A DNA stretch of 48,461 nt from positions 1-48,461 of the forward strand of contig CALKGV010000081.1 in the NCBI GenBank assembly GCA_938091805.1, in the 5' to 3' direction. This DNA is from an uncultured archaeon. GTDB taxonomy: Archaea > Thermoproteota > Bathyarchaeia > Bathyarchaeales > DTEX01. The notes beneath the pieces are model-generated. The model ran no database searches. It was not told the DNA's origin and worked only from the letters and a program-made list of their open reading frames with translations. Positions 1 through 48,461 of the stretch are shown here, in pieces (within the stretch, counting starts at the first letter, position 1; each line of letters opens with the position of its first letter). The position numbers were made by a program, and so were the translations under genes.

Positions 1-21
1 TAAAAGAGGGAAAATGGGGAC

Positions 22-162
22 TCACTTCAAAGATTGCCTAACATGCTCTAGCCTTTCATCCACATCATCTAACCCTAGACGCCTAAGCTCCTCCGAAGTC
101 GGGATGCCATTTTCATCCCAACCCGCAGCCCTATAATACTCTTTCCTTGAAACGTAATATTT
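22..162 (-). pseudogene. C-terminal remnant of aldehyde:ferredoxin oxidoreductase
   Basis: Read on the minus strand, this short open stretch gives a tail containing YYRAAGWDENGIPTSEEL followed by RRLGLDD, ending in a TGA at 22-24. That is the usual C-terminus of tungsten-dependent aldehyde:ferredoxin oxidoreductases (YY..RGWDE.GIPT.E.L..LGL). An in-frame TAG at 163-165 precedes it, and the surface-protein gene begins only 28 bases upstream, so the catalytic body is missing. I call it a decayed fragment. The identity rests on a motif recalled from the family, over only 46 residues. Confidence 0.7.
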
Positions 163-192
163 CTAAATGATTAATTTAAGGATTAGGTTAAA

Positions 193-1674
193 CTATTTGT
201 ATGCGTAGCTCCGTTTTCGCCTTCTAATATATGCATATGCCACCCAGGCAGCTATCACGCTAACCGCAACTGCCGCTCCTATTGCGATAATATTGGTGAG
301 GGGGAAAGCCTCCGTTAAAGGAGTTAAGGATATTTGGCGGGTAATATGCACCGTTTCTATGCATGGGACAACGGTTCCAGGGTGCTCAAGCCCTTGGTTT
401 TCCGGGATCTTAGGCCAATGAACTGCTTGAATAATGATGTTGCCATCGCTCTTTATCACGTGCATCCCCGGCTGAGTTATTAAGATAGGCTTATCAGCAT
501 CCGCAATCATAACTGTTCCGTCAACTTCAATCCGAGCGCTTCCACCGGCAAATATGTAGGCTTCGCAAGTGGAGTTTATTGGCAGATATATTGGCATATA
601 CTCGTTCGGCTTAACACCTATGAAGATAACACCGGCTCCATAACCCCAATTTCCGAAGTCTGGCCACTGAGAAGATCGGAAAAAGTATCCGTCATGGATG
701 AACGAAAGCGAGATTGGCGCGCTGCTTTCAACCTTTATTGCATCAGCTTTAACTTTGAACCTAACACTATCTTCAGCCTCAACTTTGGCCTCAAATAGTA
801 TCTGCCTAGTCGTTAAATCGTACACCTTGAAATCCGCCGTCTTAATGGCAGAGACGCGGAAGCCATAATCCTCCACCTCATTTATTGTCGTAGCTGCAGC
901 CGTGTAAAAGTCTGTTCCAACAAACCCGCCCTGAACAGATGGTACAGCAAAGCTATAGTGGTAGCTTCCTCGCCCCCCGGGATCCCCAGACTGTACCATT
1001 ACATGTCCTGTTGATTCAATCTTATATACGTGCCATGGATGCAGCAGTATCCTTTCAAATGAGTTTGGCTCAAGCGATGGAGATTTAATGATTGTCCCCC
1101 TCTCATCCATTATCTTTATGTCAGATTTCTCTAGGGCAAATATCATGAACCTCCTTTGCAGATCCGATGAAGCTAAAAGGACAAACTCTTTCCCAACGTA
1201 CGATCCATCCGTTGCTGGATAAAAGGTATTTGGGGTGGGAACGGAAGTCTCATTACCTAAGGGTACGCTCTGATAATTTAGAAGTAAAACGCATATCGGG
1301 TTGTTGGACTCGACCTTAAACATCGTTCCATTTCTCAAGAGGACATAATGCTTCTCCATATCGTTTAAGATTGCATGAGATATCATCTCGCCAGCTGTAA
1401 GATTATAAACTTTTACATCTGTCTGATCATTCCATGAGGCTATTGCAAGCAACCATAAAGTGTTCGGTTCGTAGGCTAATTCCAACCCGGAATTAATATC
1501 GAATTGATCGATAAGTTCATAACGCCACAATCTCGAGGGAACAACACCATAATATGTAAATTTCTCTGAAAAACTCGCTTCCAGAGGCATGATCATAAGC
1601 CCTATGGGTAAAATGAGGTTCAAGGATAGAAGAGTTAAGGATAAAATAGAAAGGGTCTTCGCTAAATTATCCAA
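193..1674 (-). CDS. Exported, C-terminally membrane-anchored surface protein
   Basis: This is a 493-residue protein starting at TTG, behind a purine-rich AGGGA-type ribosome binding site. An N-terminal hydrophobic segment (about residues 8-33) looks like a signal peptide. A second one near the C-terminus (about 462-485), followed by RRRKR, looks like a stop-transfer anchor, so most of the chain should face outside. The ectodomain is beta-rich. It has two loosely similar segments ('DGSYVGKEFVLLA' and 'QGGFVGTDFYTAA') and several N-x-S/T sequons. The repeat pattern recalls the IgGFc-binding-type domains of large adhesins, but that is only a resemblance. No catalytic motif is visible. It lies among decayed genes and near two glycoside hydrolases, so a cell-surface role is plausible. 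Confidence 0.75.
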   Translation of the reverse strand: MDNLAKTLSILSLTLLSLNLILPIGLMIMPLEASFSEKFTYYGVVPSRLWRYELIDQFDINSGLELAYEPNTLWLLAIASWNDQTDVKVYNLTAGEMISHAILNDMEKHYVLLRNGTMFKVESNNPICVLLLNYQSVPLGNETSVPTPNTFYPATDGSYVGKEFVLLASSDLQRRFMIFALEKSDIKIMDERGTIIKSPSLEPNSFERILLHPWHVYKIESTGHVMVQSGDPGGRGSYHYSFAVPSVQGGFVGTDFYTAAATTINEVEDYGFRVSAIKTADFKVYDLTTRQILFEAKVEAEDSVRFKVKADAIKVESSAPISLSFIHDGYFFRSSQWPDFGNWGYGAGVIFIGVKPNEYMPIYLPINSTCEAYIFAGGSARIEVDGTVMIADADKPILITQPGMHVIKSDGNIIIQAVHWPKIPENQGLEHPGTVVPCIETVHITRQISLTPLTEAFPLTNIIAIGAAVAVSVIAAWVAYAYIRRRKRSYAYK

Positions 1675-1746
1675 ATAATCCCTTCCCTAAAATGTATCTA
1701 TCGAAATTAAGATATAAAAATCTGATGCTCTTTTAACGAGAATGCT

Positions 1747-1803
1747 GCGGCGTTTACCACCCCTGCAGGGCGGCTCCGATAAGGGTGGAAAACTAACAGC
1801 CGC
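1747..1803. repeat. Nested inverted repeat / strong stem-loop of unknown origin
   Basis: GCGGC (1747-1751) pairs with GCCGC (1799-1803). Directly inside it, GTTT-a-CCACCC (1752-1762) pairs with GGGTGG-a-AAAC (1783-1793) with one A.A mismatch. The loop also contains the palindrome CCCTGCAGGG. The stem is too long and nested for chance in this AT-rich spacer. It may be the end hairpin of a lost IS605-type element or a structured RNA. Nothing in the sequence decides which. Confidence 0.6.
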
Positions 1804-1914
1804 TAACCCTCACCTATGCAATAGTAAAAATGTTAGGAGTAATCTATGTAAACCCATATATTAGCAATTACAAAAATCTTATTAAAGAGCAGGAGAGAAA
1901 AATTCCCATTAAAG

Positions 1915-1925
1915 TTTTTATTTAT
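1915..1925 (+). promoter_or_regulatory. Probable TATA box of tRNA-Pro
   Basis: TTTTTATTTAT lies 35-45 bases before the mature 5' end of the tRNA. That is suitable for an archaeal box A serving a precursor with a short 5' leader. It is inferred from sequence only. Confidence 0.4.
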
Positions 1926-1959
1926 CTAAAAGTTTGATTAAATGTGTAGACACCAATCT

Positions 1960-2037
1960 GGGGCTGTGGGCTAGCTTGGTCTAGGCTACGAGCTTCGGGC
2001 GCTCGTGACGGGAGTTCAAATCTCTCCAGCCCCACCA
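1960..2037 (+). tRNA. tRNA-Pro (anticodon CGG)
   Basis: The acceptor strands GGGGCTG (1960-1966) and CAGCCCC (2027-2033) pair perfectly. The anticodon stem CGAGC/GCTCG encloses the loop TTCGGGC, with anticodon CGG at 1996-1998. The T arm is GGGAG-TTCAAAT-CTCTC. The discriminator is A and the CCA tail is encoded in the DNA (2035-2037). No intron is needed to fold it, unlike the other tRNA in this window. Confidence 0.95.
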
Positions 2038-2473
2038 TACTAAGGCTTCATTTAGCCATCTTCTTGAGTTTAGTTTGGGAGAAGAGGGTAAACCCGTTTA
2101 GATTTCCATCTGCTTTCATGATGGGCTTCTTATCAAGAATCCTAAACCTACCCATCCCCCTATTTTCCGCATGTGAAGCCCAGAACTTTAAGAGGGCATA
2201 TTTAATCACGCTCCTTCTTGTGCAGGGTTTATAGCATCCTCATGTAGGAGCCGCTAAGCCGTCCTAAAACTACTCTCTTCCCTGATTTGAAATTACTACA
2301 GTTGTTATCCCTGAGAGAAAATTACCACTATAGTAATTTTATTGGCGTGTGCATTACGCATGCTGCTTTTGCTCAGCCACCTTAAACCCGCCGTCTAAGC
2401 TCAACAAACAAGTCGTGAGTTCTCCATAACGGCCTTATAAAAAGGACTCCATAAAACAGTTGTATAGGCTTAT
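2038..2473. other. Gene-poor spacer with a possible decayed frame
   Basis: No intact gene is visible in this 436-base stretch. On the minus strand, 2048 to about 2230 is open for roughly 60 codons (C-terminal part KADGNLNGFTLFSQ, then TKLKKMAK) but is cut upstream by a stop and has no recognisable relative. It may be the tail of a lost gene. A small inverted repeat, AAATTACTA at 2290-2298 and TAGTAATTTT at 2331-2340, lies to its right. The rest is featureless to me. Confidence 0.3.
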
Positions 2474-2806
2474 TTAATCTTTTCGTTGAATTGGATATGC
2501 CCCATATTCCTGGAACGCTTCATACATTGCCAAGATATTCTTTATCGGAATTCTGGGCTGGACATTATGTACGGTGTTGAAGACGAAGCCTCCGCCCGGA
2601 GCGAATATTTGAATGCGTTCACGAACTTCTTTTTTTAACCTGGTCGAGGGTACCAAACGGTAAGGTTCGCTGAGTATCCACGTCGCCCAAAAAGTGATCT
2701 TTTCCCCGTATTTCGATTTGAATCTCTGCGGATCCATGTTTGCAGCTGAGGTTTGAACTGGATTTGGAATGTCGAAGCCAGCTTCGATGAAGCCTTTGAT
2801 TAACCG
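2474..2806 (-). pseudogene. Uroporphyrinogen decarboxylase family (MtaA/CmuA-like) remnant
   Basis: The minus strand encodes the last third of a URO-D-fold protein: 'FIEAGFDIPNPVQTSAANMDP', 'KYGEKITFW', then 'IFAPGGGFVFNTVHN'. Between KITFW and VRERI the reading frame slips. The missing family motif is found in the next frame as GDVDTQRTLPFGT, and the original frame then resumes. Two compensating indels therefore interrupt it, and about 220 N-terminal residues are absent because the GH43-like gene begins its 3' end here. Relatives are methyltransferase or demethylase-type URO-D proteins. The remnant is not expected to be functional. Confidence 0.85.
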
Positions 2807-2808
2807 CT

Positions 2809-4134
2809 CTATTCTATTTTGTCTCCGGGGAGAACGGGTTGAATCCACTTATACGTCGGTATCTCATTTGCAATTTTAATCTTTAATGGAATCTTCCAAA
2901 TATATCTTCCCATACCATTAAGGCGGGTTTTTCCAGGTCTACGCGCATGGAATATCAGAAAATATTGATCATCCAACTTAACTATGTTCCCTATGCCAGG
3001 GCCATTCATGTATTCCCCGACATAGTTAGGCCAGTTTTTCTTCTCAGTTTGGAGAAGGTAAAGTATCTCCCCGCTTTTATTCACATTGCCCCATACATTT
3101 TCAGGGTCAGGTACAATTATCTTTTTGTATGTTTCACCTGGAGGCGGGATTAAAGAGTCGGAGAACGCCGCTCCAATCTTATAGTTATAATCATCAAAGT
3201 CTCCGACGCTGTATAGAAGCACATATTTACCCCGGATCTTCTGAATGATGACGCTTTCAACAATCTGGATATAACCGGGATTACGATCTTCAGAACGGTA
3301 TCCTTCCGGACTTAGAATGGGGCGTGGGGAGAAGTCTGGATCAAGCGTTGCAGGATCAAGCATCCTCCAGGCTTTGATGTGAATATCTACACCTAAGGTT
3401 TCATCTGGATATCCAGCGTTATATATTAGATATAGGTCCCCGTTTTCATCGCGTAAGACATTACAGTCATAAGCAAACCAGCCTCTGTCAACGTTCCCAA
3501 TCAAAATTTTATCGAGACGCCATTTTGTAATAGGGTTCTCTTCCGTCCACATCTGTCCTGGTTGAGGCGCAAAATGGGCTATTACGGTCTTAAAATCGCC
3601 GAAATGTAAAGTAGCGTAGCCATGGTAGGTTCCATCCACATGCCTGTAGACGATGAACCTCCAAAATTCTTTAACTCGACCGCTCTCTTCGGCGAAATCG
3701 AGATCTAAAGAGAACGCCTTAAGATCGCCCTTTGAGAATGTTCGGGTGCGGAAAAACAGGGTGGATGTTCCAAAAATATAATAGTACTGACCATCCTTAA
3801 ACACGAAGGGATCAGGTAATCCATGACTCCCAGTGAGACTTTCATCAATAAACGGCTCGATTATGGTTTTCCTTAAACCTTCATGTAGATGCCACGTAAA
3901 CATTACACACGCACCTACAATAATCATTGATATTACTGCAACAAAGAGATTACATTTCTTGTTATACCGTAATAATGAGCGGGCGCTTCTCATAAACAAA
4001 AATTGAAATGAATCTCCAAGTCTCGCAATCTTTAAAGTGCACATCATCAGGCAATCTTGAACGACAGCGCTTAAACACGGCGTAGTTATGTTCGCCTCCA
4101 AGGGCACGCCTTGTCTTGCGAGTGATAAAGCCAT
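2809..4134 (-). CDS. GH43/GH32-type five-bladed propeller glycoside hydrolase, membrane anchored
   Basis: From about residue 100 the protein has the spacing of a family-43-like glycosidase. 'GLPDPFVFKDGQYYYIFGTS' carries the first-blade Asp (general base type), 'WFAYDCNVLRDENGDLYLIY' carries the middle Asp, and 'VESVIIQKIRGKYVLLYS' carries a Glu that could be the acid. Repeated D-G-x-Y-Y/Y-L-I-Y strands mark the blades. A single hydrophobic segment (about 62-80) would anchor it with the catalytic part outside. The first 47 residues look unnatural for a signal anchor. ATG at 3991-3993 (MRSARSLL) is an alternative start, while the chosen start has GGTGA seven bases ahead. The substrate (arabinan, xylan or another plant-type glycan) cannot be read from sequence. 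Its stop lies against the URO-D remnant. Confidence 0.7.
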   Translation of the reverse strand: MALSLARQGVPLEANITTPCLSAVVQDCLMMCTLKIARLGDSFQFLFMRSARSLLRYNKKCNLFVAVISMIIVGACVMFTWHLHEGLRKTIIEPFIDESLTGSHGLPDPFVFKDGQYYYIFGTSTLFFRTRTFSKGDLKAFSLDLDFAEESGRVKEFWRFIVYRHVDGTYHGYATLHFGDFKTVIAHFAPQPGQMWTEENPITKWRLDKILIGNVDRGWFAYDCNVLRDENGDLYLIYNAGYPDETLGVDIHIKAWRMLDPATLDPDFSPRPILSPEGYRSEDRNPGYIQIVESVIIQKIRGKYVLLYSVGDFDDYNYKIGAAFSDSLIPPPGETYKKIIVPDPENVWGNVNKSGEILYLLQTEKKNWPNYVGEYMNGPGIGNIVKLDDQYFLIFHARRPGKTRLNGMGRYIWKIPLKIKIANEIPTYKWIQPVLPGDKIE

Positions 4135-5005
4135 CTTTTGTTCACCGTTAAATCGACTTAAACACCGCAGTCACATTAATTCCTTTCCAAACGCATCATT
4201 ATTTATTGAGATGATAAAAATTAAACGACTTAAAAACCTATTTTAGGCGTCGCATCTATCCCCTCTCTTGAAAGCGCTTCTTTCAGCCGTGTCAAGTTGC
4301 AGATTTTTCTTAATTCCAAGACTGGAGGATGTTTTCTGACAGAGTTTTTCTAAAATTCGTTTACTACTATTTTAGCGATTTTTATCCAGTGCTTTGTGGC
4401 TTAATTTCTATTATTGATTGTTTTTGGTCTCTTTTTCATTTTCGGATTATTTTCTGTCGAATTTTTTGGCGGCTGAATTATCCCTCAAACAGCGATGGCC
4501 GTAAGATTTCACTTGAAATCCAACATTTAAATGAAAATTGAGCCCAATATTACGGGAAATATACCGAAAATGGAGCGGAAGGGAAAAAGAAGTATTTCGT
4601 ATCTCATAATCCTACTTATCCTCCATCGCCCGGCGTTTTAATCAGCCTAATCGCCCTACGCCTTTCTGGAGGTCCCCTATCAGCCCTAGCGTTACGCCTA
4701 GGCTTAATGATGGAGGCTTACACTCACCCTCTTAAGCAGCTTATAGGCTTTAGCGGAATCTTAAGCTCTAACCCTAATCAGTAATGCCTCTAAGCGTAGG
4801 AGGATAGTATCCATTCGTAGACTATTCATGGCGTATGGATGGAATAAGGCATATTAAATAAATAGCGCACAAAGCCAGAAACAAAACAGCCCTCAGAAGA
4901 TCAAGGCTTAGAATGAGTTCACCACGCCTGATTAAGCGCTCGTCGATAATCCTTCCAATTCATAAAACAGAAAACAGACAAATAGAAAATCACTCGCATT
5001 TAACC
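4135..5005. other. Long spacer without a recognisable gene
   Basis: 871 bases hold no convincing gene. The left part (4300-4550) is very AT-rich, and its plus-strand open frame is Phe/Ile-rich low complexity. From 4543 the same plus-strand frame stays open for about 80 codons (including PGVLISLIALRL and LMMEAYTHPLKQL) to a TAA near 4782, but it has no start and no family I recognise. Recurrent AGGCTTA/TAAGCCT words at 4690-4860 suggest old repeat debris. I see no tRNA or CRISPR structure. Confidence 0.35.
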
Positions 5006-5809
5006 TCAACAACAATAAAGTTTTATTTTTGTTGCGGTAACTCTTACTATCTCCGCCCCGAGTTCCCTGACATAGCCCTCCGCAGCTTTCAAGGCAATAT
5101 TAATCGCCTCATCCTTCGAAACTCTAACCTCAGAGCTACCGATTTTCCAAAGGTTCCATCCATCGTAGAAATGAAGAAGCAGATTATCTACAGTGCTGAT
5201 GCTGAAGCCAAAGATGGGTGGGCTTCTTAAACCATTGACCACATGCCTCCAACTAAAATCAACATAGTTATCTTTAATATCAACGTAAACCCCAAAAACT
5301 AAGCTATTCTTCTCCACAGTTGAGTTCTCTAGCACATTAATTTCCTCTAAGAATGGCAATATTTTGTTACAATATGGGGCATTAAAGAAGTTTTTATATC
5401 TTTCTAGAAAGGTTCTTGCTTCATTAATTAGATCCAAGGAATGTTGGAACTTCATCTTAGGCTTACCTTGACAGTTTAGCACCCGGTACCATTCTAGCAT
5501 GCCATCCATAAACTCCACCGAAATCTCTATAATGTCATTTTCCTCTTTAAGGAGAAGAAGAATAGTATCCGTCGCATGCTTAGAAAAAACCTTAAACTCC
5601 GGTCTTGCATTCCTATCGGTTATAAATTTATATGACACGTCGCAGGCTTCCATATCAATGCCAATCACATCCCTTAAGAAAGTAAAGGCAGAATTTCTTT
5701 CAACCGCTTCAATCTCCTCAATGGACTGAGCCCGGCTCTGTGGACAAACTAGGGCAAAAAGCAAAGCCAAAACCATCATAAACATAAGATGCCCTTTTTT
5801 CATAAGCAT
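5006..5809 (-). CDS. Secreted protein of unknown function, probably C-terminally truncated
   Basis: The start is set at ATG 5807-5809 because GGTGAGG lies just upstream and the product then opens with a textbook signal peptide (MLMKKGH..., a hydrophobic run, cleavage near SRAQS). An upstream in-frame Met would add 18 residues with no such site. The mature part has an alpha/beta PepSY-like flavour: a charged helix, then 'SSEVRVSKDEAINIALKAAE', which resembles the helix preceding repeats in secreted archaeal PepSY/YcdB-like proteins. It ends abruptly in KIKLYCC where such proteins normally continue, so the 3' part may be lost. No catalytic residues are evident. It stands alone, facing the spacer. 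Confidence 0.65.
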   Translation of the reverse strand: MLMKKGHLMFMMVLALLFALVCPQSRAQSIEEIEAVERNSAFTFLRDVIGIDMEACDVSYKFITDRNARPEFKVFSKHATDTILLLLKEENDIIEISVEFMDGMLEWYRVLNCQGKPKMKFQHSLDLINEARTFLERYKNFFNAPYCNKILPFLEEINVLENSTVEKNSLVFGVYVDIKDNYVDFSWRHVVNGLRSPPIFGFSISTVDNLLLHFYDGWNLWKIGSSEVRVSKDEAINIALKAAEGYVRELGAEIVRVTATKIKLYCC

Positions 5810-5971
5810 AATTCCCTCACCCTTTTTATGAAGCTGGATCATAGTTCGGTATAAAAAATGCATCTCTCAAATTGATTTGTGTTATTATTAATGTTGAACG
5901 TTATTTTAGCGGCATAATCAAGAGCCTGTTTTACATTATTACCAAGTTTAAAGATGGCGTAATAGAAGTTT

Positions 5972-6345
5972 TTACGAATTTTCTGCCAGCCTCTTGCGCT
6001 CCACCAAGATTTTTTCCAAGGAATGGTGCTTCATTATAAAAACCGATGAACACATATCCATTGTTGTCCGGGTTCTTGTAGCCATATCTATATATATCGC
6101 TTTCGGGGAAAAAGCCGCATATAAACCGACAAAACTGTCACCAAAATGCAAGTAGATGCTCATCACCTTGAGATTATGAAATGAGAAATGGATCCATATT
6201 TCGATGAATAATGAAGGATTCATACCATTATTCGTTTAAATCCGACTTGGGTGTCAAATCCAAAATTATCGGTTGCTGACACAATTCCCTTGCCCTCGTT
6301 TAAGATTTCATACCCCCTATTGCAGGTTTCCACTAGAAGGCAAAA
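5972..6345 (-). pseudogene. Possible decayed gene (unidentified)
   Basis: No single frame spans this stretch on the minus strand. However, coding-like pieces occur in different frames: 'GYEILNEGKGIVSATDNFGF' ending at a TGA near 6221, 'FFPESDIYRYGYKNPDNNGY' around 6050-6115, and 'NEAPFLGKNLGGAQEAG' around 5985-6035. The last two join through a one-base shift. An 83-residue frame starting at 6223 cuts across these pieces and is probably not real. I do not recognise the family. Confidence 0.35.
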
Positions 6346-6401
6346 ATCTTTATTAGGCTACAAGATTGCAAATAAACTCAAAGAATGGAGGCTGATTTAT
6401 T

Positions 6402-8768
6402 ATGGAGAAACATAATTTGGACAGGCAGTGGCTTTTCAGTTTCGGCGCGCCTAGCCCTTTTGTAAAGAAGGCTGAAGGCATCGTTGTGGATTTACCTCAC
6501 GATTTCAGCATCATTCAAAAACGTGATCCCAATGCGCCCTCAGGCCCTAGCAACGGCTATTTCCCCGGTGGGATGGCAACATATGAAAAAACAATCTTCA
6601 TCCCTGTCGATTGGAGTGGGAAGAAGGTTATCCTTGAGTTCGAGGGCGTTTATATGAATGCCGTTGTGCATTTCAACAATAACATTGTGGCTAAACACCC
6701 ATACGGTTACACCAGCTTTCACTGCGACCTAACCCCATATCTGCGTTATGGTCAGGAAAATAAGATCCGCGTCTTCGTGAACAACAGCGCTCAGCCGAAC
6801 ACCCGCTGGTACAGCGGCTCAGGCATATACCGCCACGTATGGCTGCTGGTCGGCGAGAGCATCCATATACCTCCCTGGGGCGTCTATGTTACAACTCCAA
6901 AAGTCTCCCCCGAAGCCTCTACGGTTTCTGTCAGAACCACCGTTGAAAATTCCGGCCAGGCAGCGGCTAAAGTTACGGTCCGCACAACGCTGCTGACAGC
7001 CTCAGGCTCAGAGGCCGCTAGGGGAGAAGTCGAATTGGATGTTCCCGCCGGAGGCTCAGTTGAGGCTGATCAAGAGCTCGAGGTATTCTCTCCCAATCTT
7101 TGGTCTGTTGAGAACCCGTACCTTTACACTTTGAGAAGTGAGATCATATATGACGGCAGAGTTATTGATAAAACTGATACTAAAATAGGAATACGCTCAA
7201 TATCTTTCGATCCGCATAACGGCTTCAGGTTGAACGGCGTCCCTGTTAAGCTCAGGGGTGGCTGTGTACATCATGACTGCGGGCTGCTTGGAGCCGCGGC
7301 GTATGATCGGGCTGAGGAACGCAAGGTTGAGCTTCTTAAAGCCAACGGATTCAACGCGGTGCGCTGCGCCCACAACCCGCCTTCGCCGGCCTTTCTGGAT
7401 GCTTGCGATAGGCTGGGCATGCTAGTTATAGATGAGATCTTCGATTGCTGGCGAGAGGCGAAAAATCCTAATGATTATAGCCTTTATTTCGAGGAGTGGT
7501 GGCAGAGAGACCTGGCTTCCATGATACTTCGCGACCGCAACCATCCATGCATCATCATGTGGTCAATCGGCAATGAAATCCCGGAGCTAACGGGTTTTTC
7601 AGAGGGCTACTCGTACGCACGCAAATTAGCGGACTTCATCCGCAGCCTAGATAATACAAGGGCAATTACAAGCGCTCTGACCGAATATTTCCTTTATCCC
7701 TTAATCGCCGCCGATTTAAACCTCGAAAGGAAAATCCCTGATGAGCTCTGGATAGAGCATTCTTCCAAGTTCGCAGAGCCCCTGGATGTTGTGGGCTACA
7801 ACTATATGATACATCGCTACGATGGCGATGGAAAAAACTTCCCCGATCGCATAATATGCGGCACAGAGAGCTTCCCCTCGATGGCCTTCGACTACTGGGA
7901 AGCCGTTGAGAGGTTGCCCTACGTCATCGGCGACTTCGTCTGGACAGCCATCGACTACCTCGGCGAGGCGGGTATTGGACGGGTCAAATATGAGGGTGAG
8001 GATTTTTCGTTCCTCAGTCCCTATCCTTGGCATCAAGCATTCTGCGGCGACATCGACATATGCGGCTTCAAGAGACCCCAGTCTTACTACCGTGACTGCG
8101 TTTGGGGTATATCAAAAGCTCCCTATATCGCAGTCCATAAACCAGAGACTTATGGCAAAAAACCTCGTGCTTTGTTTTGGAGCTGGCCTGAGGTTGTCTC
8201 CTCCTGGACTTGGCCGGGTTGCGAAGGAAAGCCGATGGTGGTAGACGTATACAGCACCAGCAGCGAAATTGAACTCTTCCTTAATGGCAGATCCCTAGGT
8301 CGCAAGCCAGCCGGAAAGGTCAACAGATACATTGCCTCGTTCGAGGTCATCTATGAACCTGGCGAACTGGTGGCGGTCGGATATGAAAACGGCGTTGAAA
8401 CCTCACGTAGCGTGTTGAGGACTGCGGGAAAACCTGCAAACATCCGTCTGAAACCTGACAGAAGCGTGTTAAAGGCGGAATTCGGCGACCTTTCCTATGT
8501 GACTGTAGAGATAGTGGATGCTGAAGGCAACATTTGCCACAACGCCACCAACAACATTTATTTTATCGCCTACGGCGTTGGCTCCATCGTGGCTGTAGGC
8601 AACGGAAACCCGGTGTCTGAGGAAATGTACGTTGGGAATCAACGTAAGGTTTATGAAGGACGCGCAATGGTGGTTGTTCGCTCAAATGGTGAACCCGGCG
8701 AGATTGTTCTGACCGCTACAGCCGACGGAATCCCAACGGCAAGTGTAACTATTCGAGTAATGAAATAA
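6402..8768 (+). CDS. Glycoside hydrolase family 2 (beta-galactosidase-type)
   Basis: This 788-residue protein has the GH2 layout: an N-terminal jelly-roll sugar-binding domain (to about 165), an immunoglobulin-like domain (about 175-270), a TIM barrel (about 270-560) and C-terminal beta domains with a 'SSEIELFLNGRSLGRK' module. The acid/base is Glu392 in SIGNEIPE. The nucleophile is Glu489 in ICGTESFP. The barrel entry 'NGFNAVRCAHNPPSPAFLDA' is family-typical. A GGAGG element precedes ATG 6402. There is no signal peptide, so it acts in the cytoplasm or leaks out. It is likely a beta-galactosidase or a related exo-glycosidase; beta-glucuronidase or beta-mannosidase cannot be excluded. It appears single-cistron and intact, unlike its neighbours. 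GC is higher than in the flanking spacers, which is compatible with transfer. Confidence 0.9.
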   Translation: MEKHNLDRQWLFSFGAPSPFVKKAEGIVVDLPHDFSIIQKRDPNAPSGPSNGYFPGGMATYEKTIFIPVDWSGKKVILEFEGVYMNAVVHFNNNIVAKHPYGYTSFHCDLTPYLRYGQENKIRVFVNNSAQPNTRWYSGSGIYRHVWLLVGESIHIPPWGVYVTTPKVSPEASTVSVRTTVENSGQAAAKVTVRTTLLTASGSEAARGEVELDVPAGGSVEADQELEVFSPNLWSVENPYLYTLRSEIIYDGRVIDKTDTKIGIRSISFDPHNGFRLNGVPVKLRGGCVHHDCGLLGAAAYDRAEERKVELLKANGFNAVRCAHNPPSPAFLDACDRLGMLVIDEIFDCWREAKNPNDYSLYFEEWWQRDLASMILRDRNHPCIIMWSIGNEIPELTGFSEGYSYARKLADFIRSLDNTRAITSALTEYFLYPLIAADLNLERKIPDELWIEHSSKFAEPLDVVGYNYMIHRYDGDGKNFPDRIICGTESFPSMAFDYWEAVERLPYVIGDFVWTAIDYLGEAGIGRVKYEGEDFSFLSPYPWHQAFCGDIDICGFKRPQSYYRDCVWGISKAPYIAVHKPETYGKKPRALFWSWPEVVSSWTWPGCEGKPMVVDVYSTSSEIELFLNGRSLGRKPAGKVNRYIASFEVIYEPGELVAVGYENGVETSRSVLRTAGKPANIRLKPDRSVLKAEFGDLSYVTVEIVDAEGNICHNATNNIYFIAYGVGSIVAVGNGNPVSEEMYVGNQRKVYEGRAMVVVRSNGEPGEIVLTATADGIPTASVTIRVMK

Positions 8769-9348
8769 AGACGGCGATGAAAACTAAGGCACATACACAT
8801 TGCAAGAAAAACTATGGAGATTCACAGAAGATCCAGGGTCTCTGAGCCGCGAAGCATTATCAGAAGCGAGAATCCCCCGACTTCAGCCATGGAGAATGTC
8901 AACTACGAATACATCATCCAAATGCTTGGAAAAGTCCTAAATAAACAGTTTATGCGTGCCATGAAACTTCCTGACTTTTCTTTCCTTTTGAAGAAAAGCG
9001 GATCCATCATTCATGCTGTTTTATAGTTTCTGGGTTGAGCCGTGATTTTTAGGTCGTGGCTTTTCAGCCTTTTGAAGTGTTCATCCCTTTTTAAGCGTCA
9101 TATTTTTTGAGATGGTTGTTGCAGCTATCAGCGGATCCTCGTCAGATAATTGAACGTATTAAACGCCTTCCTTTCGCTTTGAATTCTTACCTCAACAGAA
9201 ACCGAAAGAGTTGCGTATTTCACCAAATTTGCCACCACTAATCTTAACCATCTTGTTAAAAGCCCGCTTTAAACCTTTTAAGAAAGTAATCCCGTAATGA
9301 TGATGGAGAAGCCGCCGGAAAATATTTGGCTTAGAATCATTTTTATAT
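8769..9348. other. Spacer holding a toxin remnant
   Basis: The only interpretable content of this 580-base gap is the PIN-domain remnant listed separately and the promoter of the next gene. A plus-strand open frame at 8814-9026 has no ribosome binding site and no family resemblance, so I leave it out. The region from 9200 to 9300 shows nothing I can name. Confidence 0.4.
9011..9158 (-). pseudogene. VapC-type PIN-domain toxin remnant
   Basis: The minus strand reads 'LSDEDPLIAATTISKNMTL', which is the D-x-L-I-A-A-T-A strand-helix carrying a catalytic Asp of PIN ribonucleases. After a one-base shift it continues 'KRDEHFKRLKSHDLKIT', matching the usual (T)RDxxHFxRLxxLKI tail. Stops upstream (TAA) and the frameshift show that it is dead. 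No VapB antitoxin gene is seen. This is the C-terminal third of a toxin gene, typical of accessory debris. Confidence 0.7.
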
Positions 9349-10134
9349 ATGAGCACACATCAAGTGGCTGATGGAGTGGCTGATCGCTTGGTATGCGAGG
9401 TAAAAATTTATGAGAAGCCTCAATTGGGCAACCCAGTTCTGGTGGAGGGGCTTCCAGGCATAGGGTTGGTCGCGAACATAGCTGTTGCATACTTGATAAG
9501 AAAGCTGGACGCTAAACTCTTCGGTGAGATCAAATCCTCATATTTCCACGATGTCGCAGTTACCAATAAAAATGGTTTACTCACCTACCCAACCAATCAG
9601 CTTTACTATTATAAGGGTGAAAAAAGCAGACGCGATCTAATATTGCTTTATGGAAATACGCAAGCCCTTACCGCACGTGGACAATATGAGCTCTGCGGAT
9701 GCATACTTAAAACGGCTGAGAGCCTAGGATGCAGGCTCATCATAACCCTCGGCGGCTACAGACCTGGGAGGGGCGCTGTTAAACCACGCCTCTACTTCGC
9801 CGCCTCAGACCGCGATATGGCGAGAGAAGCCAAAGATCTAGGCGCTGAGCCTCTGAGAATTCAAATTTTCGGTTTAGCCGGACTGCTAATCGGCATGTGT
9901 AGACTACGCAGCCTTAAGGGCCTCTGTCTGCTCTCTGAAACGCCGGGAACCTATCCGGATAAGGAAGCAGCGCATGAGCTACTAAAAGCCCTATCAAGAA
10001 TCCTTGAAATAAAGGTTGATATAAGCGATCTAGGCGACCCTACGGATCTAATAAATGTTCTGCCGCCCTTCGATTTCGGAGCAGCAACTGAAAAAAGAAG
10101 TGTAAAACAGCCCATGCCAGAGTGGCTGATCTAA
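9349..10134 (+). CDS. PAC2-family protein (proteasome assembly chaperone-like)
   Basis: The protein has the PAC2/PbaB fold signature. The opening strand-loop is 'NPVLVEGLPGIGLVANIA', followed by 'LIRKLDAKLFGEI', 'LILLYGNTQAL' and the Gly-rich 'LIITLGGY'. Archaeal members act as ATP-independent chaperones associated with proteasome assembly or related regulators. Length (261) is normal. The start is uncertain. ATG 9349 lies 26 bases behind an AAATATTT box and could be leaderless, but TTTATATA overlaps it and would place transcription near 9372, favouring the in-frame GTG at 9376. It is a single gene, divergent from nothing and followed convergently by the Sm-like gene. Confidence 0.85.
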   Translation: MSTHQVADGVADRLVCEVKIYEKPQLGNPVLVEGLPGIGLVANIAVAYLIRKLDAKLFGEIKSSYFHDVAVTNKNGLLTYPTNQLYYYKGEKSRRDLILLYGNTQALTARGQYELCGCILKTAESLGCRLIITLGGYRPGRGAVKPRLYFAASDRDMAREAKDLGAEPLRIQIFGLAGLLIGMCRLRSLKGLCLLSETPGTYPDKEAAHELLKALSRILEIKVDISDLGDPTDLINVLPPFDFGAATEKRSVKQPMPEWLI

Positions 10135-10197
10135 AATAAATCTTAAGCCCTTACGCTAGCATAATCTTCATAATACGTTTCAGATTTCCGAGAGTTG

Positions 10198-10623
10198 CTA
10201 CTCACCCCTAGTTTCCTGCATGAACTGTTGATAAACCCTTTGCACCCTTTCAGCAGCCGGCCCTGTCCCTTCAACCACTCCCTCACGAGTCACTTTGACC
10301 CTGTCCATAACCCATATAAAACCCTCTTTTTCATAGAGCTTAACCATTCTTGGGAAAACCCTCTCTAGCCTCTCAGCAAGACCCTTAAGATCAAAGGGTT
10401 TTTCAATAGACAATATTTCGGCAACCCTGCTTCCGCTCAGTAAAATCTTAGGAATAAACCGCCCATTAGGATCCGTCGCATCGACCAAACATAGGCTTAA
10501 GCTCCCAGGGTCTATACCGACAAGTGTTCCAGTATATGTTTTCCCATCAATTGTTACAACATTAACTGTTTTATCAACAAATGAGGAAACCTCAACGACA
10601 AATCTTCTCTCAGCCGTGGACAT
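10198..10623 (-). CDS. Sm-like protein with C-terminal extension (SmAP3-type)
   Basis: The N-terminal 70 residues have the Sm1 pattern: 'VDKTVNVVTIDGKTYTGTLV' followed by 'GIDPGSLSLCLVDA' and an Sm2-like strand 'ILLSGSRVAEI'. The C-terminal half (about 75-141, with LAERLERVFP and FIWVMDRVKV) is an added alpha/beta domain. That two-domain layout matches SmAP3 proteins, which form RNA-binding ring assemblies in archaea. It is encoded on the minus strand immediately downstream of the nucleotidylyltransferase gene (58-base gap), so the two may be co-transcribed. Confidence 0.8.
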   Translation of the reverse strand: MSTAERRFVVEVSSFVDKTVNVVTIDGKTYTGTLVGIDPGSLSLCLVDATDPNGRFIPKILLSGSRVAEILSIEKPFDLKGLAERLERVFPRMVKLYEKEGFIWVMDRVKVTREGVVEGTGPAAERVQRVYQQFMQETRGE

Positions 10624-10681
10624 GATTTTTACTTCCCCACATGCGAATCTTACTATCTAATGCTCAATCATCTTTATTACT

Positions 10682-11968
10682 TTATTGTATGGATGGAAAA
10701 TTTCTGCGTTTGATTTGCTGCTCCAGAATAAGTATAGTGTTCGGTGGGACATCCCAATAGACGACTATGTTCGGACCAATCCAACTATTATTACCGATCG
10801 TTACCCCAGGCATGAAAAGCGTCCCAACGCCGGTCATAACATTATCCCCCATGATCACACCGATTTTTTCCCTCCCAGTATCCACAGGCTCGCCTTTAAT
10901 CCGCATTCTAATGGTTTTTTTATCAAAACGTAGATTTGCCGATATAGATCCAGCCCCTATATTGCATCCTTCGCCAATAATGCTGTCGCCAATGTATGAG
11001 AGATGCCCAATATGCACGTGATCCATTATTATGCTATTCTTAATTTCACAAGCGTTTCCAATTCTAACTTTTCTACCAATGCTGGTATATGGGCGTAAGT
11101 AGCAGTTCGGACCGATATCACTTCCATCACCTATGTAAACCGGGCCCTCAATGTAGGAGCCGGAGCGAAGTAGGGCGCCATAACCCACATAAACCTGACC
11201 CTTAATATGCGCCCCCTCCTCAACAACCCCCAGTATGCTCCGCTTAACCATCTTAAGAACACGAATATTAGCATCTAGGAGATCCCAAGGCCTTCCAATA
11301 TCAAGCCAGTCGCCTCCAGATATCTTCGCAACAGCTACGCTTTCACCATCCCTGAGGGCCAGACGGATCGACTCAGTTATTTCCAGCTCTCCTCTCTCAG
11401 AGGGGCTTGTGCGCCTTATTAAGTTAAAAATCTCAGGGGAGAACACGTATATGCCAGCATTAATCCAGTTGCCTAATGCAGCCTCAGGGGGCGGTTTCTC
11501 CAAGATATCCATGAGCCGCCCGCAATCCATTCTTAGGACACCATACTGCTCCGGGTTCTCAACCTGAACGGCGGCTAAAGTTGCTGTAGGCTTAGCCTTC
11601 TCATGAACTTCAAGAACGGGTTTTATGGCGTTAACTGACAGGAGGAGGTCGCCGTTGACGGCTAAAAAGTCTTCGCCGTCGACATGATTCTCCGAAGCAG
11701 CTATAGCGTCAGCTGTCCCTAAAACTTTTTCTTGCAGAACATAATTAATCTTAACATTGAACCGTTCCCCACTTCCAAAATGCTCCCTAATCACTTCATT
11801 CTTATAGTTGACAACGATCAGAATCTCCTCTATTCCCACCTCTTTAAGCGTACCTACGAGATGCTCCAGAACCGGTTTCCCGCCTAGGGGTATCATGTGC
11901 TTCGGGCGGGTAAAGGTTAATGGTCTAAGTCTTTGCCCCTCACCAGCAGCTAACACTACGGCTTTCAT
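10682..11968 (-). CDS. Bifunctional sugar-1-phosphate nucleotidylyltransferase/acetyltransferase (GlmU-like)
   Basis: The product opens with 'MKAVVLAAGEGQRLRPLT' and 'RPKHMIPLGGKPVLEH', the nucleotide-binding loop and Lys of sugar nucleotidyltransferases. It continues with 'FLAVNGDLL' (metal Asp) and 'WINAGIYVF'. From about residue 245 it has left-handed beta-helix hexapeptide repeats ('IGDGSDIGPNCYLRPYTSIG', 'IGAGSISANLRFD'), the acetyltransferase part. This fusion is characteristic of archaeal ST0452-like enzymes making UDP-GlcNAc or dTDP/UDP-sugars. ATG 11966-11968 is chosen over an upstream TTG because family members begin MKAVVLAAG. It supplies activated sugars for glycan synthesis, which fits the N-glycosylation theme elsewhere in the window. 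Confidence 0.92.
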   Translation of the reverse strand: MKAVVLAAGEGQRLRPLTFTRPKHMIPLGGKPVLEHLVGTLKEVGIEEILIVVNYKNEVIREHFGSGERFNVKINYVLQEKVLGTADAIAASENHVDGEDFLAVNGDLLLSVNAIKPVLEVHEKAKPTATLAAVQVENPEQYGVLRMDCGRLMDILEKPPPEAALGNWINAGIYVFSPEIFNLIRRTSPSERGELEITESIRLALRDGESVAVAKISGGDWLDIGRPWDLLDANIRVLKMVKRSILGVVEEGAHIKGQVYVGYGALLRSGSYIEGPVYIGDGSDIGPNCYLRPYTSIGRKVRIGNACEIKNSIIMDHVHIGHLSYIGDSIIGEGCNIGAGSISANLRFDKKTIRMRIKGEPVDTGREKIGVIMGDNVMTGVGTLFMPGVTIGNNSWIGPNIVVYWDVPPNTILILEQQIKRRNFPSIQ

Positions 11969-12043
11969 TGAGATTACCGTTATCAAAATAAAGATGGCAT
12001 GGAAATTGAATAAAAGATTTATGAATGCAATGCATAGAATATT

Positions 12044-12532
12044 TCATTTGTTTCCGGAAATCTTAGAAGTTAGATTTGCAATTGTGAATCCAAACTCTCT
12101 ACATAGCTCTTTGTCTTCCTCGCTTTCTGGAGCCCCAACTATCGCTAAGCCATAATGCTTATCCTCAGGATTACCCTTAACTATTATGCCATGAATAAGC
12201 AGCGCCTGCAATATCGACAATAGGGTTGTCTCGGCTCCGGTTGCTGTTCCACCGGAGGTTGTGAATGCGGCGCCAACCTTCCCCTCAAGTTTACCATGTA
12301 TTTTAACGCTTTCATCTATCAGAGCCTTTATTTTTGCACTCATGCCGCCGTAATATGTTGGTGAACCAACAATTATGCCATCAGCCCTTAAGAGATCATC
12401 CAGAGCAACATCATCAACCTTTTTAACTGCGCAGTCCACGCCTTTAACCCTTCTGATGCCCTCGGCAACCAGCAGAGCTGCTTTTTCAGTGTTTCCAGTT
12501 TTTGAATCATAAACTACAAGCACCATCACCAT
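12044..12532 (-). CDS. Flavodoxin / WrbA-type NAD(P)H:quinone oxidoreductase
   Basis: The FMN phosphate loop is visible near the N-terminus: 'VVYDSKTGNTEKAA'. It is followed by 'ADGIIVGSPTYYGGMSAKIK' and the Gly-rich 'AAFTTSGGTATGAETTL', the order seen in WrbA and multimeric flavodoxins. The start is set at ATG 12530-12532, with GGAGGG nine bases upstream. The upstream in-frame TTG would include the ribosome binding site in the protein. It should carry electrons or reduce quinones in the cytoplasm. It is encoded alone on the minus strand, with a short divergent region to the nucleoside hydrolase. Confidence 0.85.
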   Translation of the reverse strand: MVMVLVVYDSKTGNTEKAALLVAEGIRRVKGVDCAVKKVDDVALDDLLRADGIIVGSPTYYGGMSAKIKALIDESVKIHGKLEGKVGAAFTTSGGTATGAETTLLSILQALLIHGIIVKGNPEDKHYGLAIVGAPESEEDKELCREFGFTIANLTSKISGNK

Positions 12533-12694
12533 AATAACAATCCCTCCATTCAACAACCATCCATCTATAAGTATTGAATATTTATTGTTTTAATATATTG
12601 CACGCGCAAATAAATGCGTTTTCCACATTCACCTTCAACAAGATCCAATTAAATTTAATAATTTCAGAAATAAAAAAATAATCAAAAACAATAT

Positions 12695-13636
12695 GTGGAT
12701 TGGAGGGTGGAAACCTTAAGAAAGATAATTCTTGACACGGATATTGGTACAGACGTGGATGACGCCCTAGCCCTCACCTTAGCCATGAAATCTAGGCAGG
12801 ACGTTGATTTGCAGGCAGTAACGACCGTTCATGGAAATGTCGAATTAAGGTCCAGGATAGCTCTAAAACTTTTGAGGCTTGCAGGTTTAAAGAATATCCC
12901 GGTTGCTAGGGGAATAGAGCGCCCGCTGCTTATGGACAGACCGATCTTGGGATGGGGAGGCCACGAGGGGAGGGGCTTCCTAACATCTAAGGATGAAGCT
13001 TTAAATCCATGTGAGCAACACGCTGTTGACCTAATAATTTCGGAGGTGATGCGCATGAAAGGCGAACTCACATTGGTCTGCGTGGGGCCTTTAACAAATT
13101 TGGCGGCAGCGATCATTAAGGAGCCAAGGATAATAGATAATGTTAAGGGGGTTGTCATCATGGGCGGGGCCATAAGGCTTTTCAACGGCTTAAATCTCCC
13201 ATACAGAGAACACAATATCTTGTGCGATCCAGAGGCGGCAAAAATAGTCTTCAGCTCAGGCATGCCAATAACAATGGTTCCGCTTGATGTTACATTTAAA
13301 GTTTACATTGAGAGAGAAGATCTGGAGAGAATACGCGCAGTCGGAACCCCTCTGACAGATGCTGTAGCATCCATGATTGAAGATTACCTAAAGATCGTTA
13401 AAAGAAACTACACATGGCTTCACGATCCGCTTGCCTTAGCAACTCTGATAGATGAGAGCCTAGTGAAAACAATGAACATGAAGATACTTGTTGAAACTAG
13501 GGGTGAGTACACAACAGGGCTGACTTTGGCGTTGCCTGCTAAGCAGAATGATAAGCAAGGACAAGTGAAAGTTTGCGTTGATGTTGATGCCAATAGTTTC
13601 AGAAAATTATTCATGGAGAGAATATGTGCAAGATAA
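12695..13636 (+). CDS. Inosine/uridine-preferring nucleoside hydrolase
   Basis: The calcium-binding signature 'ILDTDIGTDVDDALAL' opens the protein. 'LVCVGPLTNLA', 'VVIMGGAI' and 'HNILCDPEAAKIVF' (Asn and Asp for ribose) follow, and 'WLHDPLALA' near residue 245 supplies the last metal Asp and a His. The enzyme cleaves the N-glycosidic bond of ribonucleosides for salvage in the cytosol. The start is unclear. GTG 12695 keeps the frame open, but the strong GGAGGG at 12702-12707 lies inside it, followed by no ATG, GTG or TTG at a good distance. GTG 12707 overlaps that element. The length (about 310) is normal for the family. Confidence 0.9.
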   Translation: MDWRVETLRKIILDTDIGTDVDDALALTLAMKSRQDVDLQAVTTVHGNVELRSRIALKLLRLAGLKNIPVARGIERPLLMDRPILGWGGHEGRGFLTSKDEALNPCEQHAVDLIISEVMRMKGELTLVCVGPLTNLAAAIIKEPRIIDNVKGVVIMGGAIRLFNGLNLPYREHNILCDPEAAKIVFSSGMPITMVPLDVTFKVYIEREDLERIRAVGTPLTDAVASMIEDYLKIVKRNYTWLHDPLALATLIDESLVKTMNMKILVETRGEYTTGLTLALPAKQNDKQGQVKVCVDVDANSFRKLFMERICAR

Positions 13637-13675
13637 TGTTGCCGCGTCTCCGCTTCTTCAGCCCTCAGGCACAGA

Positions 13676-14614
13676 TCAAGATTCCCGGCTGTAATACGGC
13701 TTCCTCACGTACTTAAATGCTTCCGTAGCAGCTATTATCGCCTGTCCAACCGCTGTACCAATCTGCTTTATGGGACACGCAGTCACATCGCCTGCGCCGT
13801 AAACGCCCTTAACATTAGTTCTTTGAAGCGCATCAACAATAATATAGCCTCCTTCATCAACCATTATCCCGGCTTTCTTAGCGAATTCGCTGTTTGGAAC
13901 CTCACCGACAGATATAAAGACCCCATCAACGCTCAGCTCCCTTTCATCGCCGGTCTCCCTGTTAAATAGAATGACGCTTCTAACCCTCGAGTCGCCTTCA
14001 ATGCGCCTAACCTCGGTATTCCATAGAATTTCAATCCCCCTCACAGCGAGATCCTTAACATAGATTTCATCAGCTCTCAACCGATCCCTCCGATGCGCTA
14101 GGTAAACCTTCGACGCTAGATTCGCCAGATAAATGGCTGAGATGGCGGCCGTATTTCCGCCGCCGACAACGAGAACCCTTAAGCCCTTAAAGAAGGCCCC
14201 ATCACATAAAGCACAATAGCTTACGCCTATCCCCTCAAACTCCTCTTCCCCTGGAACACCTAGCTTTTTATGCCTGGAGCCTGATGCTATTATAATTGAC
14301 TCAGCCATATAGTTTGCCGAACTAGTTTCAATAATCTTACATTCATTGTCCAATCTCAGCCTCTCAACCCCCTCAAACTCATGCACCTCAGCGCCGAACC
14401 TCCTGCATTGATCCAGCATTCTCCTCGCGAGATCTTCTCCGCTGACGCCCTTAGGGAAGCCCGGATAGTTCTCCACCCAGGGTATAATTACAAGCGTGCC
14501 ACCAGCCTGCTTCTCATCTAAAATGAGGGTTTTAAGCCCGCTTCTAGCGCCATAAATACCCGCTGTTAAGCCAGCTGCGCCCGCCCCAACAATTATTAAA
14601 TCCCATTTCTCCAT
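13676..14614 (-). CDS. trxB: Thioredoxin reductase (NADPH, FAD)
   Basis: The FAD-binding 'LIIVGAGAAGLTAGIYGARS', the redox pair in 'SYCALCDGAFF', the second nucleotide loop 'VLVVGGGNTAAISAIYLA' and the C-terminal FAD motif 'GVYGAGDVT' occur in the standard order and spacing. At 312 residues it is full length. The active-site CALC is a common archaeal variant of CATC. It reduces thioredoxin-like partners in the cytosol using NAD(P)H. No thioredoxin gene is adjacent. It diverges from archease across about 100 bases. Confidence 0.93.
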   Translation of the reverse strand: MEKWDLIIVGAGAAGLTAGIYGARSGLKTLILDEKQAGGTLVIIPWVENYPGFPKGVSGEDLARRMLDQCRRFGAEVHEFEGVERLRLDNECKIIETSSANYMAESIIIASGSRHKKLGVPGEEEFEGIGVSYCALCDGAFFKGLRVLVVGGGNTAAISAIYLANLASKVYLAHRRDRLRADEIYVKDLAVRGIEILWNTEVRRIEGDSRVRSVILFNRETGDERELSVDGVFISVGEVPNSEFAKKAGIMVDEGGYIIVDALQRTNVKGVYGAGDVTACPIKQIGTAVGQAIIAATEAFKYVRKPYYSRES

Positions 14615-14712
14615 AGATCATTCCTCCCCAAATTAATTGAATATACATCCGTAAAACTATTATTGCAAGTTAGAATATGCACTATTGTATAAGCCCTAAA
14701 GGGATCATACCT

Positions 14713-15156
14713 ATGGAAAAAGGTAAGACAGGGTTTGAGTTTCTGGAGCATATGGCGGACGCCTACATAGCTGCTTACGGCAGGGATCTTAATGAAGCAT
14801 TCGAGAACTCCGCCTTAGCAATGTTTGAGACTATGACGAGCACGTCTGATGTGAAGCATGTTATTGAGGAAGAAGTTGAAGTTGAGGGTGAAGATGAAAA
14901 ATCCTTACTCTACAATTGGCTTGAAGAACTCCTAGTAAGGTTTGAGGTTGAAAACATGCTGTACTCAAAATTCAAAATATTGGAGATGGAAAGAAAAAGA
15001 TGCGGCGGATTTAAACTTAAGGCTAAAATCTACGGCGAACCATTCGATCCGGAGAGGCATAAGCAAAAAGTCGGGATAAAAGCAGTAACCTACCATCGCA
15101 TGGAGATTGAGGAAAAGCCTGAGGGGGCTATTGTGAAATTCATACTTGACCTATGA
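14713..15156 (+). CDS. Archease (tRNA ligase RtcB activator)
   Basis: 'GFEFLEHMADAYIAAYGRDL' is the archease N-terminal signature (family: F..LEHTADa.i.a.G..l..aF), with a calcium-binding Asp. 'LYNWLEELLVRFE' and the closing 'GIKAVTYHRMEIE' are also diagnostic. Archease drives guanylylation and turnover of the RNA ligase RtcB in tRNA splicing, which is relevant here because the window contains an intron-bearing tRNA. I chose ATG 14713, giving 147 residues, the usual length, with AAGGGAT ahead. ATG 14677 would add 12 atypical residues. RtcB is not in the window. Confidence 0.9.
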   Translation: MEKGKTGFEFLEHMADAYIAAYGRDLNEAFENSALAMFETMTSTSDVKHVIEEEVEVEGEDEKSLLYNWLEELLVRFEVENMLYSKFKILEMERKRCGGFKLKAKIYGEPFDPERHKQKVGIKAVTYHRMEIEEKPEGAIVKFILDL

Positions 15157-15241
15157 AAAAGTTCACACGTTAATATACTTCTACATATTAGCAAACCTTA
15201 AAATACGCTGGAGCAAAAACCCTTTAGCTGTGACGGCTAAC

Positions 15242-15580
15242 ATGAGCCTTGAGGAAGCCAAGGAAATAATTAAAGACATTAGAAGTATCGGCCAAACATA
15301 TAGGGAAGCCTTTAACGCGATAAGTAATGTTTCCAGCGTAATTAAGCCCGTGAAACGCTTATTTAATGATGAAAAGAGCAGCTTGGGATCAAGGCTAATT
15401 ACTGCAGGTGTGGCTCTAATAGTGTTCCCAGAGCCAATCGCATCAGATATTATGGGTACAACATTAATAGCGGCTGGAACATTACTAAAGTGGATTAGAG
15501 AGCCGAATGTGGCGGACATATATAGGGAACTTAGGAAAATAAATAGGAGCTTAGGGAGCTTCAATAGAGAGATTTTCTAA
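15242..15580 (+). CDS. Small predicted membrane protein, unknown
   Basis: The likely start is ATG 15242 (MSLEEAKEII). The frame is open from 15146, but the extra residues look unstructured. About 112 residues comprise an N-terminal charged helix ('IRSIGQTYREAFNAI'), two hydrophobic segments ('SRLITAGVALIVFPE' and 'DIMGTTLIAAGTLL') and a basic C-terminal helix. No family is recognised. It follows archease closely, and its last 30 bases overlap the 3' end of marC on the other strand. Confidence 0.55.
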   Translation: MSLEEAKEIIKDIRSIGQTYREAFNAISNVSSVIKPVKRLFNDEKSSLGSRLITAGVALIVFPEPIASDIMGTTLIAAGTLLKWIREPNVADIYRELRKINRSLGSFNREIF

Positions 15581-16162
15581 CCCCTCTATGATGAATTGAA
15601 CAGCTATGGCCGCTATTAGGAGCGCCATAACCCTGGCGATCACTATTGAGCCGCTTCTTCCAAGCACCCTATAAATTGGCTCAATAAACCTCAGCGTCAA
15701 CCAGACTATTATAAACACAAGCACCACGGATATTATGGTGGTTAAAATCCCGCATGTTTCAAGGGTAATTATTGTGGTCGTTATAGCTCCTGGACCCGCA
15801 AGCAGCGGAACTGCTATTGGAACAACGCCTATACTTTCCGGCGATCTGGATTTTTCTTCCCATCCACCTATTACTAGAATCCTCACAGCAATTATAAGCA
15901 AGAGAATCCCGCCGGCTATCATAAAACTCTGCAGAGTTATCCCAAAAAAGCTCAGTATCTCTCTTCCAGCAAGAGCAAATGCCAAAAGCAGGATGAACCC
16001 CGTAATAGTAGCTGTGTGAAATATTCTTCTTCTGGAATCGCCGCTGATTCCCTCAGTCAAGCCTATAAATATCGGTATATTGCCAAAGGGATCAACAATT
16101 ATGAATAGAGATATGAAGCTCTTAGTTAAATCAGGAAGCATGCTCAGCAAATTTTCCATCAT
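15551..16162 (-). CDS. MarC-family integral membrane protein
   Basis: This 203-residue protein is almost wholly hydrophobic, with six predicted membrane helices. The signature N-terminal 'SLFIIVDPFGNIPIFIGLT' and the mid-protein 'VPIAVPLLAGPGAITTTI' are the two pseudo-repeated MarC motifs. Members lie in the cytoplasmic membrane. Their transport substrate is not established despite the historical antibiotic-resistance name. The gene is transcribed alone and overlaps the small membrane protein gene tail to tail. Confidence 0.92.
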   Translation of the reverse strand: MMENLLSMLPDLTKSFISLFIIVDPFGNIPIFIGLTEGISGDSRRRIFHTATITGFILLLAFALAGREILSFFGITLQSFMIAGGILLLIIAVRILVIGGWEEKSRSPESIGVVPIAVPLLAGPGAITTTIITLETCGILTTIISVVLVFIIVWLTLRFIEPIYRVLGRSGSIVIARVMALLIAAIAVQFIIEGLENLSIEAP

Positions 16163-16369
16163 ATGAAAACCTTTAGCATCCTCAATATTTTAGCTTAACT
16201 AGAGCGGACATGAAGATGGGGAGAAAAATATATATTATTGTGAATGAACATTGAATGAAAATATATAAAAGAATGTATGGAGGAATAAGACCTCCGCCTA
16301 AACCTCAAATCCACCATTCAAAGTAGAGATGCTGAAAATAAATTTAAAATAAATTTTGGAGGTGCATAA

Positions 16370-17899
16370 TTGTCCGAGAAAGACGAGGAAATAAGGTCAA
16401 TTGATGAAATCAATGAGAAAATAAAGCGTGGAGATGCCGTTGTACTAACAGCTGAAGAAATGATTAATCTTGTGGAGAGCAGCGGTCTCGAGGTTGCCGC
16501 CAAAGAGGTTGATGTCGTCACGTCCGGAACCTTTGGAGCAATGTGCAGCTCCGGCGTATTCTTGAATTTCGGGCATTCTGATCCGCCGATAAAGATGACG
16601 AGATGCTGGCTAAATGATGTTCCGGTATATAAGGGGCTTGCTGCTGTGGACGGTTATTTGGGAGCAGCCTCAATAAGTGAAACTAAGGGTTTTGAATATG
16701 GCGGCGGACACGTCATAGAGGATCTGGTTTCCGGCAGAGAGATTGATTTAAGGGCTGAATCTTACGGAACCGACTGCTACCCTAGGCGGCATATTGAGAC
16801 AGTAATAACTATTGACGATTTAAACCAGGCCACGCTTGTCAACCCGAGAAACTGCTATCAAAAATATGACGCTGCCGCAAATAGCTCCGATAGGGTTCTG
16901 TACACTTATATGGGCACGCTGCTGCCGAACTATGGGAACATAACCTTTTCAGGCGCTGGGCAACTAAATCCTCTATGTAAAGACCCTAACTATGAAACCA
17001 TTGGTTTCGGAACCAAAATCTTTCTAGGCGGCGGGATAGGCTACATAATCGGTGAAGGAACGCAGCATAATCCCACATCAGGTTTCGGCACCCTCATGGT
17101 TAAGGGAGACCTAAAGCAGATGAACAGTCGGTATCTACGCGGTGCATCCTTCCACAGGTATGGAACAACCCTGTATGTTGGGATAGGCATACCGATACCC
17201 ATCATAAATATGAGGGTTGCCGGGACAGCGGCGCTAAAAGACGATGAAATATATGTCGACATACGGGATTACGGCGCAGCGGTCAGACCCGACCTAAGGC
17301 CTGTGATAAAAAGGGTTTCATATGCTGAGCTCAGATCTGGGAAGGTTACAATTGGCGATAGGGATATCCCATCATCATCACTATCAAGCTATAAGATGGC
17401 AAGAGAAATAGCTGAAACCCTTAAAAAATGGATTCTGGAGGGAACGTTCTTCCTAACAAGGCCCATAGAACCCCTTCCAAAGCATGGGAAACCTAAGCCA
17501 TTAAAGGTAAAGGGCAGGGAACTGCGGGCTGGCGACATAATGAGCAGAAATGTCATAACTGCTAAGCCAAGCGATGACATCAAGGAAGTTGCTTTAAAAC
17601 TTGTCGAAAAGGGCATAGATCACTTGCCGGTCGTCGATGAGGAAGGCAAACTTGCTGGAATAGTTACCTCGTGGGATCTGGCTAGGGCTATAGCCCAGGA
17701 TAAAAGGAGACTGGAGGAAATAATGACTAGGAGGGTTATTGTCGCCTTCGAGAATGAGTCCATAGATGTCGTTGTGCGTAGAATGGCGCAGCATAATATA
17801 TCCGGCGTCCCAGTTGTGGACAGAATGAACAATGTTATCGGCATATTAACGACGGACGACATTTCAAGAAAAATCGTCGGGGGGAGAACCGCTTTATGA
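16370..17899 (+). CDS. L-aspartate semialdehyde sulfurtransferase (DUF39) with CBS pair
   Basis: This 509-residue protein has a DUF39 domain (about 10-375) and two CBS domains (about 385-505: 'AGDIMSRNVITAKPSDDI' and 'LEEIMTRRVIVA'). DUF39-CBS proteins in methanogens build homocysteine from aspartate semialdehyde and a persulfide-type sulfur. Cys59 in 'SGTFGAMCSSGVFLNF' and Cys136 in 'YGTDCYPRR' sit at the spacing of the two functional cysteines reported for the Methanosarcina protein, shifted by five. The start is TTG 16370 behind a perfect GGAGGTG; no ATG competes. It overlaps the next gene by four bases, so the pair is translationally coupled. The CBS pair may sense adenosine ligands such as SAM or ATP. 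Confidence 0.93.
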   Translation: MSEKDEEIRSIDEINEKIKRGDAVVLTAEEMINLVESSGLEVAAKEVDVVTSGTFGAMCSSGVFLNFGHSDPPIKMTRCWLNDVPVYKGLAAVDGYLGAASISETKGFEYGGGHVIEDLVSGREIDLRAESYGTDCYPRRHIETVITIDDLNQATLVNPRNCYQKYDAAANSSDRVLYTYMGTLLPNYGNITFSGAGQLNPLCKDPNYETIGFGTKIFLGGGIGYIIGEGTQHNPTSGFGTLMVKGDLKQMNSRYLRGASFHRYGTTLYVGIGIPIPIINMRVAGTAALKDDEIYVDIRDYGAAVRPDLRPVIKRVSYAELRSGKVTIGDRDIPSSSLSSYKMAREIAETLKKWILEGTFFLTRPIEPLPKHGKPKPLKVKGRELRAGDIMSRNVITAKPSDDIKEVALKLVEKGIDHLPVVDEEGKLAGIVTSWDLARAIAQDKRRLEEIMTRRVIVAFENESIDVVVRRMAQHNISGVPVVDRMNNVIGILTTDDISRKIVGGRTAL

Positions 17900-18285
17900 G
17901 GGTTAAGCTCATATACTCACATAGCGTTGTCGAGAAGCCCATCCTATCCAGCATCGTTCTCAAAACTGGCATACCGATCAATATTCTTGAGGCTAGAATA
18001 AACGCTCAGAAAGGCGAAATTATAGTTTCAATACCAGCAAGCGGAGAAAAACTTGAAGAAATACTGAACCTCTTTAGAGAGTCAGGAGTACAAGTTCAGG
18101 AATTCATCGAGACCCTAAGAATAGACTGGGAGAAATGCGTGGCATGCGGCGCCTGCATATCGCCCTGTCCAACAAGAGCCCTAAGATTTAGGGAAGATTG
18201 GACGCTTGAGTTCATCGAGGAAAAATGCGTGGCATGCGGAATATGTGTAGCAGCATGCCCGGTTAAAGCGATAAACATGCCGTGA
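17896..18285 (+). CDS. NIL-domain ferredoxin, partner of the DUF39 sulfurtransferase
   Basis: The first 75 residues form a NIL domain ('MRVKLIYSHSVVEKPILSSI'). It is followed by two [4Fe-4S] motifs, 'CVACGACISPCP' and 'CVACGICVAACP'. This fusion is the companion of DUF39 proteins and supplies electrons, probably for reducing the persulfide or disulfide in homocysteine formation. The ATG overlaps the DUF39 stop (ATGA), and the stop overlaps the next start (GTGA). All three genes therefore form one coupled operon. No ABC methionine transporter is near, which argues against the transporter-linked NIL role. Confidence 0.93.
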   Translation: MRVKLIYSHSVVEKPILSSIVLKTGIPINILEARINAQKGEIIVSIPASGEKLEEILNLFRESGVQVQEFIETLRIDWEKCVACGACISPCPTRALRFREDWTLEFIEEKCVACGICVAACPVKAINMP

Positions 18286-19025
18286 AGATGATGATGGCAA
18301 AAAAGAAGATTGGGGATATGGCGATTTACGAGTATGGATTCATCCTTGGAAACTCAAAGGTGCATATAAAATGCGATAAGAAAGACGCCATATTAGCGTC
18401 TGCTGAGGAGATGAAGCGGCACATAAAGGACCTTTCAGACTACATTAAAAAGAACCCGCAAATCCTCTACGCCCTAGAACCCTTAGAGGTCGAGCCGGAG
18501 GCCCCGCAAATCATCAGAAAGATGGCTTACGCCTCAAAGATGGCGAACGTGGGCCCTATGGCCTCTGTTGCAGGTGCCATCGCCGATTTCGGTTTAGAAG
18601 CCCTGCTTAGAATGGGCTCAAACATCGCAATAGTTGAGGATGGAGGTGAAATCTCAGCGTCCACCACGGAAGATATCCCAATATCGATCATAACAAGCGA
18701 GAGAAAACTATCTGGAAAAATCGGCCTTCTAATAACCAATGACGACTCACCTATAGGCATAGCCACAAGTACGGGTAAAACCGATCGGGTCGTAAGTTTC
18801 GGAGAAGCTGATTCAGTAACCGTTGTTGCTGAGAATGCAGCAACGGCGGATGCAGCTGCAACATCAATATGCAATGCAATAGTAGGCTTAAACGCCGCTC
18901 GATCGATCCTTAAAGGGCTGGAGCGGGCAAAAAACATAAGAGGCGTTAGGGGCGCAATAATAATTCGAAACGGGCAGGTTGGCCTAGTAGGCAAATTGCC
19001 GAAAATAATTAGAATAAGAGATTGA
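18282..19025 (+). CDS. UPF0280 (COG2122) protein of the homocysteine operon
   Basis: The protein is about 247 residues, with an ApbE-like fold suggested by 'ASVAGAIADFGLEALLRMG', 'IAIVEDGGEISAST' and 'GIATSTGKTDRVVSFGEADS'. COG2122 proteins have been genetically linked to sulfide-dependent homocysteine synthesis together with DUF39 and NIL-ferredoxin. Their place here as the third coupled gene supports that link. Translation may begin at GTG 18282, overlapping the previous stop, or at one of three ATG codons within the next 12 bases. The biochemical step is unsettled. Confidence 0.88.
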   Translation: MKMMMAKKKIGDMAIYEYGFILGNSKVHIKCDKKDAILASAEEMKRHIKDLSDYIKKNPQILYALEPLEVEPEAPQIIRKMAYASKMANVGPMASVAGAIADFGLEALLRMGSNIAIVEDGGEISASTTEDIPISIITSERKLSGKIGLLITNDDSPIGIATSTGKTDRVVSFGEADSVTVVAENAATADAAATSICNAIVGLNAARSILKGLERAKNIRGVRGAIIIRNGQVGLVGKLPKIIRIRD

Positions 19026-19120
19026 AAAGGTGAGAAACCCTCTAATGCTACAAAATCTTTTAGTGCACCAAATAACAAAGTATACTGTTGGGCCCGTGGC
19101 CTAGCCAGGACAGGGCGCAG

Positions 19121-19152
19121 CGGGCATAATATAGCATAATTTCACCGCGTAA
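19121..19152 (+). other. Non-canonical tRNA intron (between positions 29 and 30)
   Basis: A 32-base intron interrupts the 5' side of the anticodon stem. The bulge-helix-bulge is visible. GCGC of the 5' exon pairs with GCGT near the intron 3' end (one G.U), flanked by three-base bulges AG|C and AA|G cut after the second base. The splicing endonuclease and RtcB with archease would process it. Confidence 0.85.
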
Positions 19153-19160
19153 GCCTTCGG

Positions 19161-19183
19161 AACCAAAAAATCAGATTGAAGAA
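19161..19183 (+). other. Canonical tRNA intron (37/38)
   Basis: A 23-base intron. The four-base central helix is CTTC (tRNA 32-35) with GAAG near the intron 3' end. The bulges are GG|A and AA|A, each cut after the second base. The intronic helix is weak, which is a relaxed form of the motif. Confidence 0.88.
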
Positions 19184-19314
19184 AGCCTGAAGTCGAGGGT
19201 TCAACTCCCTCCGGGCCCGCCACTTTTGCGTTCGGAATAATCCATTTAGGCCTTTCTATGTTCTCTTTTGGAAGGTTACATCTAGGGCTGTTTATTCTTT
19301 GACATGTAGAGACC

Positions 19315-20079
19315 TCAACATATAGTGTAGCCGCCATCCACCACTAAGTCATGTCCAGTTATATAATTCGCGGCGTCAGAGGCCAGAAATATTACGGCTC
19401 CAACAATGTCTACGGGTTCAGCGAACCTTCCTAAAGGTATTAGCGCCTTCCAATAGTTTGCGTATTCAGGCCGTGAATTTAGCAGTTTATTAACTAGCGG
19501 CGTTAACGTATATCCTGGGCTAACACTGTTAACATTTATATTATATTTTGCCCATTCGACAGCAAGGCTTTTAGTTAACATAATTACACCTGCCTTTGAA
19601 GCGTTATAGTGGGCTTGAGGCTGAGGCCTATTCACGGCTCTGCCAGACATCGAAGCTATGTTTATGATTTTACCATATCTCCTCTTCATCATGCACCGTC
19701 CAACAGCTTGGCACATAAGGGCAACACCCTTCAAGTTGACATTTATCATCCTATCCCATTCCCTCTCATCCATCTCTTCAAACGGGACCCACTGCCCAAT
19801 GCCGTGGCAATTCACTAATATATCAACATGGCCGAAGCTTTCAACAGCGATATTAACGGCATCCTCAACCTGCTTGCGGTCGCACACATCCACAGGTATG
19901 GCTAAAACCTTAACTGGAAAACTCTCTTCCAAAGTCTCTTTAAGGTTCTCTATGCCCTTAATATTCAAATCGAATAATGCAACATCAGCGCCGAACTCGG
20001 CGAGGCCGTAGGCTATAGCGCCGCCAATGCCCCCGCCAGCACCCGTAATGATGGCCTTCTTCCCATTCAGCATAAACAT
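19315..20079 (-). CDS. Short-chain dehydrogenase/reductase (SDR)
   Basis: The classical SDR motifs are all present: the cofactor loop 'IITGAGGGIGGAIAYGL', Asp in 'DVALFDLN' (favouring NAD), 'LVNCHGIG' (NNAG variant), the catalytic Ser in 'INIASMSG', 'HYNASKAG' with Tyr and Lys, and the C-terminal 'SDAANYITGHDLVVDGGYT'. The start is set at ATG 20077-20079, because the upstream extension only adds a Phe-rich stretch absent from relatives. The substrate is unknown; 3-ketoacyl or gluconate/sorbitol-type oxidoreduction is typical. It is monocistronic. Confidence 0.9.
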   Translation of the reverse strand: MFMLNGKKAIITGAGGGIGGAIAYGLAEFGADVALFDLNIKGIENLKETLEESFPVKVLAIPVDVCDRKQVEDAVNIAVESFGHVDILVNCHGIGQWVPFEEMDEREWDRMINVNLKGVALMCQAVGRCMMKRRYGKIINIASMSGRAVNRPQPQAHYNASKAGVIMLTKSLAVEWAKYNINVNSVSPGYTLTPLVNKLLNSRPEYANYWKALIPLGRFAEPVDIVGAVIFLASDAANYITGHDLVVDGGYTIC

Positions 20080-20328
20080 CTCTTTTACAAACCTAAAGCC
20101 GCCAAAACCCAACATTATCACCAAAAATTTAAGAAAGCATCTTTAAAAATAAGATTTGCGAAGAATGAGAAACTGAAACCTTCAAAACCAATAAATTTTT
20201 TAAGCGGATCCTTAAATAGTGTTTCAGCACCCAATGCTTCCTCCAGATTTCTCTTGTAAAATTTAAATAGTCTGAAAAGCCTCATGAAGAGGCATACCCC
20301 AAACATTTATAGGGTTTAGTTTCAAATA

Positions 20329-21219
20329 TTGAAACGATTAATATTGAAGCCCAGCGATTACACAACATCCGACATAATTAAACTCGCCGAGAACGCCCTT
20401 AGAATAGGCAATTATGAGGATGCATCGCGCTTCTTACGATACCTTATGATGCATTTCGGGGCAATTAACGATGAGTCTAACAAGAGGGTTTTCGCCATAA
20501 AAACTGGAGAATGCTGCATGCTGGCAGCCGAGAAGGCTAGAGGCTCCCCAAGGGCAATCATATTATCCGTCAGGGCTGCGGAGGCTTTTCAAGAAGGCGG
20601 AGACATGGAGATGGCAAGTTTAAGCAGATCAAGGATATGGGAACATTACGCAGCAATCAATGAGGGAGAGCCTAGAAGAGACAGCGAACTCATTCACGCA
20701 CTTAAAGTCTTCGGCGACTATCTTGTGAGCAGCGGCGACTTGGAGAAGGCCGCGATCATATATTCGCATGCAGCCAAAAATGCTTCAGAAAGCGGTAGAA
20801 CTCTTCTTGCAGGGGGGCTCTGCAGAGATGCGGGAGATTGCTACCGAAAAATAGGCAACCTAGAATATGCCGTAGATTACTATACTAAGGCCGCAGATGC
20901 GTATCTGCGTTGCCGAGAATACTTTGAAGCCGCGTGGAGCTACTGCAAAGTCAGCCTCACATTTATATGCCTAGGAAAGATGAGGGATGCTTTACAAGCT
21001 GCTGAAAAAGCTGAGTCAGCATGCTACTGGGGCGAGATAGGGATTTTTCTGAAGGATCTGAGCCGCATCTGCAAGTTGCTCAGTCAAGGCTCCCTAGGCG
21101 AAGCCGAGGAAAGCTGGAATAAAATAAAGGCAAAGTTTAGTGGTGAATACGCTCGATTAGTCGAGTTCTCTTTTCAAGCTGCAAGAAAAAATCAATTAGG
21201 TGAAAACGATTTGCGCTAA
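20329..21219 (+). CDS. TPR/SNAP-like helical repeat protein
   Basis: The protein is 296 residues, nearly all helical, with at least four tandem 34-40 residue helix pairs. Examples are 'LAENALRIGNYEDASRFLRY', 'LVSSGDLEKAAIIYSHAAKN', 'AGDCYRKIGNLEYAVDYYTK' and 'ADAYLRCREYFEAAWSYCKV'. The spacing resembles TPR or alpha-SNAP-like solenoids, which are scaffolds for protein contacts. No catalytic motif is present. TTG 20329 follows TTTATAGGG by about 20 bases, so the message may be nearly leaderless. The mechanosensitive channel gene follows after 80 bases, but a functional link is not evident. Confidence 0.7.
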   Translation: MKRLILKPSDYTTSDIIKLAENALRIGNYEDASRFLRYLMMHFGAINDESNKRVFAIKTGECCMLAAEKARGSPRAIILSVRAAEAFQEGGDMEMASLSRSRIWEHYAAINEGEPRRDSELIHALKVFGDYLVSSGDLEKAAIIYSHAAKNASESGRTLLAGGLCRDAGDCYRKIGNLEYAVDYYTKAADAYLRCREYFEAAWSYCKVSLTFICLGKMRDALQAAEKAESACYWGEIGIFLKDLSRICKLLSQGSLGEAEESWNKIKAKFSGEYARLVEFSFQAARKNQLGENDLR

Positions 21220-21301
21220 ATATTCTCTACTCCATAATTTTCCATCAGCATTAGAAAAAGTCAAATATTAGATGCCGTTCATCCATTATGGTGCGGCCAT
21301 T

Positions 21302-22417
21302 ATGTGGAAGAAAAGCATCTGGGTGTTCATAGTCCTTGCTTTAGTTTTAGGGATTTGGTATTACCTATTCGGGGGCGAAACGATTCTCGAGGAGCTAACG
21401 CATGGCCGCGCTGCAAGGTTCATTTACGCCGTTCTCGTATCAGCCGGCCTTACGATCATCTACATTCTGACATCGCTGATAATCCGATCAGCCATGTTAA
21501 AGGCTGGAGCAAAAGAGGGCGAAGTAACCATGATCATTGGGGTTGTAAAGGCGGCACTTATTTTAATCGGCATAATCGCCATCCTAAGCGATTGGTTTTC
21601 GCTTGGAGCGCTTGGAACACTCTTTGCAGCTTTCGGAGGAATGTTCCTAGGATGGTCGCTGCAGGGACCTGTGAGCGGATTAGCTGGGTGGCTTCTCATA
21701 TCGATCATCCGCCCGTTCAGCGTCGGCGATAGAGTTCAGCTACCCTCATACGGCTTAGTCGGCGATGTAATAGCTGTTTCGCCTCTTTACACCGTGCTTA
21801 ATCAGGTAGGCGGAAGCGTTGGAAGCGAAGAGCCGGCGAACAGAACCATATTGATACCTAACGCCCTGCTATTCAGCACGCTGATCATAAATTACACGCC
21901 AAAAGAGCAGGAGAGACTAATTGAGCTCTTCCGGAAGAGATTTGAGAAGGGCGAGGGAACATCTGGACCAGCATACATACTTGACGAGTTCGTTCTGAGG
22001 ATAACTTTTGATTCAGACTGGGACGAGGCTGAAAGAATACTTCTTAACGCGGCTAGGGAAGTTACCGCTGACATTATCAAAGCAACTGGGCAGGAACCCT
22101 ACATTCGCGCGGATGTATCAGACTGGTATGGGGTTTTCATGAGGTTAAGATTCATGACCTTGGCTACTGAGAGGCCGAGAATAATGTATGAGCTCACGAA
22201 GAGAATAATTAAGGCTGTAAAGGCAAGCGATAAGGTTGACATAGCCATACCATACGTTTACTCGCTTAAGAGGCCATTTCCAGTTGGGGGCAAACTTGAG
22301 GAGCCGGACATAAAAATCTTTGATAACGAATCGGATGTAGGCAAAACTTCCAGTGCGCCCTCATCCGATTCTACGCCTAGTAAGGAAAATAAAGGCCGCC
22401 AAGCATATGATAGTTAA
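21302..22417 (+). CDS. MscS-family mechanosensitive channel
   Basis: Three N-terminal membrane helices precede the pore region 'LGTLFAAFGGMFLGWSLQGP'. The beta-domain follows with 'IRPFSVGDRVQLPSYGLVGDV' and 'NRTILIPNALLFSTLIINYT', then an alpha/beta C-terminal domain. It is a small-conductance osmotic safety valve in the cytoplasmic membrane. I start at ATG 21302 (MWKKSIWVF), which has GGTGCGG seven bases upstream. ATG 21272 would add ten non-hydrophobic residues. The charged Ser-rich tail is dispensable-looking, and its last 57 bases overlap the convergent zinc-finger gene. Confidence 0.9.
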   Translation: MWKKSIWVFIVLALVLGIWYYLFGGETILEELTHGRAARFIYAVLVSAGLTIIYILTSLIIRSAMLKAGAKEGEVTMIIGVVKAALILIGIIAILSDWFSLGALGTLFAAFGGMFLGWSLQGPVSGLAGWLLISIIRPFSVGDRVQLPSYGLVGDVIAVSPLYTVLNQVGGSVGSEEPANRTILIPNALLFSTLIINYTPKEQERLIELFRKRFEKGEGTSGPAYILDEFVLRITFDSDWDEAERILLNAAREVTADIIKATGQEPYIRADVSDWYGVFMRLRFMTLATERPRIMYELTKRIIKAVKASDKVDIAIPYVYSLKRPFPVGGKLEEPDIKIFDNESDVGKTSSAPSSDSTPSKENKGRQAYDS

Positions 22418-22786
22418 GACCGTAGCGAGTATAATTAGCAGAAGCGAATACTGGCCGGAACCAAGAATTATTGGAATAGGACCAATTAGAAAGATAAAGC
22501 TGAGAGAATCCTTTAGCCCCGTAAGTAGGGCGGCTAAAAATAAAATTATCATCCCGATGAACATTAGCATGAAGCCTATAATGAACAATTTTATGAATGA
22601 AGATTGAAGAACCCCCCTCCTCTCAGTCTCCGCACCTAATCTGGCAGATACCTCGGTTTTTCCGTAGCATTCAAGACATAGCCATGTATATGGTTCTATA
22701 CAACGCTCACATACGGCTTTGCCGCATTCCTGACAGATATATCTTGCATTTCTCTTACCGCATAGTTCACACATCTTAACGCTCAA
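22361..22786 (-). CDS. B-box-type zinc finger membrane protein (DUF131-like)
   Basis: Eight Cys residues in the first 40 residues (MCELC, YICQEC, VCERC, WLCLEC) form a treble or B-box-like double zinc site. Two to three membrane helices follow, with the 'LIGPIPIILGSG' loop that marks the DUF131/TIGR00304 membrane family. The gene downstream (22807-23079) encodes a stand-alone version of the same membrane unit, so the pair likely arose by duplication plus fusion to the finger. Function is unknown; zinc fingers on membrane pairs often mediate protein contact. Confidence 0.75.
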   Translation of the reverse strand: MSVKMCELCGKRNARYICQECGKAVCERCIEPYTWLCLECYGKTEVSARLGAETERRGVLQSSFIKLFIIGFMLMFIGMIILFLAALLTGLKDSLSFIFLIGPIPIILGSGQYSLLLIILATVLTIICLAAFIFLTRRRIG

Positions 22787-22806
22787 TTTTCCATCCCCTT
22801 AAATCT

Positions 22807-23079
22807 TTAGCGGGGCAATAATGCTTGACTTAAAATAAGCATGAACACAAGCGCCACCAAAATCAATATGATTGAAAGAACCAGCAGAATCTTCACTGAC
22901 TCTCTATCAGTCCCAAAAATTATCGGAATCGGACCAATCATAATCAATCCGCCTCCACCAACTTTTCCGTGAGCCCGCACGCCTGACAAAAGCATCATCA
23001 TAGCTGCGATAAATGTTAATATAAAACCTAAAATAATCAATATTAAGCCTAACAGCGCGAGAGATGGAAACCCGGCCAT
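22807..23079 (-). CDS. DUF131 (TIGR00304) small membrane protein
   Basis: A 90-residue protein with two long membrane helices joined by 'GGGGLIMIGPIPIIFGTDRE', the diagnostic loop of this archaeal family. It is transcribed just ahead of its zinc-finger paralogue (20-base gap), suggesting a shared operon and perhaps a hetero-oligomer. No biochemical role is known to me. Confidence 0.8.
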   Translation of the reverse strand: MAGFPSLALLGLILIILGFILTFIAAMMMLLSGVRAHGKVGGGGLIMIGPIPIIFGTDRESVKILLVLSIILILVALVFMLILSQALLPR

Positions 23080-23172
23080 ATCATTCCCACCAACAACTAA
23101 CTAATATAAACTTACTCAAATAATTTTTCCACGAAATCGCTTAGCCTCAACCATTCTAAAGGCACCAACTCG

Positions 23173-23697
23173 CTATTTAAGATTAAGGCGGACAAGGGGG
23201 AAATCATCTTTCCCACTTACTATTTTGAAGTTATTTTTTAAATAGAAGTTTAATGGTCCGGAGGGATTGTTTTCAGAGCTAATTCTCGCAAAGGTTTCAA
23301 TGGCCATAAATCCCTTTTCTTTTAATTCCTCTATCAAGTTTTTAAGCATAAGGGTTCCAAAGCCCTTTCTCCTCTGATTTCCATCCAGGATGTAAAGACA
23401 CGCTATGAACGCAGCGTCCTCATTCGGCGGACCCGAAGCATATTCTCTTACGCGTGGAAAATATACTGCCGGAGCATACTGCATAAATCCTATCGCAGCA
23501 TCATCGAGGCAGGCTACTTTAACGCAGCTTCCAAACTCTCTCAGCACCCTCTTAAGCCAGCGCATCTTTTCCTCCTCTCCGCTCTCCATAAGCAAGGAGG
23601 AATCGGATTCTCCCAACGTTTGCCAATAAAGGCAGCGTCTGCACGGGTTTGGAACACTTAAAAAGGTGCCCTCATCAATTTTCACGATCCTAAACAA
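23173..23697 (-). CDS. GNAT-family N-acetyltransferase
   Basis: The GNAT core is clear: strand 'VACLDDAAIGFMQYAP', then 'IACLYILDGNQRRKGFGTLM' with the acetyl-CoA R-x-x-G-x-G/A loop (QRRKGFG), and the closing 'FYLKNNFKIV'. A Cys-rich segment upstream ('PNPCRRCLYW') is unusual and might bind metal. I choose TTG 23697 with GAGGGTGA just ahead, giving 174 residues. A longer frame runs antisense into the RPA gene, and GTG 23736 is the other candidate. The acceptor is unknown. Confidence 0.8.
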   Translation of the reverse strand: MFRIVKIDEGTFLSVPNPCRRCLYWQTLGESDSSLLMESGEEEKMRWLKRVLREFGSCVKVACLDDAAIGFMQYAPAVYFPRVREYASGPPNEDAAFIACLYILDGNQRRKGFGTLMLKNLIEELKEKGFMAIETFARISSENNPSGPLNFYLKNNFKIVSGKDDFPLVRLNLK

Positions 23698-23788
23698 TGC
23701 TTCACCCTCTTGCCGCAATATCCTTTTTGCATGCACAGGAAGAAGATAGGTAAGCTTTAATATTATTGTTTGCTTTTGTAATTCGTTA

Positions 23789-24664
23789 GTGCCTGAAATG
23801 ATGCTTGAAGAAATCATCCGGAAGATTCTTTCAGCTAAACCTGAATTGACATATGAAGAAGTTTTAAAGATGATTGAGTTAAAAGAGAAGAAAGCCAGAG
23901 GCTTCTTAACCCGCGAGAGCGCTGCTTTATCCTTAGCTGTTGAACTTGGGGTTGCCGCGGGAGAAACCTCCTTTAGGCGTGAGATGCAGATTAAAGACCT
24001 AGTTTCCGGCTTAAATGATGTGACCATTACAGGTCGTGTGATAAATGTCTCTCAAATTAAAAAGTTCATACGTCAAAATGGGGGCGAGGGTGCCAAAAGA
24101 AGCATTCATATAGCCGACAGAACAGGGATTGCTAAGGTAATCCTATGGGATGAAAAGGCCCTAGTCTCGGAGCCAGGGCGCATATTGGACAGACTGGTTA
24201 GACTGCGTCACGCTTCAGTGAAACGTAGAGCCGGTGGAAAATTAGAGTTAAATGTCGGATCTAAAGGTGAAATGGAAATAGATCCGGAAGACTTGAGAGA
24301 GGAGGACTATCCGCCTCTAATATCCTTCACGGAGAAAGCAGGTAAAATCGCTGGCAACGAGAGAAATGTCAGCATCATCGGAATCGTGAAACAAGCCTAT
24401 CCGATAATTACATTTAGAAGGGAGGATGGTTGCGAAGGGAAGGTTAGACGTGTGAAAATTAAAAATCACACAGGCGAAGTCACCCTGGTACTCTGGGATG
24501 AGAACGCCGACGCCATTTCAGAAGATCAAATTGGGAGACATGTGGCGGTTTTAGCGGTGGACGCTAGAAAGCGATTTGATGAACGGGTGGAACTTCACAC
24601 AAAAAATAAGACAGTAATAGTCCTCTTAACAAAGAGGCCTTCAGGCTTCGAAATGGAAGAATAA
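23789..24664 (+). CDS. RPA-like single-stranded DNA-binding protein (two OB folds)
   Basis: After an N-terminal helical region (1-65), two OB-fold segments are visible. Residues about 75-165 hold 'VTITGRVINVSQIKKF' and 'IADRTGIAKVILWDEKA'. Residues about 185-285 hold 'VSIIGIVKQAYPI' and 'KIKNHTGEVTLVLWDENAD'. The alternating 'G.....LWDE' strands are typical of archaeal RPA/SSB. It should coat single-stranded DNA in replication and repair. No C-terminal zinc finger is present. GTG 23789 lies about 28 bases after TTTAATATT, suggesting a leaderless message; ATG 23798 is the alternative. Confidence 0.85.
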   Translation: MPEMMLEEIIRKILSAKPELTYEEVLKMIELKEKKARGFLTRESAALSLAVELGVAAGETSFRREMQIKDLVSGLNDVTITGRVINVSQIKKFIRQNGGEGAKRSIHIADRTGIAKVILWDEKALVSEPGRILDRLVRLRHASVKRRAGGKLELNVGSKGEMEIDPEDLREEDYPPLISFTEKAGKIAGNERNVSIIGIVKQAYPIITFRREDGCEGKVRRVKIKNHTGEVTLVLWDENADAISEDQIGRHVAVLAVDARKRFDERVELHTKNKTVIVLLTKRPSGFEMEE

Positions 24665-24736
24665 TAAAAAATCTCTAGTCTCAATTGGTAAAAATATTTT
24701 CAAAAAAATAAAAAATAAAAATGGATTCTTCGCCGT

Positions 24737-25015
24737 CTACTCTTTCTTCGCCAGCGAGATTTCTATCGTTGAAACATTAGTTTTCGGCCGGTCTGGACTC
24801 GACATCTCCTGGGTGCCTATCTCAATTTTCTCTATGTTAAGGTCCTTGAGAAAGGCGCGGCGTAGGAGCTCAACAACATCCACGGCTCTGCTTATGGATC
24901 TACCTCTAGCCTTGACTACAACTCTCTTAGCGCCAGAGTTAAATGCTGTTAGACAAGCAACCACATAGTTCATAACGGGCTTTTTTCCGACCATCACCTG
25001 ACTTTCTTCAGCCAT
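24737..25015 (-). CDS. Chromatin protein Alba
   Basis: The 92-residue product shows the Alba hallmark 'VMVGKKPVMNYVVACLTAF' with the DNA-contacting Lys pair, then 'VVVKARGRSISRAVDVVELL' and 'IEKIEIGTQE'. It forms dimers that coat DNA and RNA. In some archaea the first Lys is acetylated; a histone-deacetylase-family gene and a GNAT gene occur elsewhere in this window, though no link is shown. Transcription is monocistronic, from a promoter overlapped by a palindrome (25052-25068). Confidence 0.95.
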   Translation of the reverse strand: MAEESQVMVGKKPVMNYVVACLTAFNSGAKRVVVKARGRSISRAVDVVELLRRAFLKDLNIEKIEIGTQEMSSPDRPKTNVSTIEISLAKKE

Positions 25016-25051
25016 AGAGGATTTCTACTCCTTTACTGTTTATTCTTTCAT

Positions 25052-25068
25052 GTTCTTATTTTAAGAAC
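25052..25068. promoter_or_regulatory. Palindrome overlapping the alba TATA region
   Basis: GTTCTTA-TTT-TAAGAAC has perfect seven-base arms. On the minus strand its centre (TTAAAATAA) sits about 45 bases before the alba start codon, where the TATA box should be. A repressor or Alba itself bound here would block promoter access. This is inference from position. Confidence 0.5.
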
Positions 25069-25182
25069 TTTGATATAATACTTTCCCTTTTTGCTGTTTC
25101 ACTGCATTAGCAAACAGATTACGATCAGAAATAACCTGAAATGCAAAGAGAAAACAGCATACGCAATTACGTAATATACCCT

Positions 25183-27030
25183 TTATAACAGCATAGATAG
25201 AACTATAAACGCGAAACCTAGAAAAACGAAGATTGATGAACTTAACCTAGCTTTCTTCGCGACTCTATCGGTTAATAAACTAAGCTCGCTGATCTGCTTT
25301 TCCCCCACAACTTTTACCTTCGGAATAAGCACCTTGCGCCATACCACTATAACCTCATCCATGCTCCTCATAGCCTCCAAGGCAGCCCGTCTCGTATACT
25401 CGATTATCTTATCATGATCTACAACCTCGCCTACTGGATGGTAACCCCTATCTGCTAACACAATAGCGTTAACTATATGCGTGTCGGTTGTGAAAACCTC
25501 GCCGCAATCTATGCCTACTCCCCTTAAATCTGAAAGTATCTTACCGCGGAGATTGGAAACCATATTATTACCATCTATGGTTACATATGCGGTTATTTCC
25601 CCGCCAACCTCAACCAAAATTACGGTTATACCTCCAGGGCCCATCCCATCCTTAAGACCCAGATCTTCAGGAACAAATTTTCCAGCGCCAACCCTCACAG
25701 CACCCATTTTACTCCTTAGGCGCGCAGCTTCTTTTAGCGCAGATACAGCTGCCTCCCCAATCAACAGCGTAGCCTTCTCCAAATCGAAGGGGCCATTAAT
25801 GCTGTTATGGGCATCAACAACGATTGCCCATGGAAAACCCATTTTCTCCGCCTCCCGCATTATGATGTCATTTAGTTCCAAGGGCAGATCCTCCATTGTT
25901 TCAGGGGCCAAGGTTAAAGTTAAAAGCACGCATCCCCCGAAAACCTGACAGCCAACCTTCGCCCCATTTCTTTCAATCATAAGAAAAGAGGATGCATTAT
26001 CGGAGAAGCCGCTGGCTTCCTCCATTAATGCTTTGCTTAAACTCTCCAGCACTTTTCTATTTTGCTCTTGCGAAGCTAGATCGAGCTCATGACCTGAAAT
26101 CCCATGCGGAACAGAAACTACACATTCCGCTTCTTTCTCCAACAGTTTCTGTATTAATTCTGGAAGCGGACTGCTGCCTATGTTTTTAAAGGGGCCTGGA
26201 TGTAGATTTGGAACCACAAGGATGGCCTTTAACTTATTGTCATGTTTGCCCCTGAACATTAGTAATGAAATATTTATATCGCGTTCTTCACCGATCTGCT
26301 CCAATATCTCTTCAAAAGGTTGCCCGAAGCTTTCAGCCCAATCAGCAAGGAAGGCCCTAAAAAGCTTAAGTGAAGGAATACCAAAGGTTTTCATTCCAAT
26401 ACTATCTAAGCTCTTTCTGAAGAGCCAGACGCCTAGCATGGAAAAAGCCAAGGCTAAAAGAGGGTAAAACGCGTAATGCACACGGAGATTTCCCATTTGA
26501 ACAAGAGCTACTAGGGTGAATAATGCTGAAGGCTGAAGAAAACCTGAGAGGAATTTTTTCAAAGGATCGGAGAATGATATTGTGAATATGACTAGAAACC
26601 GTAATATTAGATCTGCGAAGAAACCTAAAGAAGCAGCTTTGATAAATAGGTCTACGCTGGAAAAGTAGAGTAGGAGCGCATGAGCTATTAGAATAAAGAT
26701 AAAGAAAAACATGTTAGATAAGAAGGATAGAAACAGGCATCTTCTAAGATTTAAAATTACATCTTTCCTTAGCAGCAATCCAGTTGAGAGGTATTCCATG
26801 AGTAGACTTACCGCGAAATAAAATAATCCAAGGGAGAAGCTGCCGATGAACCATGGTGCGGAAGGGTTCAGCGGGGCATTACCAGCGAAGCCTAAAAGTA
26901 GGGCTCCGGCAAACAGACAAATAATTGTCCCCCTATAGGAGGGAAGCTTGAATAGGGAAGAGTAATGTTTAACCGCTAAATCAATGTTGCTCCTGAAGGA
27001 ACTTCTCATGAAACAAATTGTTAAGCCCAT
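25183..27030 (-). CDS. DUF2070 membrane protein
   Basis: A 615-residue archaeal protein. The N-terminal 210 residues hold about six membrane helices. The remainder is a soluble domain with 'ILVVPNLHPGPFKNIGSSPL', 'VSVPHGISGHELDLASQEQ' and 'VVDAHNSINGPFDLEKA', the strictly conserved His/Pro/Asp-rich blocks of DUF2070. A last helix lies at the C-terminus. The conserved HxGP and DAHN motifs suggest a metal or catalytic site, but no reaction is known. A TATA box (27055-27064) lies 30 bases before ATG 27030, so the message is probably leaderless from this start. Confidence 0.88.
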   Translation of the reverse strand: MGLTICFMRSSFRSNIDLAVKHYSSLFKLPSYRGTIICLFAGALLLGFAGNAPLNPSAPWFIGSFSLGLFYFAVSLLMEYLSTGLLLRKDVILNLRRCLFLSFLSNMFFFIFILIAHALLLYFSSVDLFIKAASLGFFADLILRFLVIFTISFSDPLKKFLSGFLQPSALFTLVALVQMGNLRVHYAFYPLLALAFSMLGVWLFRKSLDSIGMKTFGIPSLKLFRAFLADWAESFGQPFEEILEQIGEERDINISLLMFRGKHDNKLKAILVVPNLHPGPFKNIGSSPLPELIQKLLEKEAECVVSVPHGISGHELDLASQEQNRKVLESLSKALMEEASGFSDNASSFLMIERNGAKVGCQVFGGCVLLTLTLAPETMEDLPLELNDIIMREAEKMGFPWAIVVDAHNSINGPFDLEKATLLIGEAAVSALKEAARLRSKMGAVRVGAGKFVPEDLGLKDGMGPGGITVILVEVGGEITAYVTIDGNNMVSNLRGKILSDLRGVGIDCGEVFTTDTHIVNAIVLADRGYHPVGEVVDHDKIIEYTRRAALEAMRSMDEVIVVWRKVLIPKVKVVGEKQISELSLLTDRVAKKARLSSSIFVFLGFAFIVLSMLL

Positions 27031-27054
27031 TGAACGTTAATTTTTTGTTACTGG

Positions 27055-27064
27055 AATATTTAAA
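27055..27064 (-). promoter_or_regulatory. TATA box of the DUF2070 gene
   Basis: TTTAAATATT on the minus strand, centred 30 bases ahead of the ATG. That fits transcription starting at or near the start codon. Confidence 0.55.
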
Positions 27065-27155
27065 GCTGATACCCTTACCTGTGAACTACCATCCTACCTT
27101 GTAGGATTGTTTCTCCGCTTTAGCAGAGTTAAGGGCTGGTTCACATGCAGCCCGT

Positions 27156-27250
27156 CTAAGGCATGTAGCCCAAAGACCTCTCAAACTTTTTAGCTATGTT
27201 TATGGCTCCGTTTAGGTCAGCGTTGTATTCTCCGCAGCGTTTTGCCTTTA
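27156..27250 (-). pseudogene. TnpB C-terminal remnant
   Basis: The minus strand reads 'KRCGEYNADLNGAINIAKK', then FERSLGYMP and a stop. This is the zinc-finger tail and final RuvC Asp segment of IS605 TnpB. Everything upstream of this piece is missing. Confidence 0.85.
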
Positions 27251-27270
27251 CCATTAACTCTTCGCCTATT

Positions 27271-27453
27271 CAAAAAGTTTCCAGAACTAAGAAAAGAAAC
27301 TGTAAAGGCAAACTTTGGAGCACAAGCTACTACGCGGGCACAGCAGGACACGTCTCAGCGGAAACCATAGCAAATACATTGGAGAACATAAAATGCAATT
27401 CATCCACCCTTCAAAGAAAGGTGGTCTTCTTGCTGAGTCTTTATAAAGGATGA
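27271..27453 (+). pseudogene. IS200/IS605 TnpA (Y1 transposase) remnant
   Basis: The plus strand reads KKFPELRKE in one frame, then after a shift 'KGKLWSTSYYAGTAGHVSAE'. These are the consecutive C-terminal motifs of the HUH Y1 transposase (family: LWSPSYYVGTAGHVSAETI). The N-terminal half, including the HUH motif, is deleted, and the frame is broken. Confidence 0.85.
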
Positions 27454-27651
27454 CCGATATGCTAGCACTATTAAAAAAATTTGACACCTTTATGTTTTTT
27501 CCATGAAGGCTTTCCGGGGAATTTCAAAAGGGGTAAGAGAAAGTATAGCCAAAGGAAAACAATACAAGCTTTATTTTAGAGGCAAAAAACGCCTTTGGAG
27601 CTGCGAAAGGCTCTTATTCTTAAACGCTTAAATTCTATTCGAAAAGACATG

Positions 27652-27948
27652 TCAGAGAAATCTCCGCCCATAACGATATTTCACATGCTTGAAAGGCATG
27701 TGGGAAAAAGAATACATGTTGTGATGGACGTTTCCTACGGATTTGAGGGAACACTGACTGCTGTTACGATCGAACCTCCAGGTATATGGCTCTCCGAAGC
27801 TGTGGCAACGGTTCTCAGATCAACGATAGCTCAGCCTATACCGCAAGTGGTAAGTAGAGAAGAACGAAGTGAAATATTCATAAACCTTAATCACGTTCAG
27901 AGAATAGAGATTTTACATGAAGAGACTCGCAGAATGCGCCAGCCATAG
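27652..27948 (+). CDS. Sm-like (LSm) small protein
   Basis: From ATG 27652 the product is 98 residues. 'MLERHVGKRIHVVMDVSYGF' and 'EGTLTAVTIEPPGIWLSEA' fit the Sm1 strands (G.x.V.V....G..f.GtL). 'SEIFINLNHVQRIEIL' fits Sm2 ending in the last strand. Sm-like rings bind U-rich RNA. The frame is open to TTG 27595, but that start would lie within the probable promoter. The tail-to-tail neighbour, with a one-base gap, is Sec61beta. This protein differs from the SmAP3-like protein at 10198 in lacking the C-terminal domain. Confidence 0.65.
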   Translation, partial: SEKSPPITIFHMLERHVGKRIHVVMDVSYGFEGTLTAVTIEPPGIWLSEAVATVLRSTIAQPIPQVVSREERSEIFINLNHVQRIEILHEETRRMRQP

Positions 27949-27949
27949 C

Positions 27950-28129
27950 TTATATTGATGCAAACTGGATTATTATACAGATTGTAAGAAAAGCTAAGGT
28001 TAATATTATCAGCGTTCTAGGCTTAATCTTTACTCCTAAACTTTCCTCTTCAAAAAATCTTAGTAGTCCAGCGCTAGTAGCCGGCGCCGGCGCAGCTCTT
28101 TGCCTACGCCTTTCTCTTCGACTGCTCAA
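27950..28129 (-). CDS. Preprotein translocase subunit Sec61beta (SecG)
   Basis: A 59-residue gene. The product begins MSSRRERRRQRAAPAPATSA, continues with 'GLLRFFEEESLGVKIKPRTL' and ends in a single membrane helix (IILTLAFLTICIIIQF). This is the archaeal Sec61beta plan: a basic cytosolic tail, the 'SAGLLRF.EEE..G.Ki.P' motif, then one tail anchor. It joins SecY and SecE in the protein-conducting channel. The TTG start has GGTG eight bases ahead. It lies 52 bases downstream of pyrG on the same strand, so the two are probably co-transcribed. Confidence 0.9.
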   Translation of the reverse strand: MSSRRERRRQRAAPAPATSAGLLRFFEEESLGVKIKPRTLIILTLAFLTICIIIQFASI

Positions 28130-28181
28130 GATTAATGCACCAAATTGTAGAAAATGTTTTCTAACTAATTAACTTTTGCTC

Positions 28182-29816
28182 TCAGAATTCCGGTTTCTCC
28201 TTACCCTGCTTTCTGTCAAGGCATGATTTGATGAAACCGTAATACTCCGGATCAGGCCTTCCAGGTCTGCTCTTGAACTCACCATGGAACTGCGACGCGA
28301 AGAAGAAGAACTTGTCAGGTAACTCTAGGATTTCCATACGCCTACCATCAGGGCTTTTTCCCGAGAAAACTAGCCCATGCTTCTGAAAGGTATCTATGTA
28401 TTCAGGATTAACTTCGTATCTATGCCTATGCCTCTCGTAAATCTCCGCTGCGCCATAAAGTTTATGGGCTAATGTGCCTTCCTTCACGACTATTTTATGA
28501 GCGCCTAGACGCATCGTGGCACCTTTATATGTCATCCAATGCTGCTCAGGCATTAAATCAATCACCGGATGCTGCGTGTTTTCATCTATCTCCGTGCTGT
28601 TTGCGCCATCCAATCCACAGATGTTTCTTGCAAACTCAACAACTGCCAACTGAAAACCGTAACATATCCCTAGAAATGGAATATTATGCTCCCTTGCAAA
28701 CTGAATTGCCATAATCTTTCCCAAACTGCCCCGTGGCCCAAAGCCGTAGGGAATAAATATGCCATCGTAATTTTTCAGATCACCAATTTTTTTCGGATTC
28801 TCCTCAAACGTTTCAGCCTCAATATAATCTATCAAAACCTGAGCGCCACATGCCGCGCCAGCATGCCTTAACGCCTCATTCATGCTGACGTAGCTATCTG
28901 CTAAGCCTGCGTATTTTCCAACGAGCGCTATCCTCACGGTGTGTTTGCAATTTTCAATAGATTCAATGAATTTTTTCCACCTTTCCATCTCATCAACGTT
29001 AAGGTAATTGAATGTTAAACCTAAACGTCTGCATATGTAGTCGCCCATCCCCTGCTCTTCCAGAATTAATGGCACTTTATATATAGTTGACACGTTGTAG
29101 GAGCAGAAGACAGCATCTTTATGTATGGTTCCGAAAAGCGATATTTTATCAAGAACATCTCTACTTATCATCTTTGCACACCTAGCAACTATTATGTCTG
29201 GCTGGATACCTATTCGGCGCAGCTCATTCACGCTATGCTGCAGAGGCTTTGTTTTCATCTCCGATGTTACATCAAGTATAGGCACTAAGGCCACATGTAT
29301 ATAGAGCGTGTTTTCGTAGCCCTCTTCAAGACGCATTTGCCGAATTGCTTCCAGAAAAGGCAAACCCTCTATGTCGCCTACTGTTCCTCCGCATTCTGTT
29401 AGAACAATATCAGCTCCAGATTTTTCAGCAACTGAGCGTATTCTAAATTTGATTTCATCAGTTACATGCGGAATTATTTGCACGCATTTTCCAAGAAAAT
29501 CTCCTCTCCTCTCCTTTTCAATAACAGCCTGATACACCTGCCCCGTTGTAATATTGTTCTCCTTAGATAGGTTAATGTCGAGAAATCTTTCGTACCAGCC
29601 TAGATCTAAATCTGTTTCGCCACCATCATTGGTGACAAATACTTCACCATGAACATATGGATTCATTGTTCCAGCATCAACGTTTACATAGGGATCCATC
29701 TTAATCGCCGTAACCGAGAAGCCCCTAAACTGGAGCATTTTACCCACAGAAGACGTAACGATACCTTTACCAACGGAGCTTAATACTCCACCTGTGACAA
29801 ATATGTATTTGACCAT
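28182..29816 (-). CDS. pyrG: CTP synthase
   Basis: Both domains are complete. The synthetase domain starts '[19 protein letters not shown]' with '[14 protein letters not shown]' and '[13 protein letters not shown]'. The glutaminase domain has the nucleophile in '[13 protein letters not shown]' and the closing His/Glu in '[12 protein letters not shown]'. The enzyme converts UTP, ATP and glutamine to CTP. ATG 29816 is chosen over an ATG four codons upstream because the family starts MKYIFVTGG. Length (544) is normal. It diverges from the phosphofructokinase gene and is followed by secG. Confidence 0.95.
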
Positions 29817-29970
29817 GCCGCTTCTCATCTCACAAACAAAACAATAATTAAAAATTAACCTATTTAAAACTATTAATAATGCTGAAATTAAATGGAAATA
29901 GTAGCGAAAAGTTTTTCTTTAAAGATATCGTTTACCCTATAGATTAATGTTAAAAAGGAGAGTTTAAACC

Positions 29971-30999
29971 ATGAGAGTTGGTGTTCTAACAGGTGGTGGA
30001 GACGCCCCTGGACTAAACGCTGCAATAAGGGCTATAGTGAAAAAATGTGAGAAATATGGCTTCGAGGTTCTAGGCGTTAGGCGGGGCTGGGCCGGCATGT
30101 TGGAAGGTGATGCCGTACCATTAAATTACGAGAATATTAAGGATATAATTTCTAAGGGTGGAACAATAATTAAGACTTCTAGGACCAATCCGCTGAAGCA
30201 ACCGGATGGAATAGCCAAGATATCTGAAAACTTTAAGAATCTAGGACTCGACGCTTTAATAGCGATTGGTGGGGATGACACATTAAGCGTTGCCAAAGCT
30301 CTCAGCGACGCAGGATTAAAAGTTATTGGAATTCCGAAAACAATAGATTATGATGTACCAGGAACAGAGTTCACAATAGGCTTCGATACGGCAATAAATG
30401 AAGCCATGCATCAAATAGAGAACATTAAGGCCACGGCGGACGCTCATGAAAGAGTGTTCGTAGTTGAGATTATGGGCAGACATGCCGGATGGATAGCCTT
30501 ATACTCCGGGCTTGCTGCTGGAGCGGATCTGATTTTAATTCCTGAAGAGCCATTCAGCATAGAAGATGTGGCAAACTTTGTGAGTAGAAAAATTGAAAGC
30601 GGACAGAAAGCCATAGTTATCGTTATAGCAGAGGGCGCACTAATTAAAGGCTATAAGGGACCGGTAACAAAAGACATGAAGGTTGACCAATTTGGCCACG
30701 TATACCTAGGCGGCATAGGCGATTTCTTAGCTAAGGAGATTGAGAAGGCGATAGGGGTTGAAACAAGATCCGTTACACCGGCTCATACAATAAGGGGCGG
30801 ATCACCGACAGCTTTAGATAGATTGATATCCACAAGATATGGACTAGCGGCAGTTGATCTGGTCAAGGAAGGAAAATTCGGCATGATGGTTGCCTTAAAG
30901 GCTGGCAATATCGTTGCTGTTCCGCTATCCGAGGCTACTGGCAAAACTAAGCAGGTTGATTCACAATTATATGAGGAAGCTAAAATATTCTTCGAGTGA
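29971..30999 (+). CDS. 6-phosphofructokinase, PfkA type, probably PPi-dependent
   Basis: At 342 residues this is a PfkA-superfamily enzyme: 'MRVGVLTGGGDAPGLNAAIR', 'KTIDYDVPGTEFTIGFDTA', 'FVVEIMGRHAGWIAL' and 'TRSVTPAHTIRGGSPTALDR'. The phosphodonor residues are Asp103 in IGGDDT and Lys123 in IPKTID. They are equivalent to E. coli 104 and 124, which are Gly in ATP enzymes. Asp plus Lys is the signature of pyrophosphate-dependent PFK, as in Thermoproteus. The reaction would be reversible. AAGGAGAG precedes ATG by nine bases. A PfkB-type kinase is encoded convergently downstream. Confidence 0.92.
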   Translation: MRVGVLTGGGDAPGLNAAIRAIVKKCEKYGFEVLGVRRGWAGMLEGDAVPLNYENIKDIISKGGTIIKTSRTNPLKQPDGIAKISENFKNLGLDALIAIGGDDTLSVAKALSDAGLKVIGIPKTIDYDVPGTEFTIGFDTAINEAMHQIENIKATADAHERVFVVEIMGRHAGWIALYSGLAAGADLILIPEEPFSIEDVANFVSRKIESGQKAIVIVIAEGALIKGYKGPVTKDMKVDQFGHVYLGGIGDFLAKEIEKAIGVETRSVTPAHTIRGGSPTALDRLISTRYGLAAVDLVKEGKFGMMVALKAGNIVAVPLSEATGKTKQVDSQLYEEAKIFFE

Positions 31000-31041
31000 T
31001 TCTTAGATCTCCAGGATTTTTCATCTCGTGATTATTTTATT

Positions 31042-32013
31042 TTAGATCCTGATGCTTAAGCCCTGATCCTCAAGGAAATTATTCAGCTCGTCCCTGTATG
31101 GCAGAGCTGTGATTGCACCATGCTTCGTAACTACTAAAGCTCCAACAGCATTAGCCACCGTGACGCATTTTTCTAAATCCCAACCTTTCAGCAACCCAAC
31201 CAGTAAACCAGCGTTCCATCCATCCCCAGCCCCAGTTGTATCTACAGCCTTAACCTTAAAGGCGGGTATGTAAATACGTTTTCCATCCTTAGTTTTCACA
31301 AGAGAACCTTTTTCACCCATCTTCATCCCAACAACTTCAACCCCATGTTTCAGGGCCTTATCAGCAGCCTCATCTGGATTCCGGGTACCAAACATGAACT
31401 CCGATTCTTCGCGTGAAAATGTTGCTATATCTGATAACCTAAGAACTTTTCTATATATCCTTCTTATTGCATTCTCAGATCTCCAAACATCAAGCCTCAA
31501 AGTTGGGTCAAATGATACTTTAACTCCTTCCCTCCTAGCATGGATTATAGCTGAGAATATAGCCCTCCTAGATGGATTTCCAGAAAGGGCGAAGCCTGAA
31601 ACATGAAGGATCCTTGAGGAAGAAATATATCCGTAATCGATATCTTCCGAAGATAAGGTGTCAACCGAAGTTCCCCTAACCCAGGGTGATCTATAAAATA
31701 TGAATGTGCGTTCTCCGGTTTCAGGCTCGTTGGCCACAAAAGCCAAGGTTGTTCTCACATTCTTTTTAATCTTCACTCTCGAAACATCAACGCCATTATT
31801 TTTCAGCTCACTCAATAAAAACTGACCGAAGGGATCATCACCAACAACAGTTATGGCCCCAGCGGCGGATCCTAGTCTAGCAACTCCAACAAGAGTGTTC
31901 ATCGGCGCGCCGCCAAAGCATTTTTTAAAAGTTAAAGCTTCAATGTAGGAGACGGGTTCCGTGGAGACAAAGTCTACCAGAACTTCTCCTATACCTACAA
32001 TTTCAGGATTCAT
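31042..32013 (-). CDS. PfkB-family sugar kinase (fructokinase-like)
   Basis: The protein has 'IVGIGEVLVDFVS' at the N-terminus, 'KKCFGGAPMNTLVGVARLG' (the GG-A-N substrate motif) and the PfkB signature 'VDTTGAGDGWNAGLL' with the catalytic Asp. The GGAPMN form and GEVLVDF start are most like fructokinases or 2-keto-3-deoxygluconate kinases; ribokinases differ slightly. ATG 32013 is chosen over an in-frame GTG three codons earlier. It follows serS with a 14-base gap on the same strand, so it may share its transcript. Confidence 0.88.
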   Translation of the reverse strand: MNPEIVGIGEVLVDFVSTEPVSYIEALTFKKCFGGAPMNTLVGVARLGSAAGAITVVGDDPFGQFLLSELKNNGVDVSRVKIKKNVRTTLAFVANEPETGERTFIFYRSPWVRGTSVDTLSSEDIDYGYISSSRILHVSGFALSGNPSRRAIFSAIIHARREGVKVSFDPTLRLDVWRSENAIRRIYRKVLRLSDIATFSREESEFMFGTRNPDEAADKALKHGVEVVGMKMGEKGSLVKTKDGKRIYIPAFKVKAVDTTGAGDGWNAGLLVGLLKGWDLEKCVTVANAVGALVVTKHGAITALPYRDELNNFLEDQGLSIRI

Positions 32014-32027
32014 TCCAATCACGCCAA

Positions 32028-33314
32028 CTATTTCTTCCTCCCTAACCTTTCAATGCCATTCATGTATGGTCTTAAAACTTCCGGTATTATGACTGATCCA
32101 TCCTTCTGCTGGTAATGCTCCAAAATAGCTATCATCGTTCGACTGGTCGCTAAAGCCGTGCTGTTCAATGTATGCACAAAACCTTTAGGCGGCTTCCCAG
32201 TTCCCTCTCGATATTTTATGTTCAATCTTCTCGCTTGATAATCTGTACAGTTTGAGTTTGAACCTATCTCCCTAAATTTCCCATCCACCATCCAAACTTC
32301 CGTATCGTATTTTTTGGCTGCGATAGAGCCTATATCACCAGTGCAGACATTAACCACCCGATAGTGTAATCCAAGCATTTGGTACATTTGCTCGCAATTC
32401 CATTGGAGCTCCTCATGAATCTCCCAGGATTGATTCGGCAAGCAGAAAACAAATTGCTCAACCTTGTTAAATTGATGCATTCTGAAGAAGCCCTTAGTAT
32501 ATTTGCCATGAGTTCCAACTTCCCGCCTAAAGTTGGTGCTTATCCCAACAAACTTCAGCGGCAGATCTTTCTTGTCGAGAACCTCATTCATATACATTGC
32601 TGCTATAGGATGCTCGCTTGTGGCAATGAGATATATATCCTCATTCTCAATCTTATACATGACGGACTCGAAATCTGCGATGTCAACGCAGCCCTCATAA
32701 GGCTTTCTGCGAAGCATGAAAGGAGGCTCAATCAATATATACCCACGTTTTCTAAGAAAGTCTATGGCAAACCTCTCTATCGCAAGATCTAATAGGACAA
32801 GCTCCTCCTTCAAATAATAGAAGCCTGACCCTGCAACCTTATTCGCTCTCTCCTCATCAACAAGCCCCAAATCAAGAGCTATCTCTAAATGCCCCTTGGG
32901 TTTAAAATCAAACTTTGGCGGTGAACCCCATCGCCTTATTTCAACATTATCGTTCTCATCGCGACCATAAGGAACCGATTCGTGCAACAGGTTTGGTATA
33001 CGCATGAGAATGCCTATAGATTTTCGCCTATACTCTTCTGTAATATCCTCCATCTCTCTTATTTTATTCTGCAACCTTTCAGCTTCCACTAACATCTGAA
33101 CCACATCTTCCTCCGTCTTCTTTCTTTGAGCAATTTCAAGGCTTAGTTGATTTCGTTTCTTCCTTAGATTATTTAATTCTGTTTGCATTAACCGCCACTG
33201 CCTATCAACCTCTATAAACTCCTCTAGGATTCTAAGTTTTTCCGGATCATTCCTTCTACTGATATTTTCCCTAACAAGATTCGGATTCTCCCTTATCAGC
33301 TTAACATCGATCAT
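32028..33314 (-). CDS. serS: Seryl-tRNA synthetase
   Basis: This is a standard (not methanogen-type) SerRS. A long antiparallel coiled-coil arm (about 25-100) binds the tRNA-Ser extra arm. The catalytic core follows, with 'IATSEHPIAAMYMNEV', motif 2 'FRREVGTHGKYTKGFFRMHQ' and motif 3 'LNSTALATSRTMIAILEHYQ'. The 428 residues match the family. The start is ATG 33314, the usual MIDVKLIRENP. The upstream region contains the two miniature elements that separate it from the divergent eS1 gene. Confidence 0.95.
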   Translation of the reverse strand: MIDVKLIRENPNLVRENISRRNDPEKLRILEEFIEVDRQWRLMQTELNNLRKKRNQLSLEIAQRKKTEEDVVQMLVEAERLQNKIREMEDITEEYRRKSIGILMRIPNLLHESVPYGRDENDNVEIRRWGSPPKFDFKPKGHLEIALDLGLVDEERANKVAGSGFYYLKEELVLLDLAIERFAIDFLRKRGYILIEPPFMLRRKPYEGCVDIADFESVMYKIENEDIYLIATSEHPIAAMYMNEVLDKKDLPLKFVGISTNFRREVGTHGKYTKGFFRMHQFNKVEQFVFCLPNQSWEIHEELQWNCEQMYQMLGLHYRVVNVCTGDIGSIAAKKYDTEVWMVDGKFREIGSNSNCTDYQARRLNIKYREGTGKPPKGFVHTLNSTALATSRTMIAILEHYQQKDGSVIIPEVLRPYMNGIERLGRKK

Positions 33315-33387
33315 TCATAGCACCAGCGCCTTTTAAAAACCATGAATTTATTCAAATAGGGATTAATATAAAGATGTAGGTCTCTGC

Positions 33388-33457
33388 GATGTTGTCAAGT
33401 TAAGCCCATTTATTTAAATACTCCTTTATAAATACAGTATCTTAACTTGACAGTATC
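33388..33457. mobile_element. 70-bp miniature inverted-repeat element with 8-bp target duplication
   Basis: The ends are GATGTTGTCAAGTTAAG (33388-33404) and its near-perfect inverse CTTAACTTGACAGTATC (33441-33457), matching at 15 of 17 positions. GTCTCTGC flanks both sides (33380-33387 and 33458-33465). An 8-bp duplication and an end of the GRYACTGT type are what IS6-family transposases produce, so an IS6-mobilised MITE is likely. The core contains TTTATAAATA and no gene. Confidence 0.85.
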
Positions 33458-33470
33458 GTCTCTGCCTCAG

Positions 33471-33633
33471 GGGCGTGTCCAATAATTACTTAAATTTTGA
33501 TGTTTCTGAACTGTTTTTCCGGATTAAGCTATCCTTCGCCACCATTTACGATCGGCTGAAGAGGCGGAAATACTCTCCCCTTCACTGTTCCAGCATGGAA
33601 AACAATTCTCCACAATAATTATTGGACACGCCC
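33471..33633. mobile_element. 163-bp MITE with 18-bp perfect terminal repeats and 10-bp target duplication
   Basis: GGGCGTGTCCAATAATTA (33471-33488) is repeated inverted and exact at 33616-33633. TCTGCCTCAG flanks both ends (33461-33470 and 33634-33643). The interior has no open frame of use. Perfect repeats and duplication mean recent insertion. The mobilising transposase family is not determined. Its target overlaps the duplication of the 70-bp element, so the two inserted at the same spot. Confidence 0.93.
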
Positions 33634-33648
33634 TCTGCCTCAGCAAAC

Positions 33649-33658
33649 CTTTAATATT
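33649..33658 (+). promoter_or_regulatory. TATA box of the eS1 gene
   Basis: CTTTAATATT lies about 45 bases before the ATG and only five bases beyond the MITE's duplicated target. The BRE position and all upstream sequence are therefore MITE-derived. Confidence 0.6.
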
Positions 33659-33695
33659 ACTCCACAATTAATTTGGGTTGCAGTGGTGTTGAGAA

Positions 33696-34388
33696 ATGTC
33701 GAAAAGCACTAGAGTTAGGGATAAGTGGCGTAGCAAAAAATGGTTCACCGTAGTGACACCGCCATACTTTGGAAGCGTTGAAATAGGAGCTGTACCAGCT
33801 GATGACCCGCAGAAGATTATAGGCAGGGTTATTGAGTCAACGCTTTACGATATAACGGAGGACTTCGCCCATCAATACTTGAAGACTTACTTCCAAGTTG
33901 TTGGGGTAGATGGCAAAAAGGCTTTAACAATCTTTAAGGGGCATGAATATTCCCGTGATTACCTTAGGAGCCTAGTTAGGAGGAGGACAACACGTGTGGA
34001 CGGAATATTCGACGTGGTCACGAAAGATAATTACAAGTTAAGAGTTGCCGCATGCGCCTTCACGAATACGAGGATAAAGACATCCCAGGAGACGGAAATA
34101 CGGGCGATAATGAAGAGAATTATTGAGGAAAAAGCTCAATCACTCAGCTTTGACCAGTTTGTACAAGAAGCCGTATTAGGTAAAATAGCCTCAGACATCT
34201 ATAATGAAACTAAAAAAATAGCGCCCCTACGTCATGTGGGCATAAGGAAGTCTAAAGTGCTTTCAAAGCCGCAAGTTCAGATCGGAACTGAGAAGACAGA
34301 AGGCACCTCCGCCATAATTAATGAGGACGCTGAAGCCTCCTCATCTGAGGAATCGAATGAGGATTTGGAAGACAGCAAGAGCAAGTAA
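33696..34388 (+). CDS. rps3ae: Ribosomal protein eS1 (S3Ae)
   Basis: The product opens 'VRDKWRSKKWFTVVTPPYFG' and continues with 'GRVIESTLYDITEDFAHQYL' and 'YSRDYLRSLVRRRTTRVDGI', typical of archaeal/eukaryotic eS1 in the small subunit near the mRNA exit. The 230 residues end in an acidic Ser/Glu-rich tail (about 200-230) that is longer than in many archaea. It is followed after 68 bases by a nucleotidyltransferase gene. Its upstream control region has been replaced by a MITE. Confidence 0.96.
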   Translation: MSKSTRVRDKWRSKKWFTVVTPPYFGSVEIGAVPADDPQKIIGRVIESTLYDITEDFAHQYLKTYFQVVGVDGKKALTIFKGHEYSRDYLRSLVRRRTTRVDGIFDVVTKDNYKLRVAACAFTNTRIKTSQETEIRAIMKRIIEEKAQSLSFDQFVQEAVLGKIASDIYNETKKIAPLRHVGIRKSKVLSKPQVQIGTEKTEGTSAIINEDAEASSSEESNEDLEDSKSK

Positions 34389-34456
34389 TAAACACAAGCG
34401 TATAATTCTGTTCTAGGTCGATTTTAAGAATTTTAAGAGAGTCGCGTAAGCCGAAT

Positions 34457-35089
34457 ATGAACGCAGAATTCTCCGCATCTTCTTTGAGAAGAAGAGTTGC
34501 TAGAGAAGCGGCGCTCCTATTGTATACAATGCAGGAGAAAGAGTTTAAGCAGGCTAAGGAAAGAGCCGCTAAAATTTTAGGCTTAAGAATAATGCCGACT
34601 AATCTTGAAGTTGCTGAAGAACTCGACTCAATCGCAGATGAATATGAGGGATTTGAAAGGAAGAAGAGGTTAATTTATATGCGCAGAGAAGCCTTAAAAA
34701 TAATGAAATCCCTTAGAGAGTTTAATCCGAGACTTATAGGAAGCGTTTGGAGGGGGACCGCGAATAAAAATAGCGACATAGACATAGTTGTTTTCTCCCA
34801 AAACAAGGATTCAGTAATGGATTTTCTTCGTAGAAAAGGCTTTAAAATAGCAAGAACAGAGTATACCCCTGCAACAAAAGAGGGTAGTAATGAAGTTTTA
34901 CATATATTTATAAGCCTTCCATCCGGCGATGAAGCGGAGGTAGTTGTTAAAGACTTAGATGATATACATAGAGAAGAGCGCTGCGAAATTTATGGTGATC
35001 AAAAAAGGGGTTTAAGTATAAACCAGTTAAGTAAGGTTCTTAAAAACAACCCATTACAAAGGTTCCTTCCCGAAAAGAGACGAATTTAA
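34457..35089 (+). CDS. Pol-beta-type nucleotidyltransferase
   Basis: An N-terminal helical part (1-85) precedes the nucleotidyltransferase core 'LIGSVWRGTANKNSDIDIVV'. This is the hG[S]-x9-13-D-h-D-h motif with two metal Asp residues. A third acidic strand follows at 'GDEAEVVVKDLDD'. The C-terminal tail is basic (FLPEKRRI). The domain resembles that of CCA-adding enzymes and small archaeal nucleotidyltransferases, but the tRNA-binding domains are absent. The substrate is unknown. Its place between eS1 and DUF2095 hints at RNA-related work. Confidence 0.8.
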   Translation: MNAEFSASSLRRRVAREAALLLYTMQEKEFKQAKERAAKILGLRIMPTNLEVAEELDSIADEYEGFERKKRLIYMRREALKIMKSLREFNPRLIGSVWRGTANKNSDIDIVVFSQNKDSVMDFLRRKGFKIARTEYTPATKEGSNEVLHIFISLPSGDEAEVVVKDLDDIHREERCEIYGDQKRGLSINQLSKVLKNNPLQRFLPEKRRI

Positions 35090-35185
35090 GAGAGCGATGC
35101 GTCTCCAGCGAAGCAACTGTGAAAATATTCAAAACATTTTAATATATTCTCCAACAGAATATTACTTAATGTGGAGCAGAGAAGA

Positions 35186-35533
35186 ATGGAAATAGGCCGA
35201 GATCGGTTTAGGAAGATGTTCCCCAACTTGGCAAAGGAAATTGAGGGAGAGAAAAATAAGGTAACAATATCTTCAGTGAGGCTGGATTCTGAAGAAGGTG
35301 AAAGAGCTGCATCTAAAAGATTTGATGGATACAATCCAGACGTAGTTGACTTCCTAAGAAGATGCGATACTGAACAGCAGGCTGAAGAAATAATAGCCTA
35401 CTTAGAAAGAAGGGGGGAGATAAGCCAACAATATGCCATAGACCTAAGAAAACAGCTAAAAAACAAGGGCGTCAGAAGCTTCGGTCCAAAGAAGGAGGAC
35501 GCATACTACCTTAGGCAAGCCGGCTTCAAATGA
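35186..35533 (+). CDS. DUF2095 family protein
   Basis: About 115 residues with the family opening 'RDRFRKMFPNLAKEIEGEK' and the later 'PDVVDFLRRCDTEQQAEEII' and 'GVRSFGPKKEDAYYL'. It is an archaeal helical protein of unknown function. ATG 35186 is preferred because GGAG lies nine bases upstream; GTG 35171 is in frame but would place that site inside the gene. TTTTAATATA about 50 bases upstream may be its own promoter. Confidence 0.75.
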   Translation: MEIGRDRFRKMFPNLAKEIEGEKNKVTISSVRLDSEEGERAASKRFDGYNPDVVDFLRRCDTEQQAEEIIAYLERRGEISQQYAIDLRKQLKNKGVRSFGPKKEDAYYLRQAGFK

Positions 35534-35599
35534 GCTTTTATTAAAGTTATATAGTTCTTATTTATATTCAATAGCCTAGAAGTAGGAGCTGCATCATTA

Positions 35600-37327
35600 A
35601 TGCAAAAGTCAAAAATGCTAGCAACATGCTTGCTTGTCGCACTCCAAACTTTAGCCATAATGTTCTCATCTCCAGTTTTTGTAGATGCGGAGAACGGTTT
35701 CACTCAGTGTTTACCCGTAACTTTTCCGAAAATACACGTAGAGAGGAAGATAAATCTTATTAGCGGCGGATACTTGATGATTAACGATACATTTCTTTTA
35801 ACTCCACACAATTTCAGCGACTCAGCAGCTTCCATAACCAGCTACCTCGTGGGGTTACCTAAAAATTACAGTAGTAACCTAATATATTACTCGGCTAAGA
35901 GCGATGGGGAAAAATTAGCAGTAATGCCCGTAGAGAAAGCTGATGACTTCTTATGGTTAAATATTTCCTTTCCGAAACCGATCGAATTGGTAGATAATGC
36001 AACATACAATTTTACAATCTCATACATGTTTTCCGGCTTGATTACAAGAAAGTCTAACAATCTTTTTCACGTTAATTTCCCATTATATCCGTCTTTAATG
36101 AGCAGCGCTGACCACTGCAACGTAACAGTGATGCTTCCTGTCGCAGCCTCCTCATACCCAAGAGATATTTTATCAAATAAAACTGAGACCCCTACGGTGC
36201 TCTATAATTTCACGAGCCCGCTAGCATCTCACGCGAATATTTCCTCATGGGTTGAGTTTTCAACCTCTACCTTTGAATTGTTTGAACTTAAGGAAATTAG
36301 GAGAGAGATAATGATTGATCAATGGGGCAAAATTACTGTAATAGACTTCTATCAGCTAACAAGCATGGTGAATGTTTATAGAATCACATTTATTTTGCCT
36401 AAAGGTGCAAGCGACATTTCCATCTACGATGCTTATGGCAAGTATGAGCAAAGCCAAATATTTGTAAATAGGGGAAACTATACGGAGGTGGATCTAACTA
36501 CCAGAGATCTTCTAAGAGAAAGTGGCAATGTGAAGTTAGCGATATCATACACATTGCCACTTTGGGAGTACATTACTAAGAGAAGCTGGCAAGATTACAC
36601 TTTAAATATGAACATAACGAAGCCGAATGTGGGAATCATAAGCAAACCAAAAACATGGATTATTAAAAAGATTAAAGTTTCAGTATCACTACCTGAAGGA
36701 GCGACCCCTCAAGGGGAAATTGAAAAGGAATGGTTAAACGTAACAAATCTTCAAAATCTAGATTTCAGCCTAAAATACCAGTATAATGTTCTTTGGGCAG
36801 CCTTCAAACCAACTTTATGGGCTGGATTAGCTATGGGTTTGGCCACTTTAATCTTTTCACTCATTAAATTAATGGGAAAAACTGAGGCGCATGCTGTAAC
36901 CGCTGTTTCTTCAGAAACCATAAGGAAGTTTATTGAATTGCTTGAAGAGAGAAATCGCATAATGTCTGAAATAGAAAACCTAGATCAACAATCCAGAAGA
37001 AGGAAAATATCTAGACGCCACTATAGGCTGCAAAGGAGAACCCTTGAGGAACGCCTATCCATTATTCAAAGGGATTTCTCCAACATAAAAAGAGAGATGG
37101 AATCCTTCGGGGCCAGATATGCCGACATGATGAGACGGTTTGAAACCGCCAGCTTTGACATTGAAACTATGAATAGAAACACAGCCGATGTTGAATCCAA
37201 ATATCAACGTGGCGAAATATCTGCTGAAGCCCGCAAAAAACTGCTCAATGAATACGGGCGGAAGAAGGAAAATGCGGAAAGCATAATCGATGAAATCCTC
37301 TTAAGACTTAAGGAAGAGCTTAGGTGA
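35600..37327 (+). CDS. Ribophorin I (OST1)-like membrane protein with coiled-coil tail
   Basis: This 575-residue type I membrane protein has a signal peptide (1-30), a beta-rich ectodomain with about 20 N-x-S/T sequons, one membrane helix (about 403-425) and a cytosolic coiled coil (440-575). Landmarks run in the same order as in human ribophorin I as I recall it. 'IMIDQWGKITVID' (about 237-249) matches VSHWGNIAVEE. 'SYTLPLWEYI' (316-325) matches GYNLPSYEYL. LPEGA (364-368) matches ILPEGA. Then come the membrane helix and a tail ending 'NAESIIDEILLRL', like KIDHILDAL. Ribophorin I binds substrate for the oligosaccharyltransferase. The 3' end abuts an IS605-type right end, so the last codons may have been altered. 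Confidence 0.7.
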   Translation: MQKSKMLATCLLVALQTLAIMFSSPVFVDAENGFTQCLPVTFPKIHVERKINLISGGYLMINDTFLLTPHNFSDSAASITSYLVGLPKNYSSNLIYYSAKSDGEKLAVMPVEKADDFLWLNISFPKPIELVDNATYNFTISYMFSGLITRKSNNLFHVNFPLYPSLMSSADHCNVTVMLPVAASSYPRDILSNKTETPTVLYNFTSPLASHANISSWVEFSTSTFELFELKEIRREIMIDQWGKITVIDFYQLTSMVNVYRITFILPKGASDISIYDAYGKYEQSQIFVNRGNYTEVDLTTRDLLRESGNVKLAISYTLPLWEYITKRSWQDYTLNMNITKPNVGIISKPKTWIIKKIKVSVSLPEGATPQGEIEKEWLNVTNLQNLDFSLKYQYNVLWAAFKPTLWAGLAMGLATLIFSLIKLMGKTEAHAVTAVSSETIRKFIELLEERNRIMSEIENLDQQSRRRKISRRHYRLQRRTLEERLSIIQRDFSNIKREMESFGARYADMMRRFETASFDIETMNRNTADVESKYQRGEISAEARKKLLNEYGRKKENAESIIDEILLRLKEELR

Positions 37328-37720
37328 GCCTCTCCACGGCTGAAGCCGGAAGCTTCCAGCGTTCAGCAGCGGCTTTACGCCTTCACCTTCAGCCTCATCT
37401 GCTCCAAGATTATTCAGAAGTTTTCTCGTTTAGCCTTTTCAACAATGTCTTTGCCGACCCTATGCATTAGCTGCTCCGTTCGGCTCTCTCCCTTTCGCGG
37501 TATTTAGCTTGAAGCATCTGAGACTTTCTACGGTCGCCCCAGAACTCCCTCTGAATCTTCCTAAGCTTCTCAAAATATGCATGGTGTATTCTCGGCAGGT
37601 TGCTTAAATCGTATTTGAACAATTCTCCTTTGCTGGTTGCGCGCGAGACTTCTCTCGTTTGCGTCTATCCCCATGTACCTCCTAGGCTCGATCACCTCGG
37701 CGGTCTTTGAGAAGGCGCAT
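37328..37720 (-). pseudogene. Decayed IS605-type TnpB element with right-end hairpin
   Basis: The minus strand contains 'YMGIDANERSL', then shifted 'KGELFKYDLSNLPRIHHAYF' and 'AKYRERERAE', and shifted again 'EQLMHRVGKDIVEKAKREN'. These are consecutive pieces of the TnpB RuvC-I to central region (family: G(I/V)DVNE.S, ...ARIHHAYF, ...KYREREKNR). Several frameshifts and missing ends make it a pseudogene. At 37328-37370 the reverse strand reads CTTCCGGCTTCAGCCGTGGA and then GAGGCTCAC, the hairpin-plus-CTCAC right end usual for these elements. It lies directly against the stop codon of the ribophorin-like gene. Confidence 0.75.
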
Positions 37721-37791
37721 CAGGAACCAAAATCCAAAAAGATTTTATATTAAATAATATTAACTTTTAGAAATTAAGAGGCGACTTAGAT

Positions 37792-37974
37792 ATGGTGAAA
37801 ATAGAGATTGATCTTGAGAAATGCACAGGATGTGGAACATGCGTTGATGTCTGTCCTTCAGGAGTATACGAACTTAGAGATGGAAAATCCGTTGCTGTTA
37901 ATGTTGATGCTTGTCTTCTCTGCAGGGCATGTGAAATGCAGTGTCCAAATAGCGCAATAAAAGTTATCGAGTAA
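37792..37974 (+). CDS. Ferredoxin, 2[4Fe-4S]
   Basis: The 60-residue product has 'CTGCGTCVDVCP' and 'CLLCRACEMQCP', two complete Cys motifs that hold two [4Fe-4S] clusters. It is a small cytosolic electron carrier for the oxidoreductases typical of anaerobes. AGAGGCG precedes ATG, and an AT-rich promoter (TTTTATATTAAATA) lies about 45 bases upstream. It is single-cistron and convergent with the deacetylase gene. Confidence 0.93.
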   Translation: MVKIEIDLEKCTGCGTCVDVCPSGVYELRDGKSVAVNVDACLLCRACEMQCPNSAIKVIE

Positions 37975-37982
37975 TTAATGCA

Positions 37983-39038
37983 TCATAGCGACCAATAGCG
38001 CGATTGAATCCTCTTAACAATTTCAACCACTTTTTCCGCTTCTTTTTGAGATTTTAGGTTTATAGGTGGACGTCGATCCTTCACCTTAAAATATGCACCG
38101 GCCATTTTAGCTATGCATGCCGGAACAATTTTTTTAAGGAAACCAAGATTATATCCACCCTCAAGAATCGCAGCTAATCTGCCATCGCATATTTTGTGAG
38201 CTAAATCTAACAAGATATGAAATATTTTCGGATATAAGTATGCAGATAACGAAAGATATGCAACAGGGTCCCTGTAGTAGCCGTCGAAGCCGGCTGAAAT
38301 CAGCATAAATTGCGGTTTATACTGGCTAATTACGGGCAGAACAATAGTTTTTAGAGCCATTAAATATGCTGCGTCTCCGGTCCTGTATGGAAGGGGAATG
38401 TTAACTGTGTACCCTAGCCCTTCATCAACGCCCACTTCACCTATAAATCCTGTTCTCGGAAATTCGGTCGGATCCTCATGAATACTTATAAATAGCACAT
38501 TATTTGTGTCGTAGAAGATCTCCTGAGTTCCATTTCCATGATGGGCATCAATATCAAAGATTAAAACTCTCTTTAAACCCATCTTCTCGTTAAGGTATTT
38601 GGCAGCCAGGGCAACGTTATTGAATATGCAGAATCCAAGCGAAAAGTTTGGTCCAGCATGATGCCCCGGAGGCCTAACAATGGCGAAGGCATTGTCAAAT
38701 TTTTTGTCCATGACTTTCTGAACTGCCCTTATCGCTCCGCCAGCTGCTAACATTGCAACATTAAAGCTTTCTTTGGAAACGGGAGTTTCATCGTCAATTA
38801 GGCCCCCTCCAGAATCGCAGATGAATCTTATTTTCCCTACATATTCTGGAATGTGGATTAACAGCAGGTCCTCTAGGCTTATAGATCTCGGTTCAATAAG
38901 CATGCATTCTTTATCCCTGAGCAATCCGCTTCTCTCAATTCCCATAATTATTGCAGTTAGGCGCTGAGGGTTCTCCGGATGCCCCTTTCCAGTTTTATGC
39001 TCAAGATATTTATGTGAGTATATTACCGCCGTCCTCAT
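37983..39038 (-). CDS. Histone deacetylase-family amidohydrolase
   Basis: 351 residues with the arginase-deacetylase fold motifs. 'HPENPQRL' lies near the N-terminus, and 'IVRPPGHHAGPN' holds the charge-relay His pair. Zn ligands come from 'LIFDIDAHHGNGTQEIF' and the Asp of 'ISAGFDGYYRDP'. 'LEGGYNLGFL' (catalytic Tyr region) completes the set. Members remove acetyl groups from Lys, polyamines or small molecules in the cytosol. The start codon overlaps the stop of the AsnB-like gene by four bases (ATGA), so it is translated by coupling to that gene. Confidence 0.92.
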   Translation of the reverse strand: MRTAVIYSHKYLEHKTGKGHPENPQRLTAIIMGIERSGLLRDKECMLIEPRSISLEDLLLIHIPEYVGKIRFICDSGGGLIDDETPVSKESFNVAMLAAGGAIRAVQKVMDKKFDNAFAIVRPPGHHAGPNFSLGFCIFNNVALAAKYLNEKMGLKRVLIFDIDAHHGNGTQEIFYDTNNVLFISIHEDPTEFPRTGFIGEVGVDEGLGYTVNIPLPYRTGDAAYLMALKTIVLPVISQYKPQFMLISAGFDGYYRDPVAYLSLSAYLYPKIFHILLDLAHKICDGRLAAILEGGYNLGFLKKIVPACIAKMAGAYFKVKDRRPPINLKSQKEAEKVVEIVKRIQSRYWSL

Positions 39039-40498
39039 CTGATCTGCTTCACCCCCTCAAACAATTGGTTAATAAGTCCCCGCGTGTCCAACCCCATTCT
39101 TTTACCCAATTTTCTAAGCGCTTTACTGACGCCGGTCCCATACTGGATGGCCTTCTTAGGTCTGAGGCATGCTTCAGGCGGCAGACCAATATTCTCAGCA
39201 AGCTTCCTAAGTATCCTCTTTCTTAAAGTATCGTTTTCCGATTCAATTTTTAATGTGGCAGGCAGGCTTAATACAAAAGACATAAGATCATAGTCTGCAT
39301 AGGGAAATCTTACTTCAACATTATGGAAGGAGCATAATTTCTCATCTTGCTCCAAACTGGTTTCACATAGGCTAAGCGCATCACGATGAAGGAGACCCTC
39401 AATTTTTCCTTCAAGTTTTCCGTAATCCCTAAGATATTTATGGTAACCGGCGAATATTTCGTCGCTCCCCTGACCGGACAGCAGGATTCTGTAACCCATT
39501 TTTGAGGATACTTCAGCAGTCCAGAATATTGGTATGCCTATAGAAGCCCTCAGCGCATCGGCGCTTTCAATTAACCATAAGACCTTGCGTAAATCTCTTT
39601 CAACGCGATCTAGAGAATACGCTTCAGCCCTGAAGGGCAAACCGATACTTTCAGCCATCTTTTCAGCATATTCTAGTTCCTTCGAGCCCTCTAACCCCAC
39701 GCATATTAAAAGCGCTTCTACCTTGATCTTCTTCGCCAAAGCGGCGATTATGCTGCTGTCCAGCCCGCCTGAAAACGCTATGGAAACCTCTTTCACGTCA
39801 GCGGTTCTCATCCTTACTGAGTTCAAAAGTAAATCATGCAGCCTTTTGATAACATCCTTCTCTTCCAAGGACCCTGCTATTCTTCTTTCTATGGTTTTAA
39901 CTGGAACTAACCTCACATCTCCGCCGCAAATCTTGGCTAAATTGCCTGGTGGAAAAGATTTTATGCAGTCCTCTTCAATTCCGATTGACCATAATGCCTT
40001 CCGTTCTGAAGCTAACGCATAAACATGTTCGTCCTCGCCGAAGTATAACGGGACGGGGCCAACCGGATCCCGTCCAACGATTAATTTTCCGCCTTTCTTA
40101 AGGATAATAAAGATGAAAGAGCCGTTCAGCATATTGATTAAATTTCTGGCTGCTTTCCAAGAATCGCCTCCAGATTTCTCTATTAAATCCGACACTTTAC
40201 TTTTCTCACTAGGAGTGAAAGTTCTTCCCTCAAAGAGGACCTTAAGGTCGCTAATTTCCATAAGTTGAGGGGCATCACCTGGAAGTATCTGCTTAAAATT
40301 GCAGCCCAGAACCACATTTGATTTCATGCCTGCAGAGTTTATCTCCATCTCTTCAAGAGATTTCGTAATAATAATTTTTTCACCATCAGATAACCCATAA
40401 GCCTCCGCGCCCCTATGCCTAAGGACGTTGAGCATTTTAACGGCTTTCGAAACAACATTTTCGTCTCGCTTAGATAATATGGCAATTGCAGCGCCCAT
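39035..40498 (-). CDS. Asparagine-synthetase B-like protein lacking the glutaminase Cys
   Basis: The C-terminal half has the ATP-pyrophosphatase loop 'SIAFSGGLDSSIIAALAKK' and 'ILLSGQGSDEIFAGYHKYL', both hallmark AsnB motifs. The N-terminal half keeps the class II glutaminase fold ('LRHRGAEAYGLSD', 'LNGSFIFIIL', 'VGRDPVGPVPLYF'). However, it begins MGAAIAIL where the family has MCGIAAIL: the catalytic Cys2 is Gly, and no upstream start restores it. It should therefore use free ammonia or another amine. ATG 40498 is the best start. It is coupled to the amidohydrolase gene downstream, suggesting a shared amide substrate rather than plain asparagine supply. Confidence 0.88.
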   Translation of the reverse strand: MGAAIAILSKRDENVVSKAVKMLNVLRHRGAEAYGLSDGEKIIITKSLEEMEINSAGMKSNVVLGCNFKQILPGDAPQLMEISDLKVLFEGRTFTPSEKSKVSDLIEKSGGDSWKAARNLINMLNGSFIFIILKKGGKLIVGRDPVGPVPLYFGEDEHVYALASERKALWSIGIEEDCIKSFPPGNLAKICGGDVRLVPVKTIERRIAGSLEEKDVIKRLHDLLLNSVRMRTADVKEVSIAFSGGLDSSIIAALAKKIKVEALLICVGLEGSKELEYAEKMAESIGLPFRAEAYSLDRVERDLRKVLWLIESADALRASIGIPIFWTAEVSSKMGYRILLSGQGSDEIFAGYHKYLRDYGKLEGKIEGLLHRDALSLCETSLEQDEKLCSFHNVEVRFPYADYDLMSFVLSLPATLKIESENDTLRKRILRKLAENIGLPPEACLRPKKAIQYGTGVSKALRKLGKRMGLDTRGLINQLFEGVKQIR

Positions 40499-40612
40499 GA
40501 TTTGACCATGCCCCACATCATAAATTACCCATCCATCAGATTAATATTCTTGAACCTAAATTCTATGATTAGGTGCAATCCGCCCGGGACATGGTTTGCT
40601 GGAGGTGAACCC

Positions 40613-41983
40613 TTGCCAATTCTACCCATAGACACAGGGCGTTATGGAACCCCCGAAATGCTGGCGATCTTTGAGGAGGAGAATTACGTTCAGAAGATGC
40701 TTGATGTGGAGGCAGCTCTCGCTTGGGCCCAAAGCGAGGTTGGCGAAATACCGAGGGAGGACGCTGAAAGAATAATGCAAATGGCCACAATTAAACATGT
40801 CAAAATCAGCCGCGTGAAGGAGATTGAAAGGAAGATAAAGCATGATGTTATGGCGCTTGTCAAGGCGCTTGCTGAAGTTTGCGGATTAAGCGGCGCATAT
40901 GTGCATTTAGGCGCAACAAGCTACGATATTGTAGACACCGCTAAGGCTCTGCAGATTAAAGATGCTTTAGATATAATCGCCCGCCGACTGGATGATCTGG
41001 AACTTATACTGCTCAAGTTGGCTGACCGCTACAAAAATACAATAATGATGGGGAGAACCCACGGTCAGCACGCTCTGCCCATAACTTTTGGATTGAAGAT
41101 GGCGGTTTGGATGCGGGAAGTCTCAAGGCATATCCAAAGACTTAGAGAATGTAGAAAACGCATTTTGGTGGGCAAAATGAGCGGAGCGGTTGGTACACAA
41201 GCCGGTTTAGGACCAAACGCCATAAAGATTCAAAATCTCGTAATGGAAAGGCTAGGGTTACAAGCGCCCGAAGTTTCAACCCAGATAGTTCAACGGGACA
41301 GGCATGCGGAGCTCATATGCTTGTTGGCCATTATAGCGTCTTCACTTGATAAATTTGCAACCGAGATAAGGGAGCTGCAAAGGACTGAGATAGCTGAGGT
41401 TTTCGAACCGTTTGAAAAGCAGATGCAGGTTGGAAGCTCAACAATGCCTCACAAGCGTAACCCGGAAATATGCGAGAGAGTATGCGGATTAGCTAAGGTC
41501 TTGAGGGGACTCGTTGTATCAGCATTGGAGAATGTACCTACGTGGCATGAGAGAGACTTAACTCAATCATCCTCAGAAAGGTTCATTATACCGGAAGCTT
41601 GCATCCTAGTCGACTATATGTTAAGTTTAATGATTCACGTTCTCTCAAACCTGGAAGTCGACGAGGAAAGAATGAGAAAGAACATTGATATAACCGCTGG
41701 TAGAGCCATGTCTGAGGCTGTTATGCTAGCCCTAGTGAGAAAGGGTATAAGTAGGCAGGATGCTCATGAAATTCTACGTCGGCTAACAATAAAAAGCATT
41801 TCTGAAAATAAACCCTTCAGAGATATTCTGCTAGAGGATGAAGCCATCAAGAAAATTCTAGCTGAAAATGAGATTGATGAGGCTTTGAAACCAGAAAATT
41901 ATTTAGGTACAGCAGTTAAGCAGGTTGAGATGGCAATAGATGAGACTATTAAGGAGAGGCTTCAAAGAGGCTTGCAAAATTGA
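40613..41983 (+). CDS. purB: Adenylosuccinate lyase
   Basis: The start is TTG 40613 because a perfect GGAGGTGA (40601-40608) precedes it and the product then opens LPILPIDTGRYGTPEM, the family N-terminus. Family motifs follow: 'HDVMALVKALAEVCG', 'TSYDIVDTAKALQI', 'GRTHGQHALPITFGLK' (catalytic His) and the fumarase-superfamily signature 'GSSTMPHKRNPEICE'. The enzyme cleaves SAICAR and adenylosuccinate in purine synthesis. At about 456 residues it is complete. It shares a short divergent region with the AsnB-like gene and overlaps the DUF72 gene by four bases. Confidence 0.95.
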   Translation: MPILPIDTGRYGTPEMLAIFEEENYVQKMLDVEAALAWAQSEVGEIPREDAERIMQMATIKHVKISRVKEIERKIKHDVMALVKALAEVCGLSGAYVHLGATSYDIVDTAKALQIKDALDIIARRLDDLELILLKLADRYKNTIMMGRTHGQHALPITFGLKMAVWMREVSRHIQRLRECRKRILVGKMSGAVGTQAGLGPNAIKIQNLVMERLGLQAPEVSTQIVQRDRHAELICLLAIIASSLDKFATEIRELQRTEIAEVFEPFEKQMQVGSSTMPHKRNPEICERVCGLAKVLRGLVVSALENVPTWHERDLTQSSSERFIIPEACILVDYMLSLMIHVLSNLEVDEERMRKNIDITAGRAMSEAVMLALVRKGISRQDAHEILRRLTIKSISENKPFRDILLEDEAIKKILAENEIDEALKPENYLGTAVKQVEMAIDETIKERLQRGLQN

Positions 41984-42687
41984 TTGAAACATATGTTGGC
42001 ACATCTGGCTGGATGTACAGCTGGAATAAGGGCGGAAGCCTAGATTGGTACATTAATTATTCCGGTCTAAATGCTGTGGAGTTAAATGCAAGCTTTTATA
42101 GGTTTCCTTTTCAAAACGCTATCAAATCATGGAAAACTAAAGGTGGCGGACTCAGATGGTCTATTAAAGTTAACCGGCTGATAACTCACACCTTCAAGTT
42201 TAATGAAAGGGCGTTTAGAGCATGGATGAGGTTTAAGGAATTGTTTGAACCTATGGATCATTTAATTGACTTCTACCTATTTCAGCTCCCGCCATCAATA
42301 AGCATATCCAGCCAGCCTAAAATAGAGGCCTTTGTGGAGAAAACAGGTTTAAGAGAAAGATTTGCCCTTGAACCGAGAAACATGACCTGGTTTAATGATG
42401 GTATCGTTAAATGGGCTTCCAACCTCGGCATAACCATAGTAAGTGTTGACTGCCCGGATTTGCCGCAAACCATCTTCAACTTAAACGGCATAATTTATGA
42501 ACGCATGCATGGCAGAACAATGTGGTATGGACATTACTACTCAACTGATGAGCTAAAGGACGTTGCTGAGAGAATTGTTAAGATGGAAGCGCATAAAGTC
42601 TATGTTTTCTTTAATAATAATCATGCGATGCTTGAAAATTCCAGAGAAATGCTGGACATATTAAGGCGCCTAAGTAAGGGCCCTTAG
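41980..42687 (+). CDS. DUF72 family protein
   Basis: The 235-residue product has the DUF72 opening 'YVGTSGWMYSWNKGG', then 'AVELNASFYRFP', 'LFQLPPSIS' and the closing 'VYVFFNNNHAM'. These are conserved surface patches of a TIM-barrel-like fold related to xylose isomerase-type barrels. Activity is unknown. TTG 41980 overlaps the purB stop (TTGA), so translation is coupled. No link to purine synthesis is evident. Confidence 0.88.
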   Translation: MIETYVGTSGWMYSWNKGGSLDWYINYSGLNAVELNASFYRFPFQNAIKSWKTKGGGLRWSIKVNRLITHTFKFNERAFRAWMRFKELFEPMDHLIDFYLFQLPPSISISSQPKIEAFVEKTGLRERFALEPRNMTWFNDGIVKWASNLGITIVSVDCPDLPQTIFNLNGIIYERMHGRTMWYGHYYSTDELKDVAERIVKMEAHKVYVFFNNNHAMLENSREMLDILRRLSKGP

Positions 42688-42689
42688 AA

Positions 42690-43976
42690 TTAGAGAATTC
42701 TTGCCTCTAAGTAGTTTTTTCGGGTTTCAACGATTTTAACCTTAATGATCCTTCCTAAGAGGTTATTTTCGCTTTTCACAACAATAGGCTTATAAGCGAA
42801 GTTTCTTCCAATCCATGAGTTGCCGCGGCCCTTCTCGTCTATTAGGATTTCTCCCTCCCAACCTAACCATCTAGCGTTTCTTTCAAATAAGATTTTGTTG
42901 GTAATCTCAGTTAACATTCGGCTTCTAAACACTATTTTTTTAGCGTCTACTTGCTTCATGCGTTCAGCCGGCGTGTTTGGCCTTGGGAAGAATTTAGATA
43001 TATTAACTATGTCCGGTTTAATCTCCTCAATAAGTCTCAGCGTTCTTTCAAATGCTTCCTTGCCCTCACTTGGGAAGCCGCAGATAACATCTGTGGCAAT
43101 AGTTACGTCCGGTATTTCTCTCCTGAAGGAATAGACAATGCTTTTAAACTCCTCAACAGTATACCTCCGATTCATCATTTTTAAAACATCGTTGTCCCCG
43201 CTTTGAACTGGTAAATGCAGAAACTTGAAAATCCGCCTATCTTTATAGGCGGATATCAGATCCGGAAGAATTTTTAATGTGTGATCTGGGTTCATCATAC
43301 CAACCCTTATAAAAAAGTTTCCCTCAATACTACAGCACTCTTTAAGCAAGGCTGCCAAGTTAGTTCCTATATCAAAACCATAGGCTCCATTATCCTGCGA
43401 TGTTAACCAAATCTCCTTAATGCCCTCTGAAATCGCCCTCTGCAATCTATCAACTATTGAATTGACCGGATATGAAAACAGTGAACCTCTAGCGAACCTA
43501 ACGCAGCAGAATGCACACGCACCGAGACAGCCTTCTGAGATGGGTATTATCTCAATAACTGGGCTAAGCCTGATGTGGGGTTCCTCAACCTTAACGGGTG
43601 GTTTCTCAGAGAAAAAGATTTTATTTCTCTCGCCTCTTTCAGCAGATCTTAATGCCAAAACAATCTTATTAATACTATGCGGGTCTAAAACGGCGGAGAA
43701 ATTTGGGGCAACTTTAATTATTAATTTAAGGTTTATTTTCGGAAGACAGCCGGTGATAATAAGCGGCTTGTTTAAAGCGCTTAATAGACGTAATCTCTCT
43801 AGCATGCGATCTTCAGTTGGCTTCTTGACCCCACATGTATTCACTAAAATAAAGTCGGCATCTTCAGGATTACTGGATATTTTATAACTAGAATTGCTTA
43901 TGTATGCAAGCATTATTTCGAGATCCGCCTTATTTGCCGCACAACCATAACTCTCCAAATAAACGCTTTTTTCCAT
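42690..43976 (-). CDS. tRNA 2-methylthio-N6-threonylcarbamoyladenosine synthase (MiaB-like, e-MtaB type)
   Basis: This is a radical-SAM methylthiotransferase. The N-terminal UPF0004 domain has three cluster Cys residues in 'YLESYGCAANKADLE', 'ILVNTCGVKKPTEDRM' and 'ITGCLPK'. The radical-SAM cluster Cys residues are in 'SEGCLGACAFCCVRFARG', and a TRAM domain closes the protein. Archaeal members modify t6A37 to ms2t6A37 in tRNAs reading ANN codons. I start at ATG 43976 (MEKSVYLESYGC), since the upstream 30 residues do not match the family. It is convergent with DUF72 with a two-base gap. Confidence 0.9.
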   Translation of the reverse strand: MEKSVYLESYGCAANKADLEIMLAYISNSSYKISSNPEDADFILVNTCGVKKPTEDRMLERLRLLSALNKPLIITGCLPKINLKLIIKVAPNFSAVLDPHSINKIVLALRSAERGERNKIFFSEKPPVKVEEPHIRLSPVIEIIPISEGCLGACAFCCVRFARGSLFSYPVNSIVDRLQRAISEGIKEIWLTSQDNGAYGFDIGTNLAALLKECCSIEGNFFIRVGMMNPDHTLKILPDLISAYKDRRIFKFLHLPVQSGDNDVLKMMNRRYTVEEFKSIVYSFRREIPDVTIATDVICGFPSEGKEAFERTLRLIEEIKPDIVNISKFFPRPNTPAERMKQVDAKKIVFRSRMLTEITNKILFERNARWLGWEGEILIDEKGRGNSWIGRNFAYKPIVVKSENNLLGRIIKVKIVETRKNYLEARIL

Positions 43977-44221
43977 GTTACCGCCCATGGAGGCTACAGA
44001 TTCAACGCCTAAGTTCTCCATAATCTTTAACATCCCTTTGTAACTCAACAAAAACATCGAAATCACTTATATAAGCTTAAACTCGACCATGTAATCCTTA
44101 AACTAAAATTTCAAATACTATGATAAGATATTTGAGGAAAATACTCATAACCTTTAGTAAGCGATCAACAACCCTATCCGATAGACTTATAAGTAAATGG
44201 CATAAACATGTTTAAATCATA

Positions 44222-44235
44222 TTTTTATATTAATA
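44222..44235 (+). promoter_or_regulatory. TATA-like element of the cdrS-ftsZ operon
   Basis: TTTTTATATTAATA lies about 50-60 bases before the TTG of the ribbon-helix-helix gene and contains the palindrome ATATTAAT. Since the first product is a DNA-binding protein, autoregulation here is possible. Confidence 0.45.
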
Positions 44236-44284
44236 TGCAGCAATTTATTGAATTTACTCACTCATTTTCTTCAAGGTGATCGGA

Positions 44285-44452
44285 TTGAAGCTCATTACAA
44301 TATATCTTCCAGAACCGTATCTAGAAGCTTTAGATGAGTTGGTGAATAAGCGATATTATCCTCACAGAGCTGAGGCTATAAGGGCGGCAATTCGAGATCT
44401 AATTGAAATTGAATTATGGGGACGGAAGCAACATGGCAAAGCTAGCAGATAA
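44285..44452 (+). CDS. Ribbon-helix-helix regulator (CdrS-like)
   Basis: A 55-residue gene starting at TTG directly behind AAGGTGATC. The product '[20 protein letters not shown]' continues '[20 protein letters not shown]', the CopG/NikR-type beta strand plus two helices that form DNA-binding dimers. It overlaps the ftsZ start by 20 bases, so the two are one operon. In haloarchaea a small RHH protein, CdrS, is co-transcribed with ftsZ2 and controls division genes. This gene has the same size, fold and position, which supports an equivalent role by inference. Confidence 0.85.
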
Positions 44453-45548
44453 AGCATTACAGTATATGTGGAATGAGAACTTGCAGGGCGGTCTGCGGGA
44501 GCCAGGGTACTGTCGCATAACCGTTGTTGGTGTTGGCGGTGCAGGAAATAACACTGTAAATAGATTGATGGAGTCAGGCATAATTGGCGCGGAATGCATT
44601 GCAATTAATACAGACCTACAGCATTTAAATGCTACGCATGCTCATCAAAAAATCCTGATAGGTGAGAAGCTTACACGGGGACTTGGCTCAGGCGGGGATC
44701 CAAATATCGGCAGGGCTGCAATTGAAGAGTCAATAGAAAATGTGGAAAAAGTTCTAACTGATGTTGATGTAGTATTTGTGACAGCTGGAATGGGTGGTGG
44801 AACAGGGACAGGTGCGGCGCCAGTTGTGGCTAGACTTGCCCGCGAGAAGGGAGCAATAGTTGTAGGTGTAGTTACGATGCCTTTCAAGATAGAGAGGGGA
44901 AGAATAACTTACGCCCTCAAAGGATTAACTGAGATGCGAAGAGAATGTGACACCGTCATAGTAATAGATAACAATAAGTTAATGTGGCTTGTACCACACC
45001 TCCCAATAAATGAAGCGTTCAAAGTTGGGGATCAAGTTTTAGCTAATATGATAAAGGGGATCACTGAAGTCATATCTATGCCAAGCCTAATAAACCTAGA
45101 CTTCGCTGATTTCAGGACAATAATGAGGCGAGGCGGCGTCGCTATAGCAGGAGTGGGCGAGTCAAACGCACCCAATAGAGCTGAAGACGCTGTTCAGAAA
45201 GCCTTAAGGATGCCCCTGCTAGACATCGACTATAGCGGCGCAAATGGAGCCTTAATTCATGTTTCAAGCGATGAAAGCCTAACTATTGAGGAGGCAAATA
45301 GGGTTGGTGAGATCATAACTCAAATGATGAGCGAAGATGCCCTCGTCATCTGGGGTGCAAGGGTTGACCCAAGTCTGGCCGGGACCCTTAAGGTTACACT
45401 GGTTATGACCGGCGTTAAGTCGCCATATTTGCTGAGCGGCTTCGGGTCAAAGGCTGTTGAAGTATATGATTTAGATCCGGAAAAAACCTCGGAGAAACAG
45501 TTAAAATCTGATCTTAGCTTGCAGAAAATACCTATTTTGAGCGATTGA
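44433..45548 (+). CDS. ftsZ: Cell division protein FtsZ
   Basis: The protein is 371 residues. The GTPase is complete: '[18 protein letters not shown]', the tubulin signature '[15 protein letters not shown]' and the T7 synergy loop '[11 protein letters not shown]' with the Asp for GTP hydrolysis. The C-terminal domain ends in a short acidic tail. ATG 44433 is chosen; a TTG at 44403 is in frame but would lie deep inside the upstream gene. FtsZ polymerises into the division ring, so this organism does not rely on ESCRT/CdvB alone. Confidence 0.95.
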
Positions 45549-45551
45549 TCT

Positions 45552-46217
45552 CTAGCATATGCTAGATTTAGCAGATAAACTCCAAATCTTTTTTATTCTT
45601 AATATCAATGGGATTCCTTTACCAAAAGGCACGGTCAACCCCTTTCTTATCGCTTCAATAATATCATCAACGCTCGCTTCATCGTTTTCTATAATCGTAT
45701 AGGCTGAACCTAAAGTTTCAGGAATATGGGAGTCACTTCCAGCGGTCTGGGGTATGCGGTAGCGGACAGCAAATTTCTTGGACAAATATGTTAATGGAAG
45801 AAAAGGGAAAAGGGATGAGTTCACAACTTCTATTGCATCTAGACCCGAATCAATTATTTTTGGATTAAGCTTTACACCATCTTTAAAAAGTGCATAGGGA
45901 TGGGCAGCTATAGCTATCCCGCCAGCATCATGAATCCTTTCTATCGCTTCCTTAATGCTTAATCCCTTCGGTATGGGCGTTGTAATGTTTACGCCAAGTA
46001 AATGCCCGTGCTTCGTAGATGTTTCTATTCCAGGTATTATCAGAAGATCATTATCGCAGCTCTTAAGAATCTTTTCAGCTCCTTCAATGGTGTCATGATC
46101 GGTTATAGCCGCTCCATTCAGACCCCTCTTCCTCAGTTGATTAATTAGATCCGTTAGCGTTGTTAAGCCATCTTTAGAGTAGCAGGTATGAACATGCATG
46201 TCAATTTTTAATGGCAA
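45552..46217 (-). CDS. PHP-domain phosphoesterase
   Basis: All four PHP metal motifs are present: 'DMHVHTCYSKDGLTT', 'AITDHDTIEGAEKIL', 'IAIAAHPYALF' and 'AGSDSHIPETLGSAY'. At 221 residues it is a stand-alone domain, like small metal-dependent phosphoesterases (nucleoside 3',5'-bisphosphate or histidinol phosphate type). The start is TTG, with AAGGTAAGGA ahead. It follows metG by 20 bases on the same strand, so it is probably in its operon. The tail meets ftsZ convergently with a three-base gap. Confidence 0.88.
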   Translation of the reverse strand: MPLKIDMHVHTCYSKDGLTTLTDLINQLRKRGLNGAAITDHDTIEGAEKILKSCDNDLLIIPGIETSTKHGHLLGVNITTPIPKGLSIKEAIERIHDAGGIAIAAHPYALFKDGVKLNPKIIDSGLDAIEVVNSSLFPFLPLTYLSKKFAVRYRIPQTAGSDSHIPETLGSAYTIIENDEASVDDIIEAIRKGLTVPFGKGIPLILRIKKIWSLSAKSSIC

Positions 46218-46237
46218 CTTAATCCTTACCTTTTCAT

Positions 46238-48274
46238 CTAGCTTACTTTGCTTCCAGGGCTTATGGGTTTCTCTGGCTGTATAAAGACGACTTTTTCTCC
46301 ATCTTGCGCCGCCAGGATCATAACCTCAGATTCTATACCGAATATTCTTCTAGGTTTAAGGTTGGTCACAACCACGATATACCGTCCTTCAAGATCCTCA
46401 GTCCTATAGTATTTAGCTATTCCAGCCACAGCGGTCTTTAAATTGCCCCCGCCGACATCAATAGTTAATTTTAGAAGATTTTGCGACTTAGGCACGCTTT
46501 CAACCTTGACTATTTTACCTACACGCAAATCTAGCCTAGAGAAATCTTCCATCGATATCTTTTCCGAGCTGGACCTAACCTTTTCAAGATGCTCCTGCAG
46601 CTCATCCTCTGAAGCCTCGATTTTGCTGAATAGGGGCTCAGCATTCTTAATCTTATGGCCGGCTTGCAGCGACTTAACAGCATCGTCCCATGAGATTTTT
46701 TCAGGCAAATTCAGCAAATCACGGATCTTATTCGCAGTAAACGGAATGAAGGGCTCCAGCAAAATTGAGAGAGCCTTAACTATCTGGGCTGAAACATACA
46801 GCGTGTTTGCTGTTACCCTTAAATCTGCTTTAATTGTTTCCCAAGGCTTTTTCTCATTGAAATACCTGTTTCCAATGCGGCTTAATTCAATGGATTCGCG
46901 GAGCGCGAGCTGGAGCTGGAAATTACTTAGCGCATCGTTAACGGATTTAACCTTCTCCACAATTGCGTTTAGGACGCTTTTATCCAGATCATCTAGGTCC
47001 GTAGGCTTTGGAACTTCGCTATAGAAATAAGTGTTTATGAATTTTAATGTTCTATGGATAAAGTTCCCAAGCGTATCATTCAGGTCTGAATTTACCTTAT
47101 CAATAAAGATTTTCCATGTGAAGTCCGAATCCTTGGTTTCCGGGCGAATTGAGATTAATGTGTATCTCCAATAGTCAACCGGAAACATTTCAAGGGCTTC
47201 ATCTATCCACACGCCTATTCTGCGGCTTTTAGAAGACTTCTGCCCAGCGAATATTAGCCACTCGTTTGTGCAAACGTTCCATGGAAGATTATAATCCTCA
47301 TGAGTTGCCATTAGAAGCGCTGGGAATATTAAAGTGTGAAACGGTATATTGTCTTTACCAATGAAATATAGTGTCTTGGCATCTTTATTAAACCAATAAT
47401 CTTTCCATTTTTCACTATGGCCGTGCATTTTAAAGTATTCAATAGTTGCCGAAACATAACCTAAAACAGCATCGAACCAGACATAAATGGTTTTGTCCCC
47501 AGCATCCTTAAAGGGCGCCGGTATGCCCCACTTATTGTCCCTAGTTATAGGCCTAGGTTTCAAGCCCTCCTTCAGGAGGTTCAAGCTAAAGTTCCGCGCA
47601 TTGTCTGAAAGCTGCCTATTACCTTCTATATAAGCCAAGAGCTTACCCTCAAACTTAGGCATATCGAAATACCAATGCTTAACCGTTCTCATCGCTGGAG
47701 ATGCCCCGCAAATCGCACATTTAGGCTCCCCTAGCTTAGCGGGTTCCAAAAGGCGCCCACATTGCTCGCACTGATCGCCGCGAGCGCGCTCATATCCGCA
47801 GTAGGGGCATTTTCCCTCAACAAATCTATCAGGTAGAAAGCGCTGACATTTTGGGCAGAATGGCAGTTCATCTTCTCTCGTGAAAATATAGCCGTTCCGT
47901 TCTATTTTCAGCATCAAATTCCTTACGAATTCTTTATGAACTGGGCTTTCAGTCCTAGTATAATTATCGAATGATATGCCCCATTTCCTAAATAGCGTGG
48001 AAACAATTTCGTGATTTCTATCCGTGAGCTCTTTAGGCGATATATTCTGCCTTATTGCCTCGATTTCTATGGGTGTACCGTGCTCATCTGAGCCGCTTAC
48101 AAATATGACTTCGTTGCCTTTAAGCCTATAATAGCGGGCGATAACGTCCGCTGATAAAATTGGCAGCAAATTACCTAGATGAGGCACATGATTAATGTAT
48201 GGCCAAGCGGCCGTAACTAGGACTTTCCTGAGTTTAACGCACCTCCACAGCCAAAAAATAATCGTGAATCTCAT
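46238..48274 (-). CDS. metG: Methionyl-tRNA synthetase with C-terminal tRNA-binding domain
   Basis: The class I HIGH-type motif is in 'TAAWPYINHVPHLGNLLPIL'. A double zinc knuckle 'CPKCQRF', 'CPYCGYE', 'CEQCGRL' and 'CAICGAS' follows, and the KMSKS equivalent is 'AGQKSSKSRRIGVWID'. A C-terminal EMAPII/Arc1-like OB domain (about 570-678: 'LDLRVGKIVKVESVPKSQNL') binds tRNA. The start is unclear. A perfect GGAGGTG is followed after seven bases by CTC at exactly the family's first codon (xRKVLVTAAWPY). The nearest standard start is the in-frame ATG 48274 upstream, which I use here. Confidence 0.93.
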   Translation of the reverse strand: MRFTIIFWLWRCVKLRKVLVTAAWPYINHVPHLGNLLPILSADVIARYYRLKGNEVIFVSGSDEHGTPIEIEAIRQNISPKELTDRNHEIVSTLFRKWGISFDNYTRTESPVHKEFVRNLMLKIERNGYIFTREDELPFCPKCQRFLPDRFVEGKCPYCGYERARGDQCEQCGRLLEPAKLGEPKCAICGASPAMRTVKHWYFDMPKFEGKLLAYIEGNRQLSDNARNFSLNLLKEGLKPRPITRDNKWGIPAPFKDAGDKTIYVWFDAVLGYVSATIEYFKMHGHSEKWKDYWFNKDAKTLYFIGKDNIPFHTLIFPALLMATHEDYNLPWNVCTNEWLIFAGQKSSKSRRIGVWIDEALEMFPVDYWRYTLISIRPETKDSDFTWKIFIDKVNSDLNDTLGNFIHRTLKFINTYFYSEVPKPTDLDDLDKSVLNAIVEKVKSVNDALSNFQLQLALRESIELSRIGNRYFNEKKPWETIKADLRVTANTLYVSAQIVKALSILLEPFIPFTANKIRDLLNLPEKISWDDAVKSLQAGHKIKNAEPLFSKIEASEDELQEHLEKVRSSSEKISMEDFSRLDLRVGKIVKVESVPKSQNLLKLTIDVGGGNLKTAVAGIAKYYRTEDLEGRYIVVVTNLKPRRIFGIESEVMILAAQDGEKVVFIQPEKPISPGSKVS

Positions 48275-48369
48275 ACTTAAATACAACGGAAAATTCTGGG
48301 AAGGTTAGCCTTTAATTTTCCGGGCTTGTAGAAAAACTTTTGGGTGTGTTTTGGTCTCTTTCATTTGCC

Positions 48370-48461
48370 ATGGTTAAGTATAGCTTTAATGCTGGGTGGC
48401 GTGGGAGGGATGCTGCCTACAACAACGCGCTGAGGGCTCTTCTAGGAGTCTTATTCCCCTT
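48370..48461 (+). CDS. Start of an unidentified gene, cut by the window end
   Basis: From ATG 48370 the plus strand is open to the window edge for 30 codons (MVKYSFNAGWRGRDAAYNNA...). No strong ribosome binding site is seen, and the piece is too short to identify. It diverges from metG. Confidence 0.35.
   Translation, partial: MVKYSFNAGWRGRDAAYNNALRALLGVLFP

What the first reader, a model, noticed from the sequence alone, without database searches (positions are those of the whole stretch)
19090..19222. tRNA-Arg(UCG) with two introns, one at the unusual position 29/30
A canonical cloverleaf appears only when 32 bases (19121-19152) and 23 bases (19161-19183) are both removed. The restored stem CAGGC/GCCTG is perfect, and both junctions show a four-base helix between three-base bulges cut after the second base. 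An intron within the 5' strand of the anticodon stem requires a splicing endonuclease with relaxed specificity, as in Crenarchaeota. The archease gene in the same window belongs to the ligation machinery.
Basis: seen in the sequence. Interest (0 to 1): 0.68.

Follow-up and report, generated by a model that had tools for sequence, protein, structure and literature searches.

The report
Two-intron arginine tRNA in Bathyarchaeia
This archaeal gene for an arginine tRNA is interrupted by two short introns, one of them inside the anticodon stem; it is real and conserved across its family of Bathyarchaeia, but it belongs to a known kind of disrupted archaeal tRNA gene.

Summary
19090-19222 encodes tRNA-Arg(UCG) with an intron at 29/30 (19121-19152, 32 nt) and one at 37/38 (19161-19183, 23 nt). 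With the tRNA flanks fixed, no single-intron solution exists; exactly one two-intron solution has a perfect stem and both 4-bp bulge-helix-bulge (BHB) helices (1 of 300 shuffles gives any). Decisive evidence is comparative: a related family has the intronless gene...GGGCGCAG^GCCTTCGG^AGCCTG... (L030), others have one intron, and 18 of 21 genomes of the own family keep both in Arg(UCG) with diverged intron sequence. The 29/30 intron recurs in Arg(UCG)/(CCG) across Bathyarchaeia and sporadically elsewhere in the phylum; in 89 such introns the internal helix has 316 pairs against 46±8 shuffled. The host is a Bathyarchaeota MAG, not a crenarchaeon, with heteromeric EndA (catalytic α carrying the Lys of the 'Crenarchaea-specific' loop, β lacking the catalytic His), RtcB and archease. 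The two BHBs share bases 31-32, so splicing should be ordered, 29/30 probably first (inferred). Position 29/30, multi-intron tRNAs and ordered removal are all described already: a new member of a known kind.

The parts
19090..19120 (+). exon 1 of tRNA-Arg(UCG), nt 1-29: acceptor 5' strand, D arm, first 3 nt of the anticodon stem
   Evidence: 7-bp acceptor stem and D arm; conserved in orthologues
19121..19152 (+). intron 1, 32 nt, position 29/30
   Evidence: absent in intronless orthologue L030; unique joint solution
19115..19118 (+). exon strand (nt 24-27, GCGC) of the central 4-bp helix of BHB 1
   Evidence: pairs with 19147-19150; 81 of 89 29/30 introns keep 4/4 pairs here
19147..19150 (+). 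intron strand (GCGT) of the central helix of BHB 1
   Evidence: in the same genome's Arg(CCG) A26 is matched by GTGT (L133)
19153..19160 (+). exon 2, nt 30-37, with anticodon TCG at 19157-19159
   Evidence: GCCTTCGG, constant in the Arg(UCG) orthologues of the family
19161..19183 (+). intron 2, 23 nt, canonical position 37/38
   Evidence: absent in L030 and in the 29/30-only genes
19155..19158 (+). exon strand (nt 32-35, CTTC) of the central helix of BHB 2
   Evidence: pairs 4/4 with 19178-19181
19178..19181 (+). intron strand (GAAG) of the central helix of BHB 2
19184..19222 (+). exon 3, nt 38-73 plus encoded CCA (19220-19222)
   Evidence: 5-bp T stem, 7-bp acceptor, discriminator G73
19054..19066 (+). 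possible promoter element AATCTTTTAGTGC about 25-36 bp upstream of nt 1
   Evidence: upstream alignment of 7 genus members: AATC is invariant in the alignment; the TTTTAGTGC part is kept in most members but diverged in L018 and missing in L020; function inferred only
14677..15156 (+). archease, cofactor of the RtcB tRNA ligase (general machinery, not specific to this gene)
   Evidence: PF01951, E 2.6e-46

Best explanation
A functional tRNA-Arg(UCG) gene, the only match to the two-intron Arg pattern in this genome, whose precursor carries two BHB introns. The heteromeric (alpha-beta)2-type EndA cuts each intron two bases into each 3-nt bulge; RtcB with archease joins the exons. Base 31 must pair with 23 for BHB 1 but with 39 for BHB 2, and base 32 with 22 or with the intron-2 strand, so the two motifs cannot form together. 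Removing the 29/30 intron rebuilds the 5-bp anticodon stem that BHB 2 rests on, so the 29/30 intron is probably removed first. Shown: sequence, positions, conservation, presence of the enzyme genes. Inferred: actual splicing, enzyme stoichiometry, order.
For: Unique two-intron solution, none with one intron. Natural intronless, 29/30-only and two-intron Arg genes with the same splice points: 38 two-intron, 7 with 29/30 only and 9 intronless genes verified as full cloverleaves. Pattern matches with the 37/38 intron only: f21 CCG, G147. Both introns in Arg(UCG) of 18 of 21 own-family genomes. Intron-internal helices 316 pairs vs 46 +/- 8 shuffled over 89 introns. A26 with matching GTGT in the own Arg(CCG) (L133). 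EndA alpha and beta, RtcB, archease. Order: at 60 C the predicted BHB-2 helix rises on removal of intron 1 in 13 precursors and falls in 1, while BHB 1 is indifferent to intron 2 (8 up, 8 down).
Against: No RNA data. Secondary-structure energies of tRNA precursors are unreliable: even the mature sequence does not fold to a cloverleaf in silico, so the order is weakly supported. BHB helix probabilities for the window's own precursor are low in silico. Intron 2 could be shifted one base (38/39) with the same product, because the intron and nt 38 both begin with A; the 4/4 helix favours 37/38. Genomes G004, G009 and G010 gave no Arg(UCG) tRNA match, unresolved.
Confidence: 0.95

Rival explanations
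1. A pseudogene or decaying tRNA copy with two insertions, not a spliced gene.
For: Standard tRNA finders miss it.
Against: Exons are intact with perfect stems and encoded CCA; introns diverge while splice motifs stay, across 18 of 21 own-family genomes; no other Arg(UCG) pattern match in the genome.
Confidence: 0.02
2. Only one intron is real and the rest is part of an unusual anticodon arm.
For: None found.
Against: No single-intron solution with U33 exists between the fixed arms; an intronless orthologue lacks exactly both segments (L030).
Confidence: 0.01
3. Both introns are real but the 37/38 intron is removed first or in either order.
For: Genes with only the 37/38 intron exist; folding energies are too weak to settle order.
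Against: BHB 2 needs the anticodon stem that intron 1 interrupts; predicted BHB 2 improves on removal of intron 1 in 13 precursors against 1.
Confidence: 0.3

Closest known systems
Multiple-intron tRNAs of Thermoproteales (Sugahara et al. 2008; Fujishima et al. 2010; reviewed in PMC4090602 and PMC8450103)
   Same: [quoted passage not shown] tRNAscan-SE 2.0 already provides for introns so close that one must be removed before the next BHB can form.
   Different: Here in Bathyarchaeia; one position in two Arg isoacceptors, recurrent through the class, with introns down to 11 nt.
Split tRNA-Ala(CGC/UGC) of Caldivirga maquilingensis, split at 29/30 (PMC4090602)
   Same: Same interruption site in the 5' strand of the anticodon stem.
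   Different: That is trans-splicing of separate transcripts; this is cis.
(alpha-beta)2 EndA of Aeropyrum pernix with the Crenarchaea-specific loop (3p1z, 3ajv; PMC6379350, PMC12397907)
   Same: Alpha is homologous over nearly its full length with the Y/H/K triad and loop Lys K40 aligned to K44, followed by Pro and a basic residue.
   Different: Bathyarchaeal; the beta here is a full-length two-domain paralogue (191 aa) that matches M. jannaschii EndA best.

Membership tests
tRNA-Arg(UCG) | cloverleaf with 7-bp acceptor, 5-bp anticodon and T stems, U33, anticodon UCG | tested here: met
archaeal BHB tRNA intron | 4-bp central helix between two 3-nt bulges, cut after the second bulge base | tested here: met
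   both introns 4/4
archaeal BHB tRNA intron | exon-side helix h of at least 2 bp | tested here: met
   23:31 and 22:32 for intron 1; 31:39 and 30:40 for intron 2 (sequence)
archaeal BHB tRNA intron | intron-side helix h' (needed only for the strict hBHBh' form; relaxed forms are accepted members) | tested here: not met
   2 bp for intron 1, about 1 bp for intron 2: relaxed hBH form; many relatives have 3-10 bp
archaeal BHB tRNA intron | excision and exon ligation in the cell | not testable with these tools
   no RNA data
(alpha-beta)2 EndA | separate catalytic and structural paralogues | tested here: met
   two genes; the His is kept in alpha and replaced in beta
(alpha-beta)2 EndA | heterotetramer assembly and broad specificity | not testable with these tools
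   loop Lys present in all 8 alpha sequences read, but assembly and activity need experiment

The most novel reading that the evidence does not exclude
The 29/30 intron of Arg(UCG)/(CCG) tRNAs is an old feature of the Thermoproteota, inherited through Bathyarchaeia and lost repeatedly, and in two-intron genes its removal is an obligatory first step that builds the substrate for the 37/38 cut.
Probability: 0.35. Interest if true: 0.45.

Novelty: new member of a known kind. Interest (0 to 1): 0.3.

Why it matters
It extends multi-intron tRNAs and a loop-bearing heteromeric splicing endonuclease to Bathyarchaeia. It offers an evolutionary series (none, either, both introns) at fixed sites in one tRNA family, useful for testing whether tRNA introns are inherited or transposed. 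In practice, ARAGORN and the Rfam tRNA model miss this gene, so annotation of Bathyarchaeia genomes with such tools can appear to lack Arg tRNAs that are present.

Tried and rejected
Free-energy folding of the precursor was not informative by itself. Pattern hits in G271, G296, G299 and G445 look like 29/30 introns but read by eye as D-arm coincidences in intronless tRNAs; G131, G133 and several GC-rich hits look like chance matches. No single-intron alternative survived. Names of the genomes outside the family were not available, so families are given by handle.

Full report
Check of the sequence. The tRNA runs from 19090 to 19219 with CCA encoded at 19220-19222. ARAGORN and Rfam report only a tRNA at 1960 (Pro, CGG) in this window. 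With acceptor, D and T arms fixed, I enumerated all ways to make a 17-nt anticodon arm with U33 from the 72 nt between nt 26 and nt 44. No single-intron solution exists. Twenty-nine two-intron solutions give a 5-bp stem, and only one has five Watson-Crick pairs and both central BHB helices complete: introns 19121-19152 and 19161-19183, anticodon TCG. One of 300 shuffles gives any such solution, none with an Arg anticodon.

Comparative proof. The window's genome belongs to a Candidatus Bathyarchaeota group: the two named records found are bathyarchaeotal MAGs with 98% and 89% identity in the neighbouring protein, and they carry the same tRNA (L009, L010). In the own family (f1) the orthologue has both introns in 18 of 21 genomes; intron sequences and lengths differ but the splice points do not. 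In genus g5 intron 1 is only 11-12 nt. Family f5 has an intronless gene in G031 (L030) and a 29/30-only gene in G024 (L102), which serve as natural empty sites.

Distribution. Pattern scans of 163 genomes of the order and 257 of the class and 300 spread over the phylum show Arg(UCG) and Arg(CCG) genes with neither, either or both introns. I kept 89 sequences with a 29/30 intron: 54 with both (22 UCG, 32 CCG) and 35 with 29/30 only. Outside the class, clear 29/30 cases are G401 and G411 (f39), G465 and G470 (f50), G361 and G306 (f35), G431 and G456 (f48). The scans use exact exon patterns, so absence of a match is not absence of the gene, and the selection of the 89 from the pattern hits was done by eye. 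Of the sequences for which DNA was held, 38 two-intron, 7 29/30-only and 9 intronless genes form full cloverleaves with 7-bp acceptor and 5-bp T stems.

Structure support. In the 89 introns the last six bases are almost always GCG[T/C]A[A/G], whose first four pair with exon nt 24-27; 81 of 89 keep all four pairs. The intron-internal helix totals 316 contiguous pairs against 46 +/- 8 after shuffling intron bodies. Sequences are related, so this is not a probability, but helices of up to 10 bp with different sequence are hard to explain otherwise. The window's own intron 1 has only 2 such pairs. In the own genome Arg(CCG) (C6, L133) has a single 29/30 intron in which exon A26 is matched by GTGT.

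Mechanism. BHB 1 uses 23:31 and 22:32; BHB 2 uses 30:40, 31:39 and 32-35. They exclude each other, and BHB 1 also competes with the D stem. Predicted BHB 2 pairing at 60 C rises on removal of intron 1 in 13 precursors and falls in 1; BHB 1 is indifferent to intron 2. These energies are rough, since the mature tRNA itself is misfolded in silico. The order 29/30 first is therefore an inference. The tRNAscan-SE 2.0 authors describe tRNA introns so close that one must go before the other BHB forms (PMC8450103).

Machinery. The genome has two EndA paralogues. The protein on C40 (186 aa) matches A. pernix alpha over nearly its full length (E about 1e-41), keeps Tyr, His and Lys, and has K40-P41-K42 where A. 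pernix has K44-P45-R46, the loop tied to broad specificity. The protein on C92 (191 aa) matches M. jannaschii EndA, but Ser stands in place of the catalytic His, as expected for beta. RtcB is at C95 and archease at 14677-15156.

Comparison with the known. Position 29/30 and multi-intron tRNAs are listed for archaea, richest in Thermoproteales (PMC4090602; PMC8450103). A search of the held library for Bathyarchaeota together with tRNA introns found one paper, where the name appears in a footnote; this shows only that the library holds no description. I file it as a new member of a known kind.

Noticed in passing
G000:C11:19445-19610 (L137, minus strand): A 165-nt tRNA-Lys(CUU) with several apparent introns, one at 30/31 (CGGC pairs with GCTG), the same site at which Nanoarchaeum and Staphylothermus split tRNA-Lys(CUU) (PMC4090602).
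   Followed up: partly
G000:C62:1205-1330 (L161, minus strand): tRNA-Asn(GUU) with an apparent intron near 8/9 and another at 30/31.
   Followed up: partly
G000:C71:1001-1140 (L167), C90:1250-1500 (L177), C26:950-1060 (L143): Three more tRNA genes with two or more apparent non-canonical introns, up to about 240 nt long; this genome seems rich in disrupted tRNA genes. Splice points not resolved.
   Followed up: partly
L016, L022, L026, L027, L028 (genus g5): 29/30 introns of only 11-12 nt, too short for an intron-side helix, so the central helix closes a small loop.
   Followed up: partly
L035-L070, Arg(CCG) genes: Intron 2 often ends GAAGAA, which fits anticodon UCG but leaves an A-C mismatch with CCG; perhaps the gene arose from an Arg(UCG) copy, or a bulged A restores pairing.
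   Followed up: no
G000:C40 (L004) and L001-L008: The 'Crenarchaea-specific' loop with its Lys is present in all 8 bathyarchaeal EndA alpha sequences read.
   Followed up: yes
window 16370-19025: The tRNA follows a run of genes for a HcyBio-CBS protein, a NIL-ferredoxin and a 247-aa protein without a Pfam match; the end of the latter appears to lie next to the tRNA in genus members too.
   Followed up: partly
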